Positions 1 through 64,000 of a stretch of DNA of 64,000 nt are shown one piece after another. Both the position numbers and the translations under genes were made by a program. A model generated the notes under the pieces. The model was not told the origin of the DNA. It searched no databases and saw only the letters and a program-made list of their open reading frames with translations. The DNA lies in contig OX638375.1 in NCBI GenBank assembly GCA_951813575.1, forward strand, positions 3,946,752-4,010,751. Reading direction: 5' to 3'. How positions within the stretch are numbered: the first letter of the stretch is position 1; the number at the start of each line of letters is the position of its first letter. The stretch is from Candidatus Binatia bacterium (GTDB lineage: Bacteria > Desulfobacterota > Binatia > UBA9968 > JAJDTQ01).

Positions 1-29
1 GGATTATTCAGCGGCCCTTCGAAACGGCT

Positions 30-1028
30 CTACAGCTTCAACAGCCGCCTTGCATTCCCCTCCAAAATCGCCAGCTTCTCCTCCTCTGGACAGTCCAGCG
101 CCTCGACCTTCTCCACCGCGTTCCAGTCTCCCAGGGGATACGGGTAATCCGTCCCGACCATCAGGTGCTCCCACCCCAGCAGGCTCTTGAGGTACTCCAG
201 CGTATCCACCCGGTACACCAGCGCATCGGAGTAGAGGTTCTTGAGATAGGCGCTTGGCTTTTCCTGGGCTTCGGCGTCCGCCGCCCCGGGCCGCACGCCG
301 AAGCCCTGGTCGAAGCGGCCCAGGTGGTATGGGAAGAAACCACCGCCGTGCAACGTGCAGAGCTTCAGGTCGGGAAACCGGTCGAACACCCCGCTGTAGG
401 TCATGAACCCCAGCGACAGTGCTGTATCCGCGGGGTTGCCGCAGATCAGGAACAGGCCGTAGGTGCCCATGCGTTCCAGTCCGGCGATGTCCTCGGGGTG
501 CATCACGATCAGCGCGTCGAGCTCCTGGGCCTTGCCCCAGAAGGCGTCGTATTCGTGGCTCCGGAAGTACTCGCCGTTGACGTTGGTGCCGATGTAGGCG
601 CCCGCCAGTTTCTGCTCGAGGATGCCGCGTTCCAGCACCCGGGCGGCCCGCGCGGGGTCCTGCAGCGGCACCGCCGCCAGCGCGGTGAAACGGTCCGGGT
701 GCCGGGTCCGCAGCTCCATCAGGCCCTCGTTGTACAGGTTGCACCAAGCCTCTCCCTGCTCCGGGTTCAGGCGGTAGCCCAGGCAGGCGGTGTGGGGCTC
801 CAGGGTCGCCAGGGCGATCTTGCCCTTGTCCATGTTCGCCAGCCGCTTCTCCACATCCATCAGCGGCGGCGGCACCACGAAGCTCGGCCCGCCGCCGATG
901 GTGACCGTGTTGAGGCCTTCCGGGGTGCTGCCCACCTCCGTGCCCACGGCCTTCCCGTGGGCCTTCAGCTCCTCGATCAGGCCCGGGGGCATGTAGTGGT
1001 GGTGAATGTCGATGGCACAGGTGTGCAT
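30..1028 (-). CDS. ACMSD-like amidohydrolase-2 family protein
   Basis: Predicted cytosolic metal-dependent decarboxylase or hydrolase of the amidohydrolase-2 family (332 aa, usual length). The motif pattern is closest to 2-amino-3-carboxymuconate-6-semialdehyde decarboxylase, which decarboxylates aromatic ring-cleavage products. The sequence shows an N-terminal DIHHH metal motif (residues 7-11), a central HGGGFFP block (about 227-233) and a C-terminal GTDYPYPLG block (about 292-300) carrying the expected catalytic Asp. All key positions look intact. It is transcribed divergently from the PBP2-fold gene at 1139. The true substrate is unknown. Because the window also holds other amidohydrolase-2 proteins, function should not be transferred beyond the family. 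Confidence 0.85.
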   Translation of the reverse strand: MHTCAIDIHHHYMPPGLIEELKAHGKAVGTEVGSTPEGLNTVTIGGGPSFVVPPPLMDVEKRLANMDKGKIALATLEPHTACLGYRLNPEQGEAWCNLYNEGLMELRTRHPDRFTALAAVPLQDPARAARVLERGILEQKLAGAYIGTNVNGEYFRSHEYDAFWGKAQELDALIVMHPEDIAGLERMGTYGLFLICGNPADTALSLGFMTYSGVFDRFPDLKLCTLHGGGFFPYHLGRFDQGFGVRPGAADAEAQEKPSAYLKNLYSDALVYRVDTLEYLKSLLGWEHLMVGTDYPYPLGDWNAVEKVEALDCPEEEKLAILEGNARRLLKL

Positions 1029-1138
1029 TGGCGCAAGTCTCCTTGACTGGGTGTGGGTTCGACCTGGAATTGTTCCATCATCGGAGCTGGTATGCTAGTC
1101 TCCTGACATCACCAAGTACACTCGGAGGTCAGGTCATC

Positions 1139-2005
1139 ATGTCGCGGAAGATCAGAGTCACCAGCGAAGGAACCGTTTGGACATTGCCCTGGGACGTGGG
1201 GGTGGAGAAGGGATTCATGGCGGCGGAGGGGATCGACGCCGAGGTCGTCACACCCGACTCCCAGCTCCAGCCCGCCGGCGTGTTCGAGCGCCCCATCGCC
1301 TCGGACTACGAGTGCGGGGACCTCGAAGGCTACAACAAGTGCGAGTGGGGCGTGATCAAGCGCGCCGCCGACGGCGAGCGCGACGGCTGGATCCTCGGAC
1401 GCCGCGAGAGCGTGGCCACCATGGCCATCATCGTCAGGGGCGATTCCAACTACCACCGGCTCGACGACCTCGCCGACGTGCCCATCTCGATCCAGGACCA
1501 GACCGGTTCCCATTACATGACCTACAAGATGCTCGAGGGCCACTGCGACAAGGACCGGGTGCGGTTGCGGCACGACGGCGGACCCGCCATCCGCACTCGC
1601 ATGCTGCTGAACGGCGAGGTGGAGGCCGCAACCTTGATGGAGCCGTTCATCAGCCTGGCCGAGAAACGCGGTTGCCGCGTACTGGCCGAGTCCAAGTACT
1701 GGGGGCTGCTTTTCGTGAACGCCGATGATGCCGAGGATACCCGTGGTGCGATCTTCCGGGCGCTCCGGCGTTGCGTGGACGAGATCAACTCGGACCTCAA
1801 GAAACACGCCGCGCTCCTGCTGCGCGACATTCCCGACGACCTCATCGGAGATTTCAGGTTCGAGGACCTGAACCTCAACCGGCTGGACTACGTTTACCCC
1901 GAGGACTATACTGAGGAAGAGTTCAACCGGGCGCGCAACTGGATGGCCGGATACGGTCTCAAACCCGACTCGCAGGCCAGCTACTCGGATCTGGTGAAGC
2001 TGTAG
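1139..2005 (+). CDS. PBP2-fold (NMT1/SsuA-like) protein without signal peptide
   Basis: This 288-aa protein has the type-2 periplasmic-binding-protein fold of nitrate/sulfonate or THI5/NMT1-like proteins. It opens with a strand followed by a PWDVGVEKGFMAAEGI segment typical of that fold. There is no hydrophobic signal peptide or lipobox, so it probably stays in the cytosol. It could then be an enzyme or sensor rather than a transport receptor. The start at 1139 is chosen because GGAGG sits about 10 bases upstream; an upstream in-frame start at 1028 has no such site and would overlap the divergent gene. A strong terminator follows at 2029. No permease or ATPase is adjacent. The ligand is unknown. 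Confidence 0.75.
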   Translation: MSRKIRVTSEGTVWTLPWDVGVEKGFMAAEGIDAEVVTPDSQLQPAGVFERPIASDYECGDLEGYNKCEWGVIKRAADGERDGWILGRRESVATMAIIVRGDSNYHRLDDLADVPISIQDQTGSHYMTYKMLEGHCDKDRVRLRHDGGPAIRTRMLLNGEVEAATLMEPFISLAEKRGCRVLAESKYWGLLFVNADDAEDTRGAIFRALRRCVDEINSDLKKHAALLLRDIPDDLIGDFRFEDLNLNRLDYVYPEDYTEEEFNRARNWMAGYGLKPDSQASYSDLVKL

Positions 2006-2028
2006 CCACGACCGGCTGTTCGACTTGG

Positions 2029-2064
2029 GAAAGGCCCCCATGTAGGTGAGGGGCCTTTCTTTTT
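2029..2064 (+). terminator. Rho-independent terminator
   Basis: GAAAGGCCCC (2029-2038) pairs perfectly with GGGGCCTTTC (2050-2059) around an 11-base loop, followed directly by TTTTT (2060-2064). It lies 24 bases after the stop of the PBP2-fold gene, so it ends that transcript and isolates it from the MFS gene. Confidence 0.9.
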
Positions 2065-2131
2065 GGAGGGAAGTACCACGCCCGCGAAACCGCCACCGGT
2101 ACGAGAATCAGTACTCAGGCCCGGAAACGTC

Positions 2132-2151
2132 ATTCCCGCGAAAGCGGGAAT
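2132..2151. repeat. Short dispersed palindromic repeat, copy 1
   Basis: ATTCCCGC (2132-2139) and GCGGGAAT (2144-2151) form an 8-bp stem around GAAA. The surrounding CGTCATTCCCGCGAAAGCGGG motif recurs in inverse orientation near 9003-9029. It looks like a small dispersed intergenic repeat; it lies just upstream of the MFS start. Confidence 0.6.
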
Positions 2152-2178
2152 CCAGGAGCGGAGGGATGGGGCGTTGCG

Positions 2179-3495
2179 ATGATGCAAACCTTCGCTAGAC
2201 TCGGCGACAAGCTACACGTCTTCCGCGTCCTCCGTTACCGCGGCTTCCGTCTCTACTGGTTCGGACACCTTACCGCCGTGGCCGGGCACCAGATGCTGAT
2301 CCTCGCGCAGGGTTGGCTGGCCTGGGAGCTGACGCGGTCCGAGTACGTGCTGGGTGCTCTGGGGCTGGTGGCCGCTGCGCCGGCGGTGGCGCTGACGCTC
2401 TTCGGCGGCGCCGCGGCGGACAAGCTGGAGCTTCGGCGCTTTCTCATGGTGCTCCAGTACATCACTGCGCTTCTGCTGTTCGTACTGGCTACGCTGGTGG
2501 TCACCGGGCGGGTGCAGGTCTGGCACGTATTCGCGGTCGCCTCCATACACGGCGGCATACAGGCGTTCGACCATCCCGCTCGCCAAGCACTCTTTCCGCA
2601 CCTGCTGGATCGCTCGCACCTGATGAACGCAGTGAGCCTGAACTCCATGATCTGGCCGGGAACCCGCATCTTCGGACCTGCCCTGGCGGGTTTCATCATC
2701 GGCTACGTGGCATGGTACACCGGCGCGCCCCTGTCCGGCGCCGGCGCGGCCTACTACCTGGCGGCGGCGACCTACCTCGCGTTCGGCTTGCTGCTCCTTC
2801 CAGTCCGGGTACCGGTCATCGAGCGCACCCGGGGCGGCAGCTTCCTCCGCACCCTCTTGGGCGGGCTCTCGTTCGTCTGGACCCGCAAGCTCTTCCGCTC
2901 CCTCATCGGCTTGAACTACCTGGACATCTTTTTCCTGGCGTCCCACACCGCGCTCCTCCCGGTATTCGCCGACGTGGTGTTCCGTGGCGGCGCCACGACC
3001 CTGGGCAACCTGTACGTGGTCAGCGGCATCGGTGCCCTGGCCGGGGCCTTGATCGGCGCCAACCTGGGCTACTTCCCGAGGCGCGGCTGGCTGGTTCTCG
3101 TGGGCGCCGGAATCCACGCCTTCTTCCTGATGCTGTTCGGGTTTTCAGGCATCTATTCGCTGGCATTGTGCCTGCTGCTGTTGTCCGGCGTCGGCCTCTC
3201 CATCTTCATGATAAGCACCCAGACCTCGGTGCAGACCCGCGTGCCCGACGACTACCGCGGCCGGGTCATGGCCATCTGGGGCATGAACTACAGCGTCGTT
3301 CTCCCCTTGGGGCAACTGCAGATGGGTGCCGTCGCCGGCCTGTCCAGGGACCACTTGTCGCCGTTTCTCGGCGGTCTCGCCGGCGCGCCGTCGGCGGTGA
3401 TCCTGGGCGGCGTCGTCATGCTCGCGGCGGCGGGGATCACCGCGGTGGCCAACCGCGGGGTGCGGGAACTGAGGCCGGAAGGACCGGCGGACTAA
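2179..3495 (+). CDS. MFS transporter (EntS/MFS_3-like)
   Basis: A 438-aa inner-membrane protein with about 12 hydrophobic segments, the normal length for a major facilitator. It resembles the enterobactin-exporter-like MFS_3 group: the loop after TM2-TM3 reads GGAAADKLELRR, and a VPDDYRGRVMA motif in the second half matches the family's P-x-x-x-RGRV signature. It is probably a proton-driven exporter of a small molecule. The start is at one of two adjacent ATGs (2179 or 2182). It stands alone between the terminator at 2029 and the accessory island. A paralogue lies at 38652-39887. The substrate cannot be read from the sequence. Confidence 0.85.
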   Translation: MMQTFARLGDKLHVFRVLRYRGFRLYWFGHLTAVAGHQMLILAQGWLAWELTRSEYVLGALGLVAAAPAVALTLFGGAAADKLELRRFLMVLQYITALLLFVLATLVVTGRVQVWHVFAVASIHGGIQAFDHPARQALFPHLLDRSHLMNAVSLNSMIWPGTRIFGPALAGFIIGYVAWYTGAPLSGAGAAYYLAAATYLAFGLLLLPVRVPVIERTRGGSFLRTLLGGLSFVWTRKLFRSLIGLNYLDIFFLASHTALLPVFADVVFRGGATTLGNLYVVSGIGALAGALIGANLGYFPRRGWLVLVGAGIHAFFLMLFGFSGIYSLALCLLLLSGVGLSIFMISTQTSVQTRVPDDYRGRVMAIWGMNYSVVLPLGQLQMGAVAGLSRDHLSPFLGGLAGAPSAVILGGVVMLAAAGITAVANRGVRELRPEGPAD

Positions 3496-3536
3496 AGACC
3501 AGTGAGGACTTCCCGTGTGTGGTCCGGGGAAAACGC

Positions 3537-3589
3537 TTGACCCCGGGCGCGATCAGGGGCATTGTATGCAGCATACTGCAGCATTCTGC
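3537..3589 (+). promoter_or_regulatory. Promoter and palindromic operator for the RHH gene
   Basis: A TTGACC -35-like hexamer (3537-3542) is followed at 17 bases by CATTGT, a weak -10. Overlapping and downstream is a perfect 13-base palindrome, GTATGC-A-GCATAC (3564-3576). GCAGCAT occurs twice (3568-3574 and 3578-3584). The second repeat overlaps a CTGCAG hexamer. The layout fits an autoregulatory operator for the ribbon-helix-helix protein starting at 3608. Confidence 0.5.
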
Positions 3590-3607
3590 GTGAAGAGGGG
3601 AGTCCCA

Positions 3608-3805
3608 GTGGTAGCCAAACACCGTGTGACCGTAAATCTCGAAGACCGGGAATACAGGGAGTTGTCGGCGTTGTCCGATAGACACCGGGTATCGCTTGCG
3701 TGGTTGGGTCGTGAGGCGATCATCGAGTTCCTGGAACGCTGCGAAACGGAAGAACTGCAGCTACCGCTGAACCTGTCCTCCGAGAGACGCCGAGCCGGGA
3801 GCTGA
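3608..3805 (+). CDS. Small ribbon-helix-helix DNA-binding protein
   Basis: A 65-aa basic protein with a ribbon-helix-helix (Arc/CopG) layout: an N-terminal strand HRVTVNLED followed by two helices, the second containing SLAWLGREAIIEFLE. It is probably a dimeric DNA-binding repressor. The GTG start at 3608 is preferred because AGAGGGGAG lies just upstream and the protein then begins at the strand; a longer reading from 3515 or 3566 would translate through the palindromic operator. It heads the accessory island and precedes the decayed restriction-modification genes. It could be a regulator of that system or an orphan antitoxin; no adjacent toxin is visible. Confidence 0.65.
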   Translation: MVAKHRVTVNLEDREYRELSALSDRHRVSLAWLGREAIIEFLERCETEELQLPLNLSSERRRAGS

Positions 3806-3823
3806 GGTAGGGGAGGGCGCATC

Positions 3824-4048
3824 GTGGCGGCGCGAGCGGCGAACACGGCGGGAAACGAAGACATGATTCAGGGGACCTCGGCGCGCGTTCTGGTCGAGGA
3901 CGGATCTCTGCGTGCCCGGACGCTGGCATCGTCGGTCACGCGTGAAGCCAAGCTCGACTTCGCGCGTGCGGTGGTCCTTGGCGTGGTTTCGGGATATTGG
4001 AAGCAACTCCACGCCGCATCCGGTCGAGGTTTGGTGCTGCGTGTTGGT
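3824..4048 (+). pseudogene. Unidentified reading frame cut off by the IS21 element
   Basis: A GTG start at 3824 has AGGGGAGG eight bases upstream and follows the RHH gene by 18 bases. The frame then runs directly into the left end of the insertion sequence near 4048 with no stop. About 75 residues remain, including VTREAKLDFARAVVLG. No family was recognised. It may be the 5' part of the gene continuing at the far side of the element (the methyltransferase) or a separate small gene. Simple excision of the element does not obviously restore one continuous frame. Confidence 0.35.
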
Positions 4049-4161
4049 GGCAACTGTAAATCTCCCATTTGTGGCAACCGAAAACTGCACACATTGATTG
4101 CCGGTGTAAGTGCCCGGGTCCACGCTGTTGGCAAGACCAACAGGAACGGAGCGGAGCACAG

Positions 4162-5181
4162 ATGCACGGATGGGAGACAAGGATGCTGCTCAGGCACTAC
4201 CTGGAACAAGGTGTAACGAAGACGGAGCTGTCGCGGCGGTTCGGGGTGAGCCGCCGGACGATCCACGAGTGGATCGAGACGGGGCAGTTGGACCGGGACC
4301 TTGAGGGAGGCGGGACGCGGTACAGCCCGCGGCCTGCGGTTGAGCACAAGCTGGACCGGTACAAGGGGATCATCGATGCGCGACTGGCGGAGTTCCCCCG
4401 GTTGTCGGCGAAGCGGCTGTACGACGAGGTCCGGGCGGCAGGCTACACGGGCGGGTACGTCCGTGTGAGGGGCTACGTTCGGGCGGTGCGGCCGCGGGAG
4501 CCTGAGGAGGCGGTGGTGCGGTTCGAGACGCCAGCGGGGCGGCAGGGGCAGGTGGACTTTGCGACGTTCACGCTTCCCTGGGGGCGGCGGCATGCGCTGG
4601 TGGCGGTTCTGAGCCACTCGCGGCTCTTGTGGCTGCGGTTCTACCGCCGACAGACGATGGCGGTACTGATCGAAGGCCTGGAGAGCGCCTTCGGGTGGTT
4701 CGGCGGGGTACCGCGGGAGCTCTTGTTCGATCAGATGCGCTCGGTGGTGCTGTCGGACAGCCGCGTGGGCGGGGGCCAACTGGTACTGAACGCGGACTTC
4801 CTGCGGTTCGCCGCGCACTGGGGGTTCCGGACTCGGGCATGCCGGCCCTACCGAGCACAGACCAAGGGCAAGGTGGAGCGGCCGATCCGTTACATCCGCA
4901 ACAGCTTCTTCTACGGCCGGGAGTTCGTCAACGACGAGGATCTCAACGAGCAGGCGCTTTTGTGGCTCGAGAGAACCGCCAACGTGCGCCGGCACGGCAC
5001 CACCGGGGAGCGTCCGGTGGATCGCTTCGAGCGCGACGAGCAACAGGCGCTGCTGCCCTTGGCGAGCTGCCCGTACCGACGCCTTGGCGCCAGGCTCCCC
5101 CAACCGACCCGGCGCCCCCTGCCCGTTACCGTGGACGTCGAGCGCCGCCCGCTGAGCGTCTATGCGGAGGCCGTGTCATGA
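4162..5181 (+). CDS. istA: IS21-family transposase IstA
   Basis: A 339-aa DDE recombinase that cuts and joins the element's ends. An N-terminal helix-turn-helix (about residues 18-38, SRRFGVSRRTIHEWI) precedes the rve-type catalytic core. The acidic triad is visible as D132 (QVDFA), D190 (LLFDQ) and E239 (KGKVER), at family spacing, so the enzyme looks intact. The ATG at 4162 follows a GGAG site and gives the usual length; longer readings extend into the terminal repeats. Its stop overlaps the istB start (ATGA at 5178), implying translational coupling. Confidence 0.92.
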   Translation: MHGWETRMLLRHYLEQGVTKTELSRRFGVSRRTIHEWIETGQLDRDLEGGGTRYSPRPAVEHKLDRYKGIIDARLAEFPRLSAKRLYDEVRAAGYTGGYVRVRGYVRAVRPREPEEAVVRFETPAGRQGQVDFATFTLPWGRRHALVAVLSHSRLLWLRFYRRQTMAVLIEGLESAFGWFGGVPRELLFDQMRSVVLSDSRVGGGQLVLNADFLRFAAHWGFRTRACRPYRAQTKGKVERPIRYIRNSFFYGREFVNDEDLNEQALLWLERTANVRRHGTTGERPVDRFERDEQQALLPLASCPYRRLGARLPQPTRRPLPVTVDVERRPLSVYAEAVS

Positions 5182-5975
5182 GGGCCGAGGCAGGCAACCG
5201 GCGCGACCGGCTGCGGGAGATGCTCGCAGACCTCAAGATGCCCGGTGCCCTGGAAGCCGTGGATGGCATCCTCGCCCAAGCGGATAGCGGCGCGGCCACC
5301 GCAGCCGAGGCCATCGAGCAGTTGTTGGACGCCCAGATCAGGCTTCGCAACAACCGTCGCCTCCAAACCGCCATGCGCTCGTCCCGGCTGCCGACCGTGA
5401 AGACCCTGGGCCAGTTCGACTTCGCCTTCCAGCCCAGCATCAAGCGCGAGCAGATCGAGAGCCTCCATGAACTCGGCTTCCTCGAGCGCCGCGAAAACGT
5501 CATTTTTCTCGGCCCGCCAGGAGTCGGGAAAACGCATCTGGCCATCAGTCTGGCCGTCGCCGCCGCCGAGTCCGGCCGTCGCGTCTACTACGGTACCCTG
5601 GCGGGACTGATCGAATCGCTTATGGACGCCAAGGCCGCCGGCGATCTCTCCCGTCGGCTGCGGGTCCTCACCCATCCCGCTTTGCTCGTGGTGGACGAGA
5701 TCGGCTACCTGCCCGTCAGCCAGGACGGCGCCGTGCTCTTCTTCCAGCTCATCAACGCCAGGCACGAGCGTGCCTCCACCGTGCTCACCTCCAACAAGGG
5801 CTTTGAGGACTGGGGCGGCGTCCTCGGTGACGAGGTCATGGCCGCAGCCCTCATTGACCGGCTGCTGCACCACTGCCACATCGTCAACATCCGCGGCAAC
5901 AGCTACCGGATGCGCGAGCACCGGAACCTGGTACGGCCCGCATCCGAGCAGCCCCGCCAAGGGGTTGCGCTATGA
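5178..5975 (+). CDS. istB: IS21-family helper ATPase IstB
   Basis: A 265-aa AAA+ ATPase, related to DnaC/DnaA-type helpers, that assists IstA in target selection. Walker A is GPPGVGKTH (residues 112-120) and Walker B is VVDE (171-174), followed by IGYLP. The N-terminal helical part and C-terminal SYRMREH segment match IstB. Start overlaps the istA stop by four bases. Length and motifs are normal, so the element may still be mobile. Confidence 0.93.
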   Translation: MRAEAGNRRDRLREMLADLKMPGALEAVDGILAQADSGAATAAEAIEQLLDAQIRLRNNRRLQTAMRSSRLPTVKTLGQFDFAFQPSIKREQIESLHELGFLERRENVIFLGPPGVGKTHLAISLAVAAAESGRRVYYGTLAGLIESLMDAKAAGDLSRRLRVLTHPALLVVDEIGYLPVSQDGAVLFFQLINARHERASTVLTSNKGFEDWGGVLGDEVMAAALIDRLLHHCHIVNIRGNSYRMREHRNLVRPASEQPRQGVAL

Positions 5976-6001
5976 ACACCAGGTCCTGCCGATCCGGCAC
6001 G

Positions 6002-6052
6002 CGAGAGGGGTTGGACTCCAGTCGCTACGCGCCCTCCGTCCAACCCCTCTCG
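6002..6052. repeat. 15-bp inverted repeat inside the IS21 right end
   Basis: CGAGAGGGGTTGGAC (6002-6016) is perfectly complementary to 6038-6052 around a 21-base loop. It lies between the istB stop and the right terminal repeats. It could fold in the transcript and limit read-through from istB into the methyltransferase. Confidence 0.55.
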
Positions 6053-6166
6053 CCCGACCGGAACCAACCGAAGAGCGTCAGATCTGCACTGACGCCCTTC
6101 TCGGAACTGTGCAGTTTTCGATTGCCAAAAGTGTGCAGTTTTCGGTTGCCATTGACACTGCGCGAC

Positions 6167-7753
6167 GTGCCGTCCGATATCGAGCTTCCATCGGTATCGG
6201 AGGAGGCCGGAGAGCTGGCGGAGAGCATCGGGACGGCTGCCGCCGGGCTTGATGTCGTGGATGCCAGCTACATGATCGGAGTGCTTTACACCGGGATGAT
6301 GCCGGACAGGTTCCGGGCCCAATTGGGAGCATACTACACGCCGTCAGCGCTGTGCGGGCGGCTCCTGGACATGGCAACGGAGGCCGGCGTCGATTGGCGT
6401 TCGGCACGGGTGCTCGACCCGGCGTGTGGTGGGGGTGCATTCCTGGCGCCGGTGGCGCGACGGATGGCAGAGGCGCTGAAGGACCGCAACGCCAAGAGCG
6501 CTCTTGACGACATCCAGCGTCGTTTGAGCGGCTTTGAGGTAGACCCTTTTGCGGCCTGGATGTCGCAGGTTTTCCTTGATGCGACGCTCAGCGACCTGTG
6601 CCACGAGGCAGGGACGCGGCTGCGGTCCGTCGTGCGCGTGTGCGACAGTCTTGAACAAACGCCCGAGGGGGAAGGTTTCGATCTGGTGGTGGGGAATCCG
6701 CCCTACGGTCGGGTTACGCTTTCGCCGCGGTTGCGCGAGAAGTTCCGACGTAGCCTGTTTGGCCATGCGAACCTTTACGGCGTGTTCACCGATTTGGCGC
6801 TACGCTTCGCACGGCCGGGTGGGGTCATCGCCTACGTGACCCCGACGAGTTTCCTTGCAGGGGAATACTTCAAGGCCCTGCGCGGCCTGCTTGGCCGGGA
6901 AGCGCCGCCGGTGAGTATTGATTTCATCAAAGAGCGTAAAGGCGTCTTCGCGGATGTGTTGCAGGAAACTCTGTTGGCAACGTACCAACACAGTGCAGCC
7001 CCGGCCGCCGGGGAGGTTCATTTCATCTCACCGGGACCGGATGGCTTCATCGAGACGAGGACCGCGGGATCTTTCAACTTGCCCGAAAGCCCGGACCGGC
7101 CGTGGCTGATGCCGCGGGTGGAAGCGCAGAGCGCTCTGGTGCGCCAAGTCGACGAGTTGCCGTACCGTCTGGCGGACTACGGCTATACGGTGAGTACGGG
7201 ACCACTTGTGTGGAATCGGCACAAGCCGAGCCTGCGGGACCGGCCGGGAAACGGACGTTATCCGCTGGTCTGGGCGGAATCGGTGCGATCCGACGGCGTG
7301 TTCGAGTTCCGCGCGGACAAGCGAAACCACAAGCCGTATTTCGAACCGAAGGCGAACGAATCCTGGGTCGTCACGGAAGACCCGTGCGTGCTGCTGCAAA
7401 GGACTACGGCGAAGGAACAATGCCGGCGATTGATTGCGGCCGAACTGCCGGAGCCGTTTCTTGAAGAACACGGCGCGGTCGTTATCGAGAATCACCTCAA
7501 CATGATCAAACCGCTCGGCAAGACGCCGAAGGTGGCGCCGGCAGCGTTGGCCGCCCTGTTGAACAGCCAAGTGGTGGATCAGGTTTTTCGTTGCATCAAC
7601 GGCAGCGTAGCCGTGTCCGCCTATGAGATGGAAGCACTCCCGCTGCCGCCACCGGAGGAAATGGAGGAAGTCGAGCGGTTGGTGAAAAAGCGCGCGAAGC
7701 GCGAGACGCTCGAACGTGTGGTGGAGCGCTTGTACAGCAACGGGGCCGGATAA
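6167..7753 (+). CDS. N6-adenine DNA methyltransferase (PstI/BsuBI-type RM)
   Basis: A class-I N6-adenine methyltransferase that would modify the site recognised by its partner nuclease. SAM-binding motif I is DPACGGGAFL (about residues 84-93) and catalytic motif IV is NPPYG (177-181). A long C-terminal target-recognition region follows, about 528 aa in all. The GTG at 6167 lies only 16 bases from the IS21 edge; in-frame codons upstream belong to the insertion, so the native N-terminus or promoter may have been altered. The stop overlaps the nuclease start as TAATG at 7751. The cognate nuclease is truncated, so this is now effectively an orphan methyltransferase. Confidence 0.8.
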   Translation: MPSDIELPSVSEEAGELAESIGTAAAGLDVVDASYMIGVLYTGMMPDRFRAQLGAYYTPSALCGRLLDMATEAGVDWRSARVLDPACGGGAFLAPVARRMAEALKDRNAKSALDDIQRRLSGFEVDPFAAWMSQVFLDATLSDLCHEAGTRLRSVVRVCDSLEQTPEGEGFDLVVGNPPYGRVTLSPRLREKFRRSLFGHANLYGVFTDLALRFARPGGVIAYVTPTSFLAGEYFKALRGLLGREAPPVSIDFIKERKGVFADVLQETLLATYQHSAAPAAGEVHFISPGPDGFIETRTAGSFNLPESPDRPWLMPRVEAQSALVRQVDELPYRLADYGYTVSTGPLVWNRHKPSLRDRPGNGRYPLVWAESVRSDGVFEFRADKRNHKPYFEPKANESWVVTEDPCVLLQRTTAKEQCRRLIAAELPEPFLEEHGAVVIENHLNMIKPLGKTPKVAPAALAALLNSQVVDQVFRCINGSVAVSAYEMEALPLPPPEEMEEVERLVKKRAKRETLERVVERLYSNGAG

Positions 7754-8535
7754 TGCCACTACCACCACTGTTGCCGGTTTCCGACATTCACGAACGGTTG
7801 CAGGCGATTTTCCCCGATGGAACGGTGAACCGAAACTATGTGACCCGTGAGATCGCGGCCAAGACCGTGTTCGTCATGTTGTATATCGGCGCGGTCGAGG
7901 GCGCGGATTGCTGGCTGCGTCCGGATCAGGTGACGCGGATGACCGACGCGCAGGCCGTGTTGGCAGAGGATGACTCTCGGGAAGCCTGGTCGGACCAGTC
8001 CATGCGCCCGGCCGGGGGATCTATCGAAGGGCAGTGGTACGCGGCCAACACGCGCGAGCCGATCCGCGACGAAACGTTGCGTGAGGGGCTCGTGCGAATG
8101 GGCGCAGTGAAGGAGCGGGAGGGGTTGCCGACCACGTCCCCACGCCCGCGGTATGCGTTGGCTGGCGCATTTGCAAAGCTGTTCGATCCCGGCCTTACGG
8201 ACGCGGCGCTGCAAGCCGCGATCGAGGAATGGCAAACGGCGAATCTGTCCAGCGGCGCACTGGCCCGGGTGGCGATCCTGCGCCGAGGCGCTGTTGCCCG
8301 CCAGGGAAGGGTCCTTGTGACGTTCCCCAACGGGGAAACCCGGCATTTGGACCCGGGGCCAAGCTCGGTGATCTCAAAGGCCGTCGTTGAGGACTTCGCA
8401 CCACGCTTCCTTGAACGACCCGGCGTCGTCTGGTTGAGCGAAAGTCGAAACCAGGTGGTGGCGCGGGATGACCGTCTGGCGCAGGACATCGGTTTAAAGC
8501 GCGCCAGCTTCGCAACGACGGTACTTTCGCCATAA
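7753..8535 (+). pseudogene. BsuBI/PstI-type restriction endonuclease, C-terminally truncated
   Basis: The first roughly 247 residues match the BsuBI/PstI family: an N-terminal helical domain beginning at the coupled TAATG start, then the start of the catalytic domain with FAPRFLERPGVVWLSESRN and VVARDD. The family continues with a long segment holding the metal-binding acidic and lysine residues, but here similarity stops after QDIGL near 8494. The last residues (from about KRASFATT) are merely the reverse complement of the neighbouring minus-strand relic. A deletion has therefore removed the catalytic half, and nuclease activity is not expected. Confidence 0.78.
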
Positions 8536-8763
8536 ATCGCGATTCCAGCGCGGGCGGCGGCTGTGCTCACCACCTCAGCGTTCCCGGCGTTGGAATTCGT
8601 CGTGCGCTAATGAGGCGACAGCATCTGTGAAGCTGGTGTACGTGCTAGCTCGATACTCAACGCGTACCTTATCCCTGACCAAATGCTTCTGCACGAGTAG
8701 GGTCAGAGCCGCTCCCAATGCAGCCGCCAGCGCTCCCGCGAGAAAACTGATAGTCAATTCCAT
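8497..8763 (-). pseudogene. Small membrane-anchored protein, frameshifted and truncated
   Basis: From the ATG at 8763 the frame gives an N-terminal transmembrane helix (SFLAGALAAALGAALTLLV, residues 5-23) and then VRVEYRASTYTSFTDAVASL, ending at a stop at 8575. Reading on in the next frame without a gap gives VVSTAAARAGIAIYGES and VVAKLARF, clearly the same coding style. This points to a single extra base around 8576. The continuation ends at the deletion junction near 8497, facing the truncated nuclease. Product unknown; it resembles small hypothetical membrane proteins. Confidence 0.6.
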
Positions 8764-9180
8764 TGCCAGTTTCTCCTTTCAAGCCTTCTTGAACTGCGCG
8801 GACGCCGTGTCCGCCAACAAACGCAACGACCGGCGGGCATGTCCAGCCAGCGGCTGGCTGCAACTCAACGCCACCAGATGCGCCTCAAAATCCCCATCCG
8901 CCTTCCGCATATGACTCTGTTCCGCTTTGCGTTTCTCCAACGCCGCCTCCACACCTTCCTCCACGAATCGACAACTGGCCGGTGTCTCCGCCCACGCCCC
9001 GCCTGGATCCCCGCTTTCGCGGGAATGATGTTTCGTAAAATTTCCGATAACCCTACTCTATCGCTCAACCTCACTTACAGTAACATTCCCCCAAAACCCC
9101 CTCCTTCCTTGCAAATCCCATCCCACTTGCCTCCCGAGCCTCTCCTTGCTTCCAGCTTCTGCAACATTGGGGTTCATGAT
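8764..9180. other. Mostly non-coding stretch before the first hydantoinase gene
   Basis: No confident gene was found. A 61-codon minus-strand frame with a GTG start (8779-8964, EEGVEAALEKRKAEQSHM...) lies directly upstream of the small membrane-protein relic and could be a leader partner, but it has no clear ribosome site. From about 9050 to 9180 the sequence is pyrimidine-rich and less GC-rich than the rest, consistent with a promoter region. Confidence 0.4.
9003..9029. repeat. Short dispersed palindromic repeat, copy 2
   Basis: CTGGATCCCCGCTTTCGCGG with flanking GAATGATG is the inverse complement, with a few changes, of the repeat at 2128-2155. The CCCGC/GCGGG stem is kept. Confidence 0.6.
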
Positions 9181-9237
9181 CCTATAAAATGCAACTATAT
9201 TAAAATAGTTATGACTGATTCCCGAGGTCGATACATG
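9181..9237 (+). promoter_or_regulatory. Leader shared with 22439-22495
   Basis: CCTATAAAAT at 9181 (a -10-like box) is followed 30 bases later by ATGACTGATTCCCGAGGTCG and then ATACATG. Nearly the same arrangement occurs at 22439 (CCTATAAAT, then ATGAGTGATTCCCGAGGTGG, then ATACATA). The conserved CGAGGT provides the ribosome-binding site for the start at 9235. No convincing -35 was seen. Confidence 0.5.
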
Positions 9238-11334
9238 GTCGGCGTGGATGTCGGCGGCACCTTCACCGACTGCGTGATCCTGGACAGCGCCGGCAAGCTG
9301 ACCATCGGCAAGGCGCTGTCGACGCCGGACGACTTCTCGCGGGGCGTCATCGAATCCCTGGCGGACGGGGCCGCCAATCTCGGCCTGCCGTCCGTGGACG
9401 GTCTGCTGCGCTCGACCCGCCTTTTCTTCCACGCCTGCACGGTGGCCGACAACACCCTCATCACCCGGAGCGGAGCGCGGACGGGGCTGGTGGTGACCCG
9501 GGGTTTTCCGGACACCTTCCTGATGATGCGGGGCAATGTGACCTACGGTCTCACGGAGGCCGAGGGCCAGCACATCGCGGCCCTGGAGAAGCCCGAGCCG
9601 TTGGCGCCGCGAAGCCTGACCGAGGGCGTGCAGGGACGCATCGACTACAAGGGCTCGGTGCTGATTGACGCCGATGACCGGCAGATCGAGGAGGTGGTGG
9701 AACGGCTGGTGGCCAAGGGCGTCGAGTCGGTGGCCGTGTGCCTCTTGTGGTCCATCGCCAACGACGCCCACGAGAAGGCCGTGGCCGACGTCATCCGCCG
9801 GAAGCACCCCGGGATACATGTGAGTTGCTCCAGCGACGTGGCGCCGTTCCTGGGGGAGTACGAACGCACGGCCACTACCATCTTCAACGCCTATATCGGC
9901 CCCCGGATCGCTTCGTACCTGCGCAACCTTCGGCAAAGCCTGGCGGACAGGGGGCTCGGCAACGACCCCCTGGTGATGCAGGCCTACGGCGGCATGCTCA
10001 GCATCGAGGCGACATCCCAGCGGTCCATCGGCGCCCTGGAATCCGGACCCGCGGCCGGGGTGGTGGGCAGCAAGTTCATCGGCGACCTGATCGGCGAGCC
10101 CAACGTTCTGGCCGCGGACATGGGCGGCACCACCTTCAAGGTCAGCCTGGTGCGGAACGGCGTCATCGAGCGCGATTACCAGCCGGTGTTCGAGCGCTAC
10201 CGCATCCTGGCGCCCAAGATCTGGGTGGCGTCCATCGGCGCGGGCGGCGGCAGCATCGCCTGGATCGACCCCACGGCGGGTTTGCTCAAGGTCGGCCCTC
10301 AGGGGGCGGGCGCCGCTCCGGGCCCTGTGGCCTACGGTCTCGGCGGCGCCGAGCCCACGGTGTGCGACGCGGACGTGGCCCTGGGGTATCTGAACCCGGA
10401 CTATTTCCTGGGCGGCCGTCTCTCGCTCAACAAGGAAGGGGCCATGGCCGCCATCGAGGAACGCATCGCCAGGCCCCTGGGTATGAGTGTCGTGGACGCC
10501 GCGGGCGGGATCTTCCGGATCATCAACGCCCACATGAGCGACCTCATCCGCCGCTGCACGGTGGAGCGCGGGTACGATCCCCGGGAGTTCACCATGGTGG
10601 CCATGGGCGGGTCCGCGCCCGTGCACGTGGCGCGCTGTGCGCTTCAACTCCGCGTGGGCAAGGTGGTGGTTCCGTTGACGGCTTCGGTCCACGCGGCCAC
10701 CGGGCTGATCTCCGCGGACGTCACCTACGAGTACGGCATGTCGGATCACGTGGTGGCGCCGCTGGACCCCGTCCGCCTCAACGCCGGGTTCGAGACATTG
10801 CGCGCCCGCGCCGCCGCGGACCTGGCCGGCGCCGGCTTCCAGGACGAGGGTACCGAGATCCTGCGGAGCGTGGACATGCGTTACCGCTACCAGGTCAACG
10901 AGATCAACGTGCCGGTGCCGGGGCGGGAGCCGGTGGGGGACGATGATCTGGAGCGGCTTTATGCCCGGTTCGACGATCTCTACGAGCAGTCTTTCGGGCA
11001 GGGGGCCGGGTATCCGGAGGCGGGCCGGGAGATGCTGTCGTTGCGAGTTACGGCCATCGGCAAGCTGGCCCGCCCGTCGGTGCAAAGGGGCGGTCTGGCG
11101 CCGGGCGATGCGCGGGAGGCCCGGAAGGGGACACGGGAGGCGTACTTCGAGGAGTATGGAGACTTCACCCGCACCGACATCTACGATTTCGGGCGCCTGT
11201 CTCCGGGCGCCGCCATTGCCGGCCCGGCCATCATCGAGACGCCGGTCACCACCATCGTGGTGAACCCCAACGACCGCGCGGAGATGGACGCGTTCCGGAA
11301 TATCGTGATCCACGTCGGCCAGGAGGCAATATGA
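9235..11334 (+). CDS. hyuA: Hydantoinase/oxoprolinase subunit A-like (copy 1)
   Basis: An approximately 699-aa protein of the HyuA / acetone-carboxylase-beta family, ATP-dependent enzymes that open cyclic amides or activate ketones for carboxylation. The ASKHA nucleotide site is visible as GVDVGGTFTD (residues 3-12), DMGGTTFKVS (about 295-304) and a GAGGGSIAWID loop. The start at 9235 has GAGG seven bases upstream; an alternative ATG at 9211 would add MTDSRGRY and has no ribosome site. The hyuB partner starts at 11331, overlapping this stop. A closely similar copy lies at 13390. The substrate is not determinable. Confidence 0.88.
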   Translation: MVGVDVGGTFTDCVILDSAGKLTIGKALSTPDDFSRGVIESLADGAANLGLPSVDGLLRSTRLFFHACTVADNTLITRSGARTGLVVTRGFPDTFLMMRGNVTYGLTEAEGQHIAALEKPEPLAPRSLTEGVQGRIDYKGSVLIDADDRQIEEVVERLVAKGVESVAVCLLWSIANDAHEKAVADVIRRKHPGIHVSCSSDVAPFLGEYERTATTIFNAYIGPRIASYLRNLRQSLADRGLGNDPLVMQAYGGMLSIEATSQRSIGALESGPAAGVVGSKFIGDLIGEPNVLAADMGGTTFKVSLVRNGVIERDYQPVFERYRILAPKIWVASIGAGGGSIAWIDPTAGLLKVGPQGAGAAPGPVAYGLGGAEPTVCDADVALGYLNPDYFLGGRLSLNKEGAMAAIEERIARPLGMSVVDAAGGIFRIINAHMSDLIRRCTVERGYDPREFTMVAMGGSAPVHVARCALQLRVGKVVVPLTASVHAATGLISADVTYEYGMSDHVVAPLDPVRLNAGFETLRARAAADLAGAGFQDEGTEILRSVDMRYRYQVNEINVPVPGREPVGDDDLERLYARFDDLYEQSFGQGAGYPEAGREMLSLRVTAIGKLARPSVQRGGLAPGDAREARKGTREAYFEEYGDFTRTDIYDFGRLSPGAAIAGPAIIETPVTTIVVNPNDRAEMDAFRNIVIHVGQEAI

Positions 11335-13154
11335 CGGCAACCGGCAACGGCAACGTCGATCCCATCACCCTCGAGATCCTGTCGCACCGGCTGTACCAAA
11401 TCGCCCGGGAGATGGGCATCACCCTGGAGCGGGTCGGCGGCACCGTGAACACGACGCAGCAACACGACTACATGGCGTCGCTCTACACCGCCGACGGAGA
11501 CGTGCTGTCGGCGGGCGAGTCCCTGGGCCAGCACGTGGCCTGCGCCGGCGTCGCCGTGAAGAAGATCATCGAGCGGTTCGAGGACGGCGAGGGCATCGAT
11601 CCCGACGATGTCTTTCTGCTGAACGATCCGTACGTGGCGGCGATCCACCAGTCCGACGTCTACGTCATCGCTCCCATTCACCATGAGGGCCGCCGCATCG
11701 CCTGGAGCGCCACCTTCGTCCACGTCATGGACATCGGCGCCATGTCGCCGGGCGGCAACTCTCCCGGGGCCACGGAAATCTGTCACGAGGGGCTGCGGGT
11801 GCCCGGGCTCAAGCTGGTGGAGCGCGGCAAGCTCCGCCAGGACGTCTTCGACACCCTCCTGAACATGACCCGGCAGCCGGTGATGGTGGGGCTGGACCTC
11901 AAGTGCGAGATCGCCGCCAACAACATCGCCAAGGCGCGGATCCAGGAGATCGCCGGCCAGTACGGCCCTGAGCTCCTGGAACAGGTGGCGGCGGAGATCA
12001 TCCAGTATACCGAGTCGGTGCTGCGCGAGCGCATCGGCGAGTTCGCCGACGGCTCCTGGAGCGACACCGCGCTCATCCAGGGAGACGAGACCTGGAAGAT
12101 GCAGCTCACCCTGAACAAGCAGGGCGACCGCCTGATCTTCGACTTCACCGGCAGCGATCCCCAGGCGAGGACGGGCATCAACATGCCGTACCACGCGACC
12201 TTCGGGACCTGCTTCGCCGCGGTCCTGGAGACCCTCGGATACGATATCCCTCGGAACCACGGCGCCTTCGCCCCCATCGAGATCGTCGCTCCGCCGGGGA
12301 CGGTGGTCAATGCCCAATACCCCGCCCCGGTGTCGCTGAACACCACCTCGGGCGCCGCCACCTGCCGCTACCTGGCGCCCGCGGTGTTGATGCAGATGCT
12401 GGCCACCAGCGAGAGCTGGCGGCACGAGGTGATGGCGTCCAACGCGGGCCACCGTTTCGCCCGCCACGCCGGCGTCAACCAGTACGGCCGGTACTACGTG
12501 TCGAGCCTCTCCGAAGGGGCCATCGACGGATACGGCGCCCGCGCTGGCAAGGATGGGGTGGATTCGGGCGGCCGCGGCTGGCACTCGTGCCAGAACGTCG
12601 AGTGGGTGGAGCAGAATTTCCCCATCCTCTACCTGTTCCGGCGCCACCTGATGGACGGAGCCGGGGCCGGGCGCTACCGGGGCGGGGCCGGCGCGGAGAC
12701 GGCGCTGACGGTGCACGATGCCCCCGAGGGCGGCATCAAGGGCGTGGCGCTGGGAGTCTCGGGGTTGCGGAACTCGGGGCAGGGCGTCTTCGGCGGCCTG
12801 TCCGCCGCCCCCAGCTTGCTGGTGCTGAAGGAAGACACCGCAGTCTGGGACGCGATCCGGGAGAACCGCCACCCGGAGGACGTGGAGGCCATGGGCGGCA
12901 CCTCGGAGATGTTGCCGTATTGCGACTTCGACCTGCGCGACGGCGGCGTCCTGTACATGCGCATGGCCAGCGGCGGAGGGTACGGGGACCCGCTGGACCG
13001 GGACCCCGAGGCGGTGCTGCGGGATGTGGTCAACGGCATCGTCTCGGCGGAGTCGGCCCGGGACATATACGGCGTCGCCCTCGACGATTCGGAAACACGG
13101 GTTGACGATGCCGCCACGGAAGCGCTCCGCGCCCGGATCCGGAAGCAGCGCTAG
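11331..13154 (+). CDS. hyuB: Hydantoinase/oxoprolinase subunit B-like (copy 1)
   Basis: A 607-aa partner of HyuA, of the HyuB / acetone-carboxylase-alpha type. The N-terminus DPITLEILSHRLYQIAREMG and the GGTVNTTQQHD and SAGESLGQHVA blocks are family features, as is the C-terminal GGGYGDPLDRDPE. Its start overlaps the hyuA stop (ATGA), so the two subunits are translationally coupled and probably form one complex. The copy at 15554 has the same length and is very similar. Hydantoin, oxoproline or ketone substrates are all possible. Confidence 0.88.
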   Translation: MTATGNGNVDPITLEILSHRLYQIAREMGITLERVGGTVNTTQQHDYMASLYTADGDVLSAGESLGQHVACAGVAVKKIIERFEDGEGIDPDDVFLLNDPYVAAIHQSDVYVIAPIHHEGRRIAWSATFVHVMDIGAMSPGGNSPGATEICHEGLRVPGLKLVERGKLRQDVFDTLLNMTRQPVMVGLDLKCEIAANNIAKARIQEIAGQYGPELLEQVAAEIIQYTESVLRERIGEFADGSWSDTALIQGDETWKMQLTLNKQGDRLIFDFTGSDPQARTGINMPYHATFGTCFAAVLETLGYDIPRNHGAFAPIEIVAPPGTVVNAQYPAPVSLNTTSGAATCRYLAPAVLMQMLATSESWRHEVMASNAGHRFARHAGVNQYGRYYVSSLSEGAIDGYGARAGKDGVDSGGRGWHSCQNVEWVEQNFPILYLFRRHLMDGAGAGRYRGGAGAETALTVHDAPEGGIKGVALGVSGLRNSGQGVFGGLSAAPSLLVLKEDTAVWDAIRENRHPEDVEAMGGTSEMLPYCDFDLRDGGVLYMRMASGGGYGDPLDRDPEAVLRDVVNGIVSAESARDIYGVALDDSETRVDDAATEALRARIRKQR

Positions 13155-13204
13155 GGGCCTGTTTCTAGGGGCGGCCAGCGGCCCCCAGCGCTTTGGGTCC
13201 GGCC

Positions 13205-13345
13205 GTGGAATTTCACCAGAACGGCGGGACGCTGTCCCGTCGCTGCCGCGAGCGGGAATTCGCCGCGCTCACCGATGAAGAGGTTGAACGGATCGAGGTC
13301 GTATACCGGGATGTATTCACGGATGGGATGGCGCCCGTGCCTTGA
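13205..13345 (+). pseudogene. C-terminal remnant of a Fic-family protein
   Basis: A 46-codon frame between the two hydantoinase pairs reads EFHQNGGTLSRRCRE, then REFAALTDEEVERIE and VYRDVF. This is the extreme C-terminal pattern of the Fic/Fic_N class of AMP-transferases (a QNGG-LS-RAREREFAALTDEEV-type ending). The catalytic HPFxxGN core is absent. It ends 44 bases before the next gene start. It is probably debris from a gene lost when the hydantoinase modules were joined; recognition is from memory of the family. Confidence 0.5.
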
Positions 13346-13389
13346 TTTGTCACGACGCCGCGTGGCAATCTGGCCGAAGGAACGTCTTC

Positions 13390-15486
13390 ATGGAATACAT
13401 CATCGGCGTCGACATCGGCGGCACCTTTACGGATTGCGTGGTCTTGGACAGCGACGGGAAGCTGACCATCGGAAAGGCGCTCTCGACCCCGCATGACTTT
13501 TCCGTGGGCGTGGTCGACGCGCTCCACAACGCCACCGAGAACCTGGGGCTGCCGGACATCGGCGCTCTCCTTTGCTCCACACGCCTGTTCTTCCACGCCT
13601 GCACGGTGGCCGACAACACGCTCATCACCCGTGCCGGGGCCGTTACCGGCCTGGTGGTCACCGAGGGCTTTCCGGACACGTTCCTGATGATGCGGGGCAA
13701 CGTGCACCTGGGGCTGACGGAGACCGAATCCTCTCACGTGGCGGCGCTGGAGAAGCCCGAGCCGATGGTTCCGCGGGGGCTCACGGAAGAAGTGCCGGGC
13801 CGGATCGACTACAAGGGATCGGTGCTCGTCGAAACCGACGTCCGGCGGATCGAGGAGGTCATCAACCGGCTGGTGGACAAGGGGGTGGAGTCCGTTGCCG
13901 TCTGCCTGCTCTGGTCCATCGCCAACAACGCCCACGAGAAGGCCGTGGCGGATGTGGTCCGCCGCACGCACCCCGAGGTCCACGTAAGCTGCTCCAGCGA
14001 CATCGCGCCTTTCCTGGGGGAATACGAGCGCACCACCACGACCATCTTCAGTTCCTACATCGCTCCCAAGATCGTCGCCTACATGCGCAGCCTTCAGGGG
14101 AAGCTCGCCGGCAACGGGCTCCGGAGCGCCCCCCTCGTCATGCAGGCCTACGGCGGCATGCTCAGCATCGAGGCGACCTCGCAGAAAGCCATCGGGACCC
14201 TGGAATCCGGGCCCGCCGCCGGAGTCGTGGGCAGCAAGTTCATCGCGGATCTGATCGGCGAGCCCAACGTTCTGGCCACCGACATGGGCGGCACCACCTT
14301 CAAGGTCAGCCTGGTCCGGGGAGGCCTCATCGAGCGCGACTTCCAGCCCGTGTTCGAGCAATACAGCATCCTGGCGCCGAAGATCTGGGTGGCGTCCATC
14401 GGCGCGGGAGGCGGGAGCATGGCCTGGATCGACGACAAGTCGGGCCTGCTGAAGGTCGGCCCCCAGGGAGCGGGCGCCTCTCCCGGCCCCGTGGCCTACA
14501 GTCTCGGTGGAACCGTGCCCACCGTGTGCGATGCCGACGTGTTCCTGGGTTATCTCAACCCCGGGTACTTTCTGGGGGGCCGTATGACCCTGGACAAGGA
14601 TGCGGCCGCCGCCGCCATCGAAGAGCGGATCGCCAAGCCGCTGGACATGACCACGGTCCAGGCCGCCGGCGGGATCTTCCGCATCATCAATGCCCACATG
14701 AGCGACCTCATCCGCCGCTGCACGGTGGAGCGCGGATACGACCCGCGGGAATTCGCCATGGTGGCCATCGGCGGATCGGCTCCCGTCCATGCGGCCCGCT
14801 GCGCCGTGCAGCTCGGGGTGCGCAAGGTGGTTATTCCGCTGACCGCTTCGGTCCACGCCGCCACCGGGCTGATCTCCGCGGACGTCACCTACGAGTACGG
14901 CATGTCCGACCACGCGGTGGTTCCGCTGGACCCGGTCCGTCTCAACGGGGGCTTCGACCAACTGTGCGCCCGCGCCGCCGAAGACCTGGACAGTGCGGGT
15001 TTCCGGAAGGACGACACGGTGATTCTCCGGAGCCTCGACATGCGGTATCGCTACCAGGTCAACGAGCTCAACGTCCCGGTTCCCGGCTCGGGTCCGTTGC
15101 GGGAAGCCGATCTGGAGCAGCTCTACGGCCGGTTCGACGAGCAGTACGAGCAGTCCTACGGAAAAGGCTCCGGGTATCCGGAAGCGGGCCGGGAGATGCT
15201 GTCGCTCCGGGTCACCGCCATCGGCAAGCTGGCGAAGCCGGCGGTTCACAAGATCCCCGTCGAGCCAGGCGATGCCCTGGAGGCCCGCAAGGAGCGGCGC
15301 GCCGTGTACTTCGAGGAATACGAAGACTTCACGGCCACGGATATCTACGATTTCGGACGTTTGTCGCCGGGCATGAGCATCGCCGGACCGGCCGTCATCG
15401 AGACCCCGGTGACCACCATCGTGGTGAACCCCAAGGACCGGGCGGAGATGGACGCGTTCCGTAACGTCGTGATCCATGTCGGCTAG
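13390..15486 (+). CDS. hyuA: Hydantoinase/acetone-carboxylase-beta-like subunit (copy 2)
   Basis: A 698-aa HyuA-family protein that parallels copy 1 along its whole length. ATP-site blocks are GVDIGGTFTD (residues 6-15) and DMGGTTFKVS. The ATG at 13390 gives the same N-terminus as copy 1. It is followed after 67 bases by its hyuB partner and then by a small zinc-ribbon subunit like acetone carboxylase gamma. That three-gene set favours an ATP-dependent carboxylase over a simple hydantoinase, though this is inference from gene order. Confidence 0.87.
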   Translation: MEYIIGVDIGGTFTDCVVLDSDGKLTIGKALSTPHDFSVGVVDALHNATENLGLPDIGALLCSTRLFFHACTVADNTLITRAGAVTGLVVTEGFPDTFLMMRGNVHLGLTETESSHVAALEKPEPMVPRGLTEEVPGRIDYKGSVLVETDVRRIEEVINRLVDKGVESVAVCLLWSIANNAHEKAVADVVRRTHPEVHVSCSSDIAPFLGEYERTTTTIFSSYIAPKIVAYMRSLQGKLAGNGLRSAPLVMQAYGGMLSIEATSQKAIGTLESGPAAGVVGSKFIADLIGEPNVLATDMGGTTFKVSLVRGGLIERDFQPVFEQYSILAPKIWVASIGAGGGSMAWIDDKSGLLKVGPQGAGASPGPVAYSLGGTVPTVCDADVFLGYLNPGYFLGGRMTLDKDAAAAAIEERIAKPLDMTTVQAAGGIFRIINAHMSDLIRRCTVERGYDPREFAMVAIGGSAPVHAARCAVQLGVRKVVIPLTASVHAATGLISADVTYEYGMSDHAVVPLDPVRLNGGFDQLCARAAEDLDSAGFRKDDTVILRSLDMRYRYQVNELNVPVPGSGPLREADLEQLYGRFDEQYEQSYGKGSGYPEAGREMLSLRVTAIGKLAKPAVHKIPVEPGDALEARKERRAVYFEEYEDFTATDIYDFGRLSPGMSIAGPAVIETPVTTIVVNPKDRAEMDAFRNVVIHVG

Positions 15487-15553
15487 ACACCACACTAGCG
15501 TCCTGCCTCACGAATAGCGTAACGTACGCGCGCGAGAACTCTGGGAGGCAAAC

Positions 15554-17377
15554 ATGACCAAGACCCGAAATGGCGGCGTCGATCCCATCACCATGGAGAT
15601 CCTGTCGCATCGGCTGCATCAGATTGCCCGGGAGATGGGTATCACGCTCGAACGGGTGGGCGGCACCGTCAACACCACGCAGCAGCACGACTACATGGCC
15701 TCGCTCTATACCGCGGAAGGCGACGTGCTGTCGGCGGGCGAGTCCCTGGGCCAGCACGTGGCCTGCGCCGGCTTCGCGGTGAAGAAGATCATCGAGCGGT
15801 TCGAGCACGGGGACGGCATCTATCCCGACGACGTCTTCCTGCTGAACGATCCCTACCAGGCGGCCATCCACCAGTCCGACGTCTACGTGCTTTCCCCCAT
15901 CTATCACCAGGACCGTCGCGTCGCCTGGAGCGCCACCTTCGTCCACGTCATGGACATCGGCGCCCTGTCCCCGGGCGGCAACTCTCCCGCGGCGACGGAC
16001 ATCTGTCATGAGGGCGTGCGCATTCCGGGCATCAAGCTGGTGGAGCGGGGAAAGCTTCGTAGCGACGTTTTCGACGCCTTCGTGACCATGACGCGGCAGC
16101 CGATCATGGTGGGACTGGACCTGAAGTGCGAGATCGCCGCCAACAACATCGCCAAGGCCAGAATGCAGGAGCTCGTGGCCGAGCACGGCCCCGAGATGCT
16201 GGAGGCCGTGTCCAGGGAGATCATCCGCTTTACCGAATCGGTGCTGCGGGAACGCATCCGGGAGTTCGCCGACGGCTCCTGGAGCGAGACCGGGCTCATA
16301 CAGGGCGATGAGACCTGGAAGATGCATCTCACCCTGACCAAGCAGGACGACCGCCTGATCTTCGACTTCACCGGTAGCGACAAACAGGCCAGCACCGGCA
16401 TCAACCTGCCGTACCACGCCACCTACGGCACCTGCTTTGCCGCGGTCCTCTCCACCATCGGTTTCGATATTCCCAAGAACCACGGCGCCTTCGCGCCCAT
16501 CGAGGTGATCGCTCCCCCGGGAACCGTGGCCAATGTGCAGTACCCCGGACCGGTGTCGCTGAACACCACCTCCGGCGGCGCCACGGCCCGCTATCTGGCG
16601 CCCGCGGTGATGACGCAGATGCTCGCCACCAACGAGCACTGGCGGAATGAGGTGATGGCCCACGACGCCGGGCACCGTTTCGCCCGTCACGCCGGGGTCA
16701 ACCAGTACGGCCGGTACTACGTGTCCAGCCTTTCGGAAGGGGCCATAGACGGCCGTGGCGCCCGCGCGGACAAGGACGGCGTGGACTCGGGGGGCCGGGG
16801 CTGGTCGTCGTGCCAGAACGTCGAGTGGGTCGAGCAGAACTTTCCCATCCTGTATCTCTTCCGGCGCCACTTGAAGGACGGAGCGGGTGCCGGACGGTTC
16901 CGCGGCGGCACCGGCTCGGAGACCGCCCTGACGGTCCACGACGCTCCCGAAGGGCAGATCCGCGGCGTGGCGTTGGGGGTGGCGGGCCTGCGGAACTCGG
17001 GCCAGGGACTCTTCGGCGGCCTTTACGGCGCCCCCAGCCTGCTGGTGCTGAAGGAAGAGACCAACATCTGGGACACGATGGGGGAGAACCGGCACCCGGT
17101 GGACGTGGAAGCCATGGGCGGCACCTCGGAGATGCTGCCCTACTGCGACTTCGACGTGAAGGACGGAAGTGTACTGTACATGCGGTTGGCCAACGGCGGC
17201 GGCTACGGCGATCCGCTGGACCGGGACCCCGAAGCGGTGCTGCGGGATGTAGCCAACGGCCTTGTTTCGCACGAAGTGGCGCGGGATATCTACGGCGTGG
17301 CCCTCAGTTCCTCGCAAACGGAGGTGGACGCGGCCGCCACGGAGGAGCTTCGCGCCGGAATTCGGGCACAGCGTTGA
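15554..17377 (+). CDS. hyuB: Hydantoinase/acetone-carboxylase-alpha-like subunit (copy 2)
   Basis: A 607-aa HyuB-family protein, same length as copy 1, with the DPITMEILSHRL start, GGTVNTTQQHD, GESLGQHVA and the C-terminal GGGYGDPLDRDPE block. GGGAGGCAAAC lies just upstream of the ATG. It is probably the large catalytic subunit paired with the HyuA at 13390. The gamma-like subunit begins 16 bases after its stop, so the three genes form an operon. Confidence 0.88.
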   Translation: MTKTRNGGVDPITMEILSHRLHQIAREMGITLERVGGTVNTTQQHDYMASLYTAEGDVLSAGESLGQHVACAGFAVKKIIERFEHGDGIYPDDVFLLNDPYQAAIHQSDVYVLSPIYHQDRRVAWSATFVHVMDIGALSPGGNSPAATDICHEGVRIPGIKLVERGKLRSDVFDAFVTMTRQPIMVGLDLKCEIAANNIAKARMQELVAEHGPEMLEAVSREIIRFTESVLRERIREFADGSWSETGLIQGDETWKMHLTLTKQDDRLIFDFTGSDKQASTGINLPYHATYGTCFAAVLSTIGFDIPKNHGAFAPIEVIAPPGTVANVQYPGPVSLNTTSGGATARYLAPAVMTQMLATNEHWRNEVMAHDAGHRFARHAGVNQYGRYYVSSLSEGAIDGRGARADKDGVDSGGRGWSSCQNVEWVEQNFPILYLFRRHLKDGAGAGRFRGGTGSETALTVHDAPEGQIRGVALGVAGLRNSGQGLFGGLYGAPSLLVLKEETNIWDTMGENRHPVDVEAMGGTSEMLPYCDFDVKDGSVLYMRLANGGGYGDPLDRDPEAVLRDVANGLVSHEVARDIYGVALSSSQTEVDAAATEELRAGIRAQR

Positions 17378-17393
17378 CGGAGGGCGCTGGCGA

Positions 17394-17645
17394 ATGAAGC
17401 GACTGTTTAGAGAGAACCTGGAACTGGAAGACGAGTCCGGCAGCCCCCGGGTGGTGTGCGCCCGCTGCGGCTTCGACTTCGGCGGCGAGCAGGAGTGGCG
17501 CGAGCGGGGCCACACGAAGCGGCAGTCCCCTACGGCGGGCGGCCCCCTGATGAAGGACCTCGAGGGGCAGTTCCTGCTGGAACAGCTCTTTTGCCCGCAG
17601 TGCAAGACCCTGCTCGACTCGCAGATCGTGGAGGTCGAGCCGTGA
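17394..17645 (+). CDS. Acetone carboxylase gamma-like zinc-ribbon subunit
   Basis: An 83-aa protein with two Cys pairs, CARCGFDF (residues 22-29) and CPQCKTLL (about 67-74), that would bind one zinc ion. The layout and the LEGQFLLEQLFCPQC segment match the small gamma subunit family of acetone/acetophenone-type carboxylases (Acetone_carb_G), although this protein is shorter than the roughly 160-aa acetone carboxylase subunit. It lies directly after hyuA-hyuB copy 2, in the order expected for a three-subunit carboxylase. Its stop overlaps the next start (GTGA). Confidence 0.65.
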   Translation: MKRLFRENLELEDESGSPRVVCARCGFDFGGEQEWRERGHTKRQSPTAGGPLMKDLEGQFLLEQLFCPQCKTLLDSQIVEVEP

Positions 17646-18214
17646 GCCTGCTGGACACGCTGGGGGCGGGCGCGCCCAACCGCCCCGGACCCGGGGACAT
17701 GGCCCTGGCGGCGGCCACCACGGGCATCGCCGTGCTGGACATGAGCGCCCGCGCCGAGGAGCCCGGCACCATCGCCAACAAGCTCTTGCCGGGGCTCGGG
17801 CCGTTCCTGGAACGCGCGCGGCAGAGCCGCGTCCCGATCATCTACACCATTTCCCTGGTGGCGAAGGGCGGACCCCACGACCGCATCGCCCGACCCCTGA
17901 AGCGCGCGGAGACCGAGCCGGTCATTTACCCGGACAGCTTCGACAAGTTCATCGGCGGCGAGCTGGACGGTTACCTCCGGTCCAACGGGGTCGAACGCCT
18001 CATCGTGCTGGGGGCGGCTACCACCTTCGCGGTCCTTTACACTGTCACCACCGCGGCGCGGGTTCACCGATACGAGGTGGTAGTCCCCATGGACGGCGTC
18101 CTGGCCGCCACCCGCTATGAACAGGAGTACAGCTTCCACCAGATGACCATCCTGCCCTCCGGGGCGGCGGGCCGCATCCACTTTACGGAATTGTCTCGGA
18201 TCAGGTTCGAGTAG
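17642..18214 (+). CDS. Isochorismatase-fold protein lacking the catalytic cysteine
   Basis: A 190-aa protein of the isochorismatase-like hydrolase fold, which includes carbamoyl-, nicotinamid- and N-carbamoylsarcosine amidases. The first-strand Asp is visible in AVLDMSARA (about residues 30-38). The loop that normally carries the nucleophilic Cys (GxxTxxCV) reads GAATTFAVLYT, with Ala in place of Cys. It therefore cannot use the standard amidase chemistry; true isochorismatases also lack the Cys, so a Cys-independent reaction is possible. GTG start at 17642 overlaps the upstream stop, placing it in the hydantoinase/carboxylase operon. Confidence 0.75.
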   Translation: MSLLDTLGAGAPNRPGPGDMALAAATTGIAVLDMSARAEEPGTIANKLLPGLGPFLERARQSRVPIIYTISLVAKGGPHDRIARPLKRAETEPVIYPDSFDKFIGGELDGYLRSNGVERLIVLGAATTFAVLYTVTTAARVHRYEVVVPMDGVLAATRYEQEYSFHQMTILPSGAAGRIHFTELSRIRFE

Positions 18215-18265
18215 AGCGCGCCGGCGGGCGCGTCGCGCCAACCAGACAAGGGAAAGGAGTGAGCC

Positions 18266-19426
18266 ATGAAACAGCATAGCCAAAGCGGTGGTTCCGGATG
18301 CCCGGTGGATCCCCGGGCGGTCAAGGTTCGAGGGAGCGTTTTTCGTCGCGGACTCTTCGCTGCCGCCGCCCTGCTGGCGGCGCTCGCGGTCCTGCTGCTG
18401 CCGGCTTCGCCGGCACTCGCCCAGGCCTCCAACCCGGCGCTTGCCGAGCTCATCAAGGCGGCCGCGGCCGAGAAGGAGCTCACGATGCTTCAGGGCGGCC
18501 GGTACGGCGACACCGAGTTCTGGGACGAGGTGGAAGCGGCCATGAACGCCAAGTACGGGATCAACGTAGATCTCCAGGGCACGGCGGGAGGCCCCAACAT
18601 GTCCCAGGTGACGTCCAGGCTCCTGCAAGAGCACAAGCAGGGCCGATCCCCCGCCTCCACCGACATCATGATCGCCTCGGGCCGGAACCAACTGAAGCTG
18701 GCTTCCGCGGGCGCCCTCATGGAATTGGACTGGCGCAAGTACATCCCCGACATCAGGGATGACGAGATTGCCACCGACGGCACCGGCGCGCTGGTGGGCA
18801 TCGGCGTGATCGTCGCGGCCTACAACCCCAACGTCATCAAGCCGGCAGACGTACCCAAGTCCCTGGAGGACGTTACCAACCCGAAGTTCAAGGGGCTCAT
18901 CGCCGCGACCACGTACGGTTCCGGCTGGCCGCAGATCACCCTGAACCTGGGCGCCGAAAAGGTGGAGAAGGTGCTGTCCACCATCGCCGCCAACGGAAAT
19001 CTCGCCGGCAACATCAACGGCGACCTGCAGCGCATCATCTCCGGGGAGTTCGGCCTGTATCTGTTCCAGGGGAATCTGGTGGAGGTGGAGATATACAAGG
19101 CGAAGGGGGCGCCCATCGACTGGACCGACCTGGGGGGCGAGATCAACGCCGCCTTCCTGGCCTACGTGAGCGTGCCCAAGGCCAGTCGCAGTCCGAACCT
19201 GGCGTTGCTGGCGAGCGTGTTCCTGATGACATCCGAGGGCCAGGAAATCTTCTTCAAGCACACCGAGCGGGACTCCCACTACCGGGGCACGGGCATGAAG
19301 GAGTACCTCGCCAGGCGCAAGGCCACCGGCAAGCCGCTGATGCTGGAGACCGCGGACATCATCAAGAACAACCCGCAGATATACCGCACCCAGAACGCCA
19401 AGTACCGGAAGCTGTTGAACAGGTAG
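18266..19426 (+). CDS. ABC importer substrate-binding protein (first system)
   Basis: A 386-aa exported protein with a long basic N-region, a hydrophobic core (about residues 30-50, FAAAALLAALAVLLL) and a likely signal-peptidase site after SPALAQA. The mature part is a type-2 solute-binding protein of the Fe3+/thiamine/polyamine class (DIMIASGRNQLKLASAGALMEL, LIAATTYGSGW). It would deliver a ligand to the permease at 19499. GGAAAGGAGTG precedes the ATG. Its place right after the carboxylase operon suggests that it imports that pathway's substrate. Confidence 0.82.
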   Translation: MKQHSQSGGSGCPVDPRAVKVRGSVFRRGLFAAAALLAALAVLLLPASPALAQASNPALAELIKAAAAEKELTMLQGGRYGDTEFWDEVEAAMNAKYGINVDLQGTAGGPNMSQVTSRLLQEHKQGRSPASTDIMIASGRNQLKLASAGALMELDWRKYIPDIRDDEIATDGTGALVGIGVIVAAYNPNVIKPADVPKSLEDVTNPKFKGLIAATTYGSGWPQITLNLGAEKVEKVLSTIAANGNLAGNINGDLQRIISGEFGLYLFQGNLVEVEIYKAKGAPIDWTDLGGEINAAFLAYVSVPKASRSPNLALLASVFLMTSEGQEIFFKHTERDSHYRGTGMKEYLARRKATGKPLMLETADIIKNNPQIYRTQNAKYRKLLNR

Positions 19427-19433
19427 GGGCCGT

Positions 19434-19460
19434 GTCGGGCGGGTTTCAAGCCCGCCCGAC
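19434..19460 (+). terminator. Hairpin between binding protein and permease
   Basis: GTCGGGCGGG (19434-19443) pairs with CCCGCCCGAC (19451-19460) around a 7-base loop. No long T-run follows (TCCCGTCTTT), so it may be a partial terminator or mRNA-stabilising stem that lets the binding protein be made in excess over the membrane components. Confidence 0.5.
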
Positions 19461-19498
19461 TCCCGTCTTTCTACGGCGCAGGCTCCCAGGCGCAACGG

Positions 19499-21268
19499 AT
19501 GCGAGGTTCGGCGGTGTATCACGCGGAAGAACGGGGCGGTGAGGCCCTTGCCGCCCTGCGTTTACGGATAGGCCACGCGGCGGAGCGTCTGCCGCTCCCG
19601 CTCATCGCGTTCGTCACGCTGGGGCTGGTCGTCGTCTTCCTCGTAGTGATCGTGCAGGTGTCGTTGCAGGTCGAGGACGACTCCGGCACGAGGTACGGCC
19701 TCGACAACTTCCGGCTGCTCTACACCGACCCCTTCACCGCCAAGGCGTTTCTCAACACCGCGGTGTTCGCCGGAGTGGCGCTGGTGGTGGCGTTCGCTTT
19801 CGCGATCCCGTGCGCCTGGTTGGCGGAACGGACCACGCTGCCGGGCAGGGGGCTGGTCTTCCCGCTCCTGACCGTGACCCTGCTGGTGCCCAGCTTCTTC
19901 ACGGCTATGGGCTGGGTGATCCTGTTCCATCCGCGCATCGGCATCGCCAACAAGGCGCTGATGCAGATCCTGCCCATCGAGCAGGCGCCTTTCAACGTCG
20001 TGAGCCTGGTGGGCATGGGCTGGGTGGAGGGCATCGCGCTGGTCCCGCTGGCCTTCATCATGATCGCCGCATCGTTCCGGGCCATGGATCCGGCACTGGA
20101 AGAGAGCGCCCGGGTCCACGGCATTCCCTTCTTCACGCGCTTGCGGCGCATCACCCTCCCGCTCCTGACCCCCGGCATCCTGGGCGCGGTGCTCTACGTG
20201 GCGGCCATCACCATCGCCGCCTTCGACATCCCCGCGGTCATCGGACTGTCCAACCGCATCCACACCTTCAGCACCTTCGTCTACACCACGGCCCTGCCCC
20301 TGGAGGAGGTCCCCAACTACGGACTCATCGGCGCCTCCAGCGCCGTGATGCTCGTCGTCGGACTGCTTCTCACCTGGCGGTACATGATCGTCATCGGTGA
20401 ATCGCACCGGTACGCCGTGGTGCGGGGCAAGGACTACCGCGCGAATCTCGTGGATCTGGGCGGTTGGGCCGTTCTGGGCTGGGCCATCGTCGGCGCGGTG
20501 ATCGTGTTCAACGTCGTGCTGCCGCTGCTGGCGCTCACCTGGGTCTCCCTCATCCCGTTCCTGCAGGTGCCCTCCGCGGCGGCGTTCGGCACGATGTCGC
20601 TGGACAACTTCCGCGCGGTGCCGTGGGCCAACCTCATGACCGGGCTGCGCAACAGCGTCATCCTGCTCGTGACGGTGCCGACCCTTAGCTTGGTGGCGGG
20701 CATGGCCATCTCATGGCTGGTGATCCGCTCCAACTGGCGCATGGCCCGCACCCTGGACGTCTTGGCCTTCCTGCCCCACGTGATTCCCAACCTCATCTTC
20801 GCCGTGGGCGCGTTCCTGCTGGCCATCGTCTGGTTCCCGGCCCATTGGGGCCTGTTCGAACGCGGCATCGGGATCATCATCCTGGTGTACGTGGTGACCC
20901 GCATCAGCTTCGCCACCCGCATGCTCAACAGCGGCCTGGTGCAGATCCACGAGGAACTGGACGAGGCCGGCTACGTGGCCGGGCTCGGGCCCATGGGCGT
21001 GATCCGCAAGATCCTGGTGCCCTTGCTCTCGCCCACCCTGTTGTACTCGTGGCTGTGGATGGCGCTGCTGGCGTTCCGGGAGCTGACCATGGCGGCCTTT
21101 CTCGCCAGCAGGGACAATCTCACCCTGCCGGTGATCATCTGGTCCATGTGGACCGCCGGGCGTCTCAACCAGGCGGCGGCCGTAGCCCTGGTGTTCGTGG
21201 GTTTGATGACGCCGTTGATCGTTCTGTACTACGTGTTCGGCAGGAGGCACATCGGTGTCGTCCAGTGA
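19499..21268 (+). CDS. ABC importer double-permease protein (first system)
   Basis: A 589-aa inner-membrane protein made of two fused permease modules (FbpB/ThiP-like), about 12 membrane helices in all. Each half ends with an EAA-type loop that contacts the ATPase: EESARVHGIPFFTRLRRITLP in the first and EAGYVAGLGPMGVIRKILVP in the second. The start is taken at 19499; a GTG at 19514 is also possible. It is flanked by the binding protein upstream and the ATPase 22 bases downstream, making a complete importer. Confidence 0.88.
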   Translation: MRGSAVYHAEERGGEALAALRLRIGHAAERLPLPLIAFVTLGLVVVFLVVIVQVSLQVEDDSGTRYGLDNFRLLYTDPFTAKAFLNTAVFAGVALVVAFAFAIPCAWLAERTTLPGRGLVFPLLTVTLLVPSFFTAMGWVILFHPRIGIANKALMQILPIEQAPFNVVSLVGMGWVEGIALVPLAFIMIAASFRAMDPALEESARVHGIPFFTRLRRITLPLLTPGILGAVLYVAAITIAAFDIPAVIGLSNRIHTFSTFVYTTALPLEEVPNYGLIGASSAVMLVVGLLLTWRYMIVIGESHRYAVVRGKDYRANLVDLGGWAVLGWAIVGAVIVFNVVLPLLALTWVSLIPFLQVPSAAAFGTMSLDNFRAVPWANLMTGLRNSVILLVTVPTLSLVAGMAISWLVIRSNWRMARTLDVLAFLPHVIPNLIFAVGAFLLAIVWFPAHWGLFERGIGIIILVYVVTRISFATRMLNSGLVQIHEELDEAGYVAGLGPMGVIRKILVPLLSPTLLYSWLWMALLAFRELTMAAFLASRDNLTLPVIIWSMWTAGRLNQAAAVALVFVGLMTPLIVLYYVFGRRHIGVVQ

Positions 21269-21290
21269 CATCGCGGGGGACCGATAGCCG

Positions 21291-22409
21291 ATGATCGAAA
21301 TCCGCGGCTTGGCGAAAGACTTTCAGCGCGCCGGCGAGTCCACCGTCCACGCGCTCCGGACCATTGACCTCACGGTGGAGCGGGGCGAGTTCTTCGTGCT
21401 GCTGGGACCCAGCGGCTCGGGCAAGACTACGCTGCTGCGCTGCGTCGCGGGTCTGGCGGTCCCGGATCGCGGCGAGATCGTGCTGGACGGCGTGACCGTC
21501 TACTCCCGGGAGAAACGCGTGCTGGTGCCGCCGGAGCGGCGCGGGCTGGGCATGGTGTTCCAGTCCTATGCCATCTGGCCGCACATGACCATCTTCGAGA
21601 ACGTCGCGCTGCCACTGGCTCAGAAACGGCCCAGGCTGGGCAAGGCCGAGATCCGCGAGCGAGTCAGCCAGGCGCTGTCCCTGGTGGGTCTCGAGGGCAT
21701 GGAGCGGCGCCCGACGCCGCTCCTGAGCGGCGGCCAGCAGCAGCGGGTGGCGCTGGCGCGCTCCCTTGCCACCGAGCCGGTGTTGCTGTTGATGGACGAG
21801 CCCCTGAGCAACCTCGATGCCCGGCTGCGGGAGGAGGTCCGGAAAGAAATCCGCAACCTGGCCGCCCGGCTCGACATCACCATCCTGTACGTGACCCATG
21901 ACCAGATGGAAGCCATGGAACTGGCGGACCGCATCGCCGTCATGCACGAGGGCGATATCCTGCAACAGGGATCGCCCGAGGACCTCTACCGCAAACCCGC
22001 GGACCCGCGAGTGGCGCAGTTCTTCGGTTCCACCAACTGGATCGACGGCCGCATGCGCGACAAGGACGCGGTGGAGACGGCCGTGGGCTGCCTTGCCGTC
22101 ACCGACTCGGGGGAGCGGACGGCCGGCGAAGCCGTGGTCGTCGCCGTGCGGCCGGAAGACGTGGAGCTGACCCCGCACGGGCAGGAGGAGGCGGCGCGGG
22201 AGAACCGCTTCCCCGGCCGCGTGGTCTCCAACGTGTTTCTGGGTGACCACCGGGTCTACACCGTCGAGGTCGGCGAGCACCCTCTGCTGGTCCGGACCCT
22301 GGCGTCCGTGCTCCTGGGCGGGGACGTTGGCGTGCGCATTCCGCGAGAAAAGGTGTGCGTCTTCCGGGCGCGATCCAGGGATGAACTCCCGTCCGCAGAC
22401 GGTTCTTGA
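21291..22409 (+). CDS. ABC importer ATPase (first system)
   Basis: A 372-aa ATPase of the Fe3+/polyamine (FbpC/PotA) type. Walker A is GPSGSGKTT (about residues 36-44), the signature is LSGGQQQRVALARSL, Walker B is LLLMDEP and the switch His is in YVTHD. A C-terminal TOBE-like domain follows (AVRPEDVELT). It completes the importer with the genes at 18266 and 19499. A second permease at 27330 has no ATPase of its own and could share this one; that is inference. Confidence 0.9.
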   Translation: MIEIRGLAKDFQRAGESTVHALRTIDLTVERGEFFVLLGPSGSGKTTLLRCVAGLAVPDRGEIVLDGVTVYSREKRVLVPPERRGLGMVFQSYAIWPHMTIFENVALPLAQKRPRLGKAEIRERVSQALSLVGLEGMERRPTPLLSGGQQQRVALARSLATEPVLLLMDEPLSNLDARLREEVRKEIRNLAARLDITILYVTHDQMEAMELADRIAVMHEGDILQQGSPEDLYRKPADPRVAQFFGSTNWIDGRMRDKDAVETAVGCLAVTDSGERTAGEAVVVAVRPEDVELTPHGQEEAARENRFPGRVVSNVFLGDHRVYTVEVGEHPLLVRTLASVLLGGDVGVRIPREKVCVFRARSRDELPSADGS

Positions 22410-22438
22410 CGGGCCGGGCGGGTCCAACACTTTGTGAC

Positions 22439-22495
22439 CCTATAAATCACAATAATCTCGCCTACTTATGAGTGATTCCCGAGGTGGATACATAG
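22439..22495 (+). promoter_or_regulatory. Orphan copy of the hydantoinase-gene leader
   Basis: This segment matches 9181-9237: the CTATAAAT box, 29 bases, then ATGAGTGATTCCCGAGGTGG and ATACATA. The ATG that starts the hydantoinase gene at 9235 is ATA here, and no hydantoinase coding sequence follows. A 35-codon tail (22499-22603, ending AFLPDVA and a stop) of an unidentified protein comes next. It looks like a displaced or decapitated promoter region. Confidence 0.5.
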
Positions 22496-22676
22496 CAAGT
22501 CCGCGAGCCCGCCCAGCGCGTGGCCGACCGCATCGAGGCGTTGTTGGTTCAGCTTCGAGCCCTGCTCACGGAGCAGGTGGCCTTCTTGCCCGACGTCGCC
22601 TAAAAATGTGGCCAAGTCCGAGAAGTGCTTCTCGTCCCATTGTTCCGGCATGGGAGCATCTGTGTTTGAGAATGGA

Positions 22677-22991
22677 TCATGTGTGCAATGCGCCAGCGCG
22701 CCGTTCTGCCGCTGCCCGGTCCCGGCGCGCCTGCGCAAGCTCGTAGCTCGCCTGCATCCGCATCCAGTGATCGGCGGTCCCCCAGCCGATATCCTCCAGC
22801 GCCAGCGCCATGTTCGCCGACACGCCCGCCTTGCCGTTCAGCAGCCGCGACAGTGTTCCGCGCTCGCAGCCAAGACGCGAGGCCGTCTCGGTCACGTTCC
22901 AGCCCACCCCGTCCATGCTTTCGCGGACCAGTTCGCCTAGGTGCGGCGGGTTGAGCATTGGGCCGACGCGATCACTCGCAACTTCGTTCAT
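22677..22991 (-). CDS. higA: HigA-family antitoxin (XRE)
   Basis: A 104-aa HigA-type antitoxin/regulator: PPHLGELVRESMDGVGW leads into a helix-turn-helix (TETASRLGCERGTLSRLLNGKAG, about residues 34-56), then the HWMRMQASYELAQAR end typical of the VapI/HigA group. It would bind its operator and neutralise HigB. It lies downstream of the higB reading frame on the same strand, the inverted (toxin-first) order of higBA. The ATG at 22991 sits 19 bases after the higB stop. It looks intact although its toxin partner is frameshifted. Confidence 0.82.
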   Translation of the reverse strand: MNEVASDRVGPMLNPPHLGELVRESMDGVGWNVTETASRLGCERGTLSRLLNGKAGVSANMALALEDIGWGTADHWMRMQASYELAQARRDRAAAERRAGALHT

Positions 22992-23010
22992 GGTCAGCTC
23001 TCCCTTCGGG

Positions 23011-23287
23011 TCAGTGATAGTCGATCAGGTCCACGTCTACGACCTCGCCGTCCTCGAAACGGAACACCACGCGCCAGTTGCCGGAGACGTCAACGCTCCA
23101 CTGACCCGTGCGGTCGCCCCTCAGGGGATGGAGCCGAAAGCCGGGCGCGTCGGCGTCACGCGGATGCGCCGCCTCTTGCAGGCGGAACAGGATGCGCCGG
23201 AGCCGTGGCGCCAGATCAGCAGGAAGCCGCCCGGCGTTGTCCCGTTCGTGCAGCGCCCGCAGTCCCTTGTGCCTGATCCTTATACAT
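23011..23287 (-). pseudogene. higB: HigB-family toxin with frameshift at the start codon
   Basis: An otherwise complete HigB/RelE-like mRNA interferase frame: IRHKGLRALHERDNAGRLP, then LRRILFRLQEA, the RLHPLRGDRTGQWSV block, NWRVVFRFEDG and a VDLIDYH end. The only plausible ATG (23287-23285) is followed by one extra T (23284) before the ATA AGG ATC frame. Removing that base restores a start of MIRIRHKGL. No other standard start precedes the conserved region, so the toxin is probably not made unless this is a sequencing error. Confidence 0.72.
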
Positions 23288-23727
23288 CACGGTAGCGCGC
23301 CGCGTTACGCGCCGCAAGGCGGTCGCCATTGGCTGAGCGCTCGGGTCAACGAGTGCGGCCGTGATTCTAGGTGATCGCTTTCCGACATCTCACCGAGTCA
23401 CGCGCGTCGCCCCGCGTCTTCCTCCGGGACGATTCGTCGCAGCCTGCACCTCGCTCCCCCTGGGTCGGCTTCGCCGCTCACGGGCGGGCCTCGTCTTTCC
23501 GGTCTCGGCGGTGATCCTGGACCGGATGGACGCCTACCGGGCGGCCCTCGAAGACCATTCGCGCAGACTCCTGCCGGCCAGCAGGTGGAGCGGAGGATCG
23601 AGGCAGCCTGCCGTGACGCCGGCCCTTCTTGACACGCCCGCCCGCTGAACTGTATGGGTGGCACACGTGGAGCCATGTCCCCGGTTCGCTTCACCGGTTG
23701 GTGACGCCAGGGTGAGGAGTGGATCCG
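23288..23727. other. Scar region with a Fic fragment, no intact gene
   Basis: No intact gene was seen between higB and the bicupin. One segment is a Fic-family fragment, listed separately. The rest shows only short, stop-interrupted frames. The last bases hold the ribosome-binding site GGTGAGGAG (23711-23719) of the next gene. Confidence 0.5.
23487..23582 (+). pseudogene. Internal fragment of a Fic-family protein
   Basis: One frame reads GLVFPVSAVILDRMDAYR and then AALEDHSRRLLP, matching the segment after the catalytic core in Fic/Fic_N proteins (pattern RVFPVSAVILERIDxYR...LEDYSRRLLP). Upstream and downstream parts of the family are missing. With the C-terminal piece at 13205, it is the second Fic relic in the window. 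Confidence 0.5.
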
Positions 23728-24786
23728 ATGTCGGACGGCAACCGCAGCGATGTCCAGCAGCGGCTGGCAGAACTGAACGACAACGTACGCAAGGCTTCCC
23801 TCAGGGGCGCCTGGCAGCGTGCGGGCCGGGCCCGGGAGCCCGGCGCAAGCCCCTGGGTTTGGCGCTGGAAGGATATCCTCCCCAGCATCACCGAGGCCGG
23901 CGAAATCGTTCCCATCGACGATGTCATGCGGATGCGGACCATCGGCCTGGTGAATCCCTCGCAGGTCCTGCCCTTCGGCACCACCCGAACCTTCGGGGTC
24001 ACGATTCAGCACCTCAACCCCGGGGAAACGACGGAATCGCACCGTCACAGCCCCGCCTCCATCTATTTCACCGTTGAGGGTGGCGGCGTCTATACCACCG
24101 CCGAAGGCGAGCAACAGTTCATGGAGCCCGGCGACCTCCTGGTCCAGCCCAGTTGGACCTGGCACGGGTCGCAGAACACCGGCGGGACGCCGGCCATCTG
24201 GTTGACGGCAATGGACATCAGTCTTGCCGACTACCTGGGCGCCTGGTTCCGCGAGAAATATCCCGGAGAGCGAGTACAGCCCTTCACCAAGGCGGACGGT
24301 TACCACTTGAGACGATTGGGAGGCTTGCGCTCCAGCGCGGCGCTGGAAGGGGAGGGGCCGTTTCCGGTGAAGTACCCTTGGAAGGACACGCTGGAGACCC
24401 TGGAGGAGTTGGCGGCCGCCGGCGAGGGCGATCCCCACGACGCGGTGGTGCTGGACTACGCCAACCCGCTGGACGGCGGGCCCACGACGGCGACCCTGGG
24501 CTGCCGGGTGCAGATGCTGCGTCCCGGTGAAGAGACCGTCGGTCACCGGCATACCGGGAACGCCATCTACCACGTCGTCCAGGGCTCGGGTCACACGAGG
24601 ATCGGAACGAGCAACACCGAGGAGCAGGAGGAGGTGCTCGATTGGGGTGAACGGGACTGCTTCGTTATCCCCTCGTGGTATTGGCACCGGTTCCGCAACG
24701 AGTCATCCACCGAGCCCGTCATCCTGTTCTCGGTCAATGATCGCCCGCTTCTCGAGAGTATCGGGCTCTATCGCGAAGAAGGTTGA
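23728..24786 (+). CDS. Bicupin, gentisate 1,2-dioxygenase-like (copy 1)
   Basis: A 352-aa two-cupin protein like gentisate 1,2-dioxygenase, an Fe(II) enzyme that opens hydroxylated aromatic acids. N-terminal cupin ligands are the His pair in SHRHSP and the later His in SWTWHGS. The second cupin also keeps a full set (GHRHTGN and WYWHRFRN), whereas in characterised gentisate dioxygenases only the N-terminal domain binds iron. ATG 23728 is preferred, eight bases after GGTGAGGAG. An amidohydrolase follows after 39 bases. The ring substrate is unknown. Confidence 0.8.
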   Translation: MSDGNRSDVQQRLAELNDNVRKASLRGAWQRAGRAREPGASPWVWRWKDILPSITEAGEIVPIDDVMRMRTIGLVNPSQVLPFGTTRTFGVTIQHLNPGETTESHRHSPASIYFTVEGGGVYTTAEGEQQFMEPGDLLVQPSWTWHGSQNTGGTPAIWLTAMDISLADYLGAWFREKYPGERVQPFTKADGYHLRRLGGLRSSAALEGEGPFPVKYPWKDTLETLEELAAAGEGDPHDAVVLDYANPLDGGPTTATLGCRVQMLRPGEETVGHRHTGNAIYHVVQGSGHTRIGTSNTEEQEEVLDWGERDCFVIPSWYWHRFRNESSTEPVILFSVNDRPLLESIGLYREEG

Positions 24787-24825
24787 GGGCATGTTCAACG
24801 AGTTCTTCGAGGAAGGACGGTAACC

Positions 24826-26040
24826 ATGGCGCGACACTACCGATGCATCTCGGCGGATTCCCACCTGGATATCCGGCCGGAACGCTGGACGGGCCGGGTG
24901 CCGCAACGCTGGCGCGACCGGGCGCCGAGGACGGTGACCCTGGCCAACGGCGACGAGGGGATCATCGTCGAGAACCGCCCGCCCCGGAGCCCCGGCGCCA
25001 CCACCATCACCGGCATTCCCTACGAACAGCACGGTCTCCAGAAGTACTGGTTCGAGGGGCCGGGCACGGGCGCGGCGGAGCAGCGGCTCTGGGAACAGGA
25101 CCAGGACCGGGTGGATGCCGAGGTGCTCTTCACCCACGGCTCCTATCCCATGTTCTGGCGCGGCATTTCGGACGACGAGGCCTACAAGGCCATGATCCGC
25201 GCCTACAACCAATGGCTCGCCGAGGAATACTGCGCCTACAGCCCCAACCGGCTCATCGCCATGGGGGTCCTCCCCGACACGGGCGTGGACGACGCCGTGG
25301 CGGAGATGGAGTACTGCGCCGGGGCGGGCCTCAAGGGCGTGAACCTCCATCGCTTTCCCGCCGGCCATTCCTACGTCACCCCTGAGGACGACCGCTTCTG
25401 GGAGGCGGCCGTGGACCTGAAGATGCCCATTGCCTCGCACACGTTCGGCGGCACCACCCGACTCGGCAGCAAGGGCCCCATCTTCATCTACCCCGACGGC
25501 GGCGGGCCCAAGTCCGAGCGCGATCCGGTGACGCTGCTGTTCCGCTTCGCCGGCGAGCAGCCCATTGCGCCGTTGCAGATGGCCATGGCCGGGGTATTCG
25601 ACCGGTTGCCGGAGCTGCGGGTCTACTGGGCCGAGAGCCAGTGCGGCTGGCTCCCGTACAGCTACGACCAGATCGACGACAACTACGAACGCAACCGCTA
25701 CTGGGGCGAGCGCGACTACGGCATCAAGCCCACCGCCCGGCGGCCCAGCGAGTATCTGCGCGACAATTCCCTCTGGGGTTTCATGCGCGACCCCTGGGGG
25801 GTCAAGTGCCGCGGGGAGATCGGCGTGAACATCCTGATGTGGGGCAGCGACTTCGCCCACGCTACCGGGAATTGGCCCCACTCACAGGACGTCATAGACG
25901 AGACCTTCACGGGCGTGAGCGAAGAGGAACGCTACGCCATGCTGGCCGGCAACGCCATCGAGTTCTTCCGCCTCGATGCCGCGGTGGACCTGGAGCGCGA
26001 GCCCGGAGCCCCCATGGCCGGCACCGGCACGGGAGCGTAG
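24826..26040 (+). CDS. Amidohydrolase-2 family protein
   Basis: A 404-aa metal-dependent hydrolase/decarboxylase (PF04909), related to gamma-resorcylate and ACMS decarboxylases. The N-terminus CISADSHLDIRPERW carries the metal-binding D-x-H-like motif; a central ASHTFGG His and the C-terminal WGSDFAHATGNWPHS with the conserved Asp are present, so it looks catalytically complete. GAGGAAGGACGG precedes the ATG. It follows a bicupin and precedes an importer. Ring-cleavage plus decarboxylation of an imported aromatic acid is a reasonable but unproven role. Confidence 0.82.
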   Translation: MARHYRCISADSHLDIRPERWTGRVPQRWRDRAPRTVTLANGDEGIIVENRPPRSPGATTITGIPYEQHGLQKYWFEGPGTGAAEQRLWEQDQDRVDAEVLFTHGSYPMFWRGISDDEAYKAMIRAYNQWLAEEYCAYSPNRLIAMGVLPDTGVDDAVAEMEYCAGAGLKGVNLHRFPAGHSYVTPEDDRFWEAAVDLKMPIASHTFGGTTRLGSKGPIFIYPDGGGPKSERDPVTLLFRFAGEQPIAPLQMAMAGVFDRLPELRVYWAESQCGWLPYSYDQIDDNYERNRYWGERDYGIKPTARRPSEYLRDNSLWGFMRDPWGVKCRGEIGVNILMWGSDFAHATGNWPHSQDVIDETFTGVSEEERYAMLAGNAIEFFRLDAAVDLEREPGAPMAGTGTGA

Positions 26041-26093
26041 GCACGCAACCCCAAACCCCGAGTACGTTGTCTCGGTAACAGGAGGGTACTACC

Positions 26094-27227
26094 ATGCGTC
26101 CATTTTTCGCTGTCTCAGCCACCGTCGTTCTGCTACTGGGGGCGCTGTCCGCGGCCGGCGCGTCGCCCCTCGAAGAGCTGGCGGCCAAGGCCAAGGCGTC
26201 GGACCACGTCATCACCATGACCCTGGAGGGGGTGCCGCCGGAGATTATCCGGGCCAAGGAGAAGGCCTTCGAGAAGCGCTTCGGCTTCAACCTGCGCCTG
26301 GAATCGGAGCCGGGCCATCACCGCAAGGCTCCGGTGAAGATCATGCAGGCGGCCAAGACAGGCCGTGGCGTGGTGGACATGTGGGACGGCGGACTGCCGT
26401 TGGTGCTGCGCATGTTCAAGGCCGGCCACACCCGGCAGCCGCCGTGGGAGGCCATCTACGAGGGCTGGCCGCTGGCGCGAAAGCTCCAGGCCGCCGTCCC
26501 CGCCATCAAGAGCGCCGGCGGGGCATCGCTGCGCGACCATTGCCTGCACCACCAGCAGGGGACCTGGACCATCGTGTACAACACCCGGAAAGTGAAGCCC
26601 GAAGAGCTGAAGGGGATCCGGTTCGAGGATCTGACCGACGAGAAATGGCGCAACCGGGTGGTCTGGGACGTGCGCGCGCTGGGTTTGTACGTGTTGCCGT
26701 TCGCCCCCGGCTGGAGCGAGGAGCGGTTGCGTGTATACGCCCACAACCTCGGCGCCAACGGCGTCAGGCTGGTTTCCGGCGGCACCTCCGGCGTTTTGCA
26801 GGCGCTCATCCAGGGTGAGGGCGATATCGCAGTGGCTTCCATGGTCCAGATCGTTCAGCAGAAGACGCTGGGCGCGCCGCTCGACATGACCTTCGCGGGC
26901 ATGGTGCTGGGCAACCTCACGGTCTCCTGCCTGATCCAACCCGGGGTCAACGATCCGAACATGGCGGCGCTCTACTGGGGCTGGAACCATTTCGACGGCA
27001 GCTACACCGAAGCCGCCATCACCGGGGGCGGGGTGTTCCGCATGTACGAGGAAGAGGCGGACCGCCTGCCGTTGGTGAAGCTGGCGCGCCAGCACGGCAT
27101 CAAGTCGGTGGAGCAGGTTGCCGGACCCCGGACGGAAGCGCAGGCGAAGCTCGCCGGCAAGTACCGGAAAACCGCCATCAACGCCCTGAAGGCCGGCATA
27201 GCTAGCAAGAAGAAGATTGCGAAATAG
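26094..27227 (+). CDS. ABC importer substrate-binding protein (second system)
   Basis: A 377-aa exported solute-binding protein. The N-terminus has a short signal peptide (hydrophobic residues about 8-23, cleavage near SAAGASP). The mature part is a type-2 binding fold related to the protein at 18266 and to Fe3+/thiamine binding proteins. ACAGGAGGGTACTACC provides the ribosome site. A double permease follows about 100 bases later. A small GC hairpin (27266-27283) lies between them, as in the first system. Confidence 0.8.
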   Translation: MRPFFAVSATVVLLLGALSAAGASPLEELAAKAKASDHVITMTLEGVPPEIIRAKEKAFEKRFGFNLRLESEPGHHRKAPVKIMQAAKTGRGVVDMWDGGLPLVLRMFKAGHTRQPPWEAIYEGWPLARKLQAAVPAIKSAGGASLRDHCLHHQQGTWTIVYNTRKVKPEELKGIRFEDLTDEKWRNRVVWDVRALGLYVLPFAPGWSEERLRVYAHNLGANGVRLVSGGTSGVLQALIQGEGDIAVASMVQIVQQKTLGAPLDMTFAGMVLGNLTVSCLIQPGVNDPNMAALYWGWNHFDGSYTEAAITGGGVFRMYEEEADRLPLVKLARQHGIKSVEQVAGPRTEAQAKLAGKYRKTAINALKAGIASKKKIAK

Positions 27228-27329
27228 GGCGGTCCAGGCCTCCGGAATGCCGCGGCTCCGAGCGCGGGCGGGTCTGACCGCCCGGGGCCGTGGCGCTTCG
27301 GCGGCCGGCGGCAGCCCCGTGTAGCAGCC

Positions 27330-29075
27330 ATGGGAAGCATTGCAGGCGCGCATTCGCAGCCGGCCCTGTCCTGGCTGCGGCAGTTCCGACAGCCCGGCGC
27401 CCTGTCCGTGCTCGCGGTGCTGGTGGTGCTGGTCATCGTGCCGCTGTTCTTCATGGTGCTGGCGAGCTTCCGCCCCGAGGGCCTTCTGCCCCTGGAGCCC
27501 GGCCCCTTCACCGTCTCGCCTTACATTGAGGCTTTCACCGGCGCCGACTTCACGCCCATCATCCGCGACACGCTGCTGTACTCCGGGCTGGGCGTGCTGT
27601 TTGCGCTGCCCATCGCGTTCGCATTCGCTTTCCTCACCGAGCGCACGGACATGCCGCTGCGCAACTCCATGTACGTGCTCATGTTCATTCCCATGAGCAC
27701 GCCGGTTTTCGCCACCGCGCTGGGCTGGGTGCTGCTGCTGGGCCCCCGGGGCGGCACCGTCAACGTCTATCTGAGGATGCTGTTCGGCATCGACACGGGC
27801 GAGGGGCCGTTCAACATCTTCAGCATGACCGGGCTCGTCTTCGTCCACGTGCTCGGCATCATCCCGACCATGTGGCTCTTCCTCACCGCCGTGTTGCGGC
27901 AGATGGACCCGGCCCTGGAGGAGGCCGCGTTGGCATCCGGGGCCTCGCGCTGGCAGGTGCTCCGCACCGTCACCGCGCCGCTCATGCGCCCGGGAGTGGC
28001 GGCGGTGGGCATCTACTTCTTCGTCACCGGCCTCGAGTCCCTGGAGCTTCCGCTGGCCCTGGGCCCCACCGCGGGGATCGAGCTCTTGTCCACCAAGATC
28101 TTCTTCAGCCTGCTGCCCTCGGCGGACCTCGGGGTGAACTACGGCATCCCCGCGGCCTTCGGCATGCTGGGACTGGCCATGGGGATCCTGGGAAGCCTCA
28201 TCTACATCCGCATGGTGCGCCAGACCTCCCAGTTCGCCGTGATCACGGGGAAGGGCTATCGCCCCCGGCTCATCGCCCTGGGCCGGTGGAAGTACGTTGC
28301 CGTGGGCGCCGTGGGACTTTTCATCCTGATGAAGGTGGTGCTGCCGTTCGCCATCCTGCTGTACGCGAGCTTCCTGCGCTTCTACGTGCCGCCGGTGCTG
28401 GAGTTCGCGGCCGACATGCGCTGGACGCTGCTCCACTACACGCGGCTGCTGGACTACCGTTTCTTCGGCAGCTACTTCGTCAACACCCTGATCGTCGCGG
28501 TGGAGGCCTCGACCGTGACCATGCTGCTGGTGAGCTTCATCGGCTGGCTGGTGGTGCGGCGTCCTTCCAGGCTCACGGACCTCATCAACGTGGTGGCGTT
28601 CATGCCCTTGGCCATTCCAGGCGTCATCTCCACCCTGGCGCTCTTCCTCATGTTCGTCGGCACGCCGCTCTACGGCACGCTGATTCTCCTCACCCTGGCG
28701 TTCGTGGCGCGCTACCTGGCTTTCGGAACCCGGCTCATGCACTCGGCCATGCTTCAGCTCCACCAGGAGCTGGAGGAGGCGTCACAGGCCAGCGGCGCCA
28801 ACAACGTGCAGACCTTCCTCCGCATCACCCTGCGACTCCTGATCCCGGCGTTTCTCAGCGGGTGGCTCTGGGTGCTGGTGCACGCCGCCAAGGACTTCTC
28901 CGTGGCGTTGCTGCTGGCCTCGGCCGGCAGCGTGCTGGTGGCGAACATCATCTACGAGTCCTTCATCGGTGGACACTTCAACGAGTCCGCGGCCATGCTG
29001 GTGGTGCTGATCACGTTCAACCTCATCTTCGTCATCGCCGGGAGGAAGGTGATCGGGCAATCCATCGCACAGTAG
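27330..29075 (+). CDS. ABC importer double-permease protein (second system)
   Basis: A 581-aa inner-membrane protein of two fused permease modules, about 12 helices. EAA-type loops are EEAALASGASRWQVLRTVTAP in the first half and EEASQASGANNVQTFLRIT in the second. It parallels the permease at 19499 in length and design. No ATP-binding subunit follows; the next gene is a luciferase-like oxidoreductase. It must borrow an ATPase, for example the one at 21291, or have one elsewhere. Confidence 0.87.
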   Translation: MGSIAGAHSQPALSWLRQFRQPGALSVLAVLVVLVIVPLFFMVLASFRPEGLLPLEPGPFTVSPYIEAFTGADFTPIIRDTLLYSGLGVLFALPIAFAFAFLTERTDMPLRNSMYVLMFIPMSTPVFATALGWVLLLGPRGGTVNVYLRMLFGIDTGEGPFNIFSMTGLVFVHVLGIIPTMWLFLTAVLRQMDPALEEAALASGASRWQVLRTVTAPLMRPGVAAVGIYFFVTGLESLELPLALGPTAGIELLSTKIFFSLLPSADLGVNYGIPAAFGMLGLAMGILGSLIYIRMVRQTSQFAVITGKGYRPRLIALGRWKYVAVGAVGLFILMKVVLPFAILLYASFLRFYVPPVLEFAADMRWTLLHYTRLLDYRFFGSYFVNTLIVAVEASTVTMLLVSFIGWLVVRRPSRLTDLINVVAFMPLAIPGVISTLALFLMFVGTPLYGTLILLTLAFVARYLAFGTRLMHSAMLQLHQELEEASQASGANNVQTFLRITLRLLIPAFLSGWLWVLVHAAKDFSVALLLASAGSVLVANIIYESFIGGHFNESAAMLVVLITFNLIFVIAGRKVIGQSIAQ

Positions 29076-29152
29076 TTGTCCGAGGCTGAACTTCAGGAAC
29101 TTGCGGCGAGCCCCGCGTTGGCCCTTGGCCGACGATGGCCTATAGTGTCGGG

Positions 29153-30175
29153 ATGATAGACACACCGCTCTCCGTTCTTGACCTGTCGCCGATTGTCGAG
29201 GGCGGCGACGCCAGGCAGGCGTTGCTCAATACCGTCGACCTGGCGCGCCATGCCGATGCATGGGGTTACACGCGCTACTGGCTGGCCGAGCATCACAACA
29301 TGGCTGGAATCGCCAGTGCGGCGACGGCGGTGGTGATCGGCCAGGTCGCCCAGGCGACGGCCAACATCCGGGTCGGCGCCGGCGGGGTCATGCTGGCCAA
29401 CCATGCGCCGCTCGTGATCGCCGAACAGTTCGGTACCCTGGCGGCGCTTTTTTCAGGCCGGATCGAACTGGGAGTGGGGCGCGCGCCCGGCACCGACCGG
29501 TACACCGAGCGTGCCCTGCGCCGCACCCGGAACAACAACATCGATGACTTCCCGCAAGACGTGCTGGAGCTGCAGCACTATTTCAAGGAACCGGCGCCGG
29601 ACCAGTTCGTGCGCGCCGTGCCGGGCGCCGGCCTGAACGTGCCGATCTGGATCCTGGGCTCCAGCCTCTACGGCGCCCAGCTCGCTGCCGCCCTTGGGCT
29701 TCCTTATGCCTTTGCCTCGCATTTCGCGCCGGCGGCCCTGATGCAGGCCATCGCCGTGTACCGCCAACGCTTCGAACCGTCGGCCCAACTCGACAAACCC
29801 TATGTCATGGTAGGCATGACCGTCGTCGCCGCGGATACCGACGAGGAAGCCCGTTTTCTCAGAACCTCGATCCAGCAGTCCTTCGTCAACCGGCGCCGCG
29901 GCATGCGCGGCACGCTGCCGCCGCCGGTCGCGGACTTTGAAGATCAGGTGACTCCGCACGAGCGTGCCATGATGGCGGAGGCCATGTCCTGCACCGCCGT
30001 CGGCGCGCCCGGAACGGTGGAACGCCAGATCGCCGCTTTCGTCGAGCGGACCGGCGCCGACGAGGTCATGATCACGGCGAACATCCATGATCACGCCAAG
30101 CGGTTGCGGTCCTTTGAACTCGTGGCCGGGTTGATGGGCTCCGCCGCGGAGCTTCGGCGAAGCGTGGCGCGCTAG
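29153..30175 (+). CDS. Luciferase-like (LLM-class) flavin oxidoreductase
   Basis: A 340-aa TIM-barrel flavin-dependent monooxygenase of the bacterial-luciferase class, MsnO8-like. Features are PLSVLDLSP at the N-terminus, [10 protein letters not shown] (about residues 41-50), [15 protein letters not shown] and [14 protein letters not shown]. It would use reduced FMN and oxygen on an unknown organic substrate. The start at 29153 matches the family N-terminus; an ATG six codons earlier (29135) is possible. It follows the second importer in the same direction and may belong to the same pathway. Confidence 0.82.
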
Positions 30176-30238
30176 TCACGGGCAGCGTGGCGGCAGGGCG
30201 CGGTTGATTGTGGCCCACATTTATGGAAATATGGTTCA

Positions 30239-30505
30239 ATGAAGACCACAATCGAGCTGCCCGACGTCATGTTCCGGCAAGCCAAAGCGCTTGCCGCCGC
30301 CCGCGGGGTGACTTTGAAGAAGTTCTTCACCGAAGCGCTCGAGGAACAACTCCGGCATTGCACCAGCGAGAACCGCACCGGCAAGGCCGAGCCTCCATGG
30401 ATGGCCGGCTTCGGCGCGCTATCCGATCTTTCCGACGAGACCCGTCGCGTCCTCAATGTGATCGAGGAGGAGTTCGAGACACTCTCCCCCGAAGACGGCG
30501 CATGA
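30239..30505 (+). CDS. vapB: VapB-type antitoxin
   Basis: An 88-aa small protein with an RHH-like start (MKTTIELPDVMFRQAKALAA) typical of antitoxins that pair with PIN-domain toxins. It would bind DNA and inhibit VapC. Its stop overlaps the vapC start (ATGA at 30502), so the pair is co-translated. Upstream is an AT-rich 40-base stretch that could hold the autoregulated promoter. It lies in an accessory seam between two catabolic modules. Confidence 0.78.
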   Translation: MKTTIELPDVMFRQAKALAAARGVTLKKFFTEALEEQLRHCTSENRTGKAEPPWMAGFGALSDLSDETRRVLNVIEEEFETLSPEDGA

Positions 30506-30879
30506 TCCTCGACACCAACGCCCTGTCCGCTTGGGCAGATGGACGCGCCGGAATCATGGCCCCGCTTCGCTCGGCGGAGCGTCTGGTCGTACCCAGTGTC
30601 GTCCTCGGGGAGTACTACTTCGGCATCCGCCAATCACGCCATCGAAGCCGCTACGAGGAGTGGCTCACCAAGTATCTGCCGCTGACCGAAATCGCGACCA
30701 TCACTTCGGCGACGGCGGATGTTTACGCTGACATCCGGCTGAACTTGAGACGGTTGGGCACTCCGCTACCACCGAACGACGTCTGGATAGCCGCCGTTGC
30801 CCGCCAGCACGTCCTCCCGGTATTGAGCAACGACAGGCATCTCGACGCCGTCGAAGGCGTCAGTCGGATTGCCTTCTGA
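30502..30879 (+). CDS. vapC: VapC-type PIN-domain toxin
   Basis: A 125-aa PIN-domain ribonuclease. The acidic metal-binding residues are visible: Asp in ILDTNALS (residue 4), Glu in VVLGEYYFG, Asp in PPNDVWIAA and Asp in LSNDRHLD. The toxin looks intact and is preceded by its antitoxin. It would cleave tRNA or rRNA when released from VapB. Confidence 0.85.
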   Translation: MILDTNALSAWADGRAGIMAPLRSAERLVVPSVVLGEYYFGIRQSRHRSRYEEWLTKYLPLTEIATITSATADVYADIRLNLRRLGTPLPPNDVWIAAVARQHVLPVLSNDRHLDAVEGVSRIAF

Positions 30880-30937
30880 ATCGGAAACGCCGTCCGCCGT
30901 TGGTTGCGTCGATGCTCCTCGCGCGGCGGAGTGAGGC

Positions 30938-31450
30938 CTATCCCAGTTCTTCTTGTTGGTTGGCGGGCGCACTCAATAGTGTGAGATTCCCGAGTGTATG
31001 GATCAAGTTGCTACGCCGTTGGATCAGTTCAGAATCCTCAGGATCAAGGTGTTGGCCAGCCAATAGTGCCTGAAGGGTGTCCTCATAAGGGCTGATTCGG
31101 CCGTTCGGGAGAGGCCAGTACTCGGTCCAACTCTGTGGCATGATGTGTTCAATCCACAGAGTGCCGTTGACGCTCACCTCTTCGTCAAACCTGTCGCGGA
31201 GCCCACGTTCAAGCCGTTTTAGAATATGGGCTACCTTTGTATAGGTCGAACGTTTGTAGATCGGATTACTGAGTACGGTCCTTAGAATTTCTTCGTGGGG
31301 CGGCATCCTGGAGATTTCGCCCTTGAGTTGCTGCACGTGCGCCCGAAGCGCATCTTCTGGCGTATCAGCACCGCGGAGCGCACGGACCATCGAAATTGCG
31401 ACCTTGTTGTAATAATGCACGTGCGTCCATAGCACCCGCTCCTCACACAT
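30938..31450 (-). pseudogene. DUF1524 (GmrSD-type) nuclease fragment
   Basis: A 170-codon frame with the HNH-like core of DUF1524: IEHIMPQSW (about residues 103-111) and HTLGNLTLLSAPAN near its end. This domain is the C-terminal half of DUF262/DUF1524 (GmrSD-type) modification-dependent restriction enzymes, normally 550-700 aa. The DUF262 N-terminal part is absent, and the frame stops just after LTLL...N, before the family's usual SNxxFxxK ending. It is truncated at both ends and is probably inactive debris next to VapBC. Confidence 0.68.
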
Positions 31451-31521
31451 TGTGCTCTACGAGTCACGAAGGTGATGGTGTGATTGACGAAGAGGTTGCT
31501 CTCGGTGTGAAGAGGTGTCGC

Positions 31522-32544
31522 CTAGCCCTTCTCCTCCCGATCGAGCCCGGTCATCTCGAGCATCGGCCGGTCGGTCACCGAGAACAGGATCGCCGGTTCC
31601 GTGTCGGACGCGTTGCGGAACTGGTGCCAGCGCCACGGCGGCAGGGTGAAGGCGTCGTTCACGTCCCATTCGAGCTCGATGGGCTCGTCACGGTCCACGA
31701 TGGTGACGCCCTGTCCCCGGACGGCGTGATAGTGGGTCGTGCCCGTGTGGCGGTGGGGCAGGGTGGCCTGGCCGGGCCGCAGCATCTGGATGTGGCAAGT
31801 CATGGTCAGGAAGGTGTGTCCGCCGGTGACGGGGTTCTTGTATTCGAGCAGCACGCCGTCGTAGGGGTCGCCGCCGCCCGCATCCGCCACCTCGTTCAGG
31901 GCCTCCAGGGTTTCGTCCCACTTGTAGTGGTAGGGTACGCCGGCGGCGCCCTCGTAGCGCACCTCCGACTCCCGGATGGGGCCGAAGAGGCGCCGTGATG
32001 CCCCTTCCTTGCGCGTCAGCGGCTGCTGGACGCCTTCCGACCACTCTTCGCGGAACCGCGAAGCGCCGAGGAAATTGACCACGCCGACGTCGAGGGCGTC
32101 GATCCAGATGATCGGCTCCTTGGAGTCGTTTACGTGGTCGTGCCACACCCAGTTGGGCTGGATCAGCAGGTCCCCGGGCTGCATGGTCATGGGCTCGCCG
32201 TTGGAGGTGGTGTAGGCGCCGCCCCCCTGGACCACGAAACGCAGGGCCGTGTTGGTGTGCCGGTGCGCGGGCGCCGCCTCTCCCGGCATGACGATCTGGT
32301 AGCCCATGACAATGGTGCGGCTCTCGGTTTCCAGGCCGACGTTCCGGCGGAACGCCTCCGGCCCGATGCTGATCACGTCGGCGGCCTGCAACAGCGCGGG
32401 CTGGACCTCGTCCCAGCGCCAGAGCCGGGGCTCGACGTTGTGGTGCTCGCGCTGGCGTTGCCAGTAGCCCACCAGTCCGAGGTCGGCGAACTTCTCGTGC
32501 AGTTCGTCACGCCGCCGTTGATGATCGGTCGAAGACTTGGCCAT
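31522..32544 (-). CDS. Bicupin, gentisate 1,2-dioxygenase-like (copy 2)
   Basis: A 340-aa two-cupin protein. First-domain ligands are AHRHTNT and WVWHDHVN; second-domain ligands are PHRHTGT and WRWHQFRN, so both metal sites look complete. An N-terminal ALLQAADVISIGPEAF segment precedes the first cupin, as in the other copies. It is transcribed 21 bases after the NahE-like aldolase at 32566, a pairing that suits ring cleavage followed by aldol splitting. The exact substrate is unknown. Confidence 0.8.
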   Translation of the reverse strand: MAKSSTDHQRRRDELHEKFADLGLVGYWQRQREHHNVEPRLWRWDEVQPALLQAADVISIGPEAFRRNVGLETESRTIVMGYQIVMPGEAAPAHRHTNTALRFVVQGGGAYTTSNGEPMTMQPGDLLIQPNWVWHDHVNDSKEPIIWIDALDVGVVNFLGASRFREEWSEGVQQPLTRKEGASRRLFGPIRESEVRYEGAAGVPYHYKWDETLEALNEVADAGGGDPYDGVLLEYKNPVTGGHTFLTMTCHIQMLRPGQATLPHRHTGTTHYHAVRGQGVTIVDRDEPIELEWDVNDAFTLPPWRWHQFRNASDTEPAILFSVTDRPMLEMTGLDREEKG

Positions 32545-32565
32545 GGTGGTGTTCCTCTTCGGGTG

Positions 32566-33516
32566 TCAGGCCGCGGCTTCCTCCGGCAGCGGGTAGGTTT
32601 CGCACAGCTTGCGCCACCTTTGCGCGATGGCCTTGGCTTCCGCCCGGGTCTGGTCCGAGGTCACCCGGAACGGCGGCCTGCCGGGTCCCGCGTAGCAATA
32701 GCCCGCCTCGTTGATGGAGATCTTGCTCTCCACCGGATCGGTCAGGCTCGGGTCCCGTCCGCCCACGCGGGCCATGGCCATGCAGATTTCCCTGACCTCG
32801 TCCCACCGTCCCTCGCGACCGGCCTGATAGGCCCGGATGAGCGGGGACGGCCCCATCCAGGCGTTGATGGACCAGCATCCCGCGGCCCCCATCATCATGT
32901 AGGGATACATCTGGTTCTGGTTGGTCATGACGCTGATCTTGCCGCGGACGATGTCCATCAGTTGCATAAACTGCATGGGGGTCCGGTGGCTGTCCTTCAT
33001 GGCGACGATATTGGGTTTGGTGACGAGCTCCCTGAACGCCGATACCGGAATTTGAATATGGTGGTTGCGCGGGTTGTGGTAGATGAAGATGCCCAGCTCG
33101 GGATGCTCGTCCGCCAGGTCGAAATAGAACTGCACGGCGTTCTCGACGCTGGATTTGAAGTAGAACGGTACGCCCACCAGCACGGCGTCGGCGCCGGCCT
33201 TGGCGGCATAGTTCATCTTCAGCAGCACCTCCCGGGTGTGCAGGCTGGTGCAGCCGATGACCACGGGAATGCGTTTGTTCACCGTGGCGACGGTGGCGTC
33301 CGCCAGGGTGGTGAACTCTTCCCAGAGCAGGGTATGGCATTCGCCGAAAGTACCGGTGGTGGTGATGACGTTGATGCCGTCACGCACGGCCTGGTCCACG
33401 CTTCTTTCGAGCTCGGGAACGTTGACCGTATCTTTCGCGTGTATCGAGTTGGCGTCGTCCGTTGCGAACGCCGGCATCATGGCCATCACACCGTGGATAT
33501 CGCTGGCTTGGATCAT
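32566..33516 (-). CDS. DapA-fold hydratase-aldolase, NahE/PhdJ-like (copy 1)
   Basis: A 316-aa Schiff-base aldolase of the DapA superfamily. The TGTFGECHTLLWEE block (about residues 51-64), the TREVLLKM and VLVGVPFYF segments, and the C-terminal AGPGRPPF match the subgroup of trans-o-hydroxybenzylidenepyruvate hydratase-aldolases, which split side chains from ring-cleavage products. The Schiff-base Lys is in IVAMKDSHRT. The start at 33516 has GGGAGC upstream. It is transcribed with the bicupin at 31522 and divergently from the NicX-like gene. Confidence 0.8.
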   Translation of the reverse strand: MIQASDIHGVMAMMPAFATDDANSIHAKDTVNVPELERSVDQAVRDGINVITTTGTFGECHTLLWEEFTTLADATVATVNKRIPVVIGCTSLHTREVLLKMNYAAKAGADAVLVGVPFYFKSSVENAVQFYFDLADEHPELGIFIYHNPRNHHIQIPVSAFRELVTKPNIVAMKDSHRTPMQFMQLMDIVRGKISVMTNQNQMYPYMMMGAAGCWSINAWMGPSPLIRAYQAGREGRWDEVREICMAMARVGGRDPSLTDPVESKISINEAGYCYAGPGRPPFRVTSDQTRAEAKAIAQRWRKLCETYPLPEEAAA

Positions 33517-33605
33517 GGCTGCTCCCTTCTTCGGCAGGTCGTGGGTTGCGGGCAGGGGTTGCGGCGGCGGTCGCCGCGGAGCGTGAAACACCCCGTTCGG
33601 CCGCG

Positions 33606-33634
33606 ACACTATCAAGTCCCTGTTGGGCTGTCAA
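33606..33634 (-). promoter_or_regulatory. Promoter for the aldolase-bicupin pair
   Basis: On the minus strand TTGACA (33634-33629) is followed at 17 bases by TAGTGT (33611-33606). It lies about 90 bases upstream of the aldolase start at 33516. The -35 is perfect and the -10 is weak. Confidence 0.45.
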
Positions 33635-33640
33635 CATGGG

Positions 33641-33656
33641 CCGCCGCACGCGGCGG
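33641..33656. promoter_or_regulatory. Inverted repeat between divergent promoters
   Basis: CCGCCG (33641-33646) and CGGCGG (33651-33656) flank CACG, with further imperfect pairing outward. The repeat lies exactly between the two opposing TTGACA boxes and is a candidate operator controlling both directions. Confidence 0.4.
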
Positions 33657-33662
33657 GCCACA

Positions 33663-33692
33663 TTGACAGGGCTTCGCGGGCGGATGTATACA
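33663..33692 (+). promoter_or_regulatory. Promoter for the NicX-like gene
   Basis: TTGACA (33663-33668) is followed at 18 bases by TATACA (33687-33692). It lies about 65 bases upstream of the NicX-like ATG at 33757. Confidence 0.5.
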
Positions 33693-33756
33693 CCCGATGT
33701 AATACGGATTCACGCCTCGGACGAACTATTCTTACTTTCGCCAGGAGGATCTTCTC

Positions 33757-34938
33757 ATGGGTTCGATGATTCCCAAACACGCGGCCATTGCGGTGAGCGA
33801 CCTCGTGGACAACTGCGCCAACGTCCAGCCGGGCATGCAGGTGCTGATCCTGGCCGTGCATGACGGCAGTTACGGCGGCATCAATCTCGTGGACGAGGAT
33901 GCGGTGGCGTGGGTGCAGGCGGCGGTGCAGCAGCGCGGCGCCGACGCCTATGTCCTGTGGACGGATACGCCGGTGCGTCCCACCGTGCTCTGGGGTGACG
34001 GGGCCGACCCGGGCAAGGCGTGGCGGGTACCCAAGGTGGTGCGCAATGCGATCCTCGGGGCGGACGTGTTGATCAGCTACGGCGTGGACTTCACCTATGA
34101 GGAGGAGCTGCGCGAGATCCCGGAGATCCTGGAGGATCGCGACATCCCCCTGGCCCGCAACATGGCCACCACGTCGTCGCTGCTGGCCAGCAACTGGGGC
34201 CTGACGCCGTACGAGCTCGTGGCCGAGATCCGCATCCAGACCGCCGCGCTGGTGACGCCGGGCGCCAAGTGGGTGATGGAGCATCCCAACGGCTCCCACA
34301 TCGAGGGCATCGTCGAGAAGCCGCTGGGAGCCGAGCATTACGCCGATTACCGGACCGTGGGCCTCTACCGCCCGTTCCCCGAAGGCGTCTTCCCCTCCAT
34401 TCGATCCCGTGACGCCGAGGGCATCGGGATCATCAACGAGATCGGCGTCATCTGGGCCCGGCACATCGGCGTGCCCTGTCCCTTCAAGGAACCGGTGCGG
34501 GTGCACATCGAGAAGGGGTACATGACGAAGTTCGAGGGCGGAGAGGAGGCCGAGACCTTCACCCGCTTCTACAAGTTCATGTCCAAGTATCTCGGCGAGG
34601 CCGCCTACGAGGTGCGCGGTTTTCACGGCGGGGTCCACCCCTCGGCCATCCTGGAGCCGCACCAGTGCCCCAATGGGCCCTACCGGCATTTCATCGAGCA
34701 CCACCACTGGAGCAGCTTCCACTTCCACATGGGGAACAGCCGCACCACCAAGAGCTTTCCCTACCTCATGCACATCTCCGGGGAGATGCGAGGGGGCACG
34801 CTCAGGGTGGGGGACAACTACATCTACAAGGACGGGCGCCCGACCGCGGCCAACCATCCGGCGGTGCGGGCGGTCGCCGAGAAGTATCCCGACCGGCCGG
34901 GGCTGGAACCCGAACGCTGGCTTCAGGCCCCGCGTTGA
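33757..34938 (+). CDS. M29 aminopeptidase-fold protein, NicX-like
   Basis: A 393-aa protein of the fold shared by M29 aminopeptidases and 2,5-dihydroxypyridine 5,6-dioxygenase (NicX). The second half has the NicX pattern: VRVHIEKGYMTKFEGG, a RGFHGGVHP segment where NicX has an iron-ligand His, and PYLMHISGE where NicX has the His-x-Asp pair. Here that pair reads His-x-Ser. Other His-rich segments (IEHHHWSSFHFHMGN) could supply ligands. GCCAGGAGG lies upstream of the ATG. It heads a plus-strand unit with the amidohydrolase at 34998. A ring-opening role is plausible. Confidence 0.6.
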   Translation: MGSMIPKHAAIAVSDLVDNCANVQPGMQVLILAVHDGSYGGINLVDEDAVAWVQAAVQQRGADAYVLWTDTPVRPTVLWGDGADPGKAWRVPKVVRNAILGADVLISYGVDFTYEEELREIPEILEDRDIPLARNMATTSSLLASNWGLTPYELVAEIRIQTAALVTPGAKWVMEHPNGSHIEGIVEKPLGAEHYADYRTVGLYRPFPEGVFPSIRSRDAEGIGIINEIGVIWARHIGVPCPFKEPVRVHIEKGYMTKFEGGEEAETFTRFYKFMSKYLGEAAYEVRGFHGGVHPSAILEPHQCPNGPYRHFIEHHHWSSFHFHMGNSRTTKSFPYLMHISGEMRGGTLRVGDNYIYKDGRPTAANHPAVRAVAEKYPDRPGLEPERWLQAPR

Positions 34939-34997
34939 CGGTCCGGTGATGTAACGAGGTAAGGATGACATCCCGGACTTGACGCGGAGAATCACCC

Positions 34998-36161
34998 ATG
35001 GCCCGGAGCTATCGCTACGTTTCAGCAGACAGCCACTTCGAGTCGCCCCCGGACATGTGGACGCATCGGGTGCCGGCGAAGTATCGTGACCGGGCGCCCC
35101 GCCGCATCAAGCTGGCCAACGGCATGGACGCCATCGTCGAGGAAGGCCAGCCGCCCGAGGTCAGCGGCACCAACCAGTTCGCGGGCAAGTCTTCCGAGGA
35201 GTTCAGCCCCGTCGGCCTCGATTTCGACAACGCCCGCGGCGCGGGATCGCCGGAAGAGCGGCTGAAGGAGCAGGACGCCGACGGCATCGACGCCGAGGTG
35301 CTCTACGCCACCGAAGCGCGCAACACCGCCATCCGGGACCGGGACGCGTTCCTGGCCATCGTGCGGGCGTTCAACGATTACTTTATCGAAGAGTTTTGCG
35401 GGTTGGCGCCGGATCGTCTCATCGGCGCCGCCGTGCTGCCCAACGTCGGCGTCGACGATGACATCGCGGAGTTGAAGCGCTGTGCGGACATGGGATTCAA
35501 GACGGCCCGCCTGCACACCTTTCCCAGCGGGAAGCCTCATCCCACGCCCGAGGACGACCGCTTCTGGGCGGCGGCGTTGGATCTGGACATGCCGCTCACG
35601 ATCCACACGTCGTTCCCCCAGCGGACCCGTGGACGCGACGTCTATCACCTGAAGTATCCCAGGGAGCCGCAAGGGGAGGAGCGGCCGCCCGATTTTCTTC
35701 AGCGCATCGCCCGCCACGGCATCTACCATTGCGGCGCGGTGGAGGCCTCGCAACTCATTCTGGACGGGGTCTTCGACCGCTTCCCCAGGCTGCGGATCTA
35801 TTGGGCGGAGAACAACATCGGCTGGATCCCCTACTTCTACCAGCAGATGGACCAGGCCTACAAAGTCAGCGCTTCATGGGCCGAACGGCTCCTGGGGCTC
35901 AAGCGGTTGTCCCGCCTTCCGAGCGAGTATCTCCGGGAACACGCGCTGTGGGGCTTCTTCGACGATCCCATCGGCGTGGAGCTACGGCACCACGTGGGCG
36001 TGGACAAGATCATGTGGTCCACGGACTTCCCTCATATCGTGACCCACTGGCCCCGTTCCCTGGAGGTCATGGAACAGCAGTTCGCGGGCGTGCCCGAAGA
36101 TGAGAGAGAAATGATGCTCGCCGGCAACGCAGTGCGGTTTTTCCGGCTGGACAGTGCCTGA
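34998..36161 (+). CDS. Amidohydrolase-2 family protein
   Basis: A 387-aa metal-dependent hydrolase/decarboxylase. N-terminal YVSADSHFESPPDMW, a central TIHTSF His, the IYWAENNIGW block and the C-terminal IMWSTDFPHIVTHWP with the catalytic Asp are all present. It begins 59 bases after the NicX-like gene in the same direction. The N-terminal 60 residues parallel the proteins at 24826 and 51427, marking them as recent paralogues. Confidence 0.82.
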   Translation: MARSYRYVSADSHFESPPDMWTHRVPAKYRDRAPRRIKLANGMDAIVEEGQPPEVSGTNQFAGKSSEEFSPVGLDFDNARGAGSPEERLKEQDADGIDAEVLYATEARNTAIRDRDAFLAIVRAFNDYFIEEFCGLAPDRLIGAAVLPNVGVDDDIAELKRCADMGFKTARLHTFPSGKPHPTPEDDRFWAAALDLDMPLTIHTSFPQRTRGRDVYHLKYPREPQGEERPPDFLQRIARHGIYHCGAVEASQLILDGVFDRFPRLRIYWAENNIGWIPYFYQQMDQAYKVSASWAERLLGLKRLSRLPSEYLREHALWGFFDDPIGVELRHHVGVDKIMWSTDFPHIVTHWPRSLEVMEQQFAGVPEDEREMMLAGNAVRFFRLDSA

Positions 36162-36218
36162 CGGGCCTGTTCTCCACGCCTCTCCCGCTGATTCGACTTG
36201 ACGCTTCGAGATACGCTT

Positions 36219-36560
36219 CTAGCTTTGGTGCCGTGAGGGTTCGTTCGTGCTTGCCATCTGCTCGACGTCGGCAATGGTCGTACCGTCCATCCGAAAGGCC
36301 CGATGCGGGGCCCACTCCAGCACTTCCATGGTTCGAATACCCCTGGCGTGATGCGGGTCCTGGCCCGCGAGGGCCTTGGCCTCGTCCAGGCTCGACGCCA
36401 GCATGACGTAGATGCCATAGGCGCGGTCCGCCGTCGGCCCCGAGAAGAGCAGACGCCCGGCCCGGTGCTGTTCCTCCAGCCAGTCCCGGTGGTCGTCGTA
36501 GTTGCGTTGCTTCATCTCTTCCTTTTCCGGCAGGGAATGGGAGAGCACGAGATACCACAT
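36219..36560 (-). CDS. YCII-domain protein
   Basis: A 113-aa protein of the YciI/YCII family, a small ferredoxin-like fold with a conserved His-Asp pair. It opens with MWYLVLSHSLPEKEE and shows RNYDDHRDWLEEQHRAGRL, with the His and Asp expected near the active site. Members resemble muconolactone isomerase and the chloromuconate dehalogenation enzyme TftG, so a lactone or ring-fragment reaction is possible. It is convergent with the amidohydrolase at 34998. Function otherwise unknown. Confidence 0.7.
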   Translation of the reverse strand: MWYLVLSHSLPEKEEMKQRNYDDHRDWLEEQHRAGRLLFSGPTADRAYGIYVMLASSLDEAKALAGQDPHHARGIRTMEVLEWAPHRAFRMDGTTIADVEQMASTNEPSRHQS

Positions 36561-36785
36561 GGTGGGCCTCCTTCGAAGTAGGGTCGCTCCGAGCCCGGCA
36601 GGTCGAGCGCAACCTGCAGTCTACGACCGGTTGCCGCCGGACCGCAACTTCGCGGCTCACGCGCGGTCGGGAGGTCGCTCGGATCGAGGCGGCCGTCACG
36701 TTGCGACCTCCCGCGTTGACACGGTTTCTGGCGCCGATGTACGATCCCGCCGCGAGTTCCTTCACAAACCGGGAAGGGTGACACC

Positions 36786-38119
36786 ATGCGCAAGTTTCTC
36801 AGGTGCGGACAACTGTTCGACGGGTTGAGCGACGATCTGAAGTCCGATCAGACCGTCGTCCTTGAGGACGAGGTGATCGCCTTTGTCGGACCCACGGCGG
36901 AGGCGCCGCCGGCCCGTGCGGGCGAAACGGTCATGGACCATTCGGGCGCGTGGGTCCTGCCCGGGCTCATCGACATCCACGTTCACCTGAGCTATGGCAA
37001 TGCCCAGGCCAACGAAGACGTGGACATGTTCGCGCCCCCGGAGTTCCGAGCGTTGCGGGCCATGCACGCCGCCAGACAGGTCCTGAACGCCGGGTATACG
37101 TCGCTGGCCGATCCCGCATCCACCAACCGGGTGGCGGCTTCGGTGCGTGACGCGATCCATGCCGGGATGTTCCAGGGTCCCCGGATCACCTGCGCGGGAC
37201 GGCAAGTCACGGCACGCCAGGGACTGGGCGACTGGTACCCCACCTGGATCGGTGTGCCGGAGAGCTCCGTAGGCGTGCTGGTGCGCAGCCTCGACGAAGC
37301 CATCGAAGAGATCCGCATGCAGGTCAAGGACCGCATGGACATCATCAAGTTCGCCGTCGACGGGCTGCAGCGGAACCGCGCCGGCGAGCTCATGTCCGCT
37401 TCAACCAGGCGGAGCTGAACGCCATGGTGGAAGAATGCCGGCGGCTCGGCGTCAAGACCATCGCCCATGCGCGCGGGCGGGAAGCCGTGCTCTACTCGGC
37501 CCGGGCCGGTGTCGATGTCATCTTCCACGCGTTCGAAATGGATGACGAGGGGCTCGAGGAGATCGTCCGCAAAGGCTGTGTGATCTCGCCCGCACTGACT
37601 TTCCTGGTGAACACCGTGGAGTTCACCCGTCCGGGCGACCCGTGCTACCAATGGCGCCCCAACATGAACCGCGGCGATGTGGAAGTGGCTTCCCGGATGC
37701 TGGTCAAGGCCAGGGAGGCGGGCGTTCCCTTCATGGTTGGAACCGACAGCGGGTTTGCGGTCACGCCGTACGGCGAATGGCATGCCCGCGAGCTGGAGAT
37801 CATGGTCGAACATCTGGGCTTCGCCCCGGCGGAAGCCCTCCGAGCCACCACCAGCGGCAACTCGGGCCTGCTGCGGGAAGGCGATGCCGTCGGCCGCGTT
37901 GCCGCCGGCGCCCTAGCGGATCTGACCGTAGTCGCCGAGAACCCGTTGGAGGACATCTCCAGCCTCATGCGCCCGGAGAACATCACCTACGTCTATCTTG
38001 GCGGGGAAGAAGTCGACCTCGCTCCGATGCCGGAAGTCCAGCGGTACAGTTGGGAACAGTCGTTTCGCCAGTGGGGCGAAGTCTACACGCGCCAGCGGGT
38101 TGCGGAGTTGGCGTGCTGA
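36786..38119 (+). pseudogene. Imidazolonepropionase-like amidohydrolase with a frameshift
   Basis: Two consecutive frames together make one metal-dependent amidohydrolase of about 444 aa. The first (36786-37418) has the LPGLIDIHVHLS metal motif and DIIKFAVDGLQRN. The second continues as HVRFNQAELNAMVEEC, AHARG, DVIFHAFEMDDEG and FMVGTDSGFA, ending in ALADLTVVAENPLED. The frame changes between about 37380 and 37402, consistent with a one-base indel. All catalytic blocks are present across the two frames, so it is either a recent pseudogene or a sequence error. Confidence 0.72.
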
Positions 38120-38224
38120 AACAAGCTCGAGATATCCTCTTCGGGGAACCACGAAAGGGGAAGATCGTGCATGCTTCGAGGACTGGCTTTGTGACTTGTT
38201 TGATGGCTGTTGGGCTTGACCGAG

Positions 38225-38610
38225 GGGCCCAAACCTCACGGCACCGCCGCTGGTCTCAAGGGAGTGATCAGCACAGCCGGCGCCCTCGGAGGCTCGTGTG
38301 CGGACGGCGACTATCTCGGGCCCGGCTTTTCAATGACAATATGGTCGCGGCGTACCGGTCTTTCGGCCAAAGGTCCGTAATACCCGTCTTGACGGTCTAC
38401 GCCGAGAACGATCCCCGAACGGTCAGAGTCGAGTCCTGGCGCAAGGCCTACACCGAGGCCGGCGGCAACGCGAAACGGGTGGTGCTGCCGAGGCAGGGAA
38501 AATCGGCCAAACAGGCCCACGGGTTCTTTTACAAGTCGTGGTCGACCGAGGCATGGAAACCGCACTTCAATGAGTTTCTCTCGTCGTTGGATCTGCCCAA
38601 GCTCCGTTGA
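38225..38610 (+). pseudogene. Dienelactone-hydrolase-like remnant
   Basis: The C-terminal half of an alpha/beta hydrolase. One frame gives GLKGVISTAGALGGSCADGD, and after a frame change near 38330 another gives NDNMVAAYRSFG, VIPVLTVYAENDPRT (acid Asp) and KQAHGFFYKSW (catalytic His), ending at 38610. The nucleophile Ser region and N-terminus are missing. It is degraded and directly follows the frameshifted amidohydrolase. Confidence 0.55.
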
Positions 38611-38651
38611 CACAGCTTCGGATCCCATCACACACGCGGGCCGCGATCCCG

Positions 38652-39887
38652 TCACAGGTCCGACTTGCGGATCTCCCGTTTGAAGGTCACCAGCCCCAGG
38701 GTGGCGCCGAAGCAGATGGCGGCGCCCGCCAGGAGGGTCAGGGGCGCGCCGATGAACGCCGCGACGAAGCCCGACTGCGCCTCCCCCAGGCTCGTGCCGC
38801 CAACGCCCAGCATCCGCTGGAAGCTCAGGACCCGTCCTCTCAACCGGTCGGGAGTGATGGTCTGGATGATGACGTTGCAGAGCACCATCTGAACGGCTTC
38901 GAAGAAGCCCAGCAAGAACACCGCGGCCATCGACAGCAGAAACCAGCCCGACAGCGCCAGCACCGCGAGGGGGACGGCATAGGCGAAGAGCCCGAACACA
39001 ACCCAAAGCCCCTTGTACCGGAGGTTCCCAAGCGACATGATCACGGCGACGCCGAGGATGGCGCCCCCGGCGGAGGCGGACAGAAGCAGGCCGAAGCCTC
39101 CGGCGCCGGCGCCGAGGGCGACGACGAAGATCGGCAGCAAGGCCCGGTGGCTCCCGACGTAGACGGTGATGAGTTCCATGGCGAGGAAGACCCACACCGT
39201 GGCCTCCCGGCGAACGAATTCGAAGCCCTCCATCAGGCTCCGGAAGGGAGACACGCGGACGCCGGACACGTCCGACACGTAGTGGATCGCCGCCACCAGG
39301 AAGGCCGCCGAGAAGTAGACGCAGCCGTTGAGAGCATAGGTCAGGCCGGAGCCGAGCCAGACGATGAGCAAACTGGCCAGGAGCGGAGCCGTAAGCTGGG
39401 ACAGCTTCCGGCTCATGGCCGTGAGCGAGAGGGCGTTGAGGAGTACTTCTCGTGGCACCAGCCCCGGCACCATGGCGTTGCGGGCCGGCGCGCCCAGGGC
39501 GTTCAAGGACGCGTTCAGAAAACCTGCGACATAGATGTGCCAGACTTCCACCAGGCCCGTGACCGCCAGGAACGCCAGCCCGGCGTTCACGGCGCCGTTG
39601 CACGCCTGCACCAGGATCACGAACCGGCGGCGGTCGATGCGGTCGGCGAGGACGCCGCCGAACGGGGACAGGACGAAGACGGGAATTCCGCGCACCAGTC
39701 CGGTGAGCCCCAGGTGGAAGGCCGAGCCCGTCAACTCGTAGATGAGCCACAGCTCCAGGGTCCGCTGGATATAGAAACCGAAGGACGTGGCCAGGATGGC
39801 CAGACACAGCAGGCTGAAGCCGCGATGGACCAGCGCGCCGCGGGTCGGGCTCAGCCTCGCCGTCAGTTTTTCGGGGGCACGGGACAC
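38652..39887 (-). CDS. MFS transporter (EntS/MFS_3-like), paralogue
   Basis: A 411-aa inner-membrane protein with about 12 helices, similar in type to the MFS gene at 2179. The loop GGVLADRIDRRRF between helices 2 and 3 and TPDRLRGRVLSFQR in the second half are MFS_3 signatures. It is probably a proton-driven exporter. It lies 33 bases downstream of the M24-fold gene and on the same strand, so they may be co-transcribed. Confidence 0.84.
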   Translation of the reverse strand: MSRAPEKLTARLSPTRGALVHRGFSLLCLAILATSFGFYIQRTLELWLIYELTGSAFHLGLTGLVRGIPVFVLSPFGGVLADRIDRRRFVILVQACNGAVNAGLAFLAVTGLVEVWHIYVAGFLNASLNALGAPARNAMVPGLVPREVLLNALSLTAMSRKLSQLTAPLLASLLIVWLGSGLTYALNGCVYFSAAFLVAAIHYVSDVSGVRVSPFRSLMEGFEFVRREATVWVFLAMELITVYVGSHRALLPIFVVALGAGAGGFGLLLSASAGGAILGVAVIMSLGNLRYKGLWVVFGLFAYAVPLAVLALSGWFLLSMAAVFLLGFFEAVQMVLCNVIIQTITPDRLRGRVLSFQRMLGVGGTSLGEAQSGFVAAFIGAPLTLLAGAAICFGATLGLVTFKREIRKSDL

Positions 39888-39920
39888 TAGACGGGAAGCA
39901 GCGTGCCGATCTCCTGAACT

Positions 39921-41111
39921 TCAGCCATCCGACACAAGCAGTTCGACCTTCCGAGCGCTCAGTTCGCGGTAGCCCTCATCGGTGACCACGATACTCGTCC
40001 CCCCGAGCAGCGTATCGTCACCGTCTTTGGCAACAAGCGTCGGCGAGATGCTGTAGATCATGCCGCTCCTCAAGACGAAGTTGCCCCCGCCGCCCAGATT
40101 CTTGCCGCCCCGGGAGTCGGCAACCTTGAATGCCGGTCCGGGAAACTCCGGCACATCGATGCCGTACTGATGAATCTGTGAATGCGGCGACGCGTTGAAC
40201 CCCGTGTCGTTGCAGGCGATCTCGTAGGCATCGATCAACTCGCGCTGGGTGACGCCGTCCCGCACCTTTTCGAGCACGGCATCCCGGATATGTTGCACGC
40301 CCGCGAACATCTCCCGGTGAAGTGCCTTGGGCTTGCCAAAGGAGATCTCCTGATCGCTGTGCCCGGCATAATGTCCGTATTCGGAATGCGCGGTCAGCGT
40401 TCCCATGTCGCCTCGCTGAATCCTCCGGCGCAGCCCGAGGTGGGCAAGTATGGGATTTTGCAGAGGCACGGGGCCGAAAGTGAAGAAGAAAGTCGAATCC
40501 GTGTCACCGCCCGCGGCCCACATGGCCTTGACGCCCTCTTGCACCACCTCGGCTCCCGTCATGCCCGGCCGGGCTACCTCATGGACCCGTTCGACGGCCA
40601 CGTCGAATATCCGGTTGGCCGCCTCGATCATACGGACTTCTTCCGCGCTCTTGAGGGTTCGAACGTCTGCCAACACATCCGATACGTCAACGATATCAGC
40701 GGCCGGAAGTTCAGCGGCCAACTGTTCGTAAAACCCGTGACTCAGGCCGCCATGGCCCACTCTTGCGCCGGTGACCCCGATCGTCCCGTTCTCGAGCCCC
40801 AGCTCCCTGATCCGCGCGATCAGAGGCGTGGCATCGATCCCGGACCGCAGGTCCTTGACCCAGTCCTGTGCATCGGCGAGTACTTGCGGCGACAGGTCCA
40901 CGAAATGGCGTCGGTGGATGATGGCCGTCAGAACCGTTCCTTCCGCTGTCGGAAGCAGCCCGAATCTTTCGCCGGGAAGTCCGTTGGTCAGGTAGAACAG
41001 GTTGCTGCCGACGGCAATCACGCAATCGACGGCGCGTGACCGCAGACGCTGCCGGATGGCGGCGTACCTCCGGTCCCGTTCGGCCGATGTCAACCGGATA
41101 TCGGTTTCCAT
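39921..41111 (-). CDS. M24 (creatinase/prolidase-fold) protein without metal ligands
   Basis: A 396-aa pita-bread-fold protein with a creatinase-type N-domain (CVIAVGSNLFYLTN) and an M24 C-domain. In metallopeptidases of this family two Asp, one His and two Glu bind metal. Here the first Asp position reads Thr (GTLTAHSEYG), the second lies in GHYAGHSDQE without an aligned Asp, the His is kept (IHQYGIDVPEFPG), and the Glu positions read Ser (YSISPT) and no Glu (GGTSIVVT). It is therefore more like metal-independent creatinase than a peptidase. The substrate is unknown. Confidence 0.75.
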   Translation of the reverse strand: METDIRLTSAERDRRYAAIRQRLRSRAVDCVIAVGSNLFYLTNGLPGERFGLLPTAEGTVLTAIIHRRHFVDLSPQVLADAQDWVKDLRSGIDATPLIARIRELGLENGTIGVTGARVGHGGLSHGFYEQLAAELPAADIVDVSDVLADVRTLKSAEEVRMIEAANRIFDVAVERVHEVARPGMTGAEVVQEGVKAMWAAGGDTDSTFFFTFGPVPLQNPILAHLGLRRRIQRGDMGTLTAHSEYGHYAGHSDQEISFGKPKALHREMFAGVQHIRDAVLEKVRDGVTQRELIDAYEIACNDTGFNASPHSQIHQYGIDVPEFPGPAFKVADSRGGKNLGGGGNFVLRSGMIYSISPTLVAKDGDDTLLGGTSIVVTDEGYRELSARKVELLVSDG

Positions 41112-41298
41112 GAACCACCTCGTCCTCTTCGCCGTGCGCTTGCCTGATTCGCACGGTTGCGTTGCCGCGGACTCTACCGGTTCCGGAAGACGAGCCGCCT
41201 GGAAGTTTCACGAGCAGGGTCGATGCGGGGCTCGAAGGTAGGTTTGGAGCCTGCCGGACCCGGTGGCTCTCGCCAAATCCGGCAGGCTCCGAAGTTGC

Positions 41299-42258
41299 CT
41301 AGGCGGCGCTGCGGCCGTTCTCGGCTTCGACCAGTGGACGGTAGCGCTCGTTCATTTCCATCCAGTGGGCGGCGCGCTTCCTGGCGCGTTCGATCTGGTT
41401 GTCTGGAAAGTTAAGGAACGGCACCCGGGTGGGTCCCACCTTGCAGTAGTCCGTGTACTCGGCGGGCCGCTTGAAGCCCTCGCCGGGGACGGGCTTGCCC
41501 TGGCTGGCGGTCATGATGTCGGCGATGACCTCGGCGGCCTTGTCGTTCTCGCCGCGCCGCGCCAGGTTCCGGAGATGGAGGATCGGCCAGGGGCCCATCC
41601 AGACCTCGGTGGACCAGCAGCCGGCTGCCCCCAGGCTGTAGTAGGGGACGAGTTGGGTCTGGTTCACGAACACGCTGATCCTGCCCTGGGTGATCCGTTG
41701 CATGTTCATGAATTGGCTGGTGGTGCGGTGGCTGTCCTTCATGCCAATGATGGAGGGCTTCTTCACCAGCTCCTTGAACGCCCCCACCGGCAGCGTGAAT
41801 TTGTGGTTCCCCGGGTTGTGGTAGATCAGGATGTTCAGCGTCGGGAACAGGTCGGCGATGTCATGGAAGAAACGGACGGCATCGGGCAGCGGGAGCGTCT
41901 CGTAGTAGGGGACGCCCAGCAGCACTCCGTCCGCGCCCGTGTCCTTGACGAAGTTCATTTTCCGCACCACCTCCCGCGAGTTCGGGCTGGTGACGCCGAT
42001 GAACAGCGGGACCCGCTTCTTCACCGTGTCCACGGCCGCCGTGGTGATGGTCTGGAACTCTTCCCACAGCAGGTTGTAGCACTCGCCGTAGGTGCCGGTG
42101 GTGGAGATGACGTCGATGCCGTCCTTGATGATCCGGTCCACTCCCGCGGCCAGGTTGTCCACGGCGATGGTCTGGGTCGCCAGTATGTCCACGGCGTCGT
42201 CGGTGGCGAATGCGGGCATCATGCCCATGGCTCCGCCGATGTCCTTTGGGGTCAACAT
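41299..42258 (-). CDS. DapA-fold hydratase-aldolase, NahE/PhdJ-like (copy 2)
   Basis: A 319-aa Schiff-base aldolase, paralogue of the gene at 32566. TGTYGECYNLLWEEF, NSREVVRKMNF and VLLGVPYYE mark the hydratase-aldolase subgroup. The Lys is in IIGMKDSHRT, and the C-terminal KVGPTRVPF corresponds to the RPP(Y/F) element. The start has an almost perfect ribosome site, AAGGAGGTGA, six bases upstream. It has its own promoter (42313-42342) and stands apart from other genes by more than 130 bases on each side. Confidence 0.82.
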   Translation of the reverse strand: MLTPKDIGGAMGMMPAFATDDAVDILATQTIAVDNLAAGVDRIIKDGIDVISTTGTYGECYNLLWEEFQTITTAAVDTVKKRVPLFIGVTSPNSREVVRKMNFVKDTGADGVLLGVPYYETLPLPDAVRFFHDIADLFPTLNILIYHNPGNHKFTLPVGAFKELVKKPSIIGMKDSHRTTSQFMNMQRITQGRISVFVNQTQLVPYYSLGAAGCWSTEVWMGPWPILHLRNLARRGENDKAAEVIADIMTASQGKPVPGEGFKRPAEYTDYCKVGPTRVPFLNFPDNQIERARKRAAHWMEMNERYRPLVEAENGRSAA

Positions 42259-42312
42259 GAGTCACCTCCTTGATTGAAGCTGTTTGTGTCGAATTCTGCG
42301 TTGGTGGAAACC

Positions 42313-42342
42313 ACTATACTCACAATGAGGTTCATCCATCAA
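42313..42342 (-). promoter_or_regulatory. Promoter of the NahE-like gene
   Basis: On the minus strand TTGATG (42342-42337) and TATAGT (42318-42313) are separated by 18 bases. They lie about 55 bases upstream of the start at 42258. With the strong ribosome site this suggests high expression. Confidence 0.55.
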
Positions 42343-42392
42343 TCGCGTAGACAGTCATGCGAAGCGGGCCGCGAAGGGGTTTGAAATCTCGG

Positions 42393-43535
42393 CTACGTCC
42401 CGGCGGGCTCGATGCCGTAAAGCCCGGCGGCGTTGTTCCACAGGATCTTCTCGCGGGTCCCGTCGCTGACACCCCGGAAGCAGCGCTCCACGGTCTCCTG
42501 TGTGCGCGGCCAGGTGGAGGTGGCCAGGGGCAGGTTGGTGGACCAGAGGATGTGGTCTTCGCCCAGGTAGCCCACGAAGGGCGCGATCTGGTCGAACCAC
42601 GCGGTCAGGTAGCACTGGCGGTGAAACATCTCGGAGGGCTTGAGGTCGTAGCCTTCGCGCGCAAGGCCGTCTTGCTCGAACTGGTGGTCGGCCCATTCCA
42701 GGTACAGCATGGCCCAGCTCACGGCGCTCTCCGCCAGCACCAGCCGCAGGCGCGGATGGCGCAGCAGCACCCGCGAGAAGGACAGGAGCGAGAGCACGTA
42801 GACGCTGGACATGGGCCGCGTCACCGCGTCCACGGCTTCGGACAGGGCCGGGGCGAGCCCGGAGAACGCCGGGTACAGCAACTGCGGCGAGGCTCCGGCG
42901 TGCAGCGACACCGGCACGCCCATCTCTTCGCACGCGCTCCACACCGGATCGTACTCCGGGCCGCTCACGTGGGGCACGTCCCGGAGGTGCATGGGCAGGG
43001 CCGGGAAGACGATGCCCCGGTGCCCCTTGGCCACCGCCCGCCGCATCTCCGCGGCCGCTGCCTCGGGCGGCCAGATGGGCACGATGCACTGGGGGATGAA
43101 ACGCGGGCTGGCGGCGGCCCACTCTTCCAGCAGCCAGTCGTTGTAGGCCTGGACGCAGGCGGTCTCTAGCTCCGGGTCGTCGAGCCGCCCGAAGGTTTCT
43201 CCGGCCATGCCGGCGACGGTGGGAAAGAGCACCGAAAAGGCAATGCCGGCGGCGTCCATGGCCTTCAACCGCTCCGCGGGGGACCAGGCCGCGGCGGGCA
43301 CTTCTTCCCAGCGCGCGGGCTCGCGGTTTCGGTCGGGCATGAGCGCCCCCGCCGACGCCACCTTGCCGCCGAGCAGCGGCTGTCCGTCCACGACCCAGTG
43401 CTCGGCGCCGCCGGCGTCGCGTTCGAGATGCGGGATGCGGTCGCCGAAGCGGCCCCGGGAGAGCCGCCCGGTCCACAGGTCGGGTGGTTCCTGGACGTGG
43501 TCGTCCGCGCTCACCAACCCGTGGGCAAGGCTCAT
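42393..43535 (-). CDS. Amidohydrolase-2 family protein with altered catalytic motif
   Basis: A 380-aa member of the amidohydrolase-2 family. The N-terminus LVSADDHVQEPPDLW matches the paralogues. The C-terminal block, IMWSTDFPHIVTHWP in the gene at 34998, reads ILWSTNLPLATSTWP here: the conserved catalytic Asp is Asn and the His two residues after it is Leu. Activity by the usual mechanism is doubtful. The start overlaps the stop of the amidohydrolase at 43532 (ATGA), so the two are translated together and could form a mixed complex. Confidence 0.8.
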   Translation of the reverse strand: MSLAHGLVSADDHVQEPPDLWTGRLSRGRFGDRIPHLERDAGGAEHWVVDGQPLLGGKVASAGALMPDRNREPARWEEVPAAAWSPAERLKAMDAAGIAFSVLFPTVAGMAGETFGRLDDPELETACVQAYNDWLLEEWAAASPRFIPQCIVPIWPPEAAAAEMRRAVAKGHRGIVFPALPMHLRDVPHVSGPEYDPVWSACEEMGVPVSLHAGASPQLLYPAFSGLAPALSEAVDAVTRPMSSVYVLSLLSFSRVLLRHPRLRLVLAESAVSWAMLYLEWADHQFEQDGLAREGYDLKPSEMFHRQCYLTAWFDQIAPFVGYLGEDHILWSTNLPLATSTWPRTQETVERCFRGVSDGTREKILWNNAAGLYGIEPAGT

Positions 43536-44704
43536 GCGCGCGCTTCCACTGGCGCCGCCTCCCGCACCACGGCCTCCATGCCGTAGACCCGCATGGCGTT
43601 TTCATAGAGCAGCTTGCGGCGGTCCTCCGGGGAGACCCCCTCCAGCACATGCTCCACGGCTTCCCACGAACGCGGGTAGAAGGAGGCCACGTGGGGGAAG
43701 TCCGATTCCCACATGAGGTTGTCCATGCCGATGTCGTGACGCAGCTTGATGCCCTCGGTCTCGAACCAGAAGTTGGTGAACATCTGCCGCCGCACCGCCT
43801 CGCTGGGACGGGTGCTCAACCCCTCGGTCCACAGGTGGCGCGATTCCCACTCGTGGTCGCAGGCTGCCAGGACGTAGTTGAGGCCGCCGATGCCCGCCTC
43901 CGCGAATACGAACTTGAGCCGCGGGAAACGCTCGGTGATGCCGCCGAAGACGAGTTGCGGGATGATCTGGGCCGGTGTCGTCGCCGAGGTGCTGGTCATG
44001 GCCGAATGGGCCTGACGCGGGGAGTAGCCGTTCCAGAAGCGGGTGGACCGGCCCGCCGACACGCCGCAGGAGCCATGGAAGTGCACCGGCACCTCCAGAC
44101 TCTGGCACGCGTCCCACACCGGGTCCCAGTAGGGATCGATGAGGTGGGGCAGCGAACCGGGCGTTTCGCCTTGCAGGTTGATGCCCCGGTGACCGGCCGC
44201 GGTGGCCCGTTCGACCTCGCCCCGGATGGTCGCCGGGTCGCTCAGGAACGGAATGATGGTGACCGGGAAGTAGCGGTCGCTCACCGTGGTCCATTCCGCC
44301 AGGGAATCGTTGTAGGCCCGCACGACATCCAGCTCGAACTCCGGGTCGTCGAGCTCGAAGAAGGTGCCGCCCGGCGGGTTGGGGAACAGCACCTCGGCGT
44401 CGATGCCGTCGGCGTCCAGCGCCTTGAGTCTTTGGACCGGATCGTACCCCAGCGCGGGCACGTCCGCCCAATGCTGCGGGTAGGTGGGGAAGGGGTCGCC
44501 CATGAGCGCCGGACAGTTGCCCACGTTGTCGCCCCGGGGCTTGCCGTACACGCACCAGCGGTCCACCCTCCGGCCGTCCTCCTCCACCTCCCTCACCTGT
44601 GGAATGCGCTCGCCCCACTTGGCCGAGGACATGCGCGAGGTGAACGCGTCACGGTCGAAGCCGCTGTGGGAATCCGCGCTGATCAGTCCGAACTTGATTT
44701 CCAT
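43532..44704 (-). CDS. Amidohydrolase-2 family protein
   Basis: A 390-aa amidohydrolase-2 protein with intact landmarks: LISADSHSGFDRDAF at the N-terminus, a central VHFHGS His, FVFAEAGIGG and the C-terminal NLMWESDFPHVASFYP with the conserved Asp. The start at 44704 gives the family N-terminus; longer readings run into the tctC gene. It is downstream of tctABC with 17 bases between, so it probably acts on the acid imported by that system. It partners a paralogue with a defective motif. Confidence 0.82.
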   Translation of the reverse strand: MEIKFGLISADSHSGFDRDAFTSRMSSAKWGERIPQVREVEEDGRRVDRWCVYGKPRGDNVGNCPALMGDPFPTYPQHWADVPALGYDPVQRLKALDADGIDAEVLFPNPPGGTFFELDDPEFELDVVRAYNDSLAEWTTVSDRYFPVTIIPFLSDPATIRGEVERATAAGHRGINLQGETPGSLPHLIDPYWDPVWDACQSLEVPVHFHGSCGVSAGRSTRFWNGYSPRQAHSAMTSTSATTPAQIIPQLVFGGITERFPRLKFVFAEAGIGGLNYVLAACDHEWESRHLWTEGLSTRPSEAVRRQMFTNFWFETEGIKLRHDIGMDNLMWESDFPHVASFYPRSWEAVEHVLEGVSPEDRRKLLYENAMRVYGMEAVVREAAPVEARA

Positions 44705-44721
44705 GGTCCGCTCCGCGAGCG

Positions 44722-45711
44722 CTACTTCAACTTGCCCACGTACTTGCGCTCGATGACGTGTTTGAGTTGCTTGGTGGTCTCGGCATTCAGTTCCAGAAAC
44801 GGTTTCAGGGTCTTCCGGAGCTCTTCCGGGCCGGTCCATTGGACCACGAGCTTCATTTTGGCGGCCTCCTTCTGCGCCTTCTCCAGCCCCGTGATCTTCT
44901 TGAGCGAGGCGCTCAGGTATTGCCGCCGGGCCTCGGGCACGCCGGGGGAGGTGACCACCGTGCCGAAGATGTCGGAGAAGGACAGGGCGTAGCTGCGCCA
45001 CGGCTCCTTGGCGCCCAGTTCCGCCAGCGACGGCACGTCGGGCGCGCGCTTGTCCTTGACGAAGGCAAACGCGATGTTGACCCTGTCCTTGAACCTCAGG
45101 CCGGTGGAAATGGACGCGGTGGTGGCGTCGAGCTCTCCACGCGCGATCGCCGCCATGCGTTCCGAGGAGCCGCCGTAGCCGGGCACGATGGTGATGGGCA
45201 GGTCGAACATCTCGGCGATCATGCCCTCGTTGAAGGGGGAGGAGGCGCCGATGCGGATGCGCTTGAGCTTGCGCAGTCCCTCGATGTCCGTCGGCAGATC
45301 CTTGCGCACCAGCACGGCGGTGTTGGTGCGGATGACGCGCCCCAGGTAACCGAACTTGTCGTAGTCATACTTCACACCCTTGCGGCCGAACATGTCGAAG
45401 GCCACCAGCTTGGTGTGCGCGGTTAGCAGCGACAGGCCGTCCGGCGGAAGCCGGAACAGCCGGTTGTAGCCGGCCACGCCGCCGCCCCCCGGCAGGTTCC
45501 GCACGATGGCCCTGGCTCCGGTGACCGCGGGCAGGTGCCGCGCCATCCAGCGGGCGCGGATGTCGAAGGTGCCGCCGGGCGAGTACTGCACCAGCATCGT
45601 GATGCGCTTGCCCTTGTAGAAGTCCGCGGCGTTTTCCGCCGCGCCGGCCTGGGCGGCGAGGAGCGCGACACAGGTCAAAGTCAGCCATGTCCAGGTGTTT
45701 CTCGAGTTCAT
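44722..45711 (-). CDS. tctC: TTT-family periplasmic binding protein TctC
   Basis: A 329-aa Bug/TctC-type binding protein for carboxylates. The signal peptide covers about residues 1-25 (LTCVALLAAQAGAAE). The mature N-terminus has ADFYKGKRITMLVQYSPGGTFD, the usual ligand-pocket glycine-rich loop, and IVRNLPGGGG. It is the last transport gene of a tctA-tctB-tctC unit, each on the minus strand. Ligands of the family include tricarboxylates and aromatic acids such as terephthalate. Confidence 0.87.
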   Translation of the reverse strand: MNSRNTWTWLTLTCVALLAAQAGAAENAADFYKGKRITMLVQYSPGGTFDIRARWMARHLPAVTGARAIVRNLPGGGGVAGYNRLFRLPPDGLSLLTAHTKLVAFDMFGRKGVKYDYDKFGYLGRVIRTNTAVLVRKDLPTDIEGLRKLKRIRIGASSPFNEGMIAEMFDLPITIVPGYGGSSERMAAIARGELDATTASISTGLRFKDRVNIAFAFVKDKRAPDVPSLAELGAKEPWRSYALSFSDIFGTVVTSPGVPEARRQYLSASLKKITGLEKAQKEAAKMKLVVQWTGPEELRKTLKPFLELNAETTKQLKHVIERKYVGKLK

Positions 45712-45823
45712 GGGATCCTCCCGGTTCGTACGGTCATCGGTTCGGTTCGTGTCACAATCCGTTCATTGCTATACGCGCGTCGCGGAGAGAATGTCAACGA
45801 AGGCCCTGGGAGTCGGTCGTAAG

Positions 45824-45865
45824 ATGGCGCCCTTCGACTTCGCTCCGCTACGTTCAGGGCGCCAT
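45824..45865. repeat. Dispersed hairpin repeat, CTTCGACTTCGC type (copy A)
   Basis: ATGGCGCCC (45824-45832) and GGGCGCCAT (45857-45865) flank TTCGACTTCGCTCCGCTACG, the same core as the repeats at 48080 and 49282. It lies just after the tctB stop and could end or stabilise the transcript. Confidence 0.6.
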
Positions 45866-45866
45866 T

Positions 45867-46370
45867 CTACGCTTTCCACCGATCGAGGACATGTCCAAGC
45901 AGGTTGTCCGGCCACCCCACGTGCAGGATGGCGTCGAACAGCCCCAGCACCAGCCCGGTCAAGAGCGCTGTCAGGACCACCGTCACGAGCCACCCCGCCC
46001 GGCTGAAACGCCTGAAATAGAACACCATGAACAGCGGGACCGACAACTTGAACCCGATGAGCAGGATCGCGGCCAGAAAGCCCAGGGCACACAGGTAGAA
46101 GGTCCCGGCCCGTTGCGCCACGAGGTGCGCGGGCACCGAGCGGTCCACCTCGATGTCGCGGATGCGTTCCCGCTGCCCGCCGTCTTCGTTCTGGCCGCCT
46201 TGAAAGAACGCGTCCTTGGCGAACTGCGCGGCAGCCACCAGCGACACGGGGATGGCGATGGTCAGGGGAAAGAGCCCGGTGGCGAAGGGCCATTGCCAGG
46301 CCGTGGCCACGGCCGCGGCCAGCAGTACCAGGAAGAACCCGTCGAACAGCAGGGAGAGGGTCTTTTGCAT
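45867..46370 (-). CDS. tctB: TTT-family small membrane subunit TctB
   Basis: A 167-aa membrane protein with about four hydrophobic segments (SLLFDGFFLVLLAAAVATAW, LFPLTIAIPVSLVAA and two more in the C-terminal half), the size and layout of TctB. It starts five bases after the tctA stop. Together with TctA and TctC it would form a proton- or sodium-driven carboxylate importer. Confidence 0.8.
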   Translation of the reverse strand: MQKTLSLLFDGFFLVLLAAAVATAWQWPFATGLFPLTIAIPVSLVAAAQFAKDAFFQGGQNEDGGQRERIRDIEVDRSVPAHLVAQRAGTFYLCALGFLAAILLIGFKLSVPLFMVFYFRRFSRAGWLVTVVLTALLTGLVLGLFDAILHVGWPDNLLGHVLDRWKA

Positions 46371-46374
46371 GGCC

Positions 46375-47862
46375 TCAGGAATTCGTGGCCGCGGCGGTCC
46401 GGTTGCGGTACTGCTGGATTGCCGGCGTGGCCAGCGCCGCGACGATCAGGAGAAACAGCACGATGACCCAGGGGCGCGACAGCCAGGTCCAGCCGTAGGT
46501 CAGAATCGAGATGTAGAGGTACTTCTCCACGGTGGAGCCGAGCACGAAGCCGATGATGAGGGGAGGGCGCGGCCATCCCTGCCGCTTCATGGTCCAGCCC
46601 AGCAGCCCGAAGAAGAGGAACAGGATGATGTCGGCGATGTGGCGGCGGGCCATGAACGCGCCGAGGAACATGATCACCAGCAGCACCGGCGCCAGGAGCT
46701 GGGCGCGGATGGTGGCGATGCGCGCCAGGTGGTCGGTGAACAGGAAGCAGGTGCCGGTGCCGATGATGTTGGCCAAGGCCAGGCTCCAGGCAATGGTGAA
46801 GATTACGTCAAGGTGCTGGTTCAGCATTTCGGGGCCCGGGGTGAGCCCCTGGATCTCCATGGCGCCGAGGAACAGCGCCATGCTGGTGCTGCCGGGGATG
46901 CCGAAGGCCAGGGTCGGGATCAGGCCGCCGCCGTCCTTGGCGTTGTTGGCGCTCTCCGGCGCGATGACGCCGCGGACGTCGCCGGTGCCGAAGCTCTCCG
47001 GGTTCTTCTCGGTATGCAGGGCGTGGCCATAAGCGAACCAGTCCACCACCAGCGTTCCGAGGCCCGGGATGATGCCGATCCATACCCCCAGGGTGGCGGA
47101 GCGGATCACCAGCCACCAGTGGCGGAAGGCGTCGCGCACGCCCTCCCAGCGGCCCCTGAGCCGGCCCAGGGCGCCCGCGTCGATGCTCTTGCCGGAAACC
47201 AGCAGGTCGGTGATCTCGGCCAGGCCGAACAGCCCCAGGGAGATGGGCACCACGTGGAAGCCGTCCCACAGGTAGACCTGGTCGAAGGTCCAGCGCTCCA
47301 CGCTCAGGATGGGGTCGGTGCCCACGGTGGCGAGAATGAGGCCGGAGCCGCCGGCGATGACGCCCTTCATCAGCGCCGAGCCGCTGAGGCTCGCCACCAT
47401 GCACACCCCCAGTACCGCCATCATGAAGAACTCCGGAGAGCCGAAGGTCAGTACCAGCGGACTCAGGATGGGGATGGACAGGGTGAGCAGCAGGGCGCCG
47501 AAGATGCCGCCCAGGGCGGACACGGTGAAGGCGGCGCCGAAGGCGCGGCCGGCCTCGCCGCGCTTGGCCATGGCGTGGCCGTCGATGATGGTGGCCTGGG
47601 AGCCCACGGTGCCGGGCACGGCGAAGAGCACCGAGGGGATGGTGTCGGAGGTGGTGGTCACCGCCAGCATGCCGATGATGAAGGCGAAGGCGGAGACGGC
47701 GTCCATGTCGAAGGTGAAGGGGAGCAGCAGCGCCAGCCCGGTAACTCCGCCGATGCCCGGGATGACCCCGAGCATGAGCCCGAGGAAGGTCCCGGCGAAC
47801 AGCATGAAGAGGTGCACCGGGTCGAGGATGTGGAGGCTGGCCTGCGCTATGGCGTCAAGCAT
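46375..47862 (-). CDS. tctA: TTT-family large membrane subunit TctA
   Basis: A 495-aa polytopic protein of the TctA family. The N-terminal GLMLGVIPGIGGVTGLALLLP is the conserved glycine-rich signature, and a second related block (GIIPGLGTLVVDWFAYGHA) lies in the middle. The start at 47862 (MLDAIAQ) is preferred over an in-frame ATG eight codons upstream. It is the first gene of the tctABC unit and carries the transport path. Confidence 0.9.
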   Translation of the reverse strand: MLDAIAQASLHILDPVHLFMLFAGTFLGLMLGVIPGIGGVTGLALLLPFTFDMDAVSAFAFIIGMLAVTTTSDTIPSVLFAVPGTVGSQATIIDGHAMAKRGEAGRAFGAAFTVSALGGIFGALLLTLSIPILSPLVLTFGSPEFFMMAVLGVCMVASLSGSALMKGVIAGGSGLILATVGTDPILSVERWTFDQVYLWDGFHVVPISLGLFGLAEITDLLVSGKSIDAGALGRLRGRWEGVRDAFRHWWLVIRSATLGVWIGIIPGLGTLVVDWFAYGHALHTEKNPESFGTGDVRGVIAPESANNAKDGGGLIPTLAFGIPGSTSMALFLGAMEIQGLTPGPEMLNQHLDVIFTIAWSLALANIIGTGTCFLFTDHLARIATIRAQLLAPVLLVIMFLGAFMARRHIADIILFLFFGLLGWTMKRQGWPRPPLIIGFVLGSTVEKYLYISILTYGWTWLSRPWVIVLFLLIVAALATPAIQQYRNRTAAATNS

Positions 47863-47886
47863 GGGGAGGTCCGATTTCCGGAACAC

Positions 47887-48188
47887 AACACTGGTTGCCC
47901 TGGTTCCGAGCCGAGAGGGGAGCGTCCCGGAAATCTGGAGACGGTACTGCCGGGTTTGTGACGAACTTCCTCGCGCCGATCGCGTCGTTGATCGTCGTGA
48001 CGTCCGCCCGCCGTCAACAGATTTCCGGGACGCCCCCCTCTCGGCTCTCCGCGCTGCGACGTGTTGTTGTGGGCGTCCCTCGACTTCGCTTCGCTACGCT
48101 CAGGACGAACGGGAGAAGGCTTCCAAACCGTTCGTCCTGAGCGTAGCGAAGCGAAGTCGAAGGACTCAGACTTCAGACGAAGGCCGCC
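47887..48188. other. Intergenic stretch with a long hairpin, no gene
   Basis: No gene was found between tctA and the bicupin. The only structured element is the 33-bp inverted repeat at 48080-48160. The remainder shows no convincing promoter, so tctABC may be read through from upstream or start here from an unrecognised promoter. Confidence 0.5.
48080..48160. repeat. 33-bp perfect inverted repeat, CTTCGACTTCGC type (copy B)
   Basis: The arms 48080-48112 and 48128-48160 are perfectly complementary over 33 bases, with a 15-base loop. The core TCGACTTCGCTTCGCTACGC recurs in shorter form at 45824 and 49282. It is probably a dispersed palindromic element of the REP/MITE kind; in RNA it would be a very stable stem between genes. 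Confidence 0.8.
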
Positions 48189-49244
48189 CTAGTCCTCCTC
48201 GCTGTAGAGGTTCAGGCTCTCCAGCACCGGGCGGTCGGTCACCGAGAACAGGATCGCGGGCTCGGTTTGGGAGTCGTTCTTGAAGTGGTGCCAGTGCCAC
48301 GACGGGACCACGAAGCAGTCCTGCTCCGTCCAGGTCATGGGGTTGCCGTTGTTCTTGTCCTTGCCCGCCACGGTGGTGCCGGCGCCCTGCATCACGTGGT
48401 AGATGGTGCTGCTCGTGTGGCGGTGGGGGCGGGTCGATTCGCCCGGGCGGAGCCATTGGACACGGCAGTCGATGGTGGGCATGGTGGGGCCGCCGGTGAC
48501 GGGGTTGGCGTATTGCAGCAGCACGCCGTCGTGGGGGTCGCCGTCCGAGGATCCCGCCAGTTGCTCCAGCACGGGCAGGGTGTCGCTCCACTTGTAGGTG
48601 TAGGGCAGGGCGTGGTTGCCGGGACTCTCGGTGAGCGGCCGCACCGCGCCGAGGCGGTGGCGGCTGTAGCCCTCGGCCTTGGTCACCGGCTGGGCCGGGC
48701 CCTCGCCGTAGTTCTCGTGGAAGTTGGCGTCCAGGTGGTTCATCAGGTGCACGTCGAGGACGTCGAGCCACACGATGTTGCTCTCGCCCTGGTTGTAATG
48801 GTCATGCCAGGTCCAGCTCGGCGTCAGCACGAGGTCGCCGGGCTCCATGTGCATCTCTTCTCCCTCCACCGTGGTGAACCCGGTGCCGTCGCCTTCCACC
48901 ACGAAACGCAAGGCCGCGGCCGTGTGCCGGTGGCACTCGGCGCGCTCCCCCGGCTTCACGAGTTGCACGGACATCTGGATGGTCCGGGTGGTGGACTTGA
49001 AGGCGGTGAGCCCTGGGTTTACGAGCTGTACCGTGCGGCGCTTGGCGGCCTCGTCGATGTGCCCGAGCTTCACCACCTCGCCGGATTCCATCAGGCAGGA
49101 ATAGACCACCGGCCAGCGCCACAGGTGGGGTTGGAGCGCCGGCGCGGGCTGGCGCGGCTGCCAGTGGCCGGCTAGGGAGTTCTCCGCCATGATGCGGTGC
49201 AGTTCCTCAAGCCGTGGATCGTCCGTGTTGACGGCTTCACTCAT
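48189..49244 (-). CDS. Bicupin, gentisate 1,2-dioxygenase-like (copy 3)
   Basis: A 351-aa two-cupin protein. First-domain ligands are CHRHTAA and WTWHDHYN; second-domain ligands are PHRHTSS and WHWHHFKN, both complete. The N-terminal helix and the PHLWRWPVVYSCLMESGEV stretch match the other copies. The start at 49244 follows AAGGAGACGATC. It lies between the PBP2-fold decarboxylase-like gene and tctABC, flanked on both sides by hairpin repeats. Confidence 0.8.
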   Translation of the reverse strand: MSEAVNTDDPRLEELHRIMAENSLAGHWQPRQPAPALQPHLWRWPVVYSCLMESGEVVKLGHIDEAAKRRTVQLVNPGLTAFKSTTRTIQMSVQLVKPGERAECHRHTAAALRFVVEGDGTGFTTVEGEEMHMEPGDLVLTPSWTWHDHYNQGESNIVWLDVLDVHLMNHLDANFHENYGEGPAQPVTKAEGYSRHRLGAVRPLTESPGNHALPYTYKWSDTLPVLEQLAGSSDGDPHDGVLLQYANPVTGGPTMPTIDCRVQWLRPGESTRPHRHTSSTIYHVMQGAGTTVAGKDKNNGNPMTWTEQDCFVVPSWHWHHFKNDSQTEPAILFSVTDRPVLESLNLYSEED

Positions 49245-49281
49245 GATCGTCTCCTTCACGCTCTGTGGCGGCTCTGTTTGG

Positions 49282-49324
49282 TTGGCGCCCTTCGACTTCG
49301 CTTCGCGAAGCCGAAGGGCGCCAA
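49282..49324. repeat. Dispersed hairpin repeat, CTTCGACTTCGC type (copy C)
   Basis: Arms 49282-49300 (TTGGCGCCCTTCGACTTCG) and 49306-49324 pair over 19 bases with one mismatch around a 5-base loop. It sits between two minus-strand genes and shares its core with the repeats at 45824 and 48080. Confidence 0.7.
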
Positions 49325-49372
49325 TTCGAAAAGCGCCAATTCTTCCTAATCTCCCCGACCCGTGAAATTCTC

Positions 49373-50329
49373 CTACACCCCCTCCAACGCCGCGGCTTCC
49401 GGATGGAAGAAACTCTCGTAGTCGAGTTTCTCCGAGGTCAGGCCGAACTGGTGTGCGAACGTCATCATGGTTTCCAGCGAACGCACGTTGTCCTGGATGT
49501 TGTAGGACCAGTAGTTCTCTCCCATGACCGCCCGCTGCTCGTCGATGGCCGCGGCCACCCACGAGGTGATGAGCACTTCCGGATCCGCGCCGTAGAGCCG
49601 GTCCAGCGCCACGTCGCGGGCTCGGCGGTACGCCTTCAACAGCTCTATGGGTGCGGTCGGATGCTGGTCGACGAAATCCTGCTTGAGGGTAACCATGTGG
49701 CTGATGGGGAAGATCCCCGTGGCCTTGTAGTAGTTGAGCTCCTCGTTCTTGTAGTCCCGGAACAGGCGTCGTACCCGCGGGTCGCGCCGGCTGATGGACG
49801 GCAGCACGTTGGGTTCGATGACCGCGTCGACTTCTCCCCCGAGCAGCATTTCATCCAGGGGCTCACCGGGCTGCGGCCCCAGGATGTGCGGCAGCGGCTC
49901 GACCTCGACGTCCGGCGCCCAGCTCGCGGCCTCCGGCCCGGGCATGCACCAGCGGATGCGCGCGAGGTCCACGCCGTAGTGGTCCTGGAGCGCCCCCCGC
50001 GCCCACACGCCGGCGGTGCTGCTGACGAACACGCGCTTTCCCTCCAGGTCCTTTGGAGTGTCGATGCCCGACGCGTTGTTGACGAAGATGTAGGCCAGCC
50101 GGAACTTGCGGTTGGGGTAAGCCGGGATCGACACGTACGGGTGCTCGCCCTTGCTCTTGGTGCGCATGAGGCCGCCGAAGCTGGCGTCCCACGCGTCGAT
50201 GGTCTCGGGTCCGTGAAAGTCGCTGATCTCGAGATCGAAACCCTCCACCTCGATGCTCCCGTCGACGAAGGGCCGGTTGGTGTCCACCTCGGGCTCCCGG
50301 AAACCGAGCCGGAGCTTGGGGTTCGCCAT
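49373..50329 (-). CDS. 4,5-dihydroxyphthalate decarboxylase-like PBP2-fold protein (copy 1)
   Basis: A 318-aa type-2 binding-fold protein without a signal peptide (MANPKLRLGFREPEVD). The pattern of an early acidic strand, YVSIPAYPNRKFRLAYIFV, DTPKDLEGKRVFVSSTAGVWARGALQD and KATGIFPISHM follows 4,5-dihydroxyphthalate decarboxylase (Pht5/OphC), an enzyme that evolved from binding proteins. The start at 50329 has GGGAGACAGATCC upstream; a longer frame would overlap the bicupin upstream. It lies between two bicupins, consistent with decarboxylation of an aromatic acid in the same pathway. Confidence 0.72.
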   Translation of the reverse strand: MANPKLRLGFREPEVDTNRPFVDGSIEVEGFDLEISDFHGPETIDAWDASFGGLMRTKSKGEHPYVSIPAYPNRKFRLAYIFVNNASGIDTPKDLEGKRVFVSSTAGVWARGALQDHYGVDLARIRWCMPGPEAASWAPDVEVEPLPHILGPQPGEPLDEMLLGGEVDAVIEPNVLPSISRRDPRVRRLFRDYKNEELNYYKATGIFPISHMVTLKQDFVDQHPTAPIELLKAYRRARDVALDRLYGADPEVLITSWVAAAIDEQRAVMGENYWSYNIQDNVRSLETMMTFAHQFGLTSEKLDYESFFHPEAAALEGV

Positions 50330-50358
50330 GGATCTGTCTCCCTTGTGTCTGTGGCGCG

Positions 50359-51393
50359 CTATCCGTCCTGACGCTCCGCCGGCGCGGTCTCCTTCATGAA
50401 AAAGCCGAGCTTGGTCTGTGCCGGCCAGTCGTCGATGGAGAACAGGATGGAATCGCCATGGTGACCGTTCTCGTGATGGTGCCACGTCCAGGCCGGCACC
50501 GCAAAGATGTCTCCCTGGCTCCACTCGAGCCGCTCGCCCTCGATGACGATGGCCCCTTCACCCTCGAACGCGTGGTAGAAGGTGTTGCTGTTGTGGCGGT
50601 GGCTCAGGGTAATCTGCCCCGCTCGCAGGAGTTGCGCGTGCCAGGCGATGGTGGGCAGCGTGGGGCCGCCGTCCACCGGGCTGGCGAGCATCAGGTGGGC
50701 GCCCTCGCAGGGGTCTTCCTCGCCGGCTTCCCGCAAGGCGCCCAGGGCGGCCCGGGTCTCGGCCCAGGGATAGCGCATGGGCGGCAGCGGAAAGGGCCTG
50801 CCGTGGGCCATGGGCCGCGCCAGCCCCCGGGTCCGGTCGCCGTAGCCGCTGGGCTTGCGGATCTCCTGGTAGGGCAGGTCTTCCGGGAGCCTTTCGTTGA
50901 GGTTCACCCCGCCGTTGTAGCCGTTGTCATAGCCGTCCACGTACAGGGCCGGCGCGGATCCCTGGTTCCAGTGGTCATGAAAGGTCCAGGACGGGCTGAT
51001 GATGACGTCGCCGCGCTCCATGGGAAAGGCCTCGAACTCGCAGACGAACGCGGCCTCCCGGGGCGCCTGGCACACCAGCCGCGTTTCGTTGCGCATGTTG
51101 CGGTGACCCTGGGTGCGCTCGCCGGGCATGAGGATCTGGACGTTCATCCAGATGGGAAAGCGGGTGGCCTCGATGCCGGTGACGGAACGCATGCCCGTCA
51201 TGCCCCTTGGGCCTACCGTGACGATTTCGCCGGAACGCAGGAGGCCCTGGTAGATTCCCTCCCAGCGCCAATGAGCGCCGGTGGCGCCGGTGCGCGGCGG
51301 CGCCATGCCCTCGCGCCGCAGCCCGGCGCCGGTCAGGTGGTGCCCGGCCAGGTACTTCTCGAGGTCTTCGTGGGTGCTGCCGACGCCGCTCAT
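50359..51393 (-). CDS. Bicupin, gentisate 1,2-dioxygenase-like (copy 4), N-site altered
   Basis: A 344-aa two-cupin protein. The second domain is complete (SHRHNSN and WTWHHHEN). In the first domain the His pair is changed to GHRNMRN, so the second His is Asn; the later His (SWTFHDHWN) remains. This copy may use only its C-terminal metal site. It ends in SIDDWPAQTKLGFFMKETAPA rather than the usual RPxLExxxLY-EE tail. It lies between an amidohydrolase and the PBP2-fold decarboxylase-like gene on the same strand. Confidence 0.78.
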   Translation of the reverse strand: MSGVGSTHEDLEKYLAGHHLTGAGLRREGMAPPRTGATGAHWRWEGIYQGLLRSGEIVTVGPRGMTGMRSVTGIEATRFPIWMNVQILMPGERTQGHRNMRNETRLVCQAPREAAFVCEFEAFPMERGDVIISPSWTFHDHWNQGSAPALYVDGYDNGYNGGVNLNERLPEDLPYQEIRKPSGYGDRTRGLARPMAHGRPFPLPPMRYPWAETRAALGALREAGEEDPCEGAHLMLASPVDGGPTLPTIAWHAQLLRAGQITLSHRHNSNTFYHAFEGEGAIVIEGERLEWSQGDIFAVPAWTWHHHENGHHGDSILFSIDDWPAQTKLGFFMKETAPAERQDG

Positions 51394-51426
51394 CGCAAGT
51401 CCTCCGTGCGCGTGGGGTCCCTCCGG

Positions 51427-52584
51427 TCAGGCGTCCAGGCCGAAATACTTCACGCAGTTGTCCACCAGCATGGCCTTCTTCTCGTGGGCGGGAATGCCCT
51501 CGAAGTCCTCCTCCATCACCGGGATGGACTTGGGGTACTCGCTGGCGGCGTGGGCGAAGTCCGTGCCCCACATGAGCTTGTCATAGCCGATGCACTCCCG
51601 CCGCATGATGCCGATGGGGTCGTGCAGGAAGCCCCAGTAGTTGTTCTCCCGCAGGTATTCGCTGGGTTTCCTGTCGAGATAGTGCAGGCCCCAGAACTGG
51701 TGGATCATGGGCATGTAACGCTGATAGTGGTCGTCGAGTTGCCACAGGCCGTACTCGAACCAGCCGATCATGGTCTCGGCCCAGTACATCTTGAGCGTCG
51801 GGAAGCGGTCCCACACGCCCGCGAAGGCCATCTGCACCGCGCCCACCATGGCGTCGTTGGTAAAGCGGAAGAAGTAGTTCATGGGCTCCTTGACGTGGAC
51901 GTCGGGACCGGGGCGGCGCTCGTACGTGAACGCGGGCTCGCCGCCCTTGCCGGAACCCATGTTGCCGGTGTTGTGGTTGGTGAGGGCGACGCCCAGGTCC
52001 AGGGCCGCGGCCCAGAAGCGGTCGTCCTCGGCCGTGGGGTAGCCGCGGCCGCTGGGGAACTTGTCGAGCTTGACCCCCTTGAGGCCGAGCCGGGCGCAGT
52101 GCTCCATCTCCCGCACGGCGTCGTCGATCCCGCTGGTGGGCGTCACGCCGATGGGAATGATGCGGTCTGGGGCCGGCGCCATGTACTCTTCGGCCAGGAA
52201 CTCGTTGTAGGCTCGCACCAGTTCGCAATAGAGCTCGCGGTCCTTGGCCTGTTCCAGCACGAAGGAAATCTGTGAGAACACCACTTCGGCATCGATGCCG
52301 TCCTTGTCCTGTTCCTGCAGCCGCTGCTCCGGCGGACCGGTGCCGGCGCAGGTCTCGAAGGTGGGGACCTGGGTGGCCATGTCTTCCTTGTTCACCCGGA
52401 CGCTCCGAGTGACGCCGATGGTGTTGGGCTCCCCTCCGTCCACCACCACCGCATCCGAGCCGTTGGGCATTTTCACGCGTTTGGGCGCGCGTTCGCGCAT
52501 GGACGATGCCACCCGGTCGCGCCAGATGTCGGGGTTGAGGTCGATGTGGCCGTCGGCCGAGATGACGTTGTAGTGACGTGCCAT
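51427..52584 (-). CDS. Amidohydrolase-2 family protein
   Basis: A 385-aa protein: NVISADGHIDLNPDIW at the N-terminus, central ALTNHNTGNMGSG, MYWAETMIGWFEYG, and a C-terminal LMWGTDFAHAASEYP with the catalytic Asp. The start at 52584 gives the family N-terminus and follows a GGAAGGAGCC site; longer frames into the upstream intergenic region are unsupported. It is the first gene of the minus-strand unit running to 42393 and faces the CmcJ-like gene divergently. Confidence 0.82.
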   Translation of the reverse strand: MARHYNVISADGHIDLNPDIWRDRVASSMRERAPKRVKMPNGSDAVVVDGGEPNTIGVTRSVRVNKEDMATQVPTFETCAGTGPPEQRLQEQDKDGIDAEVVFSQISFVLEQAKDRELYCELVRAYNEFLAEEYMAPAPDRIIPIGVTPTSGIDDAVREMEHCARLGLKGVKLDKFPSGRGYPTAEDDRFWAAALDLGVALTNHNTGNMGSGKGGEPAFTYERRPGPDVHVKEPMNYFFRFTNDAMVGAVQMAFAGVWDRFPTLKMYWAETMIGWFEYGLWQLDDHYQRYMPMIHQFWGLHYLDRKPSEYLRENNYWGFLHDPIGIMRRECIGYDKLMWGTDFAHAASEYPKSIPVMEEDFEGIPAHEKKAMLVDNCVKYFGLDA

Positions 52585-52781
52585 TTCCGGCTCCTTCCTT
52601 GGCCGGTGCCGCGCGCCAGTATGGGCATGGCCGTCGGCACCTGCCGGTAGGGGCGACCGGCGGTCGCCCTCCGTGGCCAGGCACCGGCTCCTGACCGGCA
52701 CGTTAGCCAATGGCCTGCGGTCGTGTCAATGCGCCGCGCGGGCTGGCGAGGGGCCGATCCGGGCCACCCCCCGGTTCGATA

Positions 52782-52810
52782 TTGTTGAATAGTCCTCGGG
52801 CTGATACCAT
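52782..52810 (+). promoter_or_regulatory. Candidate promoter of the CmcJ-like gene
   Basis: TTGTTG (52782-52787) and TACCAT (52805-52810) are spaced by 17 bases, each matching four of six consensus positions. They lie about 35 bases upstream of the ATG at 52844. Confidence 0.35.
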
Positions 52811-52843
52811 CCGAGGGGAGAACAGGGATAAGGGAGGTGCACC

Positions 52844-53695
52844 ATGACTGGAACCCAGGCCGTCGAGGCCCCGCGGGACGCGGTGGAGGCCGTTCTCAAT
52901 TACGCGGTGGACACGGGCGAGAAACCGGTGACGCATACGGCGGTGCTCAATACCACACCGGCGTTGCGCACCGGCAAACGCGAGGCGCGCCGGGCCATGA
53001 TCCACAACGGGCGCCCCATGGCGGACGAGTTCACAATGGATCGCGAGGGGTTCGTCTTCGTCAGGCATGAGACCCGGGTGTCCGACTTCTACGATGAGGA
53101 CGAGCTCCGCGCGGTGTACTACCCAGAGATCGATGCGCTGGTGAAGCAAGAGACCGGCGCCTCCCGGGTGGTCATCTTCGACCACACGCTCCGAGCCCAG
53201 GACGAAGGCATCCGGTCCCAACGGCAAGTGCGCGAGCCCAACCGGTCGGTGCACAACGACTACACCGAGTGGTCCGCGCCCAAGCGGGTGCGGGACCTGT
53301 TGCCGGCGGACGAGGCGGAGGCGCTGCTCCAGGGGCGGTTCGCCATCATCCAGGTCTGGCGGCCCACCCGCAACCCGGTCCGCACCAACCCGCTGGCCAT
53401 CGCCGATGCCCGGAGCCTGCGAGCCGAGGAGCTGATCCCGTCACAGCGCAGCTACCCCGGCCGCATCGGCGAGACCTACCAGATCAAGTACAGCCCGGAG
53501 CACCGCTGGTTCTACTTTCCCGCCATGGCCCGTAACGAGGCCATCGTGTTCAAGGTGTTCGATTCCGAGAAGGACGGGCGCGCGCGCTTCACCGCCCATA
53601 GCTCCTTCGACGACCCCACGTGCCCGCCCGACGCCCCGGCGCGCGAGAGCATCGAGGTGCGGACGCTGGCCTTCTTCGACGCTCCGGCATCGTGA
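52844..53695 (+). CDS. CmcJ/NvfI-family Fe(II)/2-oxoglutarate-type oxygenase
   Basis: A 283-aa protein of the CmcJ/NvfI (cephem 7-methoxylation/asnovolin) family, which includes Fe/2-oxoglutarate oxygenases. The metal pair is visible as VHNDYT (His-x-Asp, about residue 125) with a later His in SPEHRWFYFPAM. RPTRNPVRTNPLAI is a family block. AAGGGAGGTG precedes the ATG. It could hydroxylate or ring-modify a small molecule upstream of the catabolic operon. The substrate is unknown. Confidence 0.78.
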   Translation: MTGTQAVEAPRDAVEAVLNYAVDTGEKPVTHTAVLNTTPALRTGKREARRAMIHNGRPMADEFTMDREGFVFVRHETRVSDFYDEDELRAVYYPEIDALVKQETGASRVVIFDHTLRAQDEGIRSQRQVREPNRSVHNDYTEWSAPKRVRDLLPADEAEALLQGRFAIIQVWRPTRNPVRTNPLAIADARSLRAEELIPSQRSYPGRIGETYQIKYSPEHRWFYFPAMARNEAIVFKVFDSEKDGRARFTAHSSFDDPTCPPDAPARESIEVRTLAFFDAPAS

Positions 53696-53716
53696 CCGGC
53701 GCCGGTTGGCGCCGGT
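53695..53716. other. Intergenic hairpin between the oxygenase and RidA genes
   Basis: ACCGGCGCC (53695-53703) and GGCGCCGGT (53708-53716) form a perfect 9-bp stem with a GGTT loop. It starts at the oxygenase stop and ends just before the ribosome site AAGAGGAG. No T-run follows, so an mRNA-processing or translation-tuning role is more likely than termination. Confidence 0.45.
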
Positions 53717-53731
53717 AAGAGGAGTGACGCC

Positions 53732-54403
53732 ATGCGCATGAAATCCTTTGAGTGGCTCGGCCGCGAATGCGTCGCGGTCTCTTGCGAGGGCGCCGCCGGA
53801 GCGGCCGGCGGCGAGGGTATGGACGGTATCCTGGACCGCATTGCCGAGGGCATCGGGAAACTGGGGTTCTCCCTCGACGACACGGTGCGGACGCGCCTTT
53901 GGGCTAGGGACCGGGAGAGCCGCAACCTCGGAAGCCAGGCCCGCTCCCGGCGCATGAGTGGCAAGGCGCGCTCGGCGAGCTCCAGCTACATCGCGGCGGC
54001 GCACCTCGACTCCGATGCCAGCGTGGCGCTGGACTTCCTCGCCATGCGCTCGGACGGCGAGAAGAAGCTCGTGGAATACGATCCGCCCATCGTGCCCCTG
54101 CGCTACCTCGATCTGGAAGGAAGGGTCTTTCTCTCGGGCGTCACTTCCACCACCGGGGACCTGGCGCAGCAGGTAAGCGAGATCTGCGGTCTGATCGGCG
54201 GGTCCCTGGAGCACGCCGGGACCTCATGGGAGCAGGTGGTGCGGGTGTCGTTCTTCCTGCATCAAGAGGAGAAACCGACGGCTCTGAAGCAGGCGTTTCA
54301 GCAGGCCGCTAAGGTGCCCGCGGAAAGCACCGAGTGCTCGTTCGTGGAGGGCTATTCCGCCGTAGGCAAGCTCATCGAGATCGAGGTCACGGCGCAGCGT
54401 TAG
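53732..54403 (+). CDS. Tandem RidA-family protein
   Basis: A 223-aa protein about twice the length of a normal RidA (YjgF) subunit. The N-terminal half (GILDRIAEGIGKLGFSLDDTVRTRLWARD) and C-terminal half (VSEICGLIGGSLEHAGTSWEQVVRVSFFL) each show the RidA helix-strand pattern, with the family ending KLIEIEVTA. RidA proteins hydrolyse reactive enamines/imines; duplicated forms occur in biosynthetic clusters. It follows the oxygenase gene by 36 bases. It may deaminate an imine made by a neighbouring enzyme. Confidence 0.72.
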   Translation: MRMKSFEWLGRECVAVSCEGAAGAAGGEGMDGILDRIAEGIGKLGFSLDDTVRTRLWARDRESRNLGSQARSRRMSGKARSASSSYIAAAHLDSDASVALDFLAMRSDGEKKLVEYDPPIVPLRYLDLEGRVFLSGVTSTTGDLAQQVSEICGLIGGSLEHAGTSWEQVVRVSFFLHQEEKPTALKQAFQQAAKVPAESTECSFVEGYSAVGKLIEIEVTAQR

Positions 54404-54652
54404 CGGTTTGGCCCAATCTCCTGGGGAGCCTCCGGGACACTAGTTGTCGCGTCGCTCTTCGTCCCGTGCTCGCGTCCTCTTGCGGGTCATCTATCGCCAC
54501 ACCGGCGCCGGATGCACTTTGTGTTACAGAGGCGCGGACCCCCGCCGCCCCCTCGCGCAGCTCATCTTCGGTAATGGGCATGAGCAACTGATGGACGATC
54601 TCCGCGACGAATTCTAAGGGCAAGAGCCATCCTTCCCGCGTTGTCCGCTCTG
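54404..54652. other. Intergenic stretch, no confident gene
   Basis: Between the RidA gene and the tctC promoter no confident gene was seen. A 90-codon minus-strand frame (54387-54659, containing EFVAEIVHQLLMPITEDEL) is open but has no ribosome site, starts inside the tctC -35 box and overlaps the RidA gene end. Confidence 0.5.
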
Positions 54653-54681
54653 TTGACACCCACAGGCCGTTGGCCTATTAC
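54653..54681 (+). promoter_or_regulatory. Sigma70-type promoter of the tctC-UbiD operon
   Basis: A perfect TTGACA (54653-54658), 17-base spacer and TATTAC (54676-54681) lie about 80 bases upstream of the tctC start at 54762. It is the best promoter match in the window and precedes a run of same-strand genes to the window end. Confidence 0.7.
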
Positions 54682-54761
54682 CCCACTAGTACCGGCCTTT
54701 GCCGCCCACGCCGGCCCCGTTCATGTCGTCGGCGAAAGATTTCCAGGACAGGGAGGACGTA

Positions 54762-55799
54762 ATGACGAAGAGCCGTTTTTCGCTCGCATCCGTGGTTCTG
54801 GCCCTCGCCGTGGTGACTGCATCCTGGAACATTGCGGGCGCGGCGGAGTTCTACAAAGGGAAGACCGCCCGCATCGTCGTTTCTTCTTCTCCCGGCGGAG
54901 GCTACGACACCTACGCCCGCTACATCGCCCGTCACCTTTACCGGCACCTGCCCGGGAAGCCCCGGATGATCGTGGAGAACCGGCCCGGCGCCGGCGGGCT
55001 TCGGGCGGGAAACTACATCTACCACTCGTCGCGCCAGGACGGCACCGAGATTCTGCATATCGGCGGCTCGTCCGTGATCAAGCAGTTGACGGGTATGAAG
55101 CAGGTCAAGTTCGACGCCCGGAAGTTCCAGTACATCGGCGCTCCCTACGCCGAGGCCACCGTGCTGGTGGTGACCCGGAACTCCGGCATCAGCAGCCTGG
55201 ATGACATCCTCGGCCCCAAGGCGAAGGAAGTCGCGCTGGGCGGCATCAGCGTGGGATCGCCCAATGACGTGGCCGCCATTCTGCTGCGGGACGTGCTCGG
55301 GGGGAAGATCCGGCTGGTGACCGGGTACAAGGGCACGTCGCGAATCAGGCTGGCCATGGACTCGGACGAACTCGACGGAATGTTCAACGGTTGGGCGTCG
55401 TTGAATGCCACGAGCTTCGACAAGCTACAGAGCGGAGAATACAAGGTTCTAATACAGGTCAGTCCGGAGCCCATCAAGGAGCTGGGAGACATCCCCTCCA
55501 TTGCGCAGCTCGCCAAGACCGACGCGCAGCGGCGCCTGGTCCGTCTGACCACCACGGTGCCTTACCAATACGCGCGGTCCTTTCTGGTGGGACCGAAGGT
55601 GCCGAAGGAACGGGTGGCGGAGATCCGCAAGGCATTCAACGCCACCATGACCGATCCGGCCTTTCTTGGGGAAGCCAAAAAGGGGCGCCTCAAGATCAGT
55701 CCCATCAAGGGCACCGACCTGCAGTCGTACGTGAAGGAGTTTCTGGAAATGCCGTCGGAGGAGAAGAAGAAGGTGCTGGGGGTGGTGGCCGGCAAGTGA
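54762..55799 (+). CDS. tctC: Orphan TctC-type periplasmic binding protein
   Basis: A 345-aa Bug/TctC-family binding protein with a signal peptide (LASVVLALAVVTASWNIAGA, cleavage near GAAE). The mature start AEFYKGKTARIVVSSSPGGGYD and IVENRPGAGG are family blocks. GGGAGGACG precedes the ATG at 54762. No tctA or tctB follows, so it would share the membrane subunits at 45867-47862 or act as a sensor. It leads the operon that ends with the UbiD-type enzymes. Confidence 0.85.
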   Translation: MTKSRFSLASVVLALAVVTASWNIAGAAEFYKGKTARIVVSSSPGGGYDTYARYIARHLYRHLPGKPRMIVENRPGAGGLRAGNYIYHSSRQDGTEILHIGGSSVIKQLTGMKQVKFDARKFQYIGAPYAEATVLVVTRNSGISSLDDILGPKAKEVALGGISVGSPNDVAAILLRDVLGGKIRLVTGYKGTSRIRLAMDSDELDGMFNGWASLNATSFDKLQSGEYKVLIQVSPEPIKELGDIPSIAQLAKTDAQRRLVRLTTTVPYQYARSFLVGPKVPKERVAEIRKAFNATMTDPAFLGEAKKGRLKISPIKGTDLQSYVKEFLEMPSEEKKKVLGVVAGK

Positions 55800-55873
55800 C
55801 GGCGGTACCCGGGCGTATGCCGCGCCGGACAAGACACGCTATTGCGCGGCGATCCACGAGAAGGAGTGACATA

Positions 55874-56767
55874 ATGGAACGTTTGAAAGGCATGTACATA
55901 CCGCTGCCGACGCCCTTTACCGACACCGGCGCGGTGGACGAGAACGCGGTGTTGGCGCTGACGGACTTCTACGTGGAAGCCGGCGTGCACGGCCTGTTCG
56001 TGCTGGGTACCTTCGGCCAGGGTCCGGCGCTGACGCCGGACGAGCGCAAGCGGACGGCCAAGATCGTCATCGACCGGGTGGCGGGCCGCATTCCGGTGGT
56101 GATTCACGCGGGGACGGCGGACACTCCCACCACCATCGATCTCGCCCTGGACGCCAGGGACCAGGGGGCCGACGTGGTCGGCGTGGTGCCGCCGTATTAC
56201 TTCGACCACCTCGACGACGAGGTCCTGCAGCACTACGTCAAGGTCTACGAGGCCATCCAGTACCCCATGTTCATCTACAACAACGCGGTGAACAGCGGCT
56301 ATCGCATGACCGCGCCCTGGACCGCGAAGCTGGTGGCGGAAGTCCCGGAGGCCTGCGGCATCAAGATGTCGTTCATCCCACTGGAGCAGCAACTGGCCTT
56401 CGTGCGGGCGCTGCCCGCGAGTTGCGCCGTGTTTTCCGGCTCGGCGACGCTGATCATGCCGGGGGTGTTGTGGGGTCTCGCCGGCTCCATTCATCCGCTG
56501 ACGGTGGCCATCCCCGAGCTGCTGGTGAACCTGTGGGACGCCACCACCACCGGCAAGCTGGAGGAGGCGGTGGAACTGCAGCGCCGGGTCATCGAGTTCA
56601 CAGCGGTCATCGGCGACCTCCAGCGGACCGCGGGCCGTTCGGTGCTGCGGGAGTCGCTGAAGTTGCGGGATCTTCCGGTAGTGGACTTCCCGAGGTGGCC
56701 CACCAAGGATCTGAATAGCGAGCAGGCCACGAGGCTCAGGAACGCGCTGGCCGTGGCGCGGGACTGA
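55874..56767 (+). CDS. DapA-family Schiff-base aldolase/synthase-like protein
   Basis: A 297-aa protein of the dihydrodipicolinate synthase superfamily, closer to classical DapA/N-acetylneuraminate lyase in size than the two NahE-like copies. PLPTPFTDTGAVDE opens the barrel, FVLGTFGQGPALT is the substrate loop, FIYNNAVNSGY holds the usual Tyr region and GIKMSFIPLEQQ carries the Schiff-base Lys. AAGGAGTGACATA precedes the ATG. In this operon it is more likely an aldolase or lyase in catabolism than a lysine-biosynthesis enzyme. Confidence 0.8.
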   Translation: MERLKGMYIPLPTPFTDTGAVDENAVLALTDFYVEAGVHGLFVLGTFGQGPALTPDERKRTAKIVIDRVAGRIPVVIHAGTADTPTTIDLALDARDQGADVVGVVPPYYFDHLDDEVLQHYVKVYEAIQYPMFIYNNAVNSGYRMTAPWTAKLVAEVPEACGIKMSFIPLEQQLAFVRALPASCAVFSGSATLIMPGVLWGLAGSIHPLTVAIPELLVNLWDATTTGKLEEAVELQRRVIEFTAVIGDLQRTAGRSVLRESLKLRDLPVVDFPRWPTKDLNSEQATRLRNALAVARD

Positions 56768-56798
56768 TTTCCTGAGCCAGCACGTAAGGAGAAGAGTC

Positions 56799-57506
56799 AT
56801 GAACGCGAAGGAATGGCGCAACGAGCTTGGTGAGATCGTCAGGGACTATTTCCGGTCCCCGGAATTGGGGCAGTTCTATGAAACCCCCGTCAGCCTGGAG
56901 CGCGCACGGCTCTATTTGTCGCAGCTCGGCATCTACGTCCGCCAGCGGCGGCACTACTGGCCCCAGGTGGCCGCCAACTGTCCCGTGCACCTGGTCAAGC
57001 AGCGCATCATGTCCCACGAGTACGAGGAGTTGGTGGAGGACGACTATTCGGACCGCGGCCACCTGGACCTGATCTTCCGGCAGGGCAGGGAAGTGGGGCT
57101 CAGCGAGGAGGACGTGCTGGGCGCCGAGCCGCTGCCTACCACCCGAGCGGCCATCTACGGCTGGTGGTGGATTGCCCGGACCAAGCCGTGGCAGGAGGCG
57201 CTGGCCGCTTCCACCATCGCCGAGTGGACCAACGACGACCGGCTGCTGGGGGACTTGGGCGGGGGCAACTGCGGCCGGCTGTACGAGCGCTGGAGCCACG
57301 ACCTCAAGTTCACCGACGAGCAGATGCCCAACTTCACCGCCCATCGCGCCGCCGACGAGAAGCACTCCGAGATGTTCCTGGACATCTTCGAGCGGCTGGT
57401 GCCGGAGGGCGCCGAGGAAGGCGTGCTGAGCACCGCCCGGGAGTCCATGGACATTCACCGGGCCTACTTCGGCGGCATGGCCGCGGCCATGGCGCGGCTG
57501 CCGTAG
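56799..57506 (+). CDS. Heme-oxygenase-like diiron (HDO/PqqC-like) protein
   Basis: A 235-aa all-helical protein of the TenA/PqqC/heme-oxygenase-like fold. It shows a HxxxDxxH motif (HRAADEKH, about residues 184-191) and an earlier acidic helix SHEYEELVEDDYSDRGH, the ligand pattern of heme-oxygenase-like diiron oxidases such as CADD and UndA. Such enzymes perform oxidative decarboxylation or carbon-carbon cleavage with oxygen. AAGGAGAAGAGTC lies before the ATG. It lies between a DapA-fold gene and a bicupin with spacings of about 20-30 bases. Substrate unknown. Confidence 0.7.
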   Translation: MNAKEWRNELGEIVRDYFRSPELGQFYETPVSLERARLYLSQLGIYVRQRRHYWPQVAANCPVHLVKQRIMSHEYEELVEDDYSDRGHLDLIFRQGREVGLSEEDVLGAEPLPTTRAAIYGWWWIARTKPWQEALAASTIAEWTNDDRLLGDLGGGNCGRLYERWSHDLKFTDEQMPNFTAHRAADEKHSEMFLDIFERLVPEGAEEGVLSTARESMDIHRAYFGGMAAAMARLP

Positions 57507-57526
57507 GCGCCGACGCGGGTACACCC

Positions 57527-58549
57527 ATGAAGATGGAGTTGAAGGACCTCAACGACTCGCTGGCCGAGCACGACCTCTCGGGCTTCTGGAACACGCGCAC
57601 GCCCGAGCACCAGGACGAGGCGCCGTATCTTTGGAAGTGGCGGGAGGTCTATCCGTGTTTGATGGACGCCAGGGAGTCCGTGGGGCTCGAGCTGGCCGAG
57701 CGAAGGGCCATACGGCTGGTGAACCCCCAGAACCCCACCCGCGCCACCTCCCGGACGCTGCTTTTCACCTTCTCGGTGGTGAACCCCGGTGAGATCGCCC
57801 GGCCGCACCGGCACAACATGGCCGCCATCCGTTTCGTGGTGAAGGGGAGCGGCGCGTTCACGCTGGTGGAGGGGGAGCGCTTCCCCATGCACGAGGGCGA
57901 TCTGATCCTCACCCCCAACTGGACCTGGCACGAGCACCACAACGAGTCGAGTGAACCCATCGTCTGGCTCGACGGCCTTGACGGCCCGCTCATCAACGCG
58001 CTGAACGTGCTCTTCTTCGAGAACTACGAAAAGGACACCCAGGGCGTCACCCGCGCCGACGGCGACGCGCAGATGCGCTACGGTTTCGCCCGCCCGCCGG
58101 CCCACGCGGAATCTCCCGGCCGGGGCCTGCCGTTCTGCTACCGCTGGGAGGACACCGACGCCTCGCTCCACAACATCGTTGACGCCGAGGCGGATCCCTT
58201 CGACGGCCACCTGGTCCGCTACACCAATCCGGTCACCGGCGGCTATACCATGGCGACCCTGTCCTGCGAGGCGCAGATGCTCAAGCCGGGCTGGGTCACC
58301 GGCACCCACCGCCACACCAGCACCGCGCTCTACCACGTGTTCCGCGGCCGCGGCCGCACGGCGGTGGGCGAGGGCTTCCTGGAGTGGGAGAAGGGCGACT
58401 CGTTCATGATCCCCAACTGGCAGTGGCACCGCCACGAGAACCCTTTCGATGAGGAGGCGGTGGTCTTCTCCATGAACGACCGGCCGGTGCTGGAAGCGCT
58501 GGCGCTCTACCGAGAAGAGCAGCGTTCCGGCGGCAACGGCGGCCGATAA
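57527..58549 (+). CDS. Bicupin, gentisate 1,2-dioxygenase-like (copy 5)
   Basis: A 340-aa two-cupin protein. First-domain ligands are PHRHNMA and WTWHEHHN; second-domain ligands are THRHTST and WQWHRHEN, both complete. YLWKWREVYPCLMDARESV matches the pre-cupin segment of copy 3. The start is taken at 57527; an ATG two codons later is equally possible. It lies in the tctC-led operon, 20 bases after the diiron protein and 30 before the first UbiD gene. Confidence 0.8.
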   Translation: MKMELKDLNDSLAEHDLSGFWNTRTPEHQDEAPYLWKWREVYPCLMDARESVGLELAERRAIRLVNPQNPTRATSRTLLFTFSVVNPGEIARPHRHNMAAIRFVVKGSGAFTLVEGERFPMHEGDLILTPNWTWHEHHNESSEPIVWLDGLDGPLINALNVLFFENYEKDTQGVTRADGDAQMRYGFARPPAHAESPGRGLPFCYRWEDTDASLHNIVDAEADPFDGHLVRYTNPVTGGYTMATLSCEAQMLKPGWVTGTHRHTSTALYHVFRGRGRTAVGEGFLEWEKGDSFMIPNWQWHRHENPFDEEAVVFSMNDRPVLEALALYREEQRSGGNGGR

Positions 58550-58579
58550 ACGCAAACCGACAGACCGCGCGAGTTCAAC

Positions 58580-60184
58580 ATGTCCTATCCCGACCTCCAA
58601 GAGCACCTGGCCAACCTGGAATCCGCCGGACTGCTGCTGCGCATCCGCCACCCCATCAACAAGGACACGGAGATGCACCCGCTGGTGCGCTGGCAGTTCC
58701 GCGGCGGCTTGCCGGAGGCGGAGCGCAAGGCCTTTCTGTTCGAGAACGTGGTGGACAGCCACGGCCGCACCTACGACATGCCGGTGGCGGTGGCCGCGCT
58801 GGCCGCCTCTCCACAAGTGTACTCGGTTGGGCTGCAACGCGCGGTGGAGGAGATCCCCGACCTTTGGGCTCACGCGCTGGCCCATCCCATCGAACCCGCC
58901 ATCGTCGATTCCGGACCGGTTCACGAGGTGGTGCTGCAGGGCGCCGACCTGGACGTAGAGGGCGGCGGGCTGCTGCAACTCCCGGTGCCCATCTCCACGC
59001 CGGGTTTCGACAACGCGCCCTACACCACCTGCTCCCACTGGTTCACCAAGGACCCGGAGACGGGCGTCCGCAACCAGGGCAACTACCGCGGGCAGATCAA
59101 GAGTGCGAGGCGCGTGGGCATGTACGCCGGCATGCACCAGCACATCTTTCCGCACTGGGACAAGTGCCGGGAGCAGGGCAAGCCGTTGCACGCCGCGCTG
59201 GTGGTGGGCGCGCCGCCGGTGGTTTCCTACGGCACCGTGCAGAAGGTGCCGCCAGGAGTGGACGAGATGGGCATCGCCGGCGGCCTGGCGGGCGAGCCGG
59301 TCCAACTGGTCCGGTGCAAGACCGTGGATATCGAGGTGCCGGCCAACGCCGAGATCGTCATCGAGGGGCTCATCAACACGGATTTCGTGGAGCCCGAGGG
59401 TCCCTTCGGCGAGTCCCACGGCTACCTGCATCCGCGCACCGTGTCGCCGTTCATGGAGGTGACCGCCATCACCATGAAACGCAAGCCGGTGCTGTGCTCG
59501 TTCATCAGCCAGGTGACGCCCAGCGAATCCAGCGTCATCAAGAAGGTGGGCTACGAACCGTTGCTGCGCCGTTACCTGCGGGACACCATCGGCATCAAGA
59601 GCGTCACCCAGGTGGCCATGCACGAACCCCTCACCAACCTGCGCAAGCTCGTCATCGTGCAGATGAGCAAGCCCGCGGAAGGGGACGTCTGGCGCGCCCT
59701 GAACAGCATCGCCAACTACCAGCACGGGGTCGGCAAGATCGCCATCGCCGTGGACGACGACATCGATCCCCACAACCTTGATGCCGTCTGGTGGGCCATC
59801 TGCTACCGCTCCAAGCCGCACCAGGACGTGCTGATCCTGCCGGGCCGGGTCAAGGGCCACTCGCCGCCCTTCGAGGACGAGGGCCACCTGATCACGGCCA
59901 AGGAGATGTTCTACCAGCCGGCCACCGACTCCGGCATGCTCATCAACGCCATCCTGAAGGAGCCGTTCCCGCCCATCTCGCTGCCCAAGCGCGAGTTCAT
60001 GGAGCACGCCCGGGAACTGTGGAACCGGCTGGAGTTGCCGCCCCTTGAGCCCCAGGCGCCGTGGTACGGCTATTCGCTGGGCCAGTGGGACGACGAGTGG
60101 GAGGAGGAGGCCCAGCTTGCGGTGAAGAGCGACTATCTCCAGACCGGCGCCAAGCTGGCGAAGCGCCGGGTGAAGCCGGGCTGA
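58580..60184 (+). CDS. UbiD-family decarboxylase (copy 1)
   Basis: A 534-aa UbiD-type enzyme, dependent on prenylated FMN, that reversibly decarboxylates aromatic or unsaturated acids. The acidic active-site segment is visible as EPEGPFGESHGY (about residues 273-284), and GNYRGQIKSARRVGMY holds the Arg-containing cofactor region. The C-terminus (WEEEAQLAVKSDYLQTG) is slightly long for the family. Its stop overlaps the next start (TGATG), so it is coupled to the PBP2-fold decarboxylase-like gene. No UbiX-type prenyltransferase is in the window. Confidence 0.88.
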   Translation: MSYPDLQEHLANLESAGLLLRIRHPINKDTEMHPLVRWQFRGGLPEAERKAFLFENVVDSHGRTYDMPVAVAALAASPQVYSVGLQRAVEEIPDLWAHALAHPIEPAIVDSGPVHEVVLQGADLDVEGGGLLQLPVPISTPGFDNAPYTTCSHWFTKDPETGVRNQGNYRGQIKSARRVGMYAGMHQHIFPHWDKCREQGKPLHAALVVGAPPVVSYGTVQKVPPGVDEMGIAGGLAGEPVQLVRCKTVDIEVPANAEIVIEGLINTDFVEPEGPFGESHGYLHPRTVSPFMEVTAITMKRKPVLCSFISQVTPSESSVIKKVGYEPLLRRYLRDTIGIKSVTQVAMHEPLTNLRKLVIVQMSKPAEGDVWRALNSIANYQHGVGKIAIAVDDDIDPHNLDAVWWAICYRSKPHQDVLILPGRVKGHSPPFEDEGHLITAKEMFYQPATDSGMLINAILKEPFPPISLPKREFMEHARELWNRLELPPLEPQAPWYGYSLGQWDDEWEEEAQLAVKSDYLQTGAKLAKRRVKPG

Positions 60185-61191
60185 TGGCCGATCCCTGCCA
60201 CCTCCGTCTCGCCTGCCGCAACTACGACGGCACCAACGCCATCCTCCGCGGCGTCCTGGACGCTCTGGGAATCGAGCTGGAGGTGGTGGAGCAGGTGAGC
60301 GTGCAGGGCATGTTCGCGGCCATGTACCGGGGCGAGTTCGACGTCTCCGAGATGTCGCTGGCCGAGCTGATCTACTACACGTCACGCAACCAGAGCGACT
60401 TCATCGGCATACCGGTGTTCCCGTCGCGCATGTTCCGGCACGGGTTCATCGTCGTCCGGCGCGACGCCGGCGTCGACACGCCCCAGGACCTCGTGGGCAA
60501 GCGGCTCGGGTTCCTGCGCTGGGTGCAGACCGCGGCGGTGTGGATCCGCGGCACGCTGATGAACGAGTACGGGGTCACGCCGTCCAATTCCCAATGGCAC
60601 GCGGCTTCCCTGCACCACTGGGACGACGGCAGCCCCGAGACCTCGGTGAAGCTCCCGGGCGGGGCCGTCATCGAGGTGCTGCAGGGAGAAGGGAGCGCCG
60701 CCGACCGGGCCATGGCGGCGATCCGGGAAGGGCGGCTGGACATGCTGGGGGTTACGGAAACACAGCTTCCGCCGCTCCTGGCCGACGCCGGGTTGAAACG
60801 GCTGTTCGAGGACTACCGGGACATCGAGGCGGAGTATTTCAGGAAGACCCGGATCTTCCCGATCATGCACGTGCTCGCCGTCCGGAAATCGGTGTTGGAG
60901 CAGCACCCGGATGTTTCGGCTGCTCTCTTCGATCTGTTCAGCCAGGCGAAGCGGCAGGCGCGGCAACGGTTCGTCGACATACCGAGCCAGGTGATGGCGT
61001 GGCCGCGGCACGCGCTGGAGCAGGAACGCGCGGTGTTCGGCGGCGACTCGTGCCCCTACGGCCTCGACGCCAACCGCGACGTTCTCAACACGTTCATCGA
61101 GTACTGCGAGGCCCAGGGCATCTGCGAGCGCAACCTCTCGCCGGAGGAACTGTTCGCACCCGAGACCTGGGATTTGACGGAGCAGGAATAG
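60184..61191 (+). CDS. 4,5-dihydroxyphthalate decarboxylase-like PBP2-fold protein (copy 2)
   Basis: A 335-aa type-2 binding-fold protein without a signal peptide. It follows 4,5-dihydroxyphthalate decarboxylase closely: LRLACRNYDGTNAILRG, GEFDVSEMSLAELIYYT, IPVFPSRMFRHGFIVV, and the end GICERNLSPEELFAPETWD. ATG 60184 overlaps the UbiD stop. Being between two UbiD genes supports a decarboxylation role on a polycarboxylated aromatic, though binding-protein-like non-catalytic functions remain possible. Confidence 0.8.
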   Translation: MADPCHLRLACRNYDGTNAILRGVLDALGIELEVVEQVSVQGMFAAMYRGEFDVSEMSLAELIYYTSRNQSDFIGIPVFPSRMFRHGFIVVRRDAGVDTPQDLVGKRLGFLRWVQTAAVWIRGTLMNEYGVTPSNSQWHAASLHHWDDGSPETSVKLPGGAVIEVLQGEGSAADRAMAAIREGRLDMLGVTETQLPPLLADAGLKRLFEDYRDIEAEYFRKTRIFPIMHVLAVRKSVLEQHPDVSAALFDLFSQAKRQARQRFVDIPSQVMAWPRHALEQERAVFGGDSCPYGLDANRDVLNTFIEYCEAQGICERNLSPEELFAPETWDLTEQE

Positions 61192-61212
61192 TTCGATCGA
61201 GAGGTGAGTACG

Positions 61213-62691
61213 ATGGCCAGACCGCAAAGGAAACAGGATACGGAGCTGACCCCCTTCGACGATCTTCGCGGGTGGCTCGCGCGAGTGGAGGAGATCGGAC
61301 AGTTGGAGCGCATCTCCGGCGCCCACTGGGACCTGGAGGTGGGCGCCCTGAACGAGATCATCTGCGAGCGGTTGCCGGCGCCGCCGGCGTTGCTGTTCGA
61401 GAACGTGGCCGGCCATGAGGGCGGCGGGCGCGTCCTCGCCAACATGATGGAGACCATGGAGCGGACCGCGCTCACCCTCGGTCTGCCGCTGGACCTCAGC
61501 ACCATCGAGGTCATCGACCGATTGCGCACCCGGCTGGCCGATCTCACGCCCCTGGAGCCCCGGGTGGTGCCCACGGGCCCGGTGATGGAGAACCGCCATA
61601 CGGGCAAGGACATCAATATCCTCGACATCCCGGTGCCGCGCTGGCACTCGGGCGACGGCGGCCGCTACCTCGGCACCGCGCACCTGGTGGTCACGCGGGA
61701 CCCCGAGACCGGCGAGGAGAACGTCGGCTGCTACCGGGTCATGGTCCACGAGGCCGACAAGCTGGCGCTCTACATCTCGCCGGGCAAGCACGGGCGCATG
61801 CACATGGAGAAGACCCTCAAGGCCGGCAAGCCCGTGCAGGTGGCCATGGCCTTCGGCCAGCATCCGCTGATGTTCGTGGCCGCCTCCCAGGCGGTGCCCC
61901 CGGGCGTCAGCGAGTACGCCTGGGCCGGCGGGCTTGTGGATCAGCCGCTGAGCGTCATCGAGGCGCCGCTCACCGGGCTCCGGGTGCCCGCCGCGGCCGA
62001 GATCGTGGTGGAAGGGGAGATCATCCCGGGCGACACCCGTCCCGAGGGCCCCTTCGGCGAATGGACCGGCTACTACGCCAGTGCCCGCCGGGCCGAGCCG
62101 GTGGTGCAACTGAAGGCCTTCTACCACCGGGACGATCCGATCCTCACCAGCGCGCCGCCGTTCCGTCCCACCATCCACGGCATGTACCGCTCCATGCTGC
62201 GTTCGGCGATGATCTGGAACGGCGTGGAGAGGGGCGGGGTGCCGGACGTCGTCGGCGTATACGTGCCGCCGCCGGCCCAGCGCTTCATGATCGTGGTCTC
62301 CATCCGCCAGCGCTATCCCGGCCACGCCAAGCAGGCGGCGCTCATGGCCGCCCAGTGCCACGCCGGCGCCTACCTTGGCCGCTACGTGGTGGTGGTGGAC
62401 GACGACGTGGACATCACCAACCTGAACGAGGTGGTGTGGGCCATGTGCACCCGCTCCAATCCCGAGGAATCCATCGACATCATCCGCCGTACCTGGAGCG
62501 GGCCGCTGGACCCCATCATCCCCCGCGACAAGAAGGGCCTCAACTCCCGCGCCATCATCGACGCCACCCGGCCCTTCGAGTGGAAGGACCAGTTCCCGGC
62601 GGTGAGCCAGATCGACAAGGAGACCCACGACACAGTGGCCGGCAGGTGGAAGGACGAGCTGGACCGGGTGGTGCGGGGGCACCGGCAATAA
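61213..62691 (+). CDS. UbiD-family decarboxylase (copy 2)
   Basis: A 492-aa UbiD-type prenylated-FMN decarboxylase, normal length. The acidic segment is RPEGPFGEWTGYY (about residues 278-290) and NVGCYRVMVHEADKLALY is the cofactor-side block. LFENVAGHEGGGRVLANMM near the N-terminus is typical. The ATG at 61213 follows GAGAGGTGAG; a GTG at 61204 is possible. It is only distantly similar to copy 1, so the two may act on different intermediates or as a hetero-oligomer. Confidence 0.9.
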   Translation: MARPQRKQDTELTPFDDLRGWLARVEEIGQLERISGAHWDLEVGALNEIICERLPAPPALLFENVAGHEGGGRVLANMMETMERTALTLGLPLDLSTIEVIDRLRTRLADLTPLEPRVVPTGPVMENRHTGKDINILDIPVPRWHSGDGGRYLGTAHLVVTRDPETGEENVGCYRVMVHEADKLALYISPGKHGRMHMEKTLKAGKPVQVAMAFGQHPLMFVAASQAVPPGVSEYAWAGGLVDQPLSVIEAPLTGLRVPAAAEIVVEGEIIPGDTRPEGPFGEWTGYYASARRAEPVVQLKAFYHRDDPILTSAPPFRPTIHGMYRSMLRSAMIWNGVERGGVPDVVGVYVPPPAQRFMIVVSIRQRYPGHAKQAALMAAQCHAGAYLGRYVVVVDDDVDITNLNEVVWAMCTRSNPEESIDIIRRTWSGPLDPIIPRDKKGLNSRAIIDATRPFEWKDQFPAVSQIDKETHDTVAGRWKDELDRVVRGHRQ

Positions 62692-62743
62692 GACCACGGA
62701 CTGGCGTGGGGGCCGCTCCGCGTCCGCCGGGAAGGAACATGAC

Positions 62744-63355
62744 ATGAGCGATGCCATCAGGCTGTACGAATTCGCGACCTCGCCCAACTGCCAGCGGGTG
62801 AAGGTGGTGCTGGAAGAGAAGGGGCTGGCCTACGAGACGGTTCCCGTGGACCTGCGCAAGAAGGAGCAGAAGGATCCGGAGTACCTCGCCATGAACCCCC
62901 ACGGCAAGGTGCCGGTGCTGGTGGACGGCGACACCGTGCTCTACGAGTCGTGCATCATCAACGAGTACCTGGAAGAGAGATACCCGAATCCGTCGTTGCT
63001 GCCCGCCGACCCCTCGGCGCGCGCCCGGATACGCATCCTCATCGACTACGGCATCACCCACACCAACGACAGCCATCAGGCCATCCGCGCGGAGATGATG
63101 AAGCCCGAGGGCGAGCGCGACGCCGACGCCCTGGCCGCGGCCAAGGCCCGGTTTCTCGAAGAGCTGCAACCGCTGGAGCGCGAGCTCGAAGGCCGCGACT
63201 ACATGGCGGGAGACTTCTCGCTGCTCGACGCCGCCCACCTGCCTCGGATCATGCGCCACGTCCAGTGGGGCGTTCTGCCGGACCCGAGCCTGCCGCGCCT
63301 CGATGCTTGGTACCAGCGCATGACCGCGCGTCCGTCTGTCCGTGCCCTTGGCTGA
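62744..63355 (+). CDS. Glutathione S-transferase family protein
   Basis: A 203-aa GST with thioredoxin-fold N-domain (ATSPNCQRVKVVLEEKGL, residues 7-24), the cis-Pro segment GKVPVLVDGD and the glutathione-contacting YESCIINEYLEERYP, then a helical C-domain. Catabolic operons often use GSTs for isomerisation of ring-cleavage products (maleylpyruvate isomerase type), which would fit the gentisate-like cupins. GGGAAGGAAC lies before the ATG. Its end overlaps the start of the next gene. Confidence 0.85.
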   Translation: MSDAIRLYEFATSPNCQRVKVVLEEKGLAYETVPVDLRKKEQKDPEYLAMNPHGKVPVLVDGDTVLYESCIINEYLEERYPNPSLLPADPSARARIRILIDYGITHTNDSHQAIRAEMMKPEGERDADALAAAKARFLEELQPLERELEGRDYMAGDFSLLDAAHLPRIMRHVQWGVLPDPSLPRLDAWYQRMTARPSVRALG

Positions 63356-64000
63356 TTCCCCACGGATCGTCCTCCTCGGCATCGGCCACACAAACGCCCA
63401 TGTCCTGGACATGTGGCGGCGTGAGCCCATCCCGGGCGCCCGCCTCGTGTGCGTGTCGAGTTTCGCCGCCGCCACCTATTCCGGCATGCTGCCCGGCACC
63501 CTTTCGGGCCAGTACCCGCCCGGCAAGCTGGAGATCGACCTGCGGAGCCTCGCCCACGCGGCCAGGGCCGAGCTGGTGGTGGAGCCGGCCCTGAGCGTGG
63601 ACATGGAGAGCCGGACCGTGCGTTTCGAGAAGCATGAGCCGGTCCCGTTCGACGTCCTCTCGGTGGGCGCCGGCTCGGTGCCCAACCGCGCCGGCATCGA
63701 CGTGTCCGCCGGCGCCTGGGTCCCGATCAAGCCCATGCAGACCTTCCTGATGCGCCTCTACGAGCGCCTGCAGGAGCTGAGCCGGCGGGGTCGCGAGGAA
63801 CTACGGGTACTGGTCATCGGCGGCGGGGTGGGCGGCATGGAGATCAGCCTGTGCCTGCCCGCTTACCTGCGCCGTGTACTGGGTGAGACAAGCCACGCCA
63901 TCGCCATCGTGGACGCAGGGGAACGCATCGGCGGCGGTTTGGCGCCGCCGGCCTTGCGCAGGGCCGAGGCGTTGCTGGCGGTCAGGGGAGTCGAGGTGAT
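63342..64000 (+). CDS. FAD-dependent NAD(P)H oxidoreductase, partial (runs off window)
   Basis: A frame open to the window end with an N-terminal Rossmann motif VLLGIGHTNAHVLDMW, like the FAD domain of NDH-2/sulfide-quinone reductases and the flavoprotein fused to SelD. A second dinucleotide site reads VLVIGGGVGGMEIS (about residues 162-175). FDVLSVGAGSVPN precedes it. The start is taken as GTG 63342, overlapping the GST end by 14 bases; a TTG at 63348 is possible. At least 219 residues are present. It probably passes electrons within this operon's pathway, but the partner is unseen. Confidence 0.75.
   Translation, partial: MPLADSPRIVLLGIGHTNAHVLDMWRREPIPGARLVCVSSFAAATYSGMLPGTLSGQYPPGKLEIDLRSLAHAARAELVVEPALSVDMESRTVRFEKHEPVPFDVLSVGAGSVPNRAGIDVSAGAWVPIKPMQTFLMRLYERLQELSRRGREELRVLVIGGGVGGMEISLCLPAYLRRVLGETSHAIAIVDAGERIGGGLAPPALRRAEALLAVRGVEV

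Follow-up and report, generated by a model that had tools for sequence, protein, structure and literature searches.

The stretch of DNA analyzed here (the window: 64,000 nt, G000:C1:3946752-4010751) comes from a genome of the class Binatia assembled as a single contig of 4.21 Mb. It carries a run of nine genes on the plus strand (54762-64484 in window coordinates), whose families we checked by Pfam and NCBIfam profiles and against solved structures. The run opens with a TctC-type solute-binding protein (54762-55799; PF03401, 40.4 bits, cut-off 27), followed by a DapA-fold lyase/aldolase (55874-56767; PF00701, 149 bits), a predicted haem-oxygenase-like diiron oxidase/oxygenase or HDO (56799-57506; PF14518) and a gentisate-dioxygenase-type bicupin (57527-58549; 2d40, E 8.8e-76; 3bu7, E 2.6e-64). 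Two predicted prFMN decarboxylases, both above the PF01977 cut-off of 23.3, come next: UbiD1 (58580-60184; PF01977, 180 bits; 6h6x, E 1.4e-47) and UbiD2 (61213-62691; PF01977, 217 bits; TIGR00148, 309 bits, cut-off 245; 7pda, E 3.2e-104). Between them sits a PBP2-fold protein resembling 4,5-dihydroxyphthalate decarboxylase (60184-61191; 9jp7, E 1e-45 over residues 6-330). A GST (62744-63355; PF13417) and an FAD/NAD(P) oxidoreductase (63342-64000, cut by the window end and extending 484 nt past it to 64484; PF07992, 83 bits for the full protein) complete the set.

Intergenic gaps range from -14 to 74 nt: 74 nt for TctC-DapA, 31 for DapA-HDO, 20 for HDO-bicupin and 30 for bicupin-UbiD1 in the 5' half, then -1 for UbiD1-PBP2, 21 for PBP2-UbiD2, 52 for UbiD2-GST and -14 for GST-flavoprotein. 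The sequence-only reading of this DNA had described a tightly spaced, same-strand run of these families with the PBP2 start overlapping the UbiD1 stop; all nine genes are where it placed them, and the overlap is TGATG. In pairwise comparisons with this genome, the eight genes tested have dN/dS values of 0.03-0.28 and no internal stops: all eight are under purifying selection.

A promoter footprint upstream of the operon

The promoter claimed for this run, TTGACA-N17-TATTAC, is an exact match at 54653-54681 on the plus strand. It holds 10/12 consensus bases and is omitted by a stricter sigma-70 scan because its -10 box lacks the final T. As 0.29 sites this good are expected per window by chance, we dropped the consensus score as proof and turned to footprinting. 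All five genomes of the genus in which this region is assembled keep the element TTGACA-N17-TAT[T/G]AC (four read TATTAC and one TATGAC); it is embedded in an upstream stretch that cannot otherwise be aligned across the genus, and it is this conservation that makes the promoter convincing. It precedes TctC in this genome and in G007, and stands directly before DapA in G001, G004 and G005, indicating that the TctC gene was either inserted between promoter and operon or lost from there. A 70% identical TctC orthologue is found in G007 and none in the loci of the other three; with TctC present in only two of the five upstream regions, import through this protein is not a fixed part of the system.

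A TTGACA box also lies 75-149 nt upstream of HDO in 7/7 genomes of family f3 that carry the core genes described below or their start. The background frequency of the box is 4.9% per 260-nt stretch; the seven genomes are related and hence not independent. The -10 region in f3 differs from that of this genus, and the box is absent upstream of HDO in G018, where HDO occurs without the other core genes. Within the spacer between the promoter boxes, the dyad AGGCC-GTT-GGCCT (54664-54676), imperfectly kept in relatives, is a possible operator.

A four-gene core with changing flanks

The sequence-only reading had proposed searching for the same gene order in other genomes, and that search found co-occurrence, with a core kept across the order and changed flanks. 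In the same genus, the order DapA-HDO-bicupin-UbiD1-PBP2-UbiD2-GST is retained wherever contigs reach (G001, G002, G003, G004, G005, G007 and G008); no orthologous HDO was found in G006, which is 76% complete. Six genomes from three genera of another family (G011, G013, G014, G017, G020 and G027) keep HDO-bicupin-PBP2-UbiD2 between different flanks, and all six loci lack UbiD1. The core across the order is thus HDO, gentisate-dioxygenase-type bicupin, Pht5-like PBP2 protein and UbiD2; UbiD1 is a genus-level insertion, and TctC, GST and the flavoprotein are peripheral. We therefore set aside a pair of UbiDs flanking the PBP2 protein as a defining trait: the arrangement highlighted by the earlier reading is present here and in its genus (g1) and confined to it, while the order-wide core has a single UbiD, after PBP2.

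Other loci point to a deeper unit. HDO adjoins DapA in G009 (family f2), and G028 has the order HDO-bicupin-NMT1-like protein-UbiD-DapA-PqqC-like. A second HDO subfamily, HDO-B, adjoins a second bicupin (bicupin-B) in 10/10 loci, and 7/7 loci of sufficient length continue with a UbiD (of the UbiD2-B type, of the UbiD1 type, or of both); this paralogous module is kept in other genera, with G018 carrying HDO-B, bicupin-B, UbiD2-B, an NMT1 binding protein, UbiD1 and a class II aldolase. The present genome holds a further bicupin-HDO-HDO-TctC-UbiD set at about G000:C1:3883590-3888700. From the core, the HDO-B module and this extra set together, we conclude that what recurs is a triad of HDO, bicupin and UbiD.

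These families are abundant: the 4.2 Mb of this genome yield 34 UbiD, 16 PBP2, about 10 bicupin and 6 HDO matches. They might simply sit side by side without forming a single pathway, and TctC, GST, the flavoprotein and UbiD1 do come and go. We regard such a loose neighborhood as very unlikely: four families stand in the same order between changed flanks in another family, and the HDO-B/bicupin-B/UbiD module runs parallel to them. Outside the operon, 3/15 PBP2 genes of this genome lie near bicupins (0.28 expected, p 0.005) and 0/15 within 5 kb of a UbiD; beyond the operon, neither PBP2 nor bicupin genes of this genome showed an overall tendency to cluster with UbiDs.

Loci of this genus were annotated with a gene caller trained on the window, a self-trained caller having given antisense calls in GC-rich loci, and the contexts of paralogues in this genome were read from individual stretches around the genes. 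Contigs were scanned for HDO relatives with two short HDO peptides that reach close relatives only, so that presence beyond Binatia is possible. The close homologues belong to MAGs labeled Deltaproteobacteria or Candidatus Binatia, some of which look, from their isolate codes (APA, RHO), like products of sponge metagenomes. A search for plasmid-borne HDO relatives found none.

Active sites and relatives of the encoded enzymes

The AlphaFold model of HDO (pLDDT 92.8) is best matched by CADD (TM 0.77-0.84) and PqqC, with UndA and BesC also matching, which predicts a haem-oxygenase-like fold. The HxxxDxxH motif claimed for a diiron protein was located at H182-D186-H189 and is invariant in orthologues. 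So are D81, H88, E142, H182, D186 and H189, three histidines and three carboxylates that correspond in alignment to the ligands in an aminobenzoate synthase of known structure and would form the predicted diiron center. Such a set is typical of HDOs (PMC13108848) and is shared with the superfamily members CADD, UndA, SznF and BesC, from which the window protein differs in that its first carboxylate aligns as D81 rather than Glu and in its catabolic-type operon; either Asp replaces Glu at this first place or E80 may serve instead. Identity to CADD is only 14-15%, and the CADD-type aminobenzoate synthase profile TIGR04305 gives 22.5 bits against a cut-off of 200. In five stretches from other genomes of the order (L136, L137, L138, L139 and L140), two to four HDO genes stand in tandem; their identity to the window HDO is 45-50%, and no bicupin was matched in these stretches.

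MqnA and MqnD are PBP2-fold enzymes of menaquinone synthesis. The operon could accordingly be biosynthetic, with HDO, UbiD and cupin making or modifying a small molecule or cofactor and the PBP2 protein acting like MqnA/MqnD. Both nearest folds of HDO, CADD and PqqC, are biosynthetic, and UbiD enzymes serve biosynthesis too, the BagN/FevL models matching here below cut-off. We nevertheless consider this rather unlikely: genes for a carrier protein, a ligase, a transferase or export are missing from the operon, breakdown is suggested by its aldolase, Pht5-like protein and gentisate-type bicupin, and the many paralogues per family in the genome fit broad catabolism.

Both UbiDs retain the Arg-Glu-Glu network (R170/E273/E278 in UbiD1, R175/E278/E283 in UbiD2), invariant in orthologues, and the genome's sole UbiX (C1:3852595-3853140; TIGR00421, 234 bits) would be available to supply prFMN. 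UbiD2 strongly matches the VdcC and phenylphosphate carboxylase beta models, yet falls below all function-specific cut-offs. It resembles AroY-type, non-oxidative hydroxybenzoate decarboxylases in exceeding the UbiD family cut-off and keeping the catalytic Arg-Glu-Glu; unlike those systems, the operon has no VdcB/VdcD or LpdD-type partner gene, and UbiD2 is linked to predicted O2-using enzymes. The best solved relative of UbiD1 is 6h6x, which we take to be the furan-dicarboxylate decarboxylase HmfF. Pyrrole-2-carboxylate and furandicarboxylate are among the known UbiD substrates (PMC7976604), raising the idea that the same catabolic logic is applied to a heteroaromatic acid of furan, pyrrole or indole type instead of a benzene ring. 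This seems unlikely, with the bicupin closest to gentisate and aminosalicylate dioxygenases, the PBP2 protein to dihydroxyphthalate decarboxylase and UbiD2 to models of phenolic type.

That placement of the bicupin is given by profiles and solved structures alike. Its two metal triads (H94/H96/H135 and H261/H263/H301) are intact and invariant. Both are also complete in 3bu7, whereas 2d40 has lost the second one. The protein scores 279 bits against the NCBIfam gentisate dioxygenase equivalog TIGR02272 (cut-off 442) and may work like a gentisate 1,2-dioxygenase despite this sub-cut-off score. The GST reaches 87.6 bits with the maiA model (cut-off 171) and is perhaps a maleylpyruvate-type isomerase. 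What the operon has in common with the gentisate pathway is a dioxygenase-type bicupin whose iron triads are intact, together with a GST potentially able to isomerize the product; it differs in the bicupin's score, in the missing fumarylpyruvate hydrolase and in its additional HDO and UbiDs. The DapA-fold enzyme has the Schiff-base Lys164 and Tyr135, and its gene is kept in the genus.

The PBP2 protein is homologous over its full length to the solved 4,5-dihydroxyphthalate decarboxylase 9jp7 and 37% identical to the annotated pht5 of Marinibacterium, which lies inside an annotated phthalate operon. This homologue is what the operon has in common with the Pht5-containing pht/oph phthalate pathway, whose dioxygenase, reductase and dihydrodiol dehydrogenase it lacks, having UbiD, HDO and bicupin instead. 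The 16 PBP2 paralogues in this genome argue against one fixed substrate.

A proposed route for aromatic acid breakdown

On balance, we favor the view that this promoter-led operon serves to degrade a carboxylated (hydroxy)aromatic acid aerobically, with HDO, bicupin, PBP2 protein and UbiD2 at its core. The prFMN-dependent UbiD enzymes and the Pht5-like protein would remove carboxylates without O2, and the diiron HDO would carry out an O2-dependent hydroxylation or oxidative decarboxylation to yield a gentisate- or salicylate-like compound, whose ring the bicupin would cleave. In this genus, the GST would isomerize the maleylpyruvate-type product before retro-aldol cleavage by the DapA-fold enzyme. 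The substrate, which may be polycarboxylated, and the order of steps are what we infer from the enzyme families. Stepwise decarboxylation and ring cleavage of an imported substrate had been suggested from the sequence alone; the general idea of decarboxylation plus ring cleavage is supported, as are the operon, its promoter and the enzyme families, while import through TctC is not a fixed feature.

Breakdown of an aromatic acid is supported by the core order persisting between different flanks, the insertion of UbiD1 in one genus and the parallel HDO-B module, as well as by purifying selection, intact active sites, the single UbiX and the promoter footprint. The relatives of the PBP2 protein in a phthalate operon and among solved dihydroxyphthalate decarboxylases, and the proximity of the bicupin to gentisate dioxygenases, argue in the same direction. 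Against it count the lack of a ring-hydroxylating dioxygenase, a CoA ligase and a regulator in the operon, the sub-cut-off scores of bicupin and GST, the absence of PBP2-UbiD clustering elsewhere in the genome and the mainly biosynthetic roles of the HDOs characterized so far (PMC13108848).

The operon is real and conserved and its families are known; their combination was not found described. Searches of open-licence papers, in which absence is weak evidence, found none joining three of UbiD, gentisate dioxygenase, TenA and substrate-binding protein, none naming 7PDA with UbiD and none bringing Binatota and UbiD together; the main text of the main genomic study of Binatota does not contain "aromatic" or "decarboxylase" (PMC8262859).

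UbiD genes abound throughout the order, which may be a greater surprise than the operon. All 35 order genomes searched carry at least 16 UbiD genes, ranging from 16 to at least 43 each, the counts leveling off at about 43, the number of candidates scored per genome (G033 has 125 candidates). Elsewhere in the class, UbiD occurs in only 7/113 genomes, six of them from one family with 3-18 copies, and most other families have none. We tentatively raise the possibility that HDO, bicupin and UbiD together make up a new oxidative route for aromatic acids, in which ipso-hydroxylation or oxidative decarboxylation by HDO would feed gentisate-type cleavage. This route would then represent a single branch of a UbiD-based program of aromatic degradation that extends across this order of Binatia. 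If so, three enzyme families would be joined in one aerobic route, the HDO superfamily would gain a catabolic role, and an uncultured order with tens of UbiD decarboxylases per genome would be a place to look for new (de)carboxylation chemistry.

The well-known aromatic degrader Aromatoleum aromaticum EbN1 may offer a comparison: on its plasmid 2 (L178), three UbiD and two UbiX genes surround an ABC transporter. Several UbiD genes and a substrate-binding protein are shared with the operon, one UbiD being 45% identical to UbiD2; the plasmid cluster differs in that it includes UbiX copies of its own along with a complete ABC transporter, and the stretch examined contains no HDO, bicupin or Pht5-like gene.

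Near the operon, a second cluster on the minus strand of the window (48189-52584) encodes a bicupin, a PBP2 protein, another bicupin and an Amidohydro_2 protein; it also neighbors the operon in G001 and, in part, in G004. Just past the window end (L009:11867-19316), a DndB/DpdB-like protein with a possible HEPN domain, an HSP90-like ATPase and an NYN-like nuclease perhaps form a defense island.

Follow-up and report, generated by a model that had tools for sequence, protein, structure and literature searches.

The gene at positions 56799–57506 (+) of the stretch analysed here (the window, 64,000 nucleotides from a Binatia bacterium) raises the question of what a haem-oxygenase-like dimetal oxidase (HDO) does among genes that resemble those of aromatic-acid breakdown. 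About a dozen HDOs have been characterised, nearly all from biosynthesis according to a 2026 review. This agrees with a remark of the first-pass annotation that known members are mostly biosynthetic; DtpC of Acinetobacter, tied to oxidative-stress tolerance, is an exception. The product of the window gene is referred to below as HDO-A.

Family membership and predicted metal site of HDO-A

HDO-A is encoded by an intact open reading frame of 235 amino acids with an ATG start. A scan for promoters and terminators gave no signal clearly exceeding shuffled controls. The protein matched Pfam Haem_oxygenas_2 (PF14518) with 44.6 bits (cut-off 28.9) and also TENA_THI-4 with 41.6 bits (cut-off 22). Its AF2 model (pLDDT 89.8, pTM 0.88) has the haem-oxygenase-like seven-helix fold, and a Foldseek search with the model gave E values down to 2.2e-06, with VIA Z scores up to 22.4. 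Structural neighbours at Z 19–22 included CADD, PqqC, BesC, UndA, HrmI and FlcD; 4lqx was a further match. This fold by itself cannot separate an HDO from TenA or PqqC, which have it in common with HDO-A; the ligand motif can, these two enzymes having no metal ligands. TenA thiaminase II uses a catalytic Cys and Glu.

The HRAADEKH motif and the preceding acidic helix, on which the first-pass annotation had relied, were located at residues 182–189 (57342–57365, +) and 74–85 (EYEELVEDDYSD), respectively. Predicted metal ligands are E77 (57027–57029), H88 (57060–57062), E142 (57222–57224) and, inside HRAADEKH, H182, D186 and H189, all on the forward strand. Each of the six was invariant in 63/63 distinct full-length members of the HDO-A family, a sample obtained from 69 family rows of fetched loci, of which 64 were full length and 63 distinct, five fragments and one duplicate being left out. 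H73 and E74 were invariant in the same 63 sequences and D81 (57039–57041, +) was present in 60. With orthologues at 67–99% identity and a dN/dS of 0.04–0.15 in four orthologue pairs, indicating purifying selection, this invariance places the observation beyond chance.

The ligand set corresponds to the E-H-E-H-(D/E)-H motif given for HDOs in PMC11363339. The E-x10-H spacing of HDO-A is not out of character, because the spacing between the first two ligands is variable among HDOs according to that source. Which residue is taken as the first carboxylate, E77 or D81, changes with the alignment used. In the wider alignment the E77 column is Glu for every HDO-type row and not for the TenA or PqqC reference rows, which are without the HDO ligand set; a gap-free HMMER alignment to NePabS favours D81. 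On these alignments D81 could serve as the first ligand, add a fourth carboxylate to the site or belong to the second sphere. The suggestion that it replaces the usual ligand Glu is weakened by the position of E77 in the Glu column and by the loss of D81 in 3/63 sequences. Around the candidate first ligand (residues 71–80) the mean pLDDT of the AF2 model was 58.

A tree was built from 33 rows (15 of the HDO-A family, four TenA, one PqqC, two CADD or CADD-like and 11 others). The HDO-A family formed one clade (support 100/99) and the four TenA rows a separate one (100/100), with PqqC, a single row on a long branch, outside the HDO-A clade. The phylogeny check proposed earlier for a TenA or PqqC placement thus left HDO-A outside both groups. 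The deeper forks, on which the choice of a closest known HDO depends, were weakly supported. Against the NCBIfam models, HDO-A scored 15.6 bits for PqqC (TIGR02111, cut-off 240) and 22.5 bits for CADD (TIGR04305, cut-off 200).

The CADD/NePabS p-aminobenzoate synthases are among the nearest solved folds (Z 22) and have a similar kind of metal-site motif. These synthases have a sacrificial Tyr and an amino-donor Lys, residues named in PMC11965152. A self-sacrificing synthase of this type was rejected for HDO-A, because Tyr25 of NePabS aligns to Leu23 and Lys159 to Asn157; residues 146–160 of HDO-A contain no Lys.

Pfam, the modelled fold, the motif and the tree together support membership of HDO-A in the HDO superfamily, the class to which it had been assigned at first sight. 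It is probably a dimetal, and probably diiron, oxidase or oxygenase with a predicted metal site, belonging to an uncharacterised subfamily that is expanded in Binatia. With UndA, SznF, BesC, FlcE, HrmI and CADD it has the haem-oxygenase-like fold and the ligand motif in common; it differs from them in its own clade, the E-x10-H spacing, the invariant H73 and E74 and the nearly invariant D81.

The operon and its conservation

HDO-A lies inside a tight run of genes with short intergenic gaps at 54762–63355, all on the forward strand. The run begins with a TctC-type substrate-binding protein (54762–55799; gene call, Pfam PF03401) and a lyase/aldolase of the DapA (DHDPS) family (55874–56767; PF00701), whose PDB relatives are DapA, NanA and KDG aldolase. 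The latter gene ends 31 bp upstream of HDO-A and a bicupin gene (57527–58549) starts 20 bp downstream, which is the arrangement first described. Next come a UbiD-family decarboxylase (UbiD-a, 58580–60184; closest to 6h6x), a Pht5-like protein with an NMT1/phosphonate-binding fold (60184–61191) and a second UbiD-family decarboxylase (UbiD-b, 61213–62691; closest to 7pda), both UbiD assignments being made with Pfam and NCBIfam. At the end stands a glutathione S-transferase (GST)-fold protein, possibly an isomerase, that scored below the MaiA cut-off (62744–63355).

From profiles and an alignment, the bicupin is the likely ring-cleavage enzyme. It aligned over 307 residues to 2d40, a putative gentisate 1,2-dioxygenase, with the HxH...H of the first domain kept. 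Because its score against the gentisate-dioxygenase equivalog TIGR02272 was 279.0 bits and the cut-off of 442.1 was not reached, it is named gentisate-dioxygenase-like only. The 5-aminosalicylate dioxygenase model gave 290.7 bits, both scores being far under their cut-offs. The Pht5-like protein was about 37% identical over 97% of its length to plasmid-borne proteins, among them a 4,5-dihydroxyphthalate decarboxylase; one of these matches carries the depositor's name pht5 and belongs to a phthalate operon that also encodes an oxygenase, a reductase and a dehydrogenase.

The gentisate-type cupin, the UbiD pair and the Pht5-like protein support an aromatic-acid breakdown operon, in line with the catabolic setting that the first-pass annotation had proposed and in place of the biosynthetic clusters of other HDOs. 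No flavin or Rieske hydroxylase was seen among the genes called at 41–64 kb of the window. Gentisate 1,2-dioxygenase pathways have the ring-cleavage-type bicupin and a nearby GST-fold gene in common with the operon, which differs from them in this respect and in having an HDO gene ahead of the cupin. With the phthalate pht operon (Pht3-Pht4-Pht5) it has a Pht5-like protein in common, and differs in that neither a Rieske oxygenase nor a dihydrodiol dehydrogenase was seen in it.

Three features outside this core were noted. A RidA-family gene (Pfam) is found near HDO-A and is not kept in distant operons. An oxidoreductase of the CmcJ/NvfI family (52844–53695, +; 317.8 bits, cut-off 80) is placed divergently between two catabolic gene sets. 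On the reverse strand at 48189–51393, a second Pht5/NMT1-like gene lies between two further gentisate-dioxygenase-like cupins, next to TctA/TctB genes and amidohydrolases.

The neighbourhood was surveyed in 16 genomes with an HDO-A orthologue, the window included. On the downstream side, readable in 15 genomes, a cupin gene directly followed the orthologue on the same strand in 14. The exception is G018, in which the orthologue (L017:10001–10711; L060 is the same place) stands solitary amid unrelated genes, so the gene can persist without the cupin. The upstream side could be read in 14 genomes; the adjacent gene there was DapA in eight of them, which belong to the same genus except for G009. 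The order HDO, cupin, Pht5-like, UbiD is kept in more distant genomes and genera (L013, L015, L016, L061 and L062).

Pairing of cupins with HDO genes in general was counted at a distance of 1.5 kb. In the own genome (G000), 4 of 10 gentisate-dioxygenase-like cupins had an HDO gene within this distance (0.15 expected; none of 20,000 rotations reached 4). In four genomes pooled the count was 9 of 36 against an expectation of 0.65, although G000 and G001 are close relatives whose counts are not independent and one of the three pairs of G018 has an HDO match just under the Pfam cut-off (27.3 against 28.9 bits). The 36 cupins were drawn from 43 TIGR02272 matches (11, 9, 5 and 18 in G000, G001, G012 and G018) after removal of seven short fragments (1, 1, 1 and 4, respectively). 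G012 has 16 Haem_oxygenas_2 genes, yet none of its four cupins has an HDO gene nearby. The four cupin-paired HDOs of the own genome are only 18–31% identical to one another while their cupins are 41–51% identical; pairs of this kind therefore occur repeatedly with HDOs that have diverged, whether through several recruitments or through duplication of an old pair. Of the 12 HDO sites of G000, four had a UbiD gene no more than 5 kb away (null 0.92, P 0.008), as did five of the nine sites of G001 (null 0.80, P 0.001). This link is weaker, since these genomes hold 32–41 UbiD genes each.

Proposed role of HDO-A

Taken as a whole, the material is best explained if HDO-A oxidises a ring acid in an aromatic-acid breakdown operon, a reading drawn from sequence and gene order to which we give a probability of roughly 45%. 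The TctC-type protein would capture the aromatic acid. HDO-A would activate O2 at the predicted E77/H88/E142/H182/D186/H189 site and oxidise the ring acid before ring cleavage, a task for which such pathways usually have a flavin or Rieske hydroxylase; this ring-preparing step is assigned to HDO-A because neither hydroxylase was seen in the interval given above. Carboxyl groups would be taken off by the UbiD and Pht5-like enzymes and the ring opened by the cupin, with the product then processed by the DapA-like and GST-like enzymes.

Pfam, the AF2 fold, the invariant motif, the separate clade, the linkage with cupin and UbiD and the Pht5-like match point to this role. Counting against it are the solitary orthologue of G018, the cupins of G012 without HDO, the score of the window cupin under the gentisate cut-off and the restriction of the DapA neighbour to the genus and one further genome. 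In addition, a monooxygenase would need an electron donor, and no dedicated one was visible among the genes of the operon. The oxidation might also be done by the CmcJ/NvfI-family oxidoreductase in place of HDO-A.

The tight cupin pairing would also suit an HDO-A that acts after ring cleavage and oxidatively splits or decarboxylates the open-chain keto-acid product of the cupin, which we consider unlikely. Some HDOs, for example UndA and FlcD, are known to split C-C bonds, a reaction covered by the 2026 review. Of its conserved neighbours the cupin lies closest to HDO-A, and decarboxylases are abundant in the operon. However, ring cleavage is usually followed by hydrolytic and aldolase steps, and the operon already has an enzyme of the DapA family.

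Among the chemistries of HDOs, N-oxygenation is a major one according to the same review, and the slightly higher score of the cupin with 5-aminosalicylate dioxygenase and the nearby RidA-family gene could be read as traces of an amino- or nitro-aromatic pathway in which HDO-A oxidises nitrogen as an N-oxygenase or amine oxidase. Both cupin scores are far under their cut-offs, and RidA is not kept in the distant operons; such a function is distinctly unlikely. Less probable again is a biosynthetic cluster in which HDO-A would contribute to a small molecule built from an aromatic precursor. Most characterised HDOs act in this way according to the review, and the tandem HDO arrays of these genomes are a little like the FlcE/FlcD pair, but NRPS, PKS and ligase genes were absent among the operon genes and the cupin, Pht5-like and UbiD genes indicate breakdown.

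The frequency of UbiD genes near HDO sites, above expectation in two genomes, would also fit an HDO-A that matures or protects the prenylated flavin of UbiD, without acting on the substrate. UbiD enzymes of other bacteria function without an HDO and the cupin pairing is tighter than the UbiD pairing, which makes this improbable. A cofactorless TenA- or PqqC-like enzyme, despite the TENA_THI-4 match and PqqC among the structural neighbours, is ruled out for practical purposes by tree and ligand motif, in agreement with the low PqqC score.

The conserved HDO-cupin pair and the decarboxylases give an unusually testable guess of the substrates, namely aromatic acids, and hint that uncultured Binatia turn over aromatic carbon by a route that has been little noticed. 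A literature search, mostly of papers outside subscription, returned no catabolic HDO partnered by a cupin, and no paper joining HDOs with catabolism, an iron-containing redox enzyme with gentisate or UbiD with Binatota.

Distribution and expansion of HDO genes

A match to HDO-A at E 1e-3 or better was found in 31 of 39 relatives searched; among 395 genomes drawn across the phylum, a match at E 1e-15 occurred in the own genome only. Among 148 phylum genomes, the own genome being one of them, five had any Haem_oxygenas_2 protein at E 1e-7; of 14 control genomes, two had the family. Other phyla were covered only by a peptide-pattern scan and plasmid searches; neither the window HDO nor the HDOs of L069 and L041 had a match on plasmids.

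Haem_oxygenas_2 genes numbered 14 in G000, 11 in G001, 16 in G012 and 26 in G018 (three of the last under the Pfam cut-off). The own genome, of 4.2 Mb, has 34 UbiD-family genes and three relatives have 38, 32 and 41, which is an extraordinary number of prFMN decarboxylases. Fourteen HDO-type and 34 UbiD genes in one genome are an unusual expansion. The 11–26 HDO genes per genome, which set these four genomes apart in the comparison with the superfamily, form a large natural set in which to see how a single dimetal scaffold is turned to different reactions. A tentative extension, rather doubtful as it stands, is that HDOs are a further class of aromatic-acid oxygenases and that Binatia hold a radiated set, each tied to its substrate and several paired with gentisate-dioxygenase-like cupins, doing the ring-preparing oxidation that falls to flavin or Rieske hydroxylases elsewhere.

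Arrays with between three and five HDO genes were found at L041:9336–13312, L048:5510–13708, L049:5520–9373, L050:1125–5293, L054 and L067; genes for NMT1-type binding proteins and VOC, GGT and UbiD genes accompany them. In L057, L058 and L064 an HDO pair and a cupin_2 protein adjoin a gene that matches EutA (ethanolamine utilisation) in L058, and the first member of the HDO pair has Q, R or N in place of D81. On a Caballeronia plasmid (L082:4928–14470), a relative of the L068 HDO with 34% identity is located among several genes for 2Fe-2S cluster proteins and an aldehyde dehydrogenase gene, a setting that suggests a redox partner.
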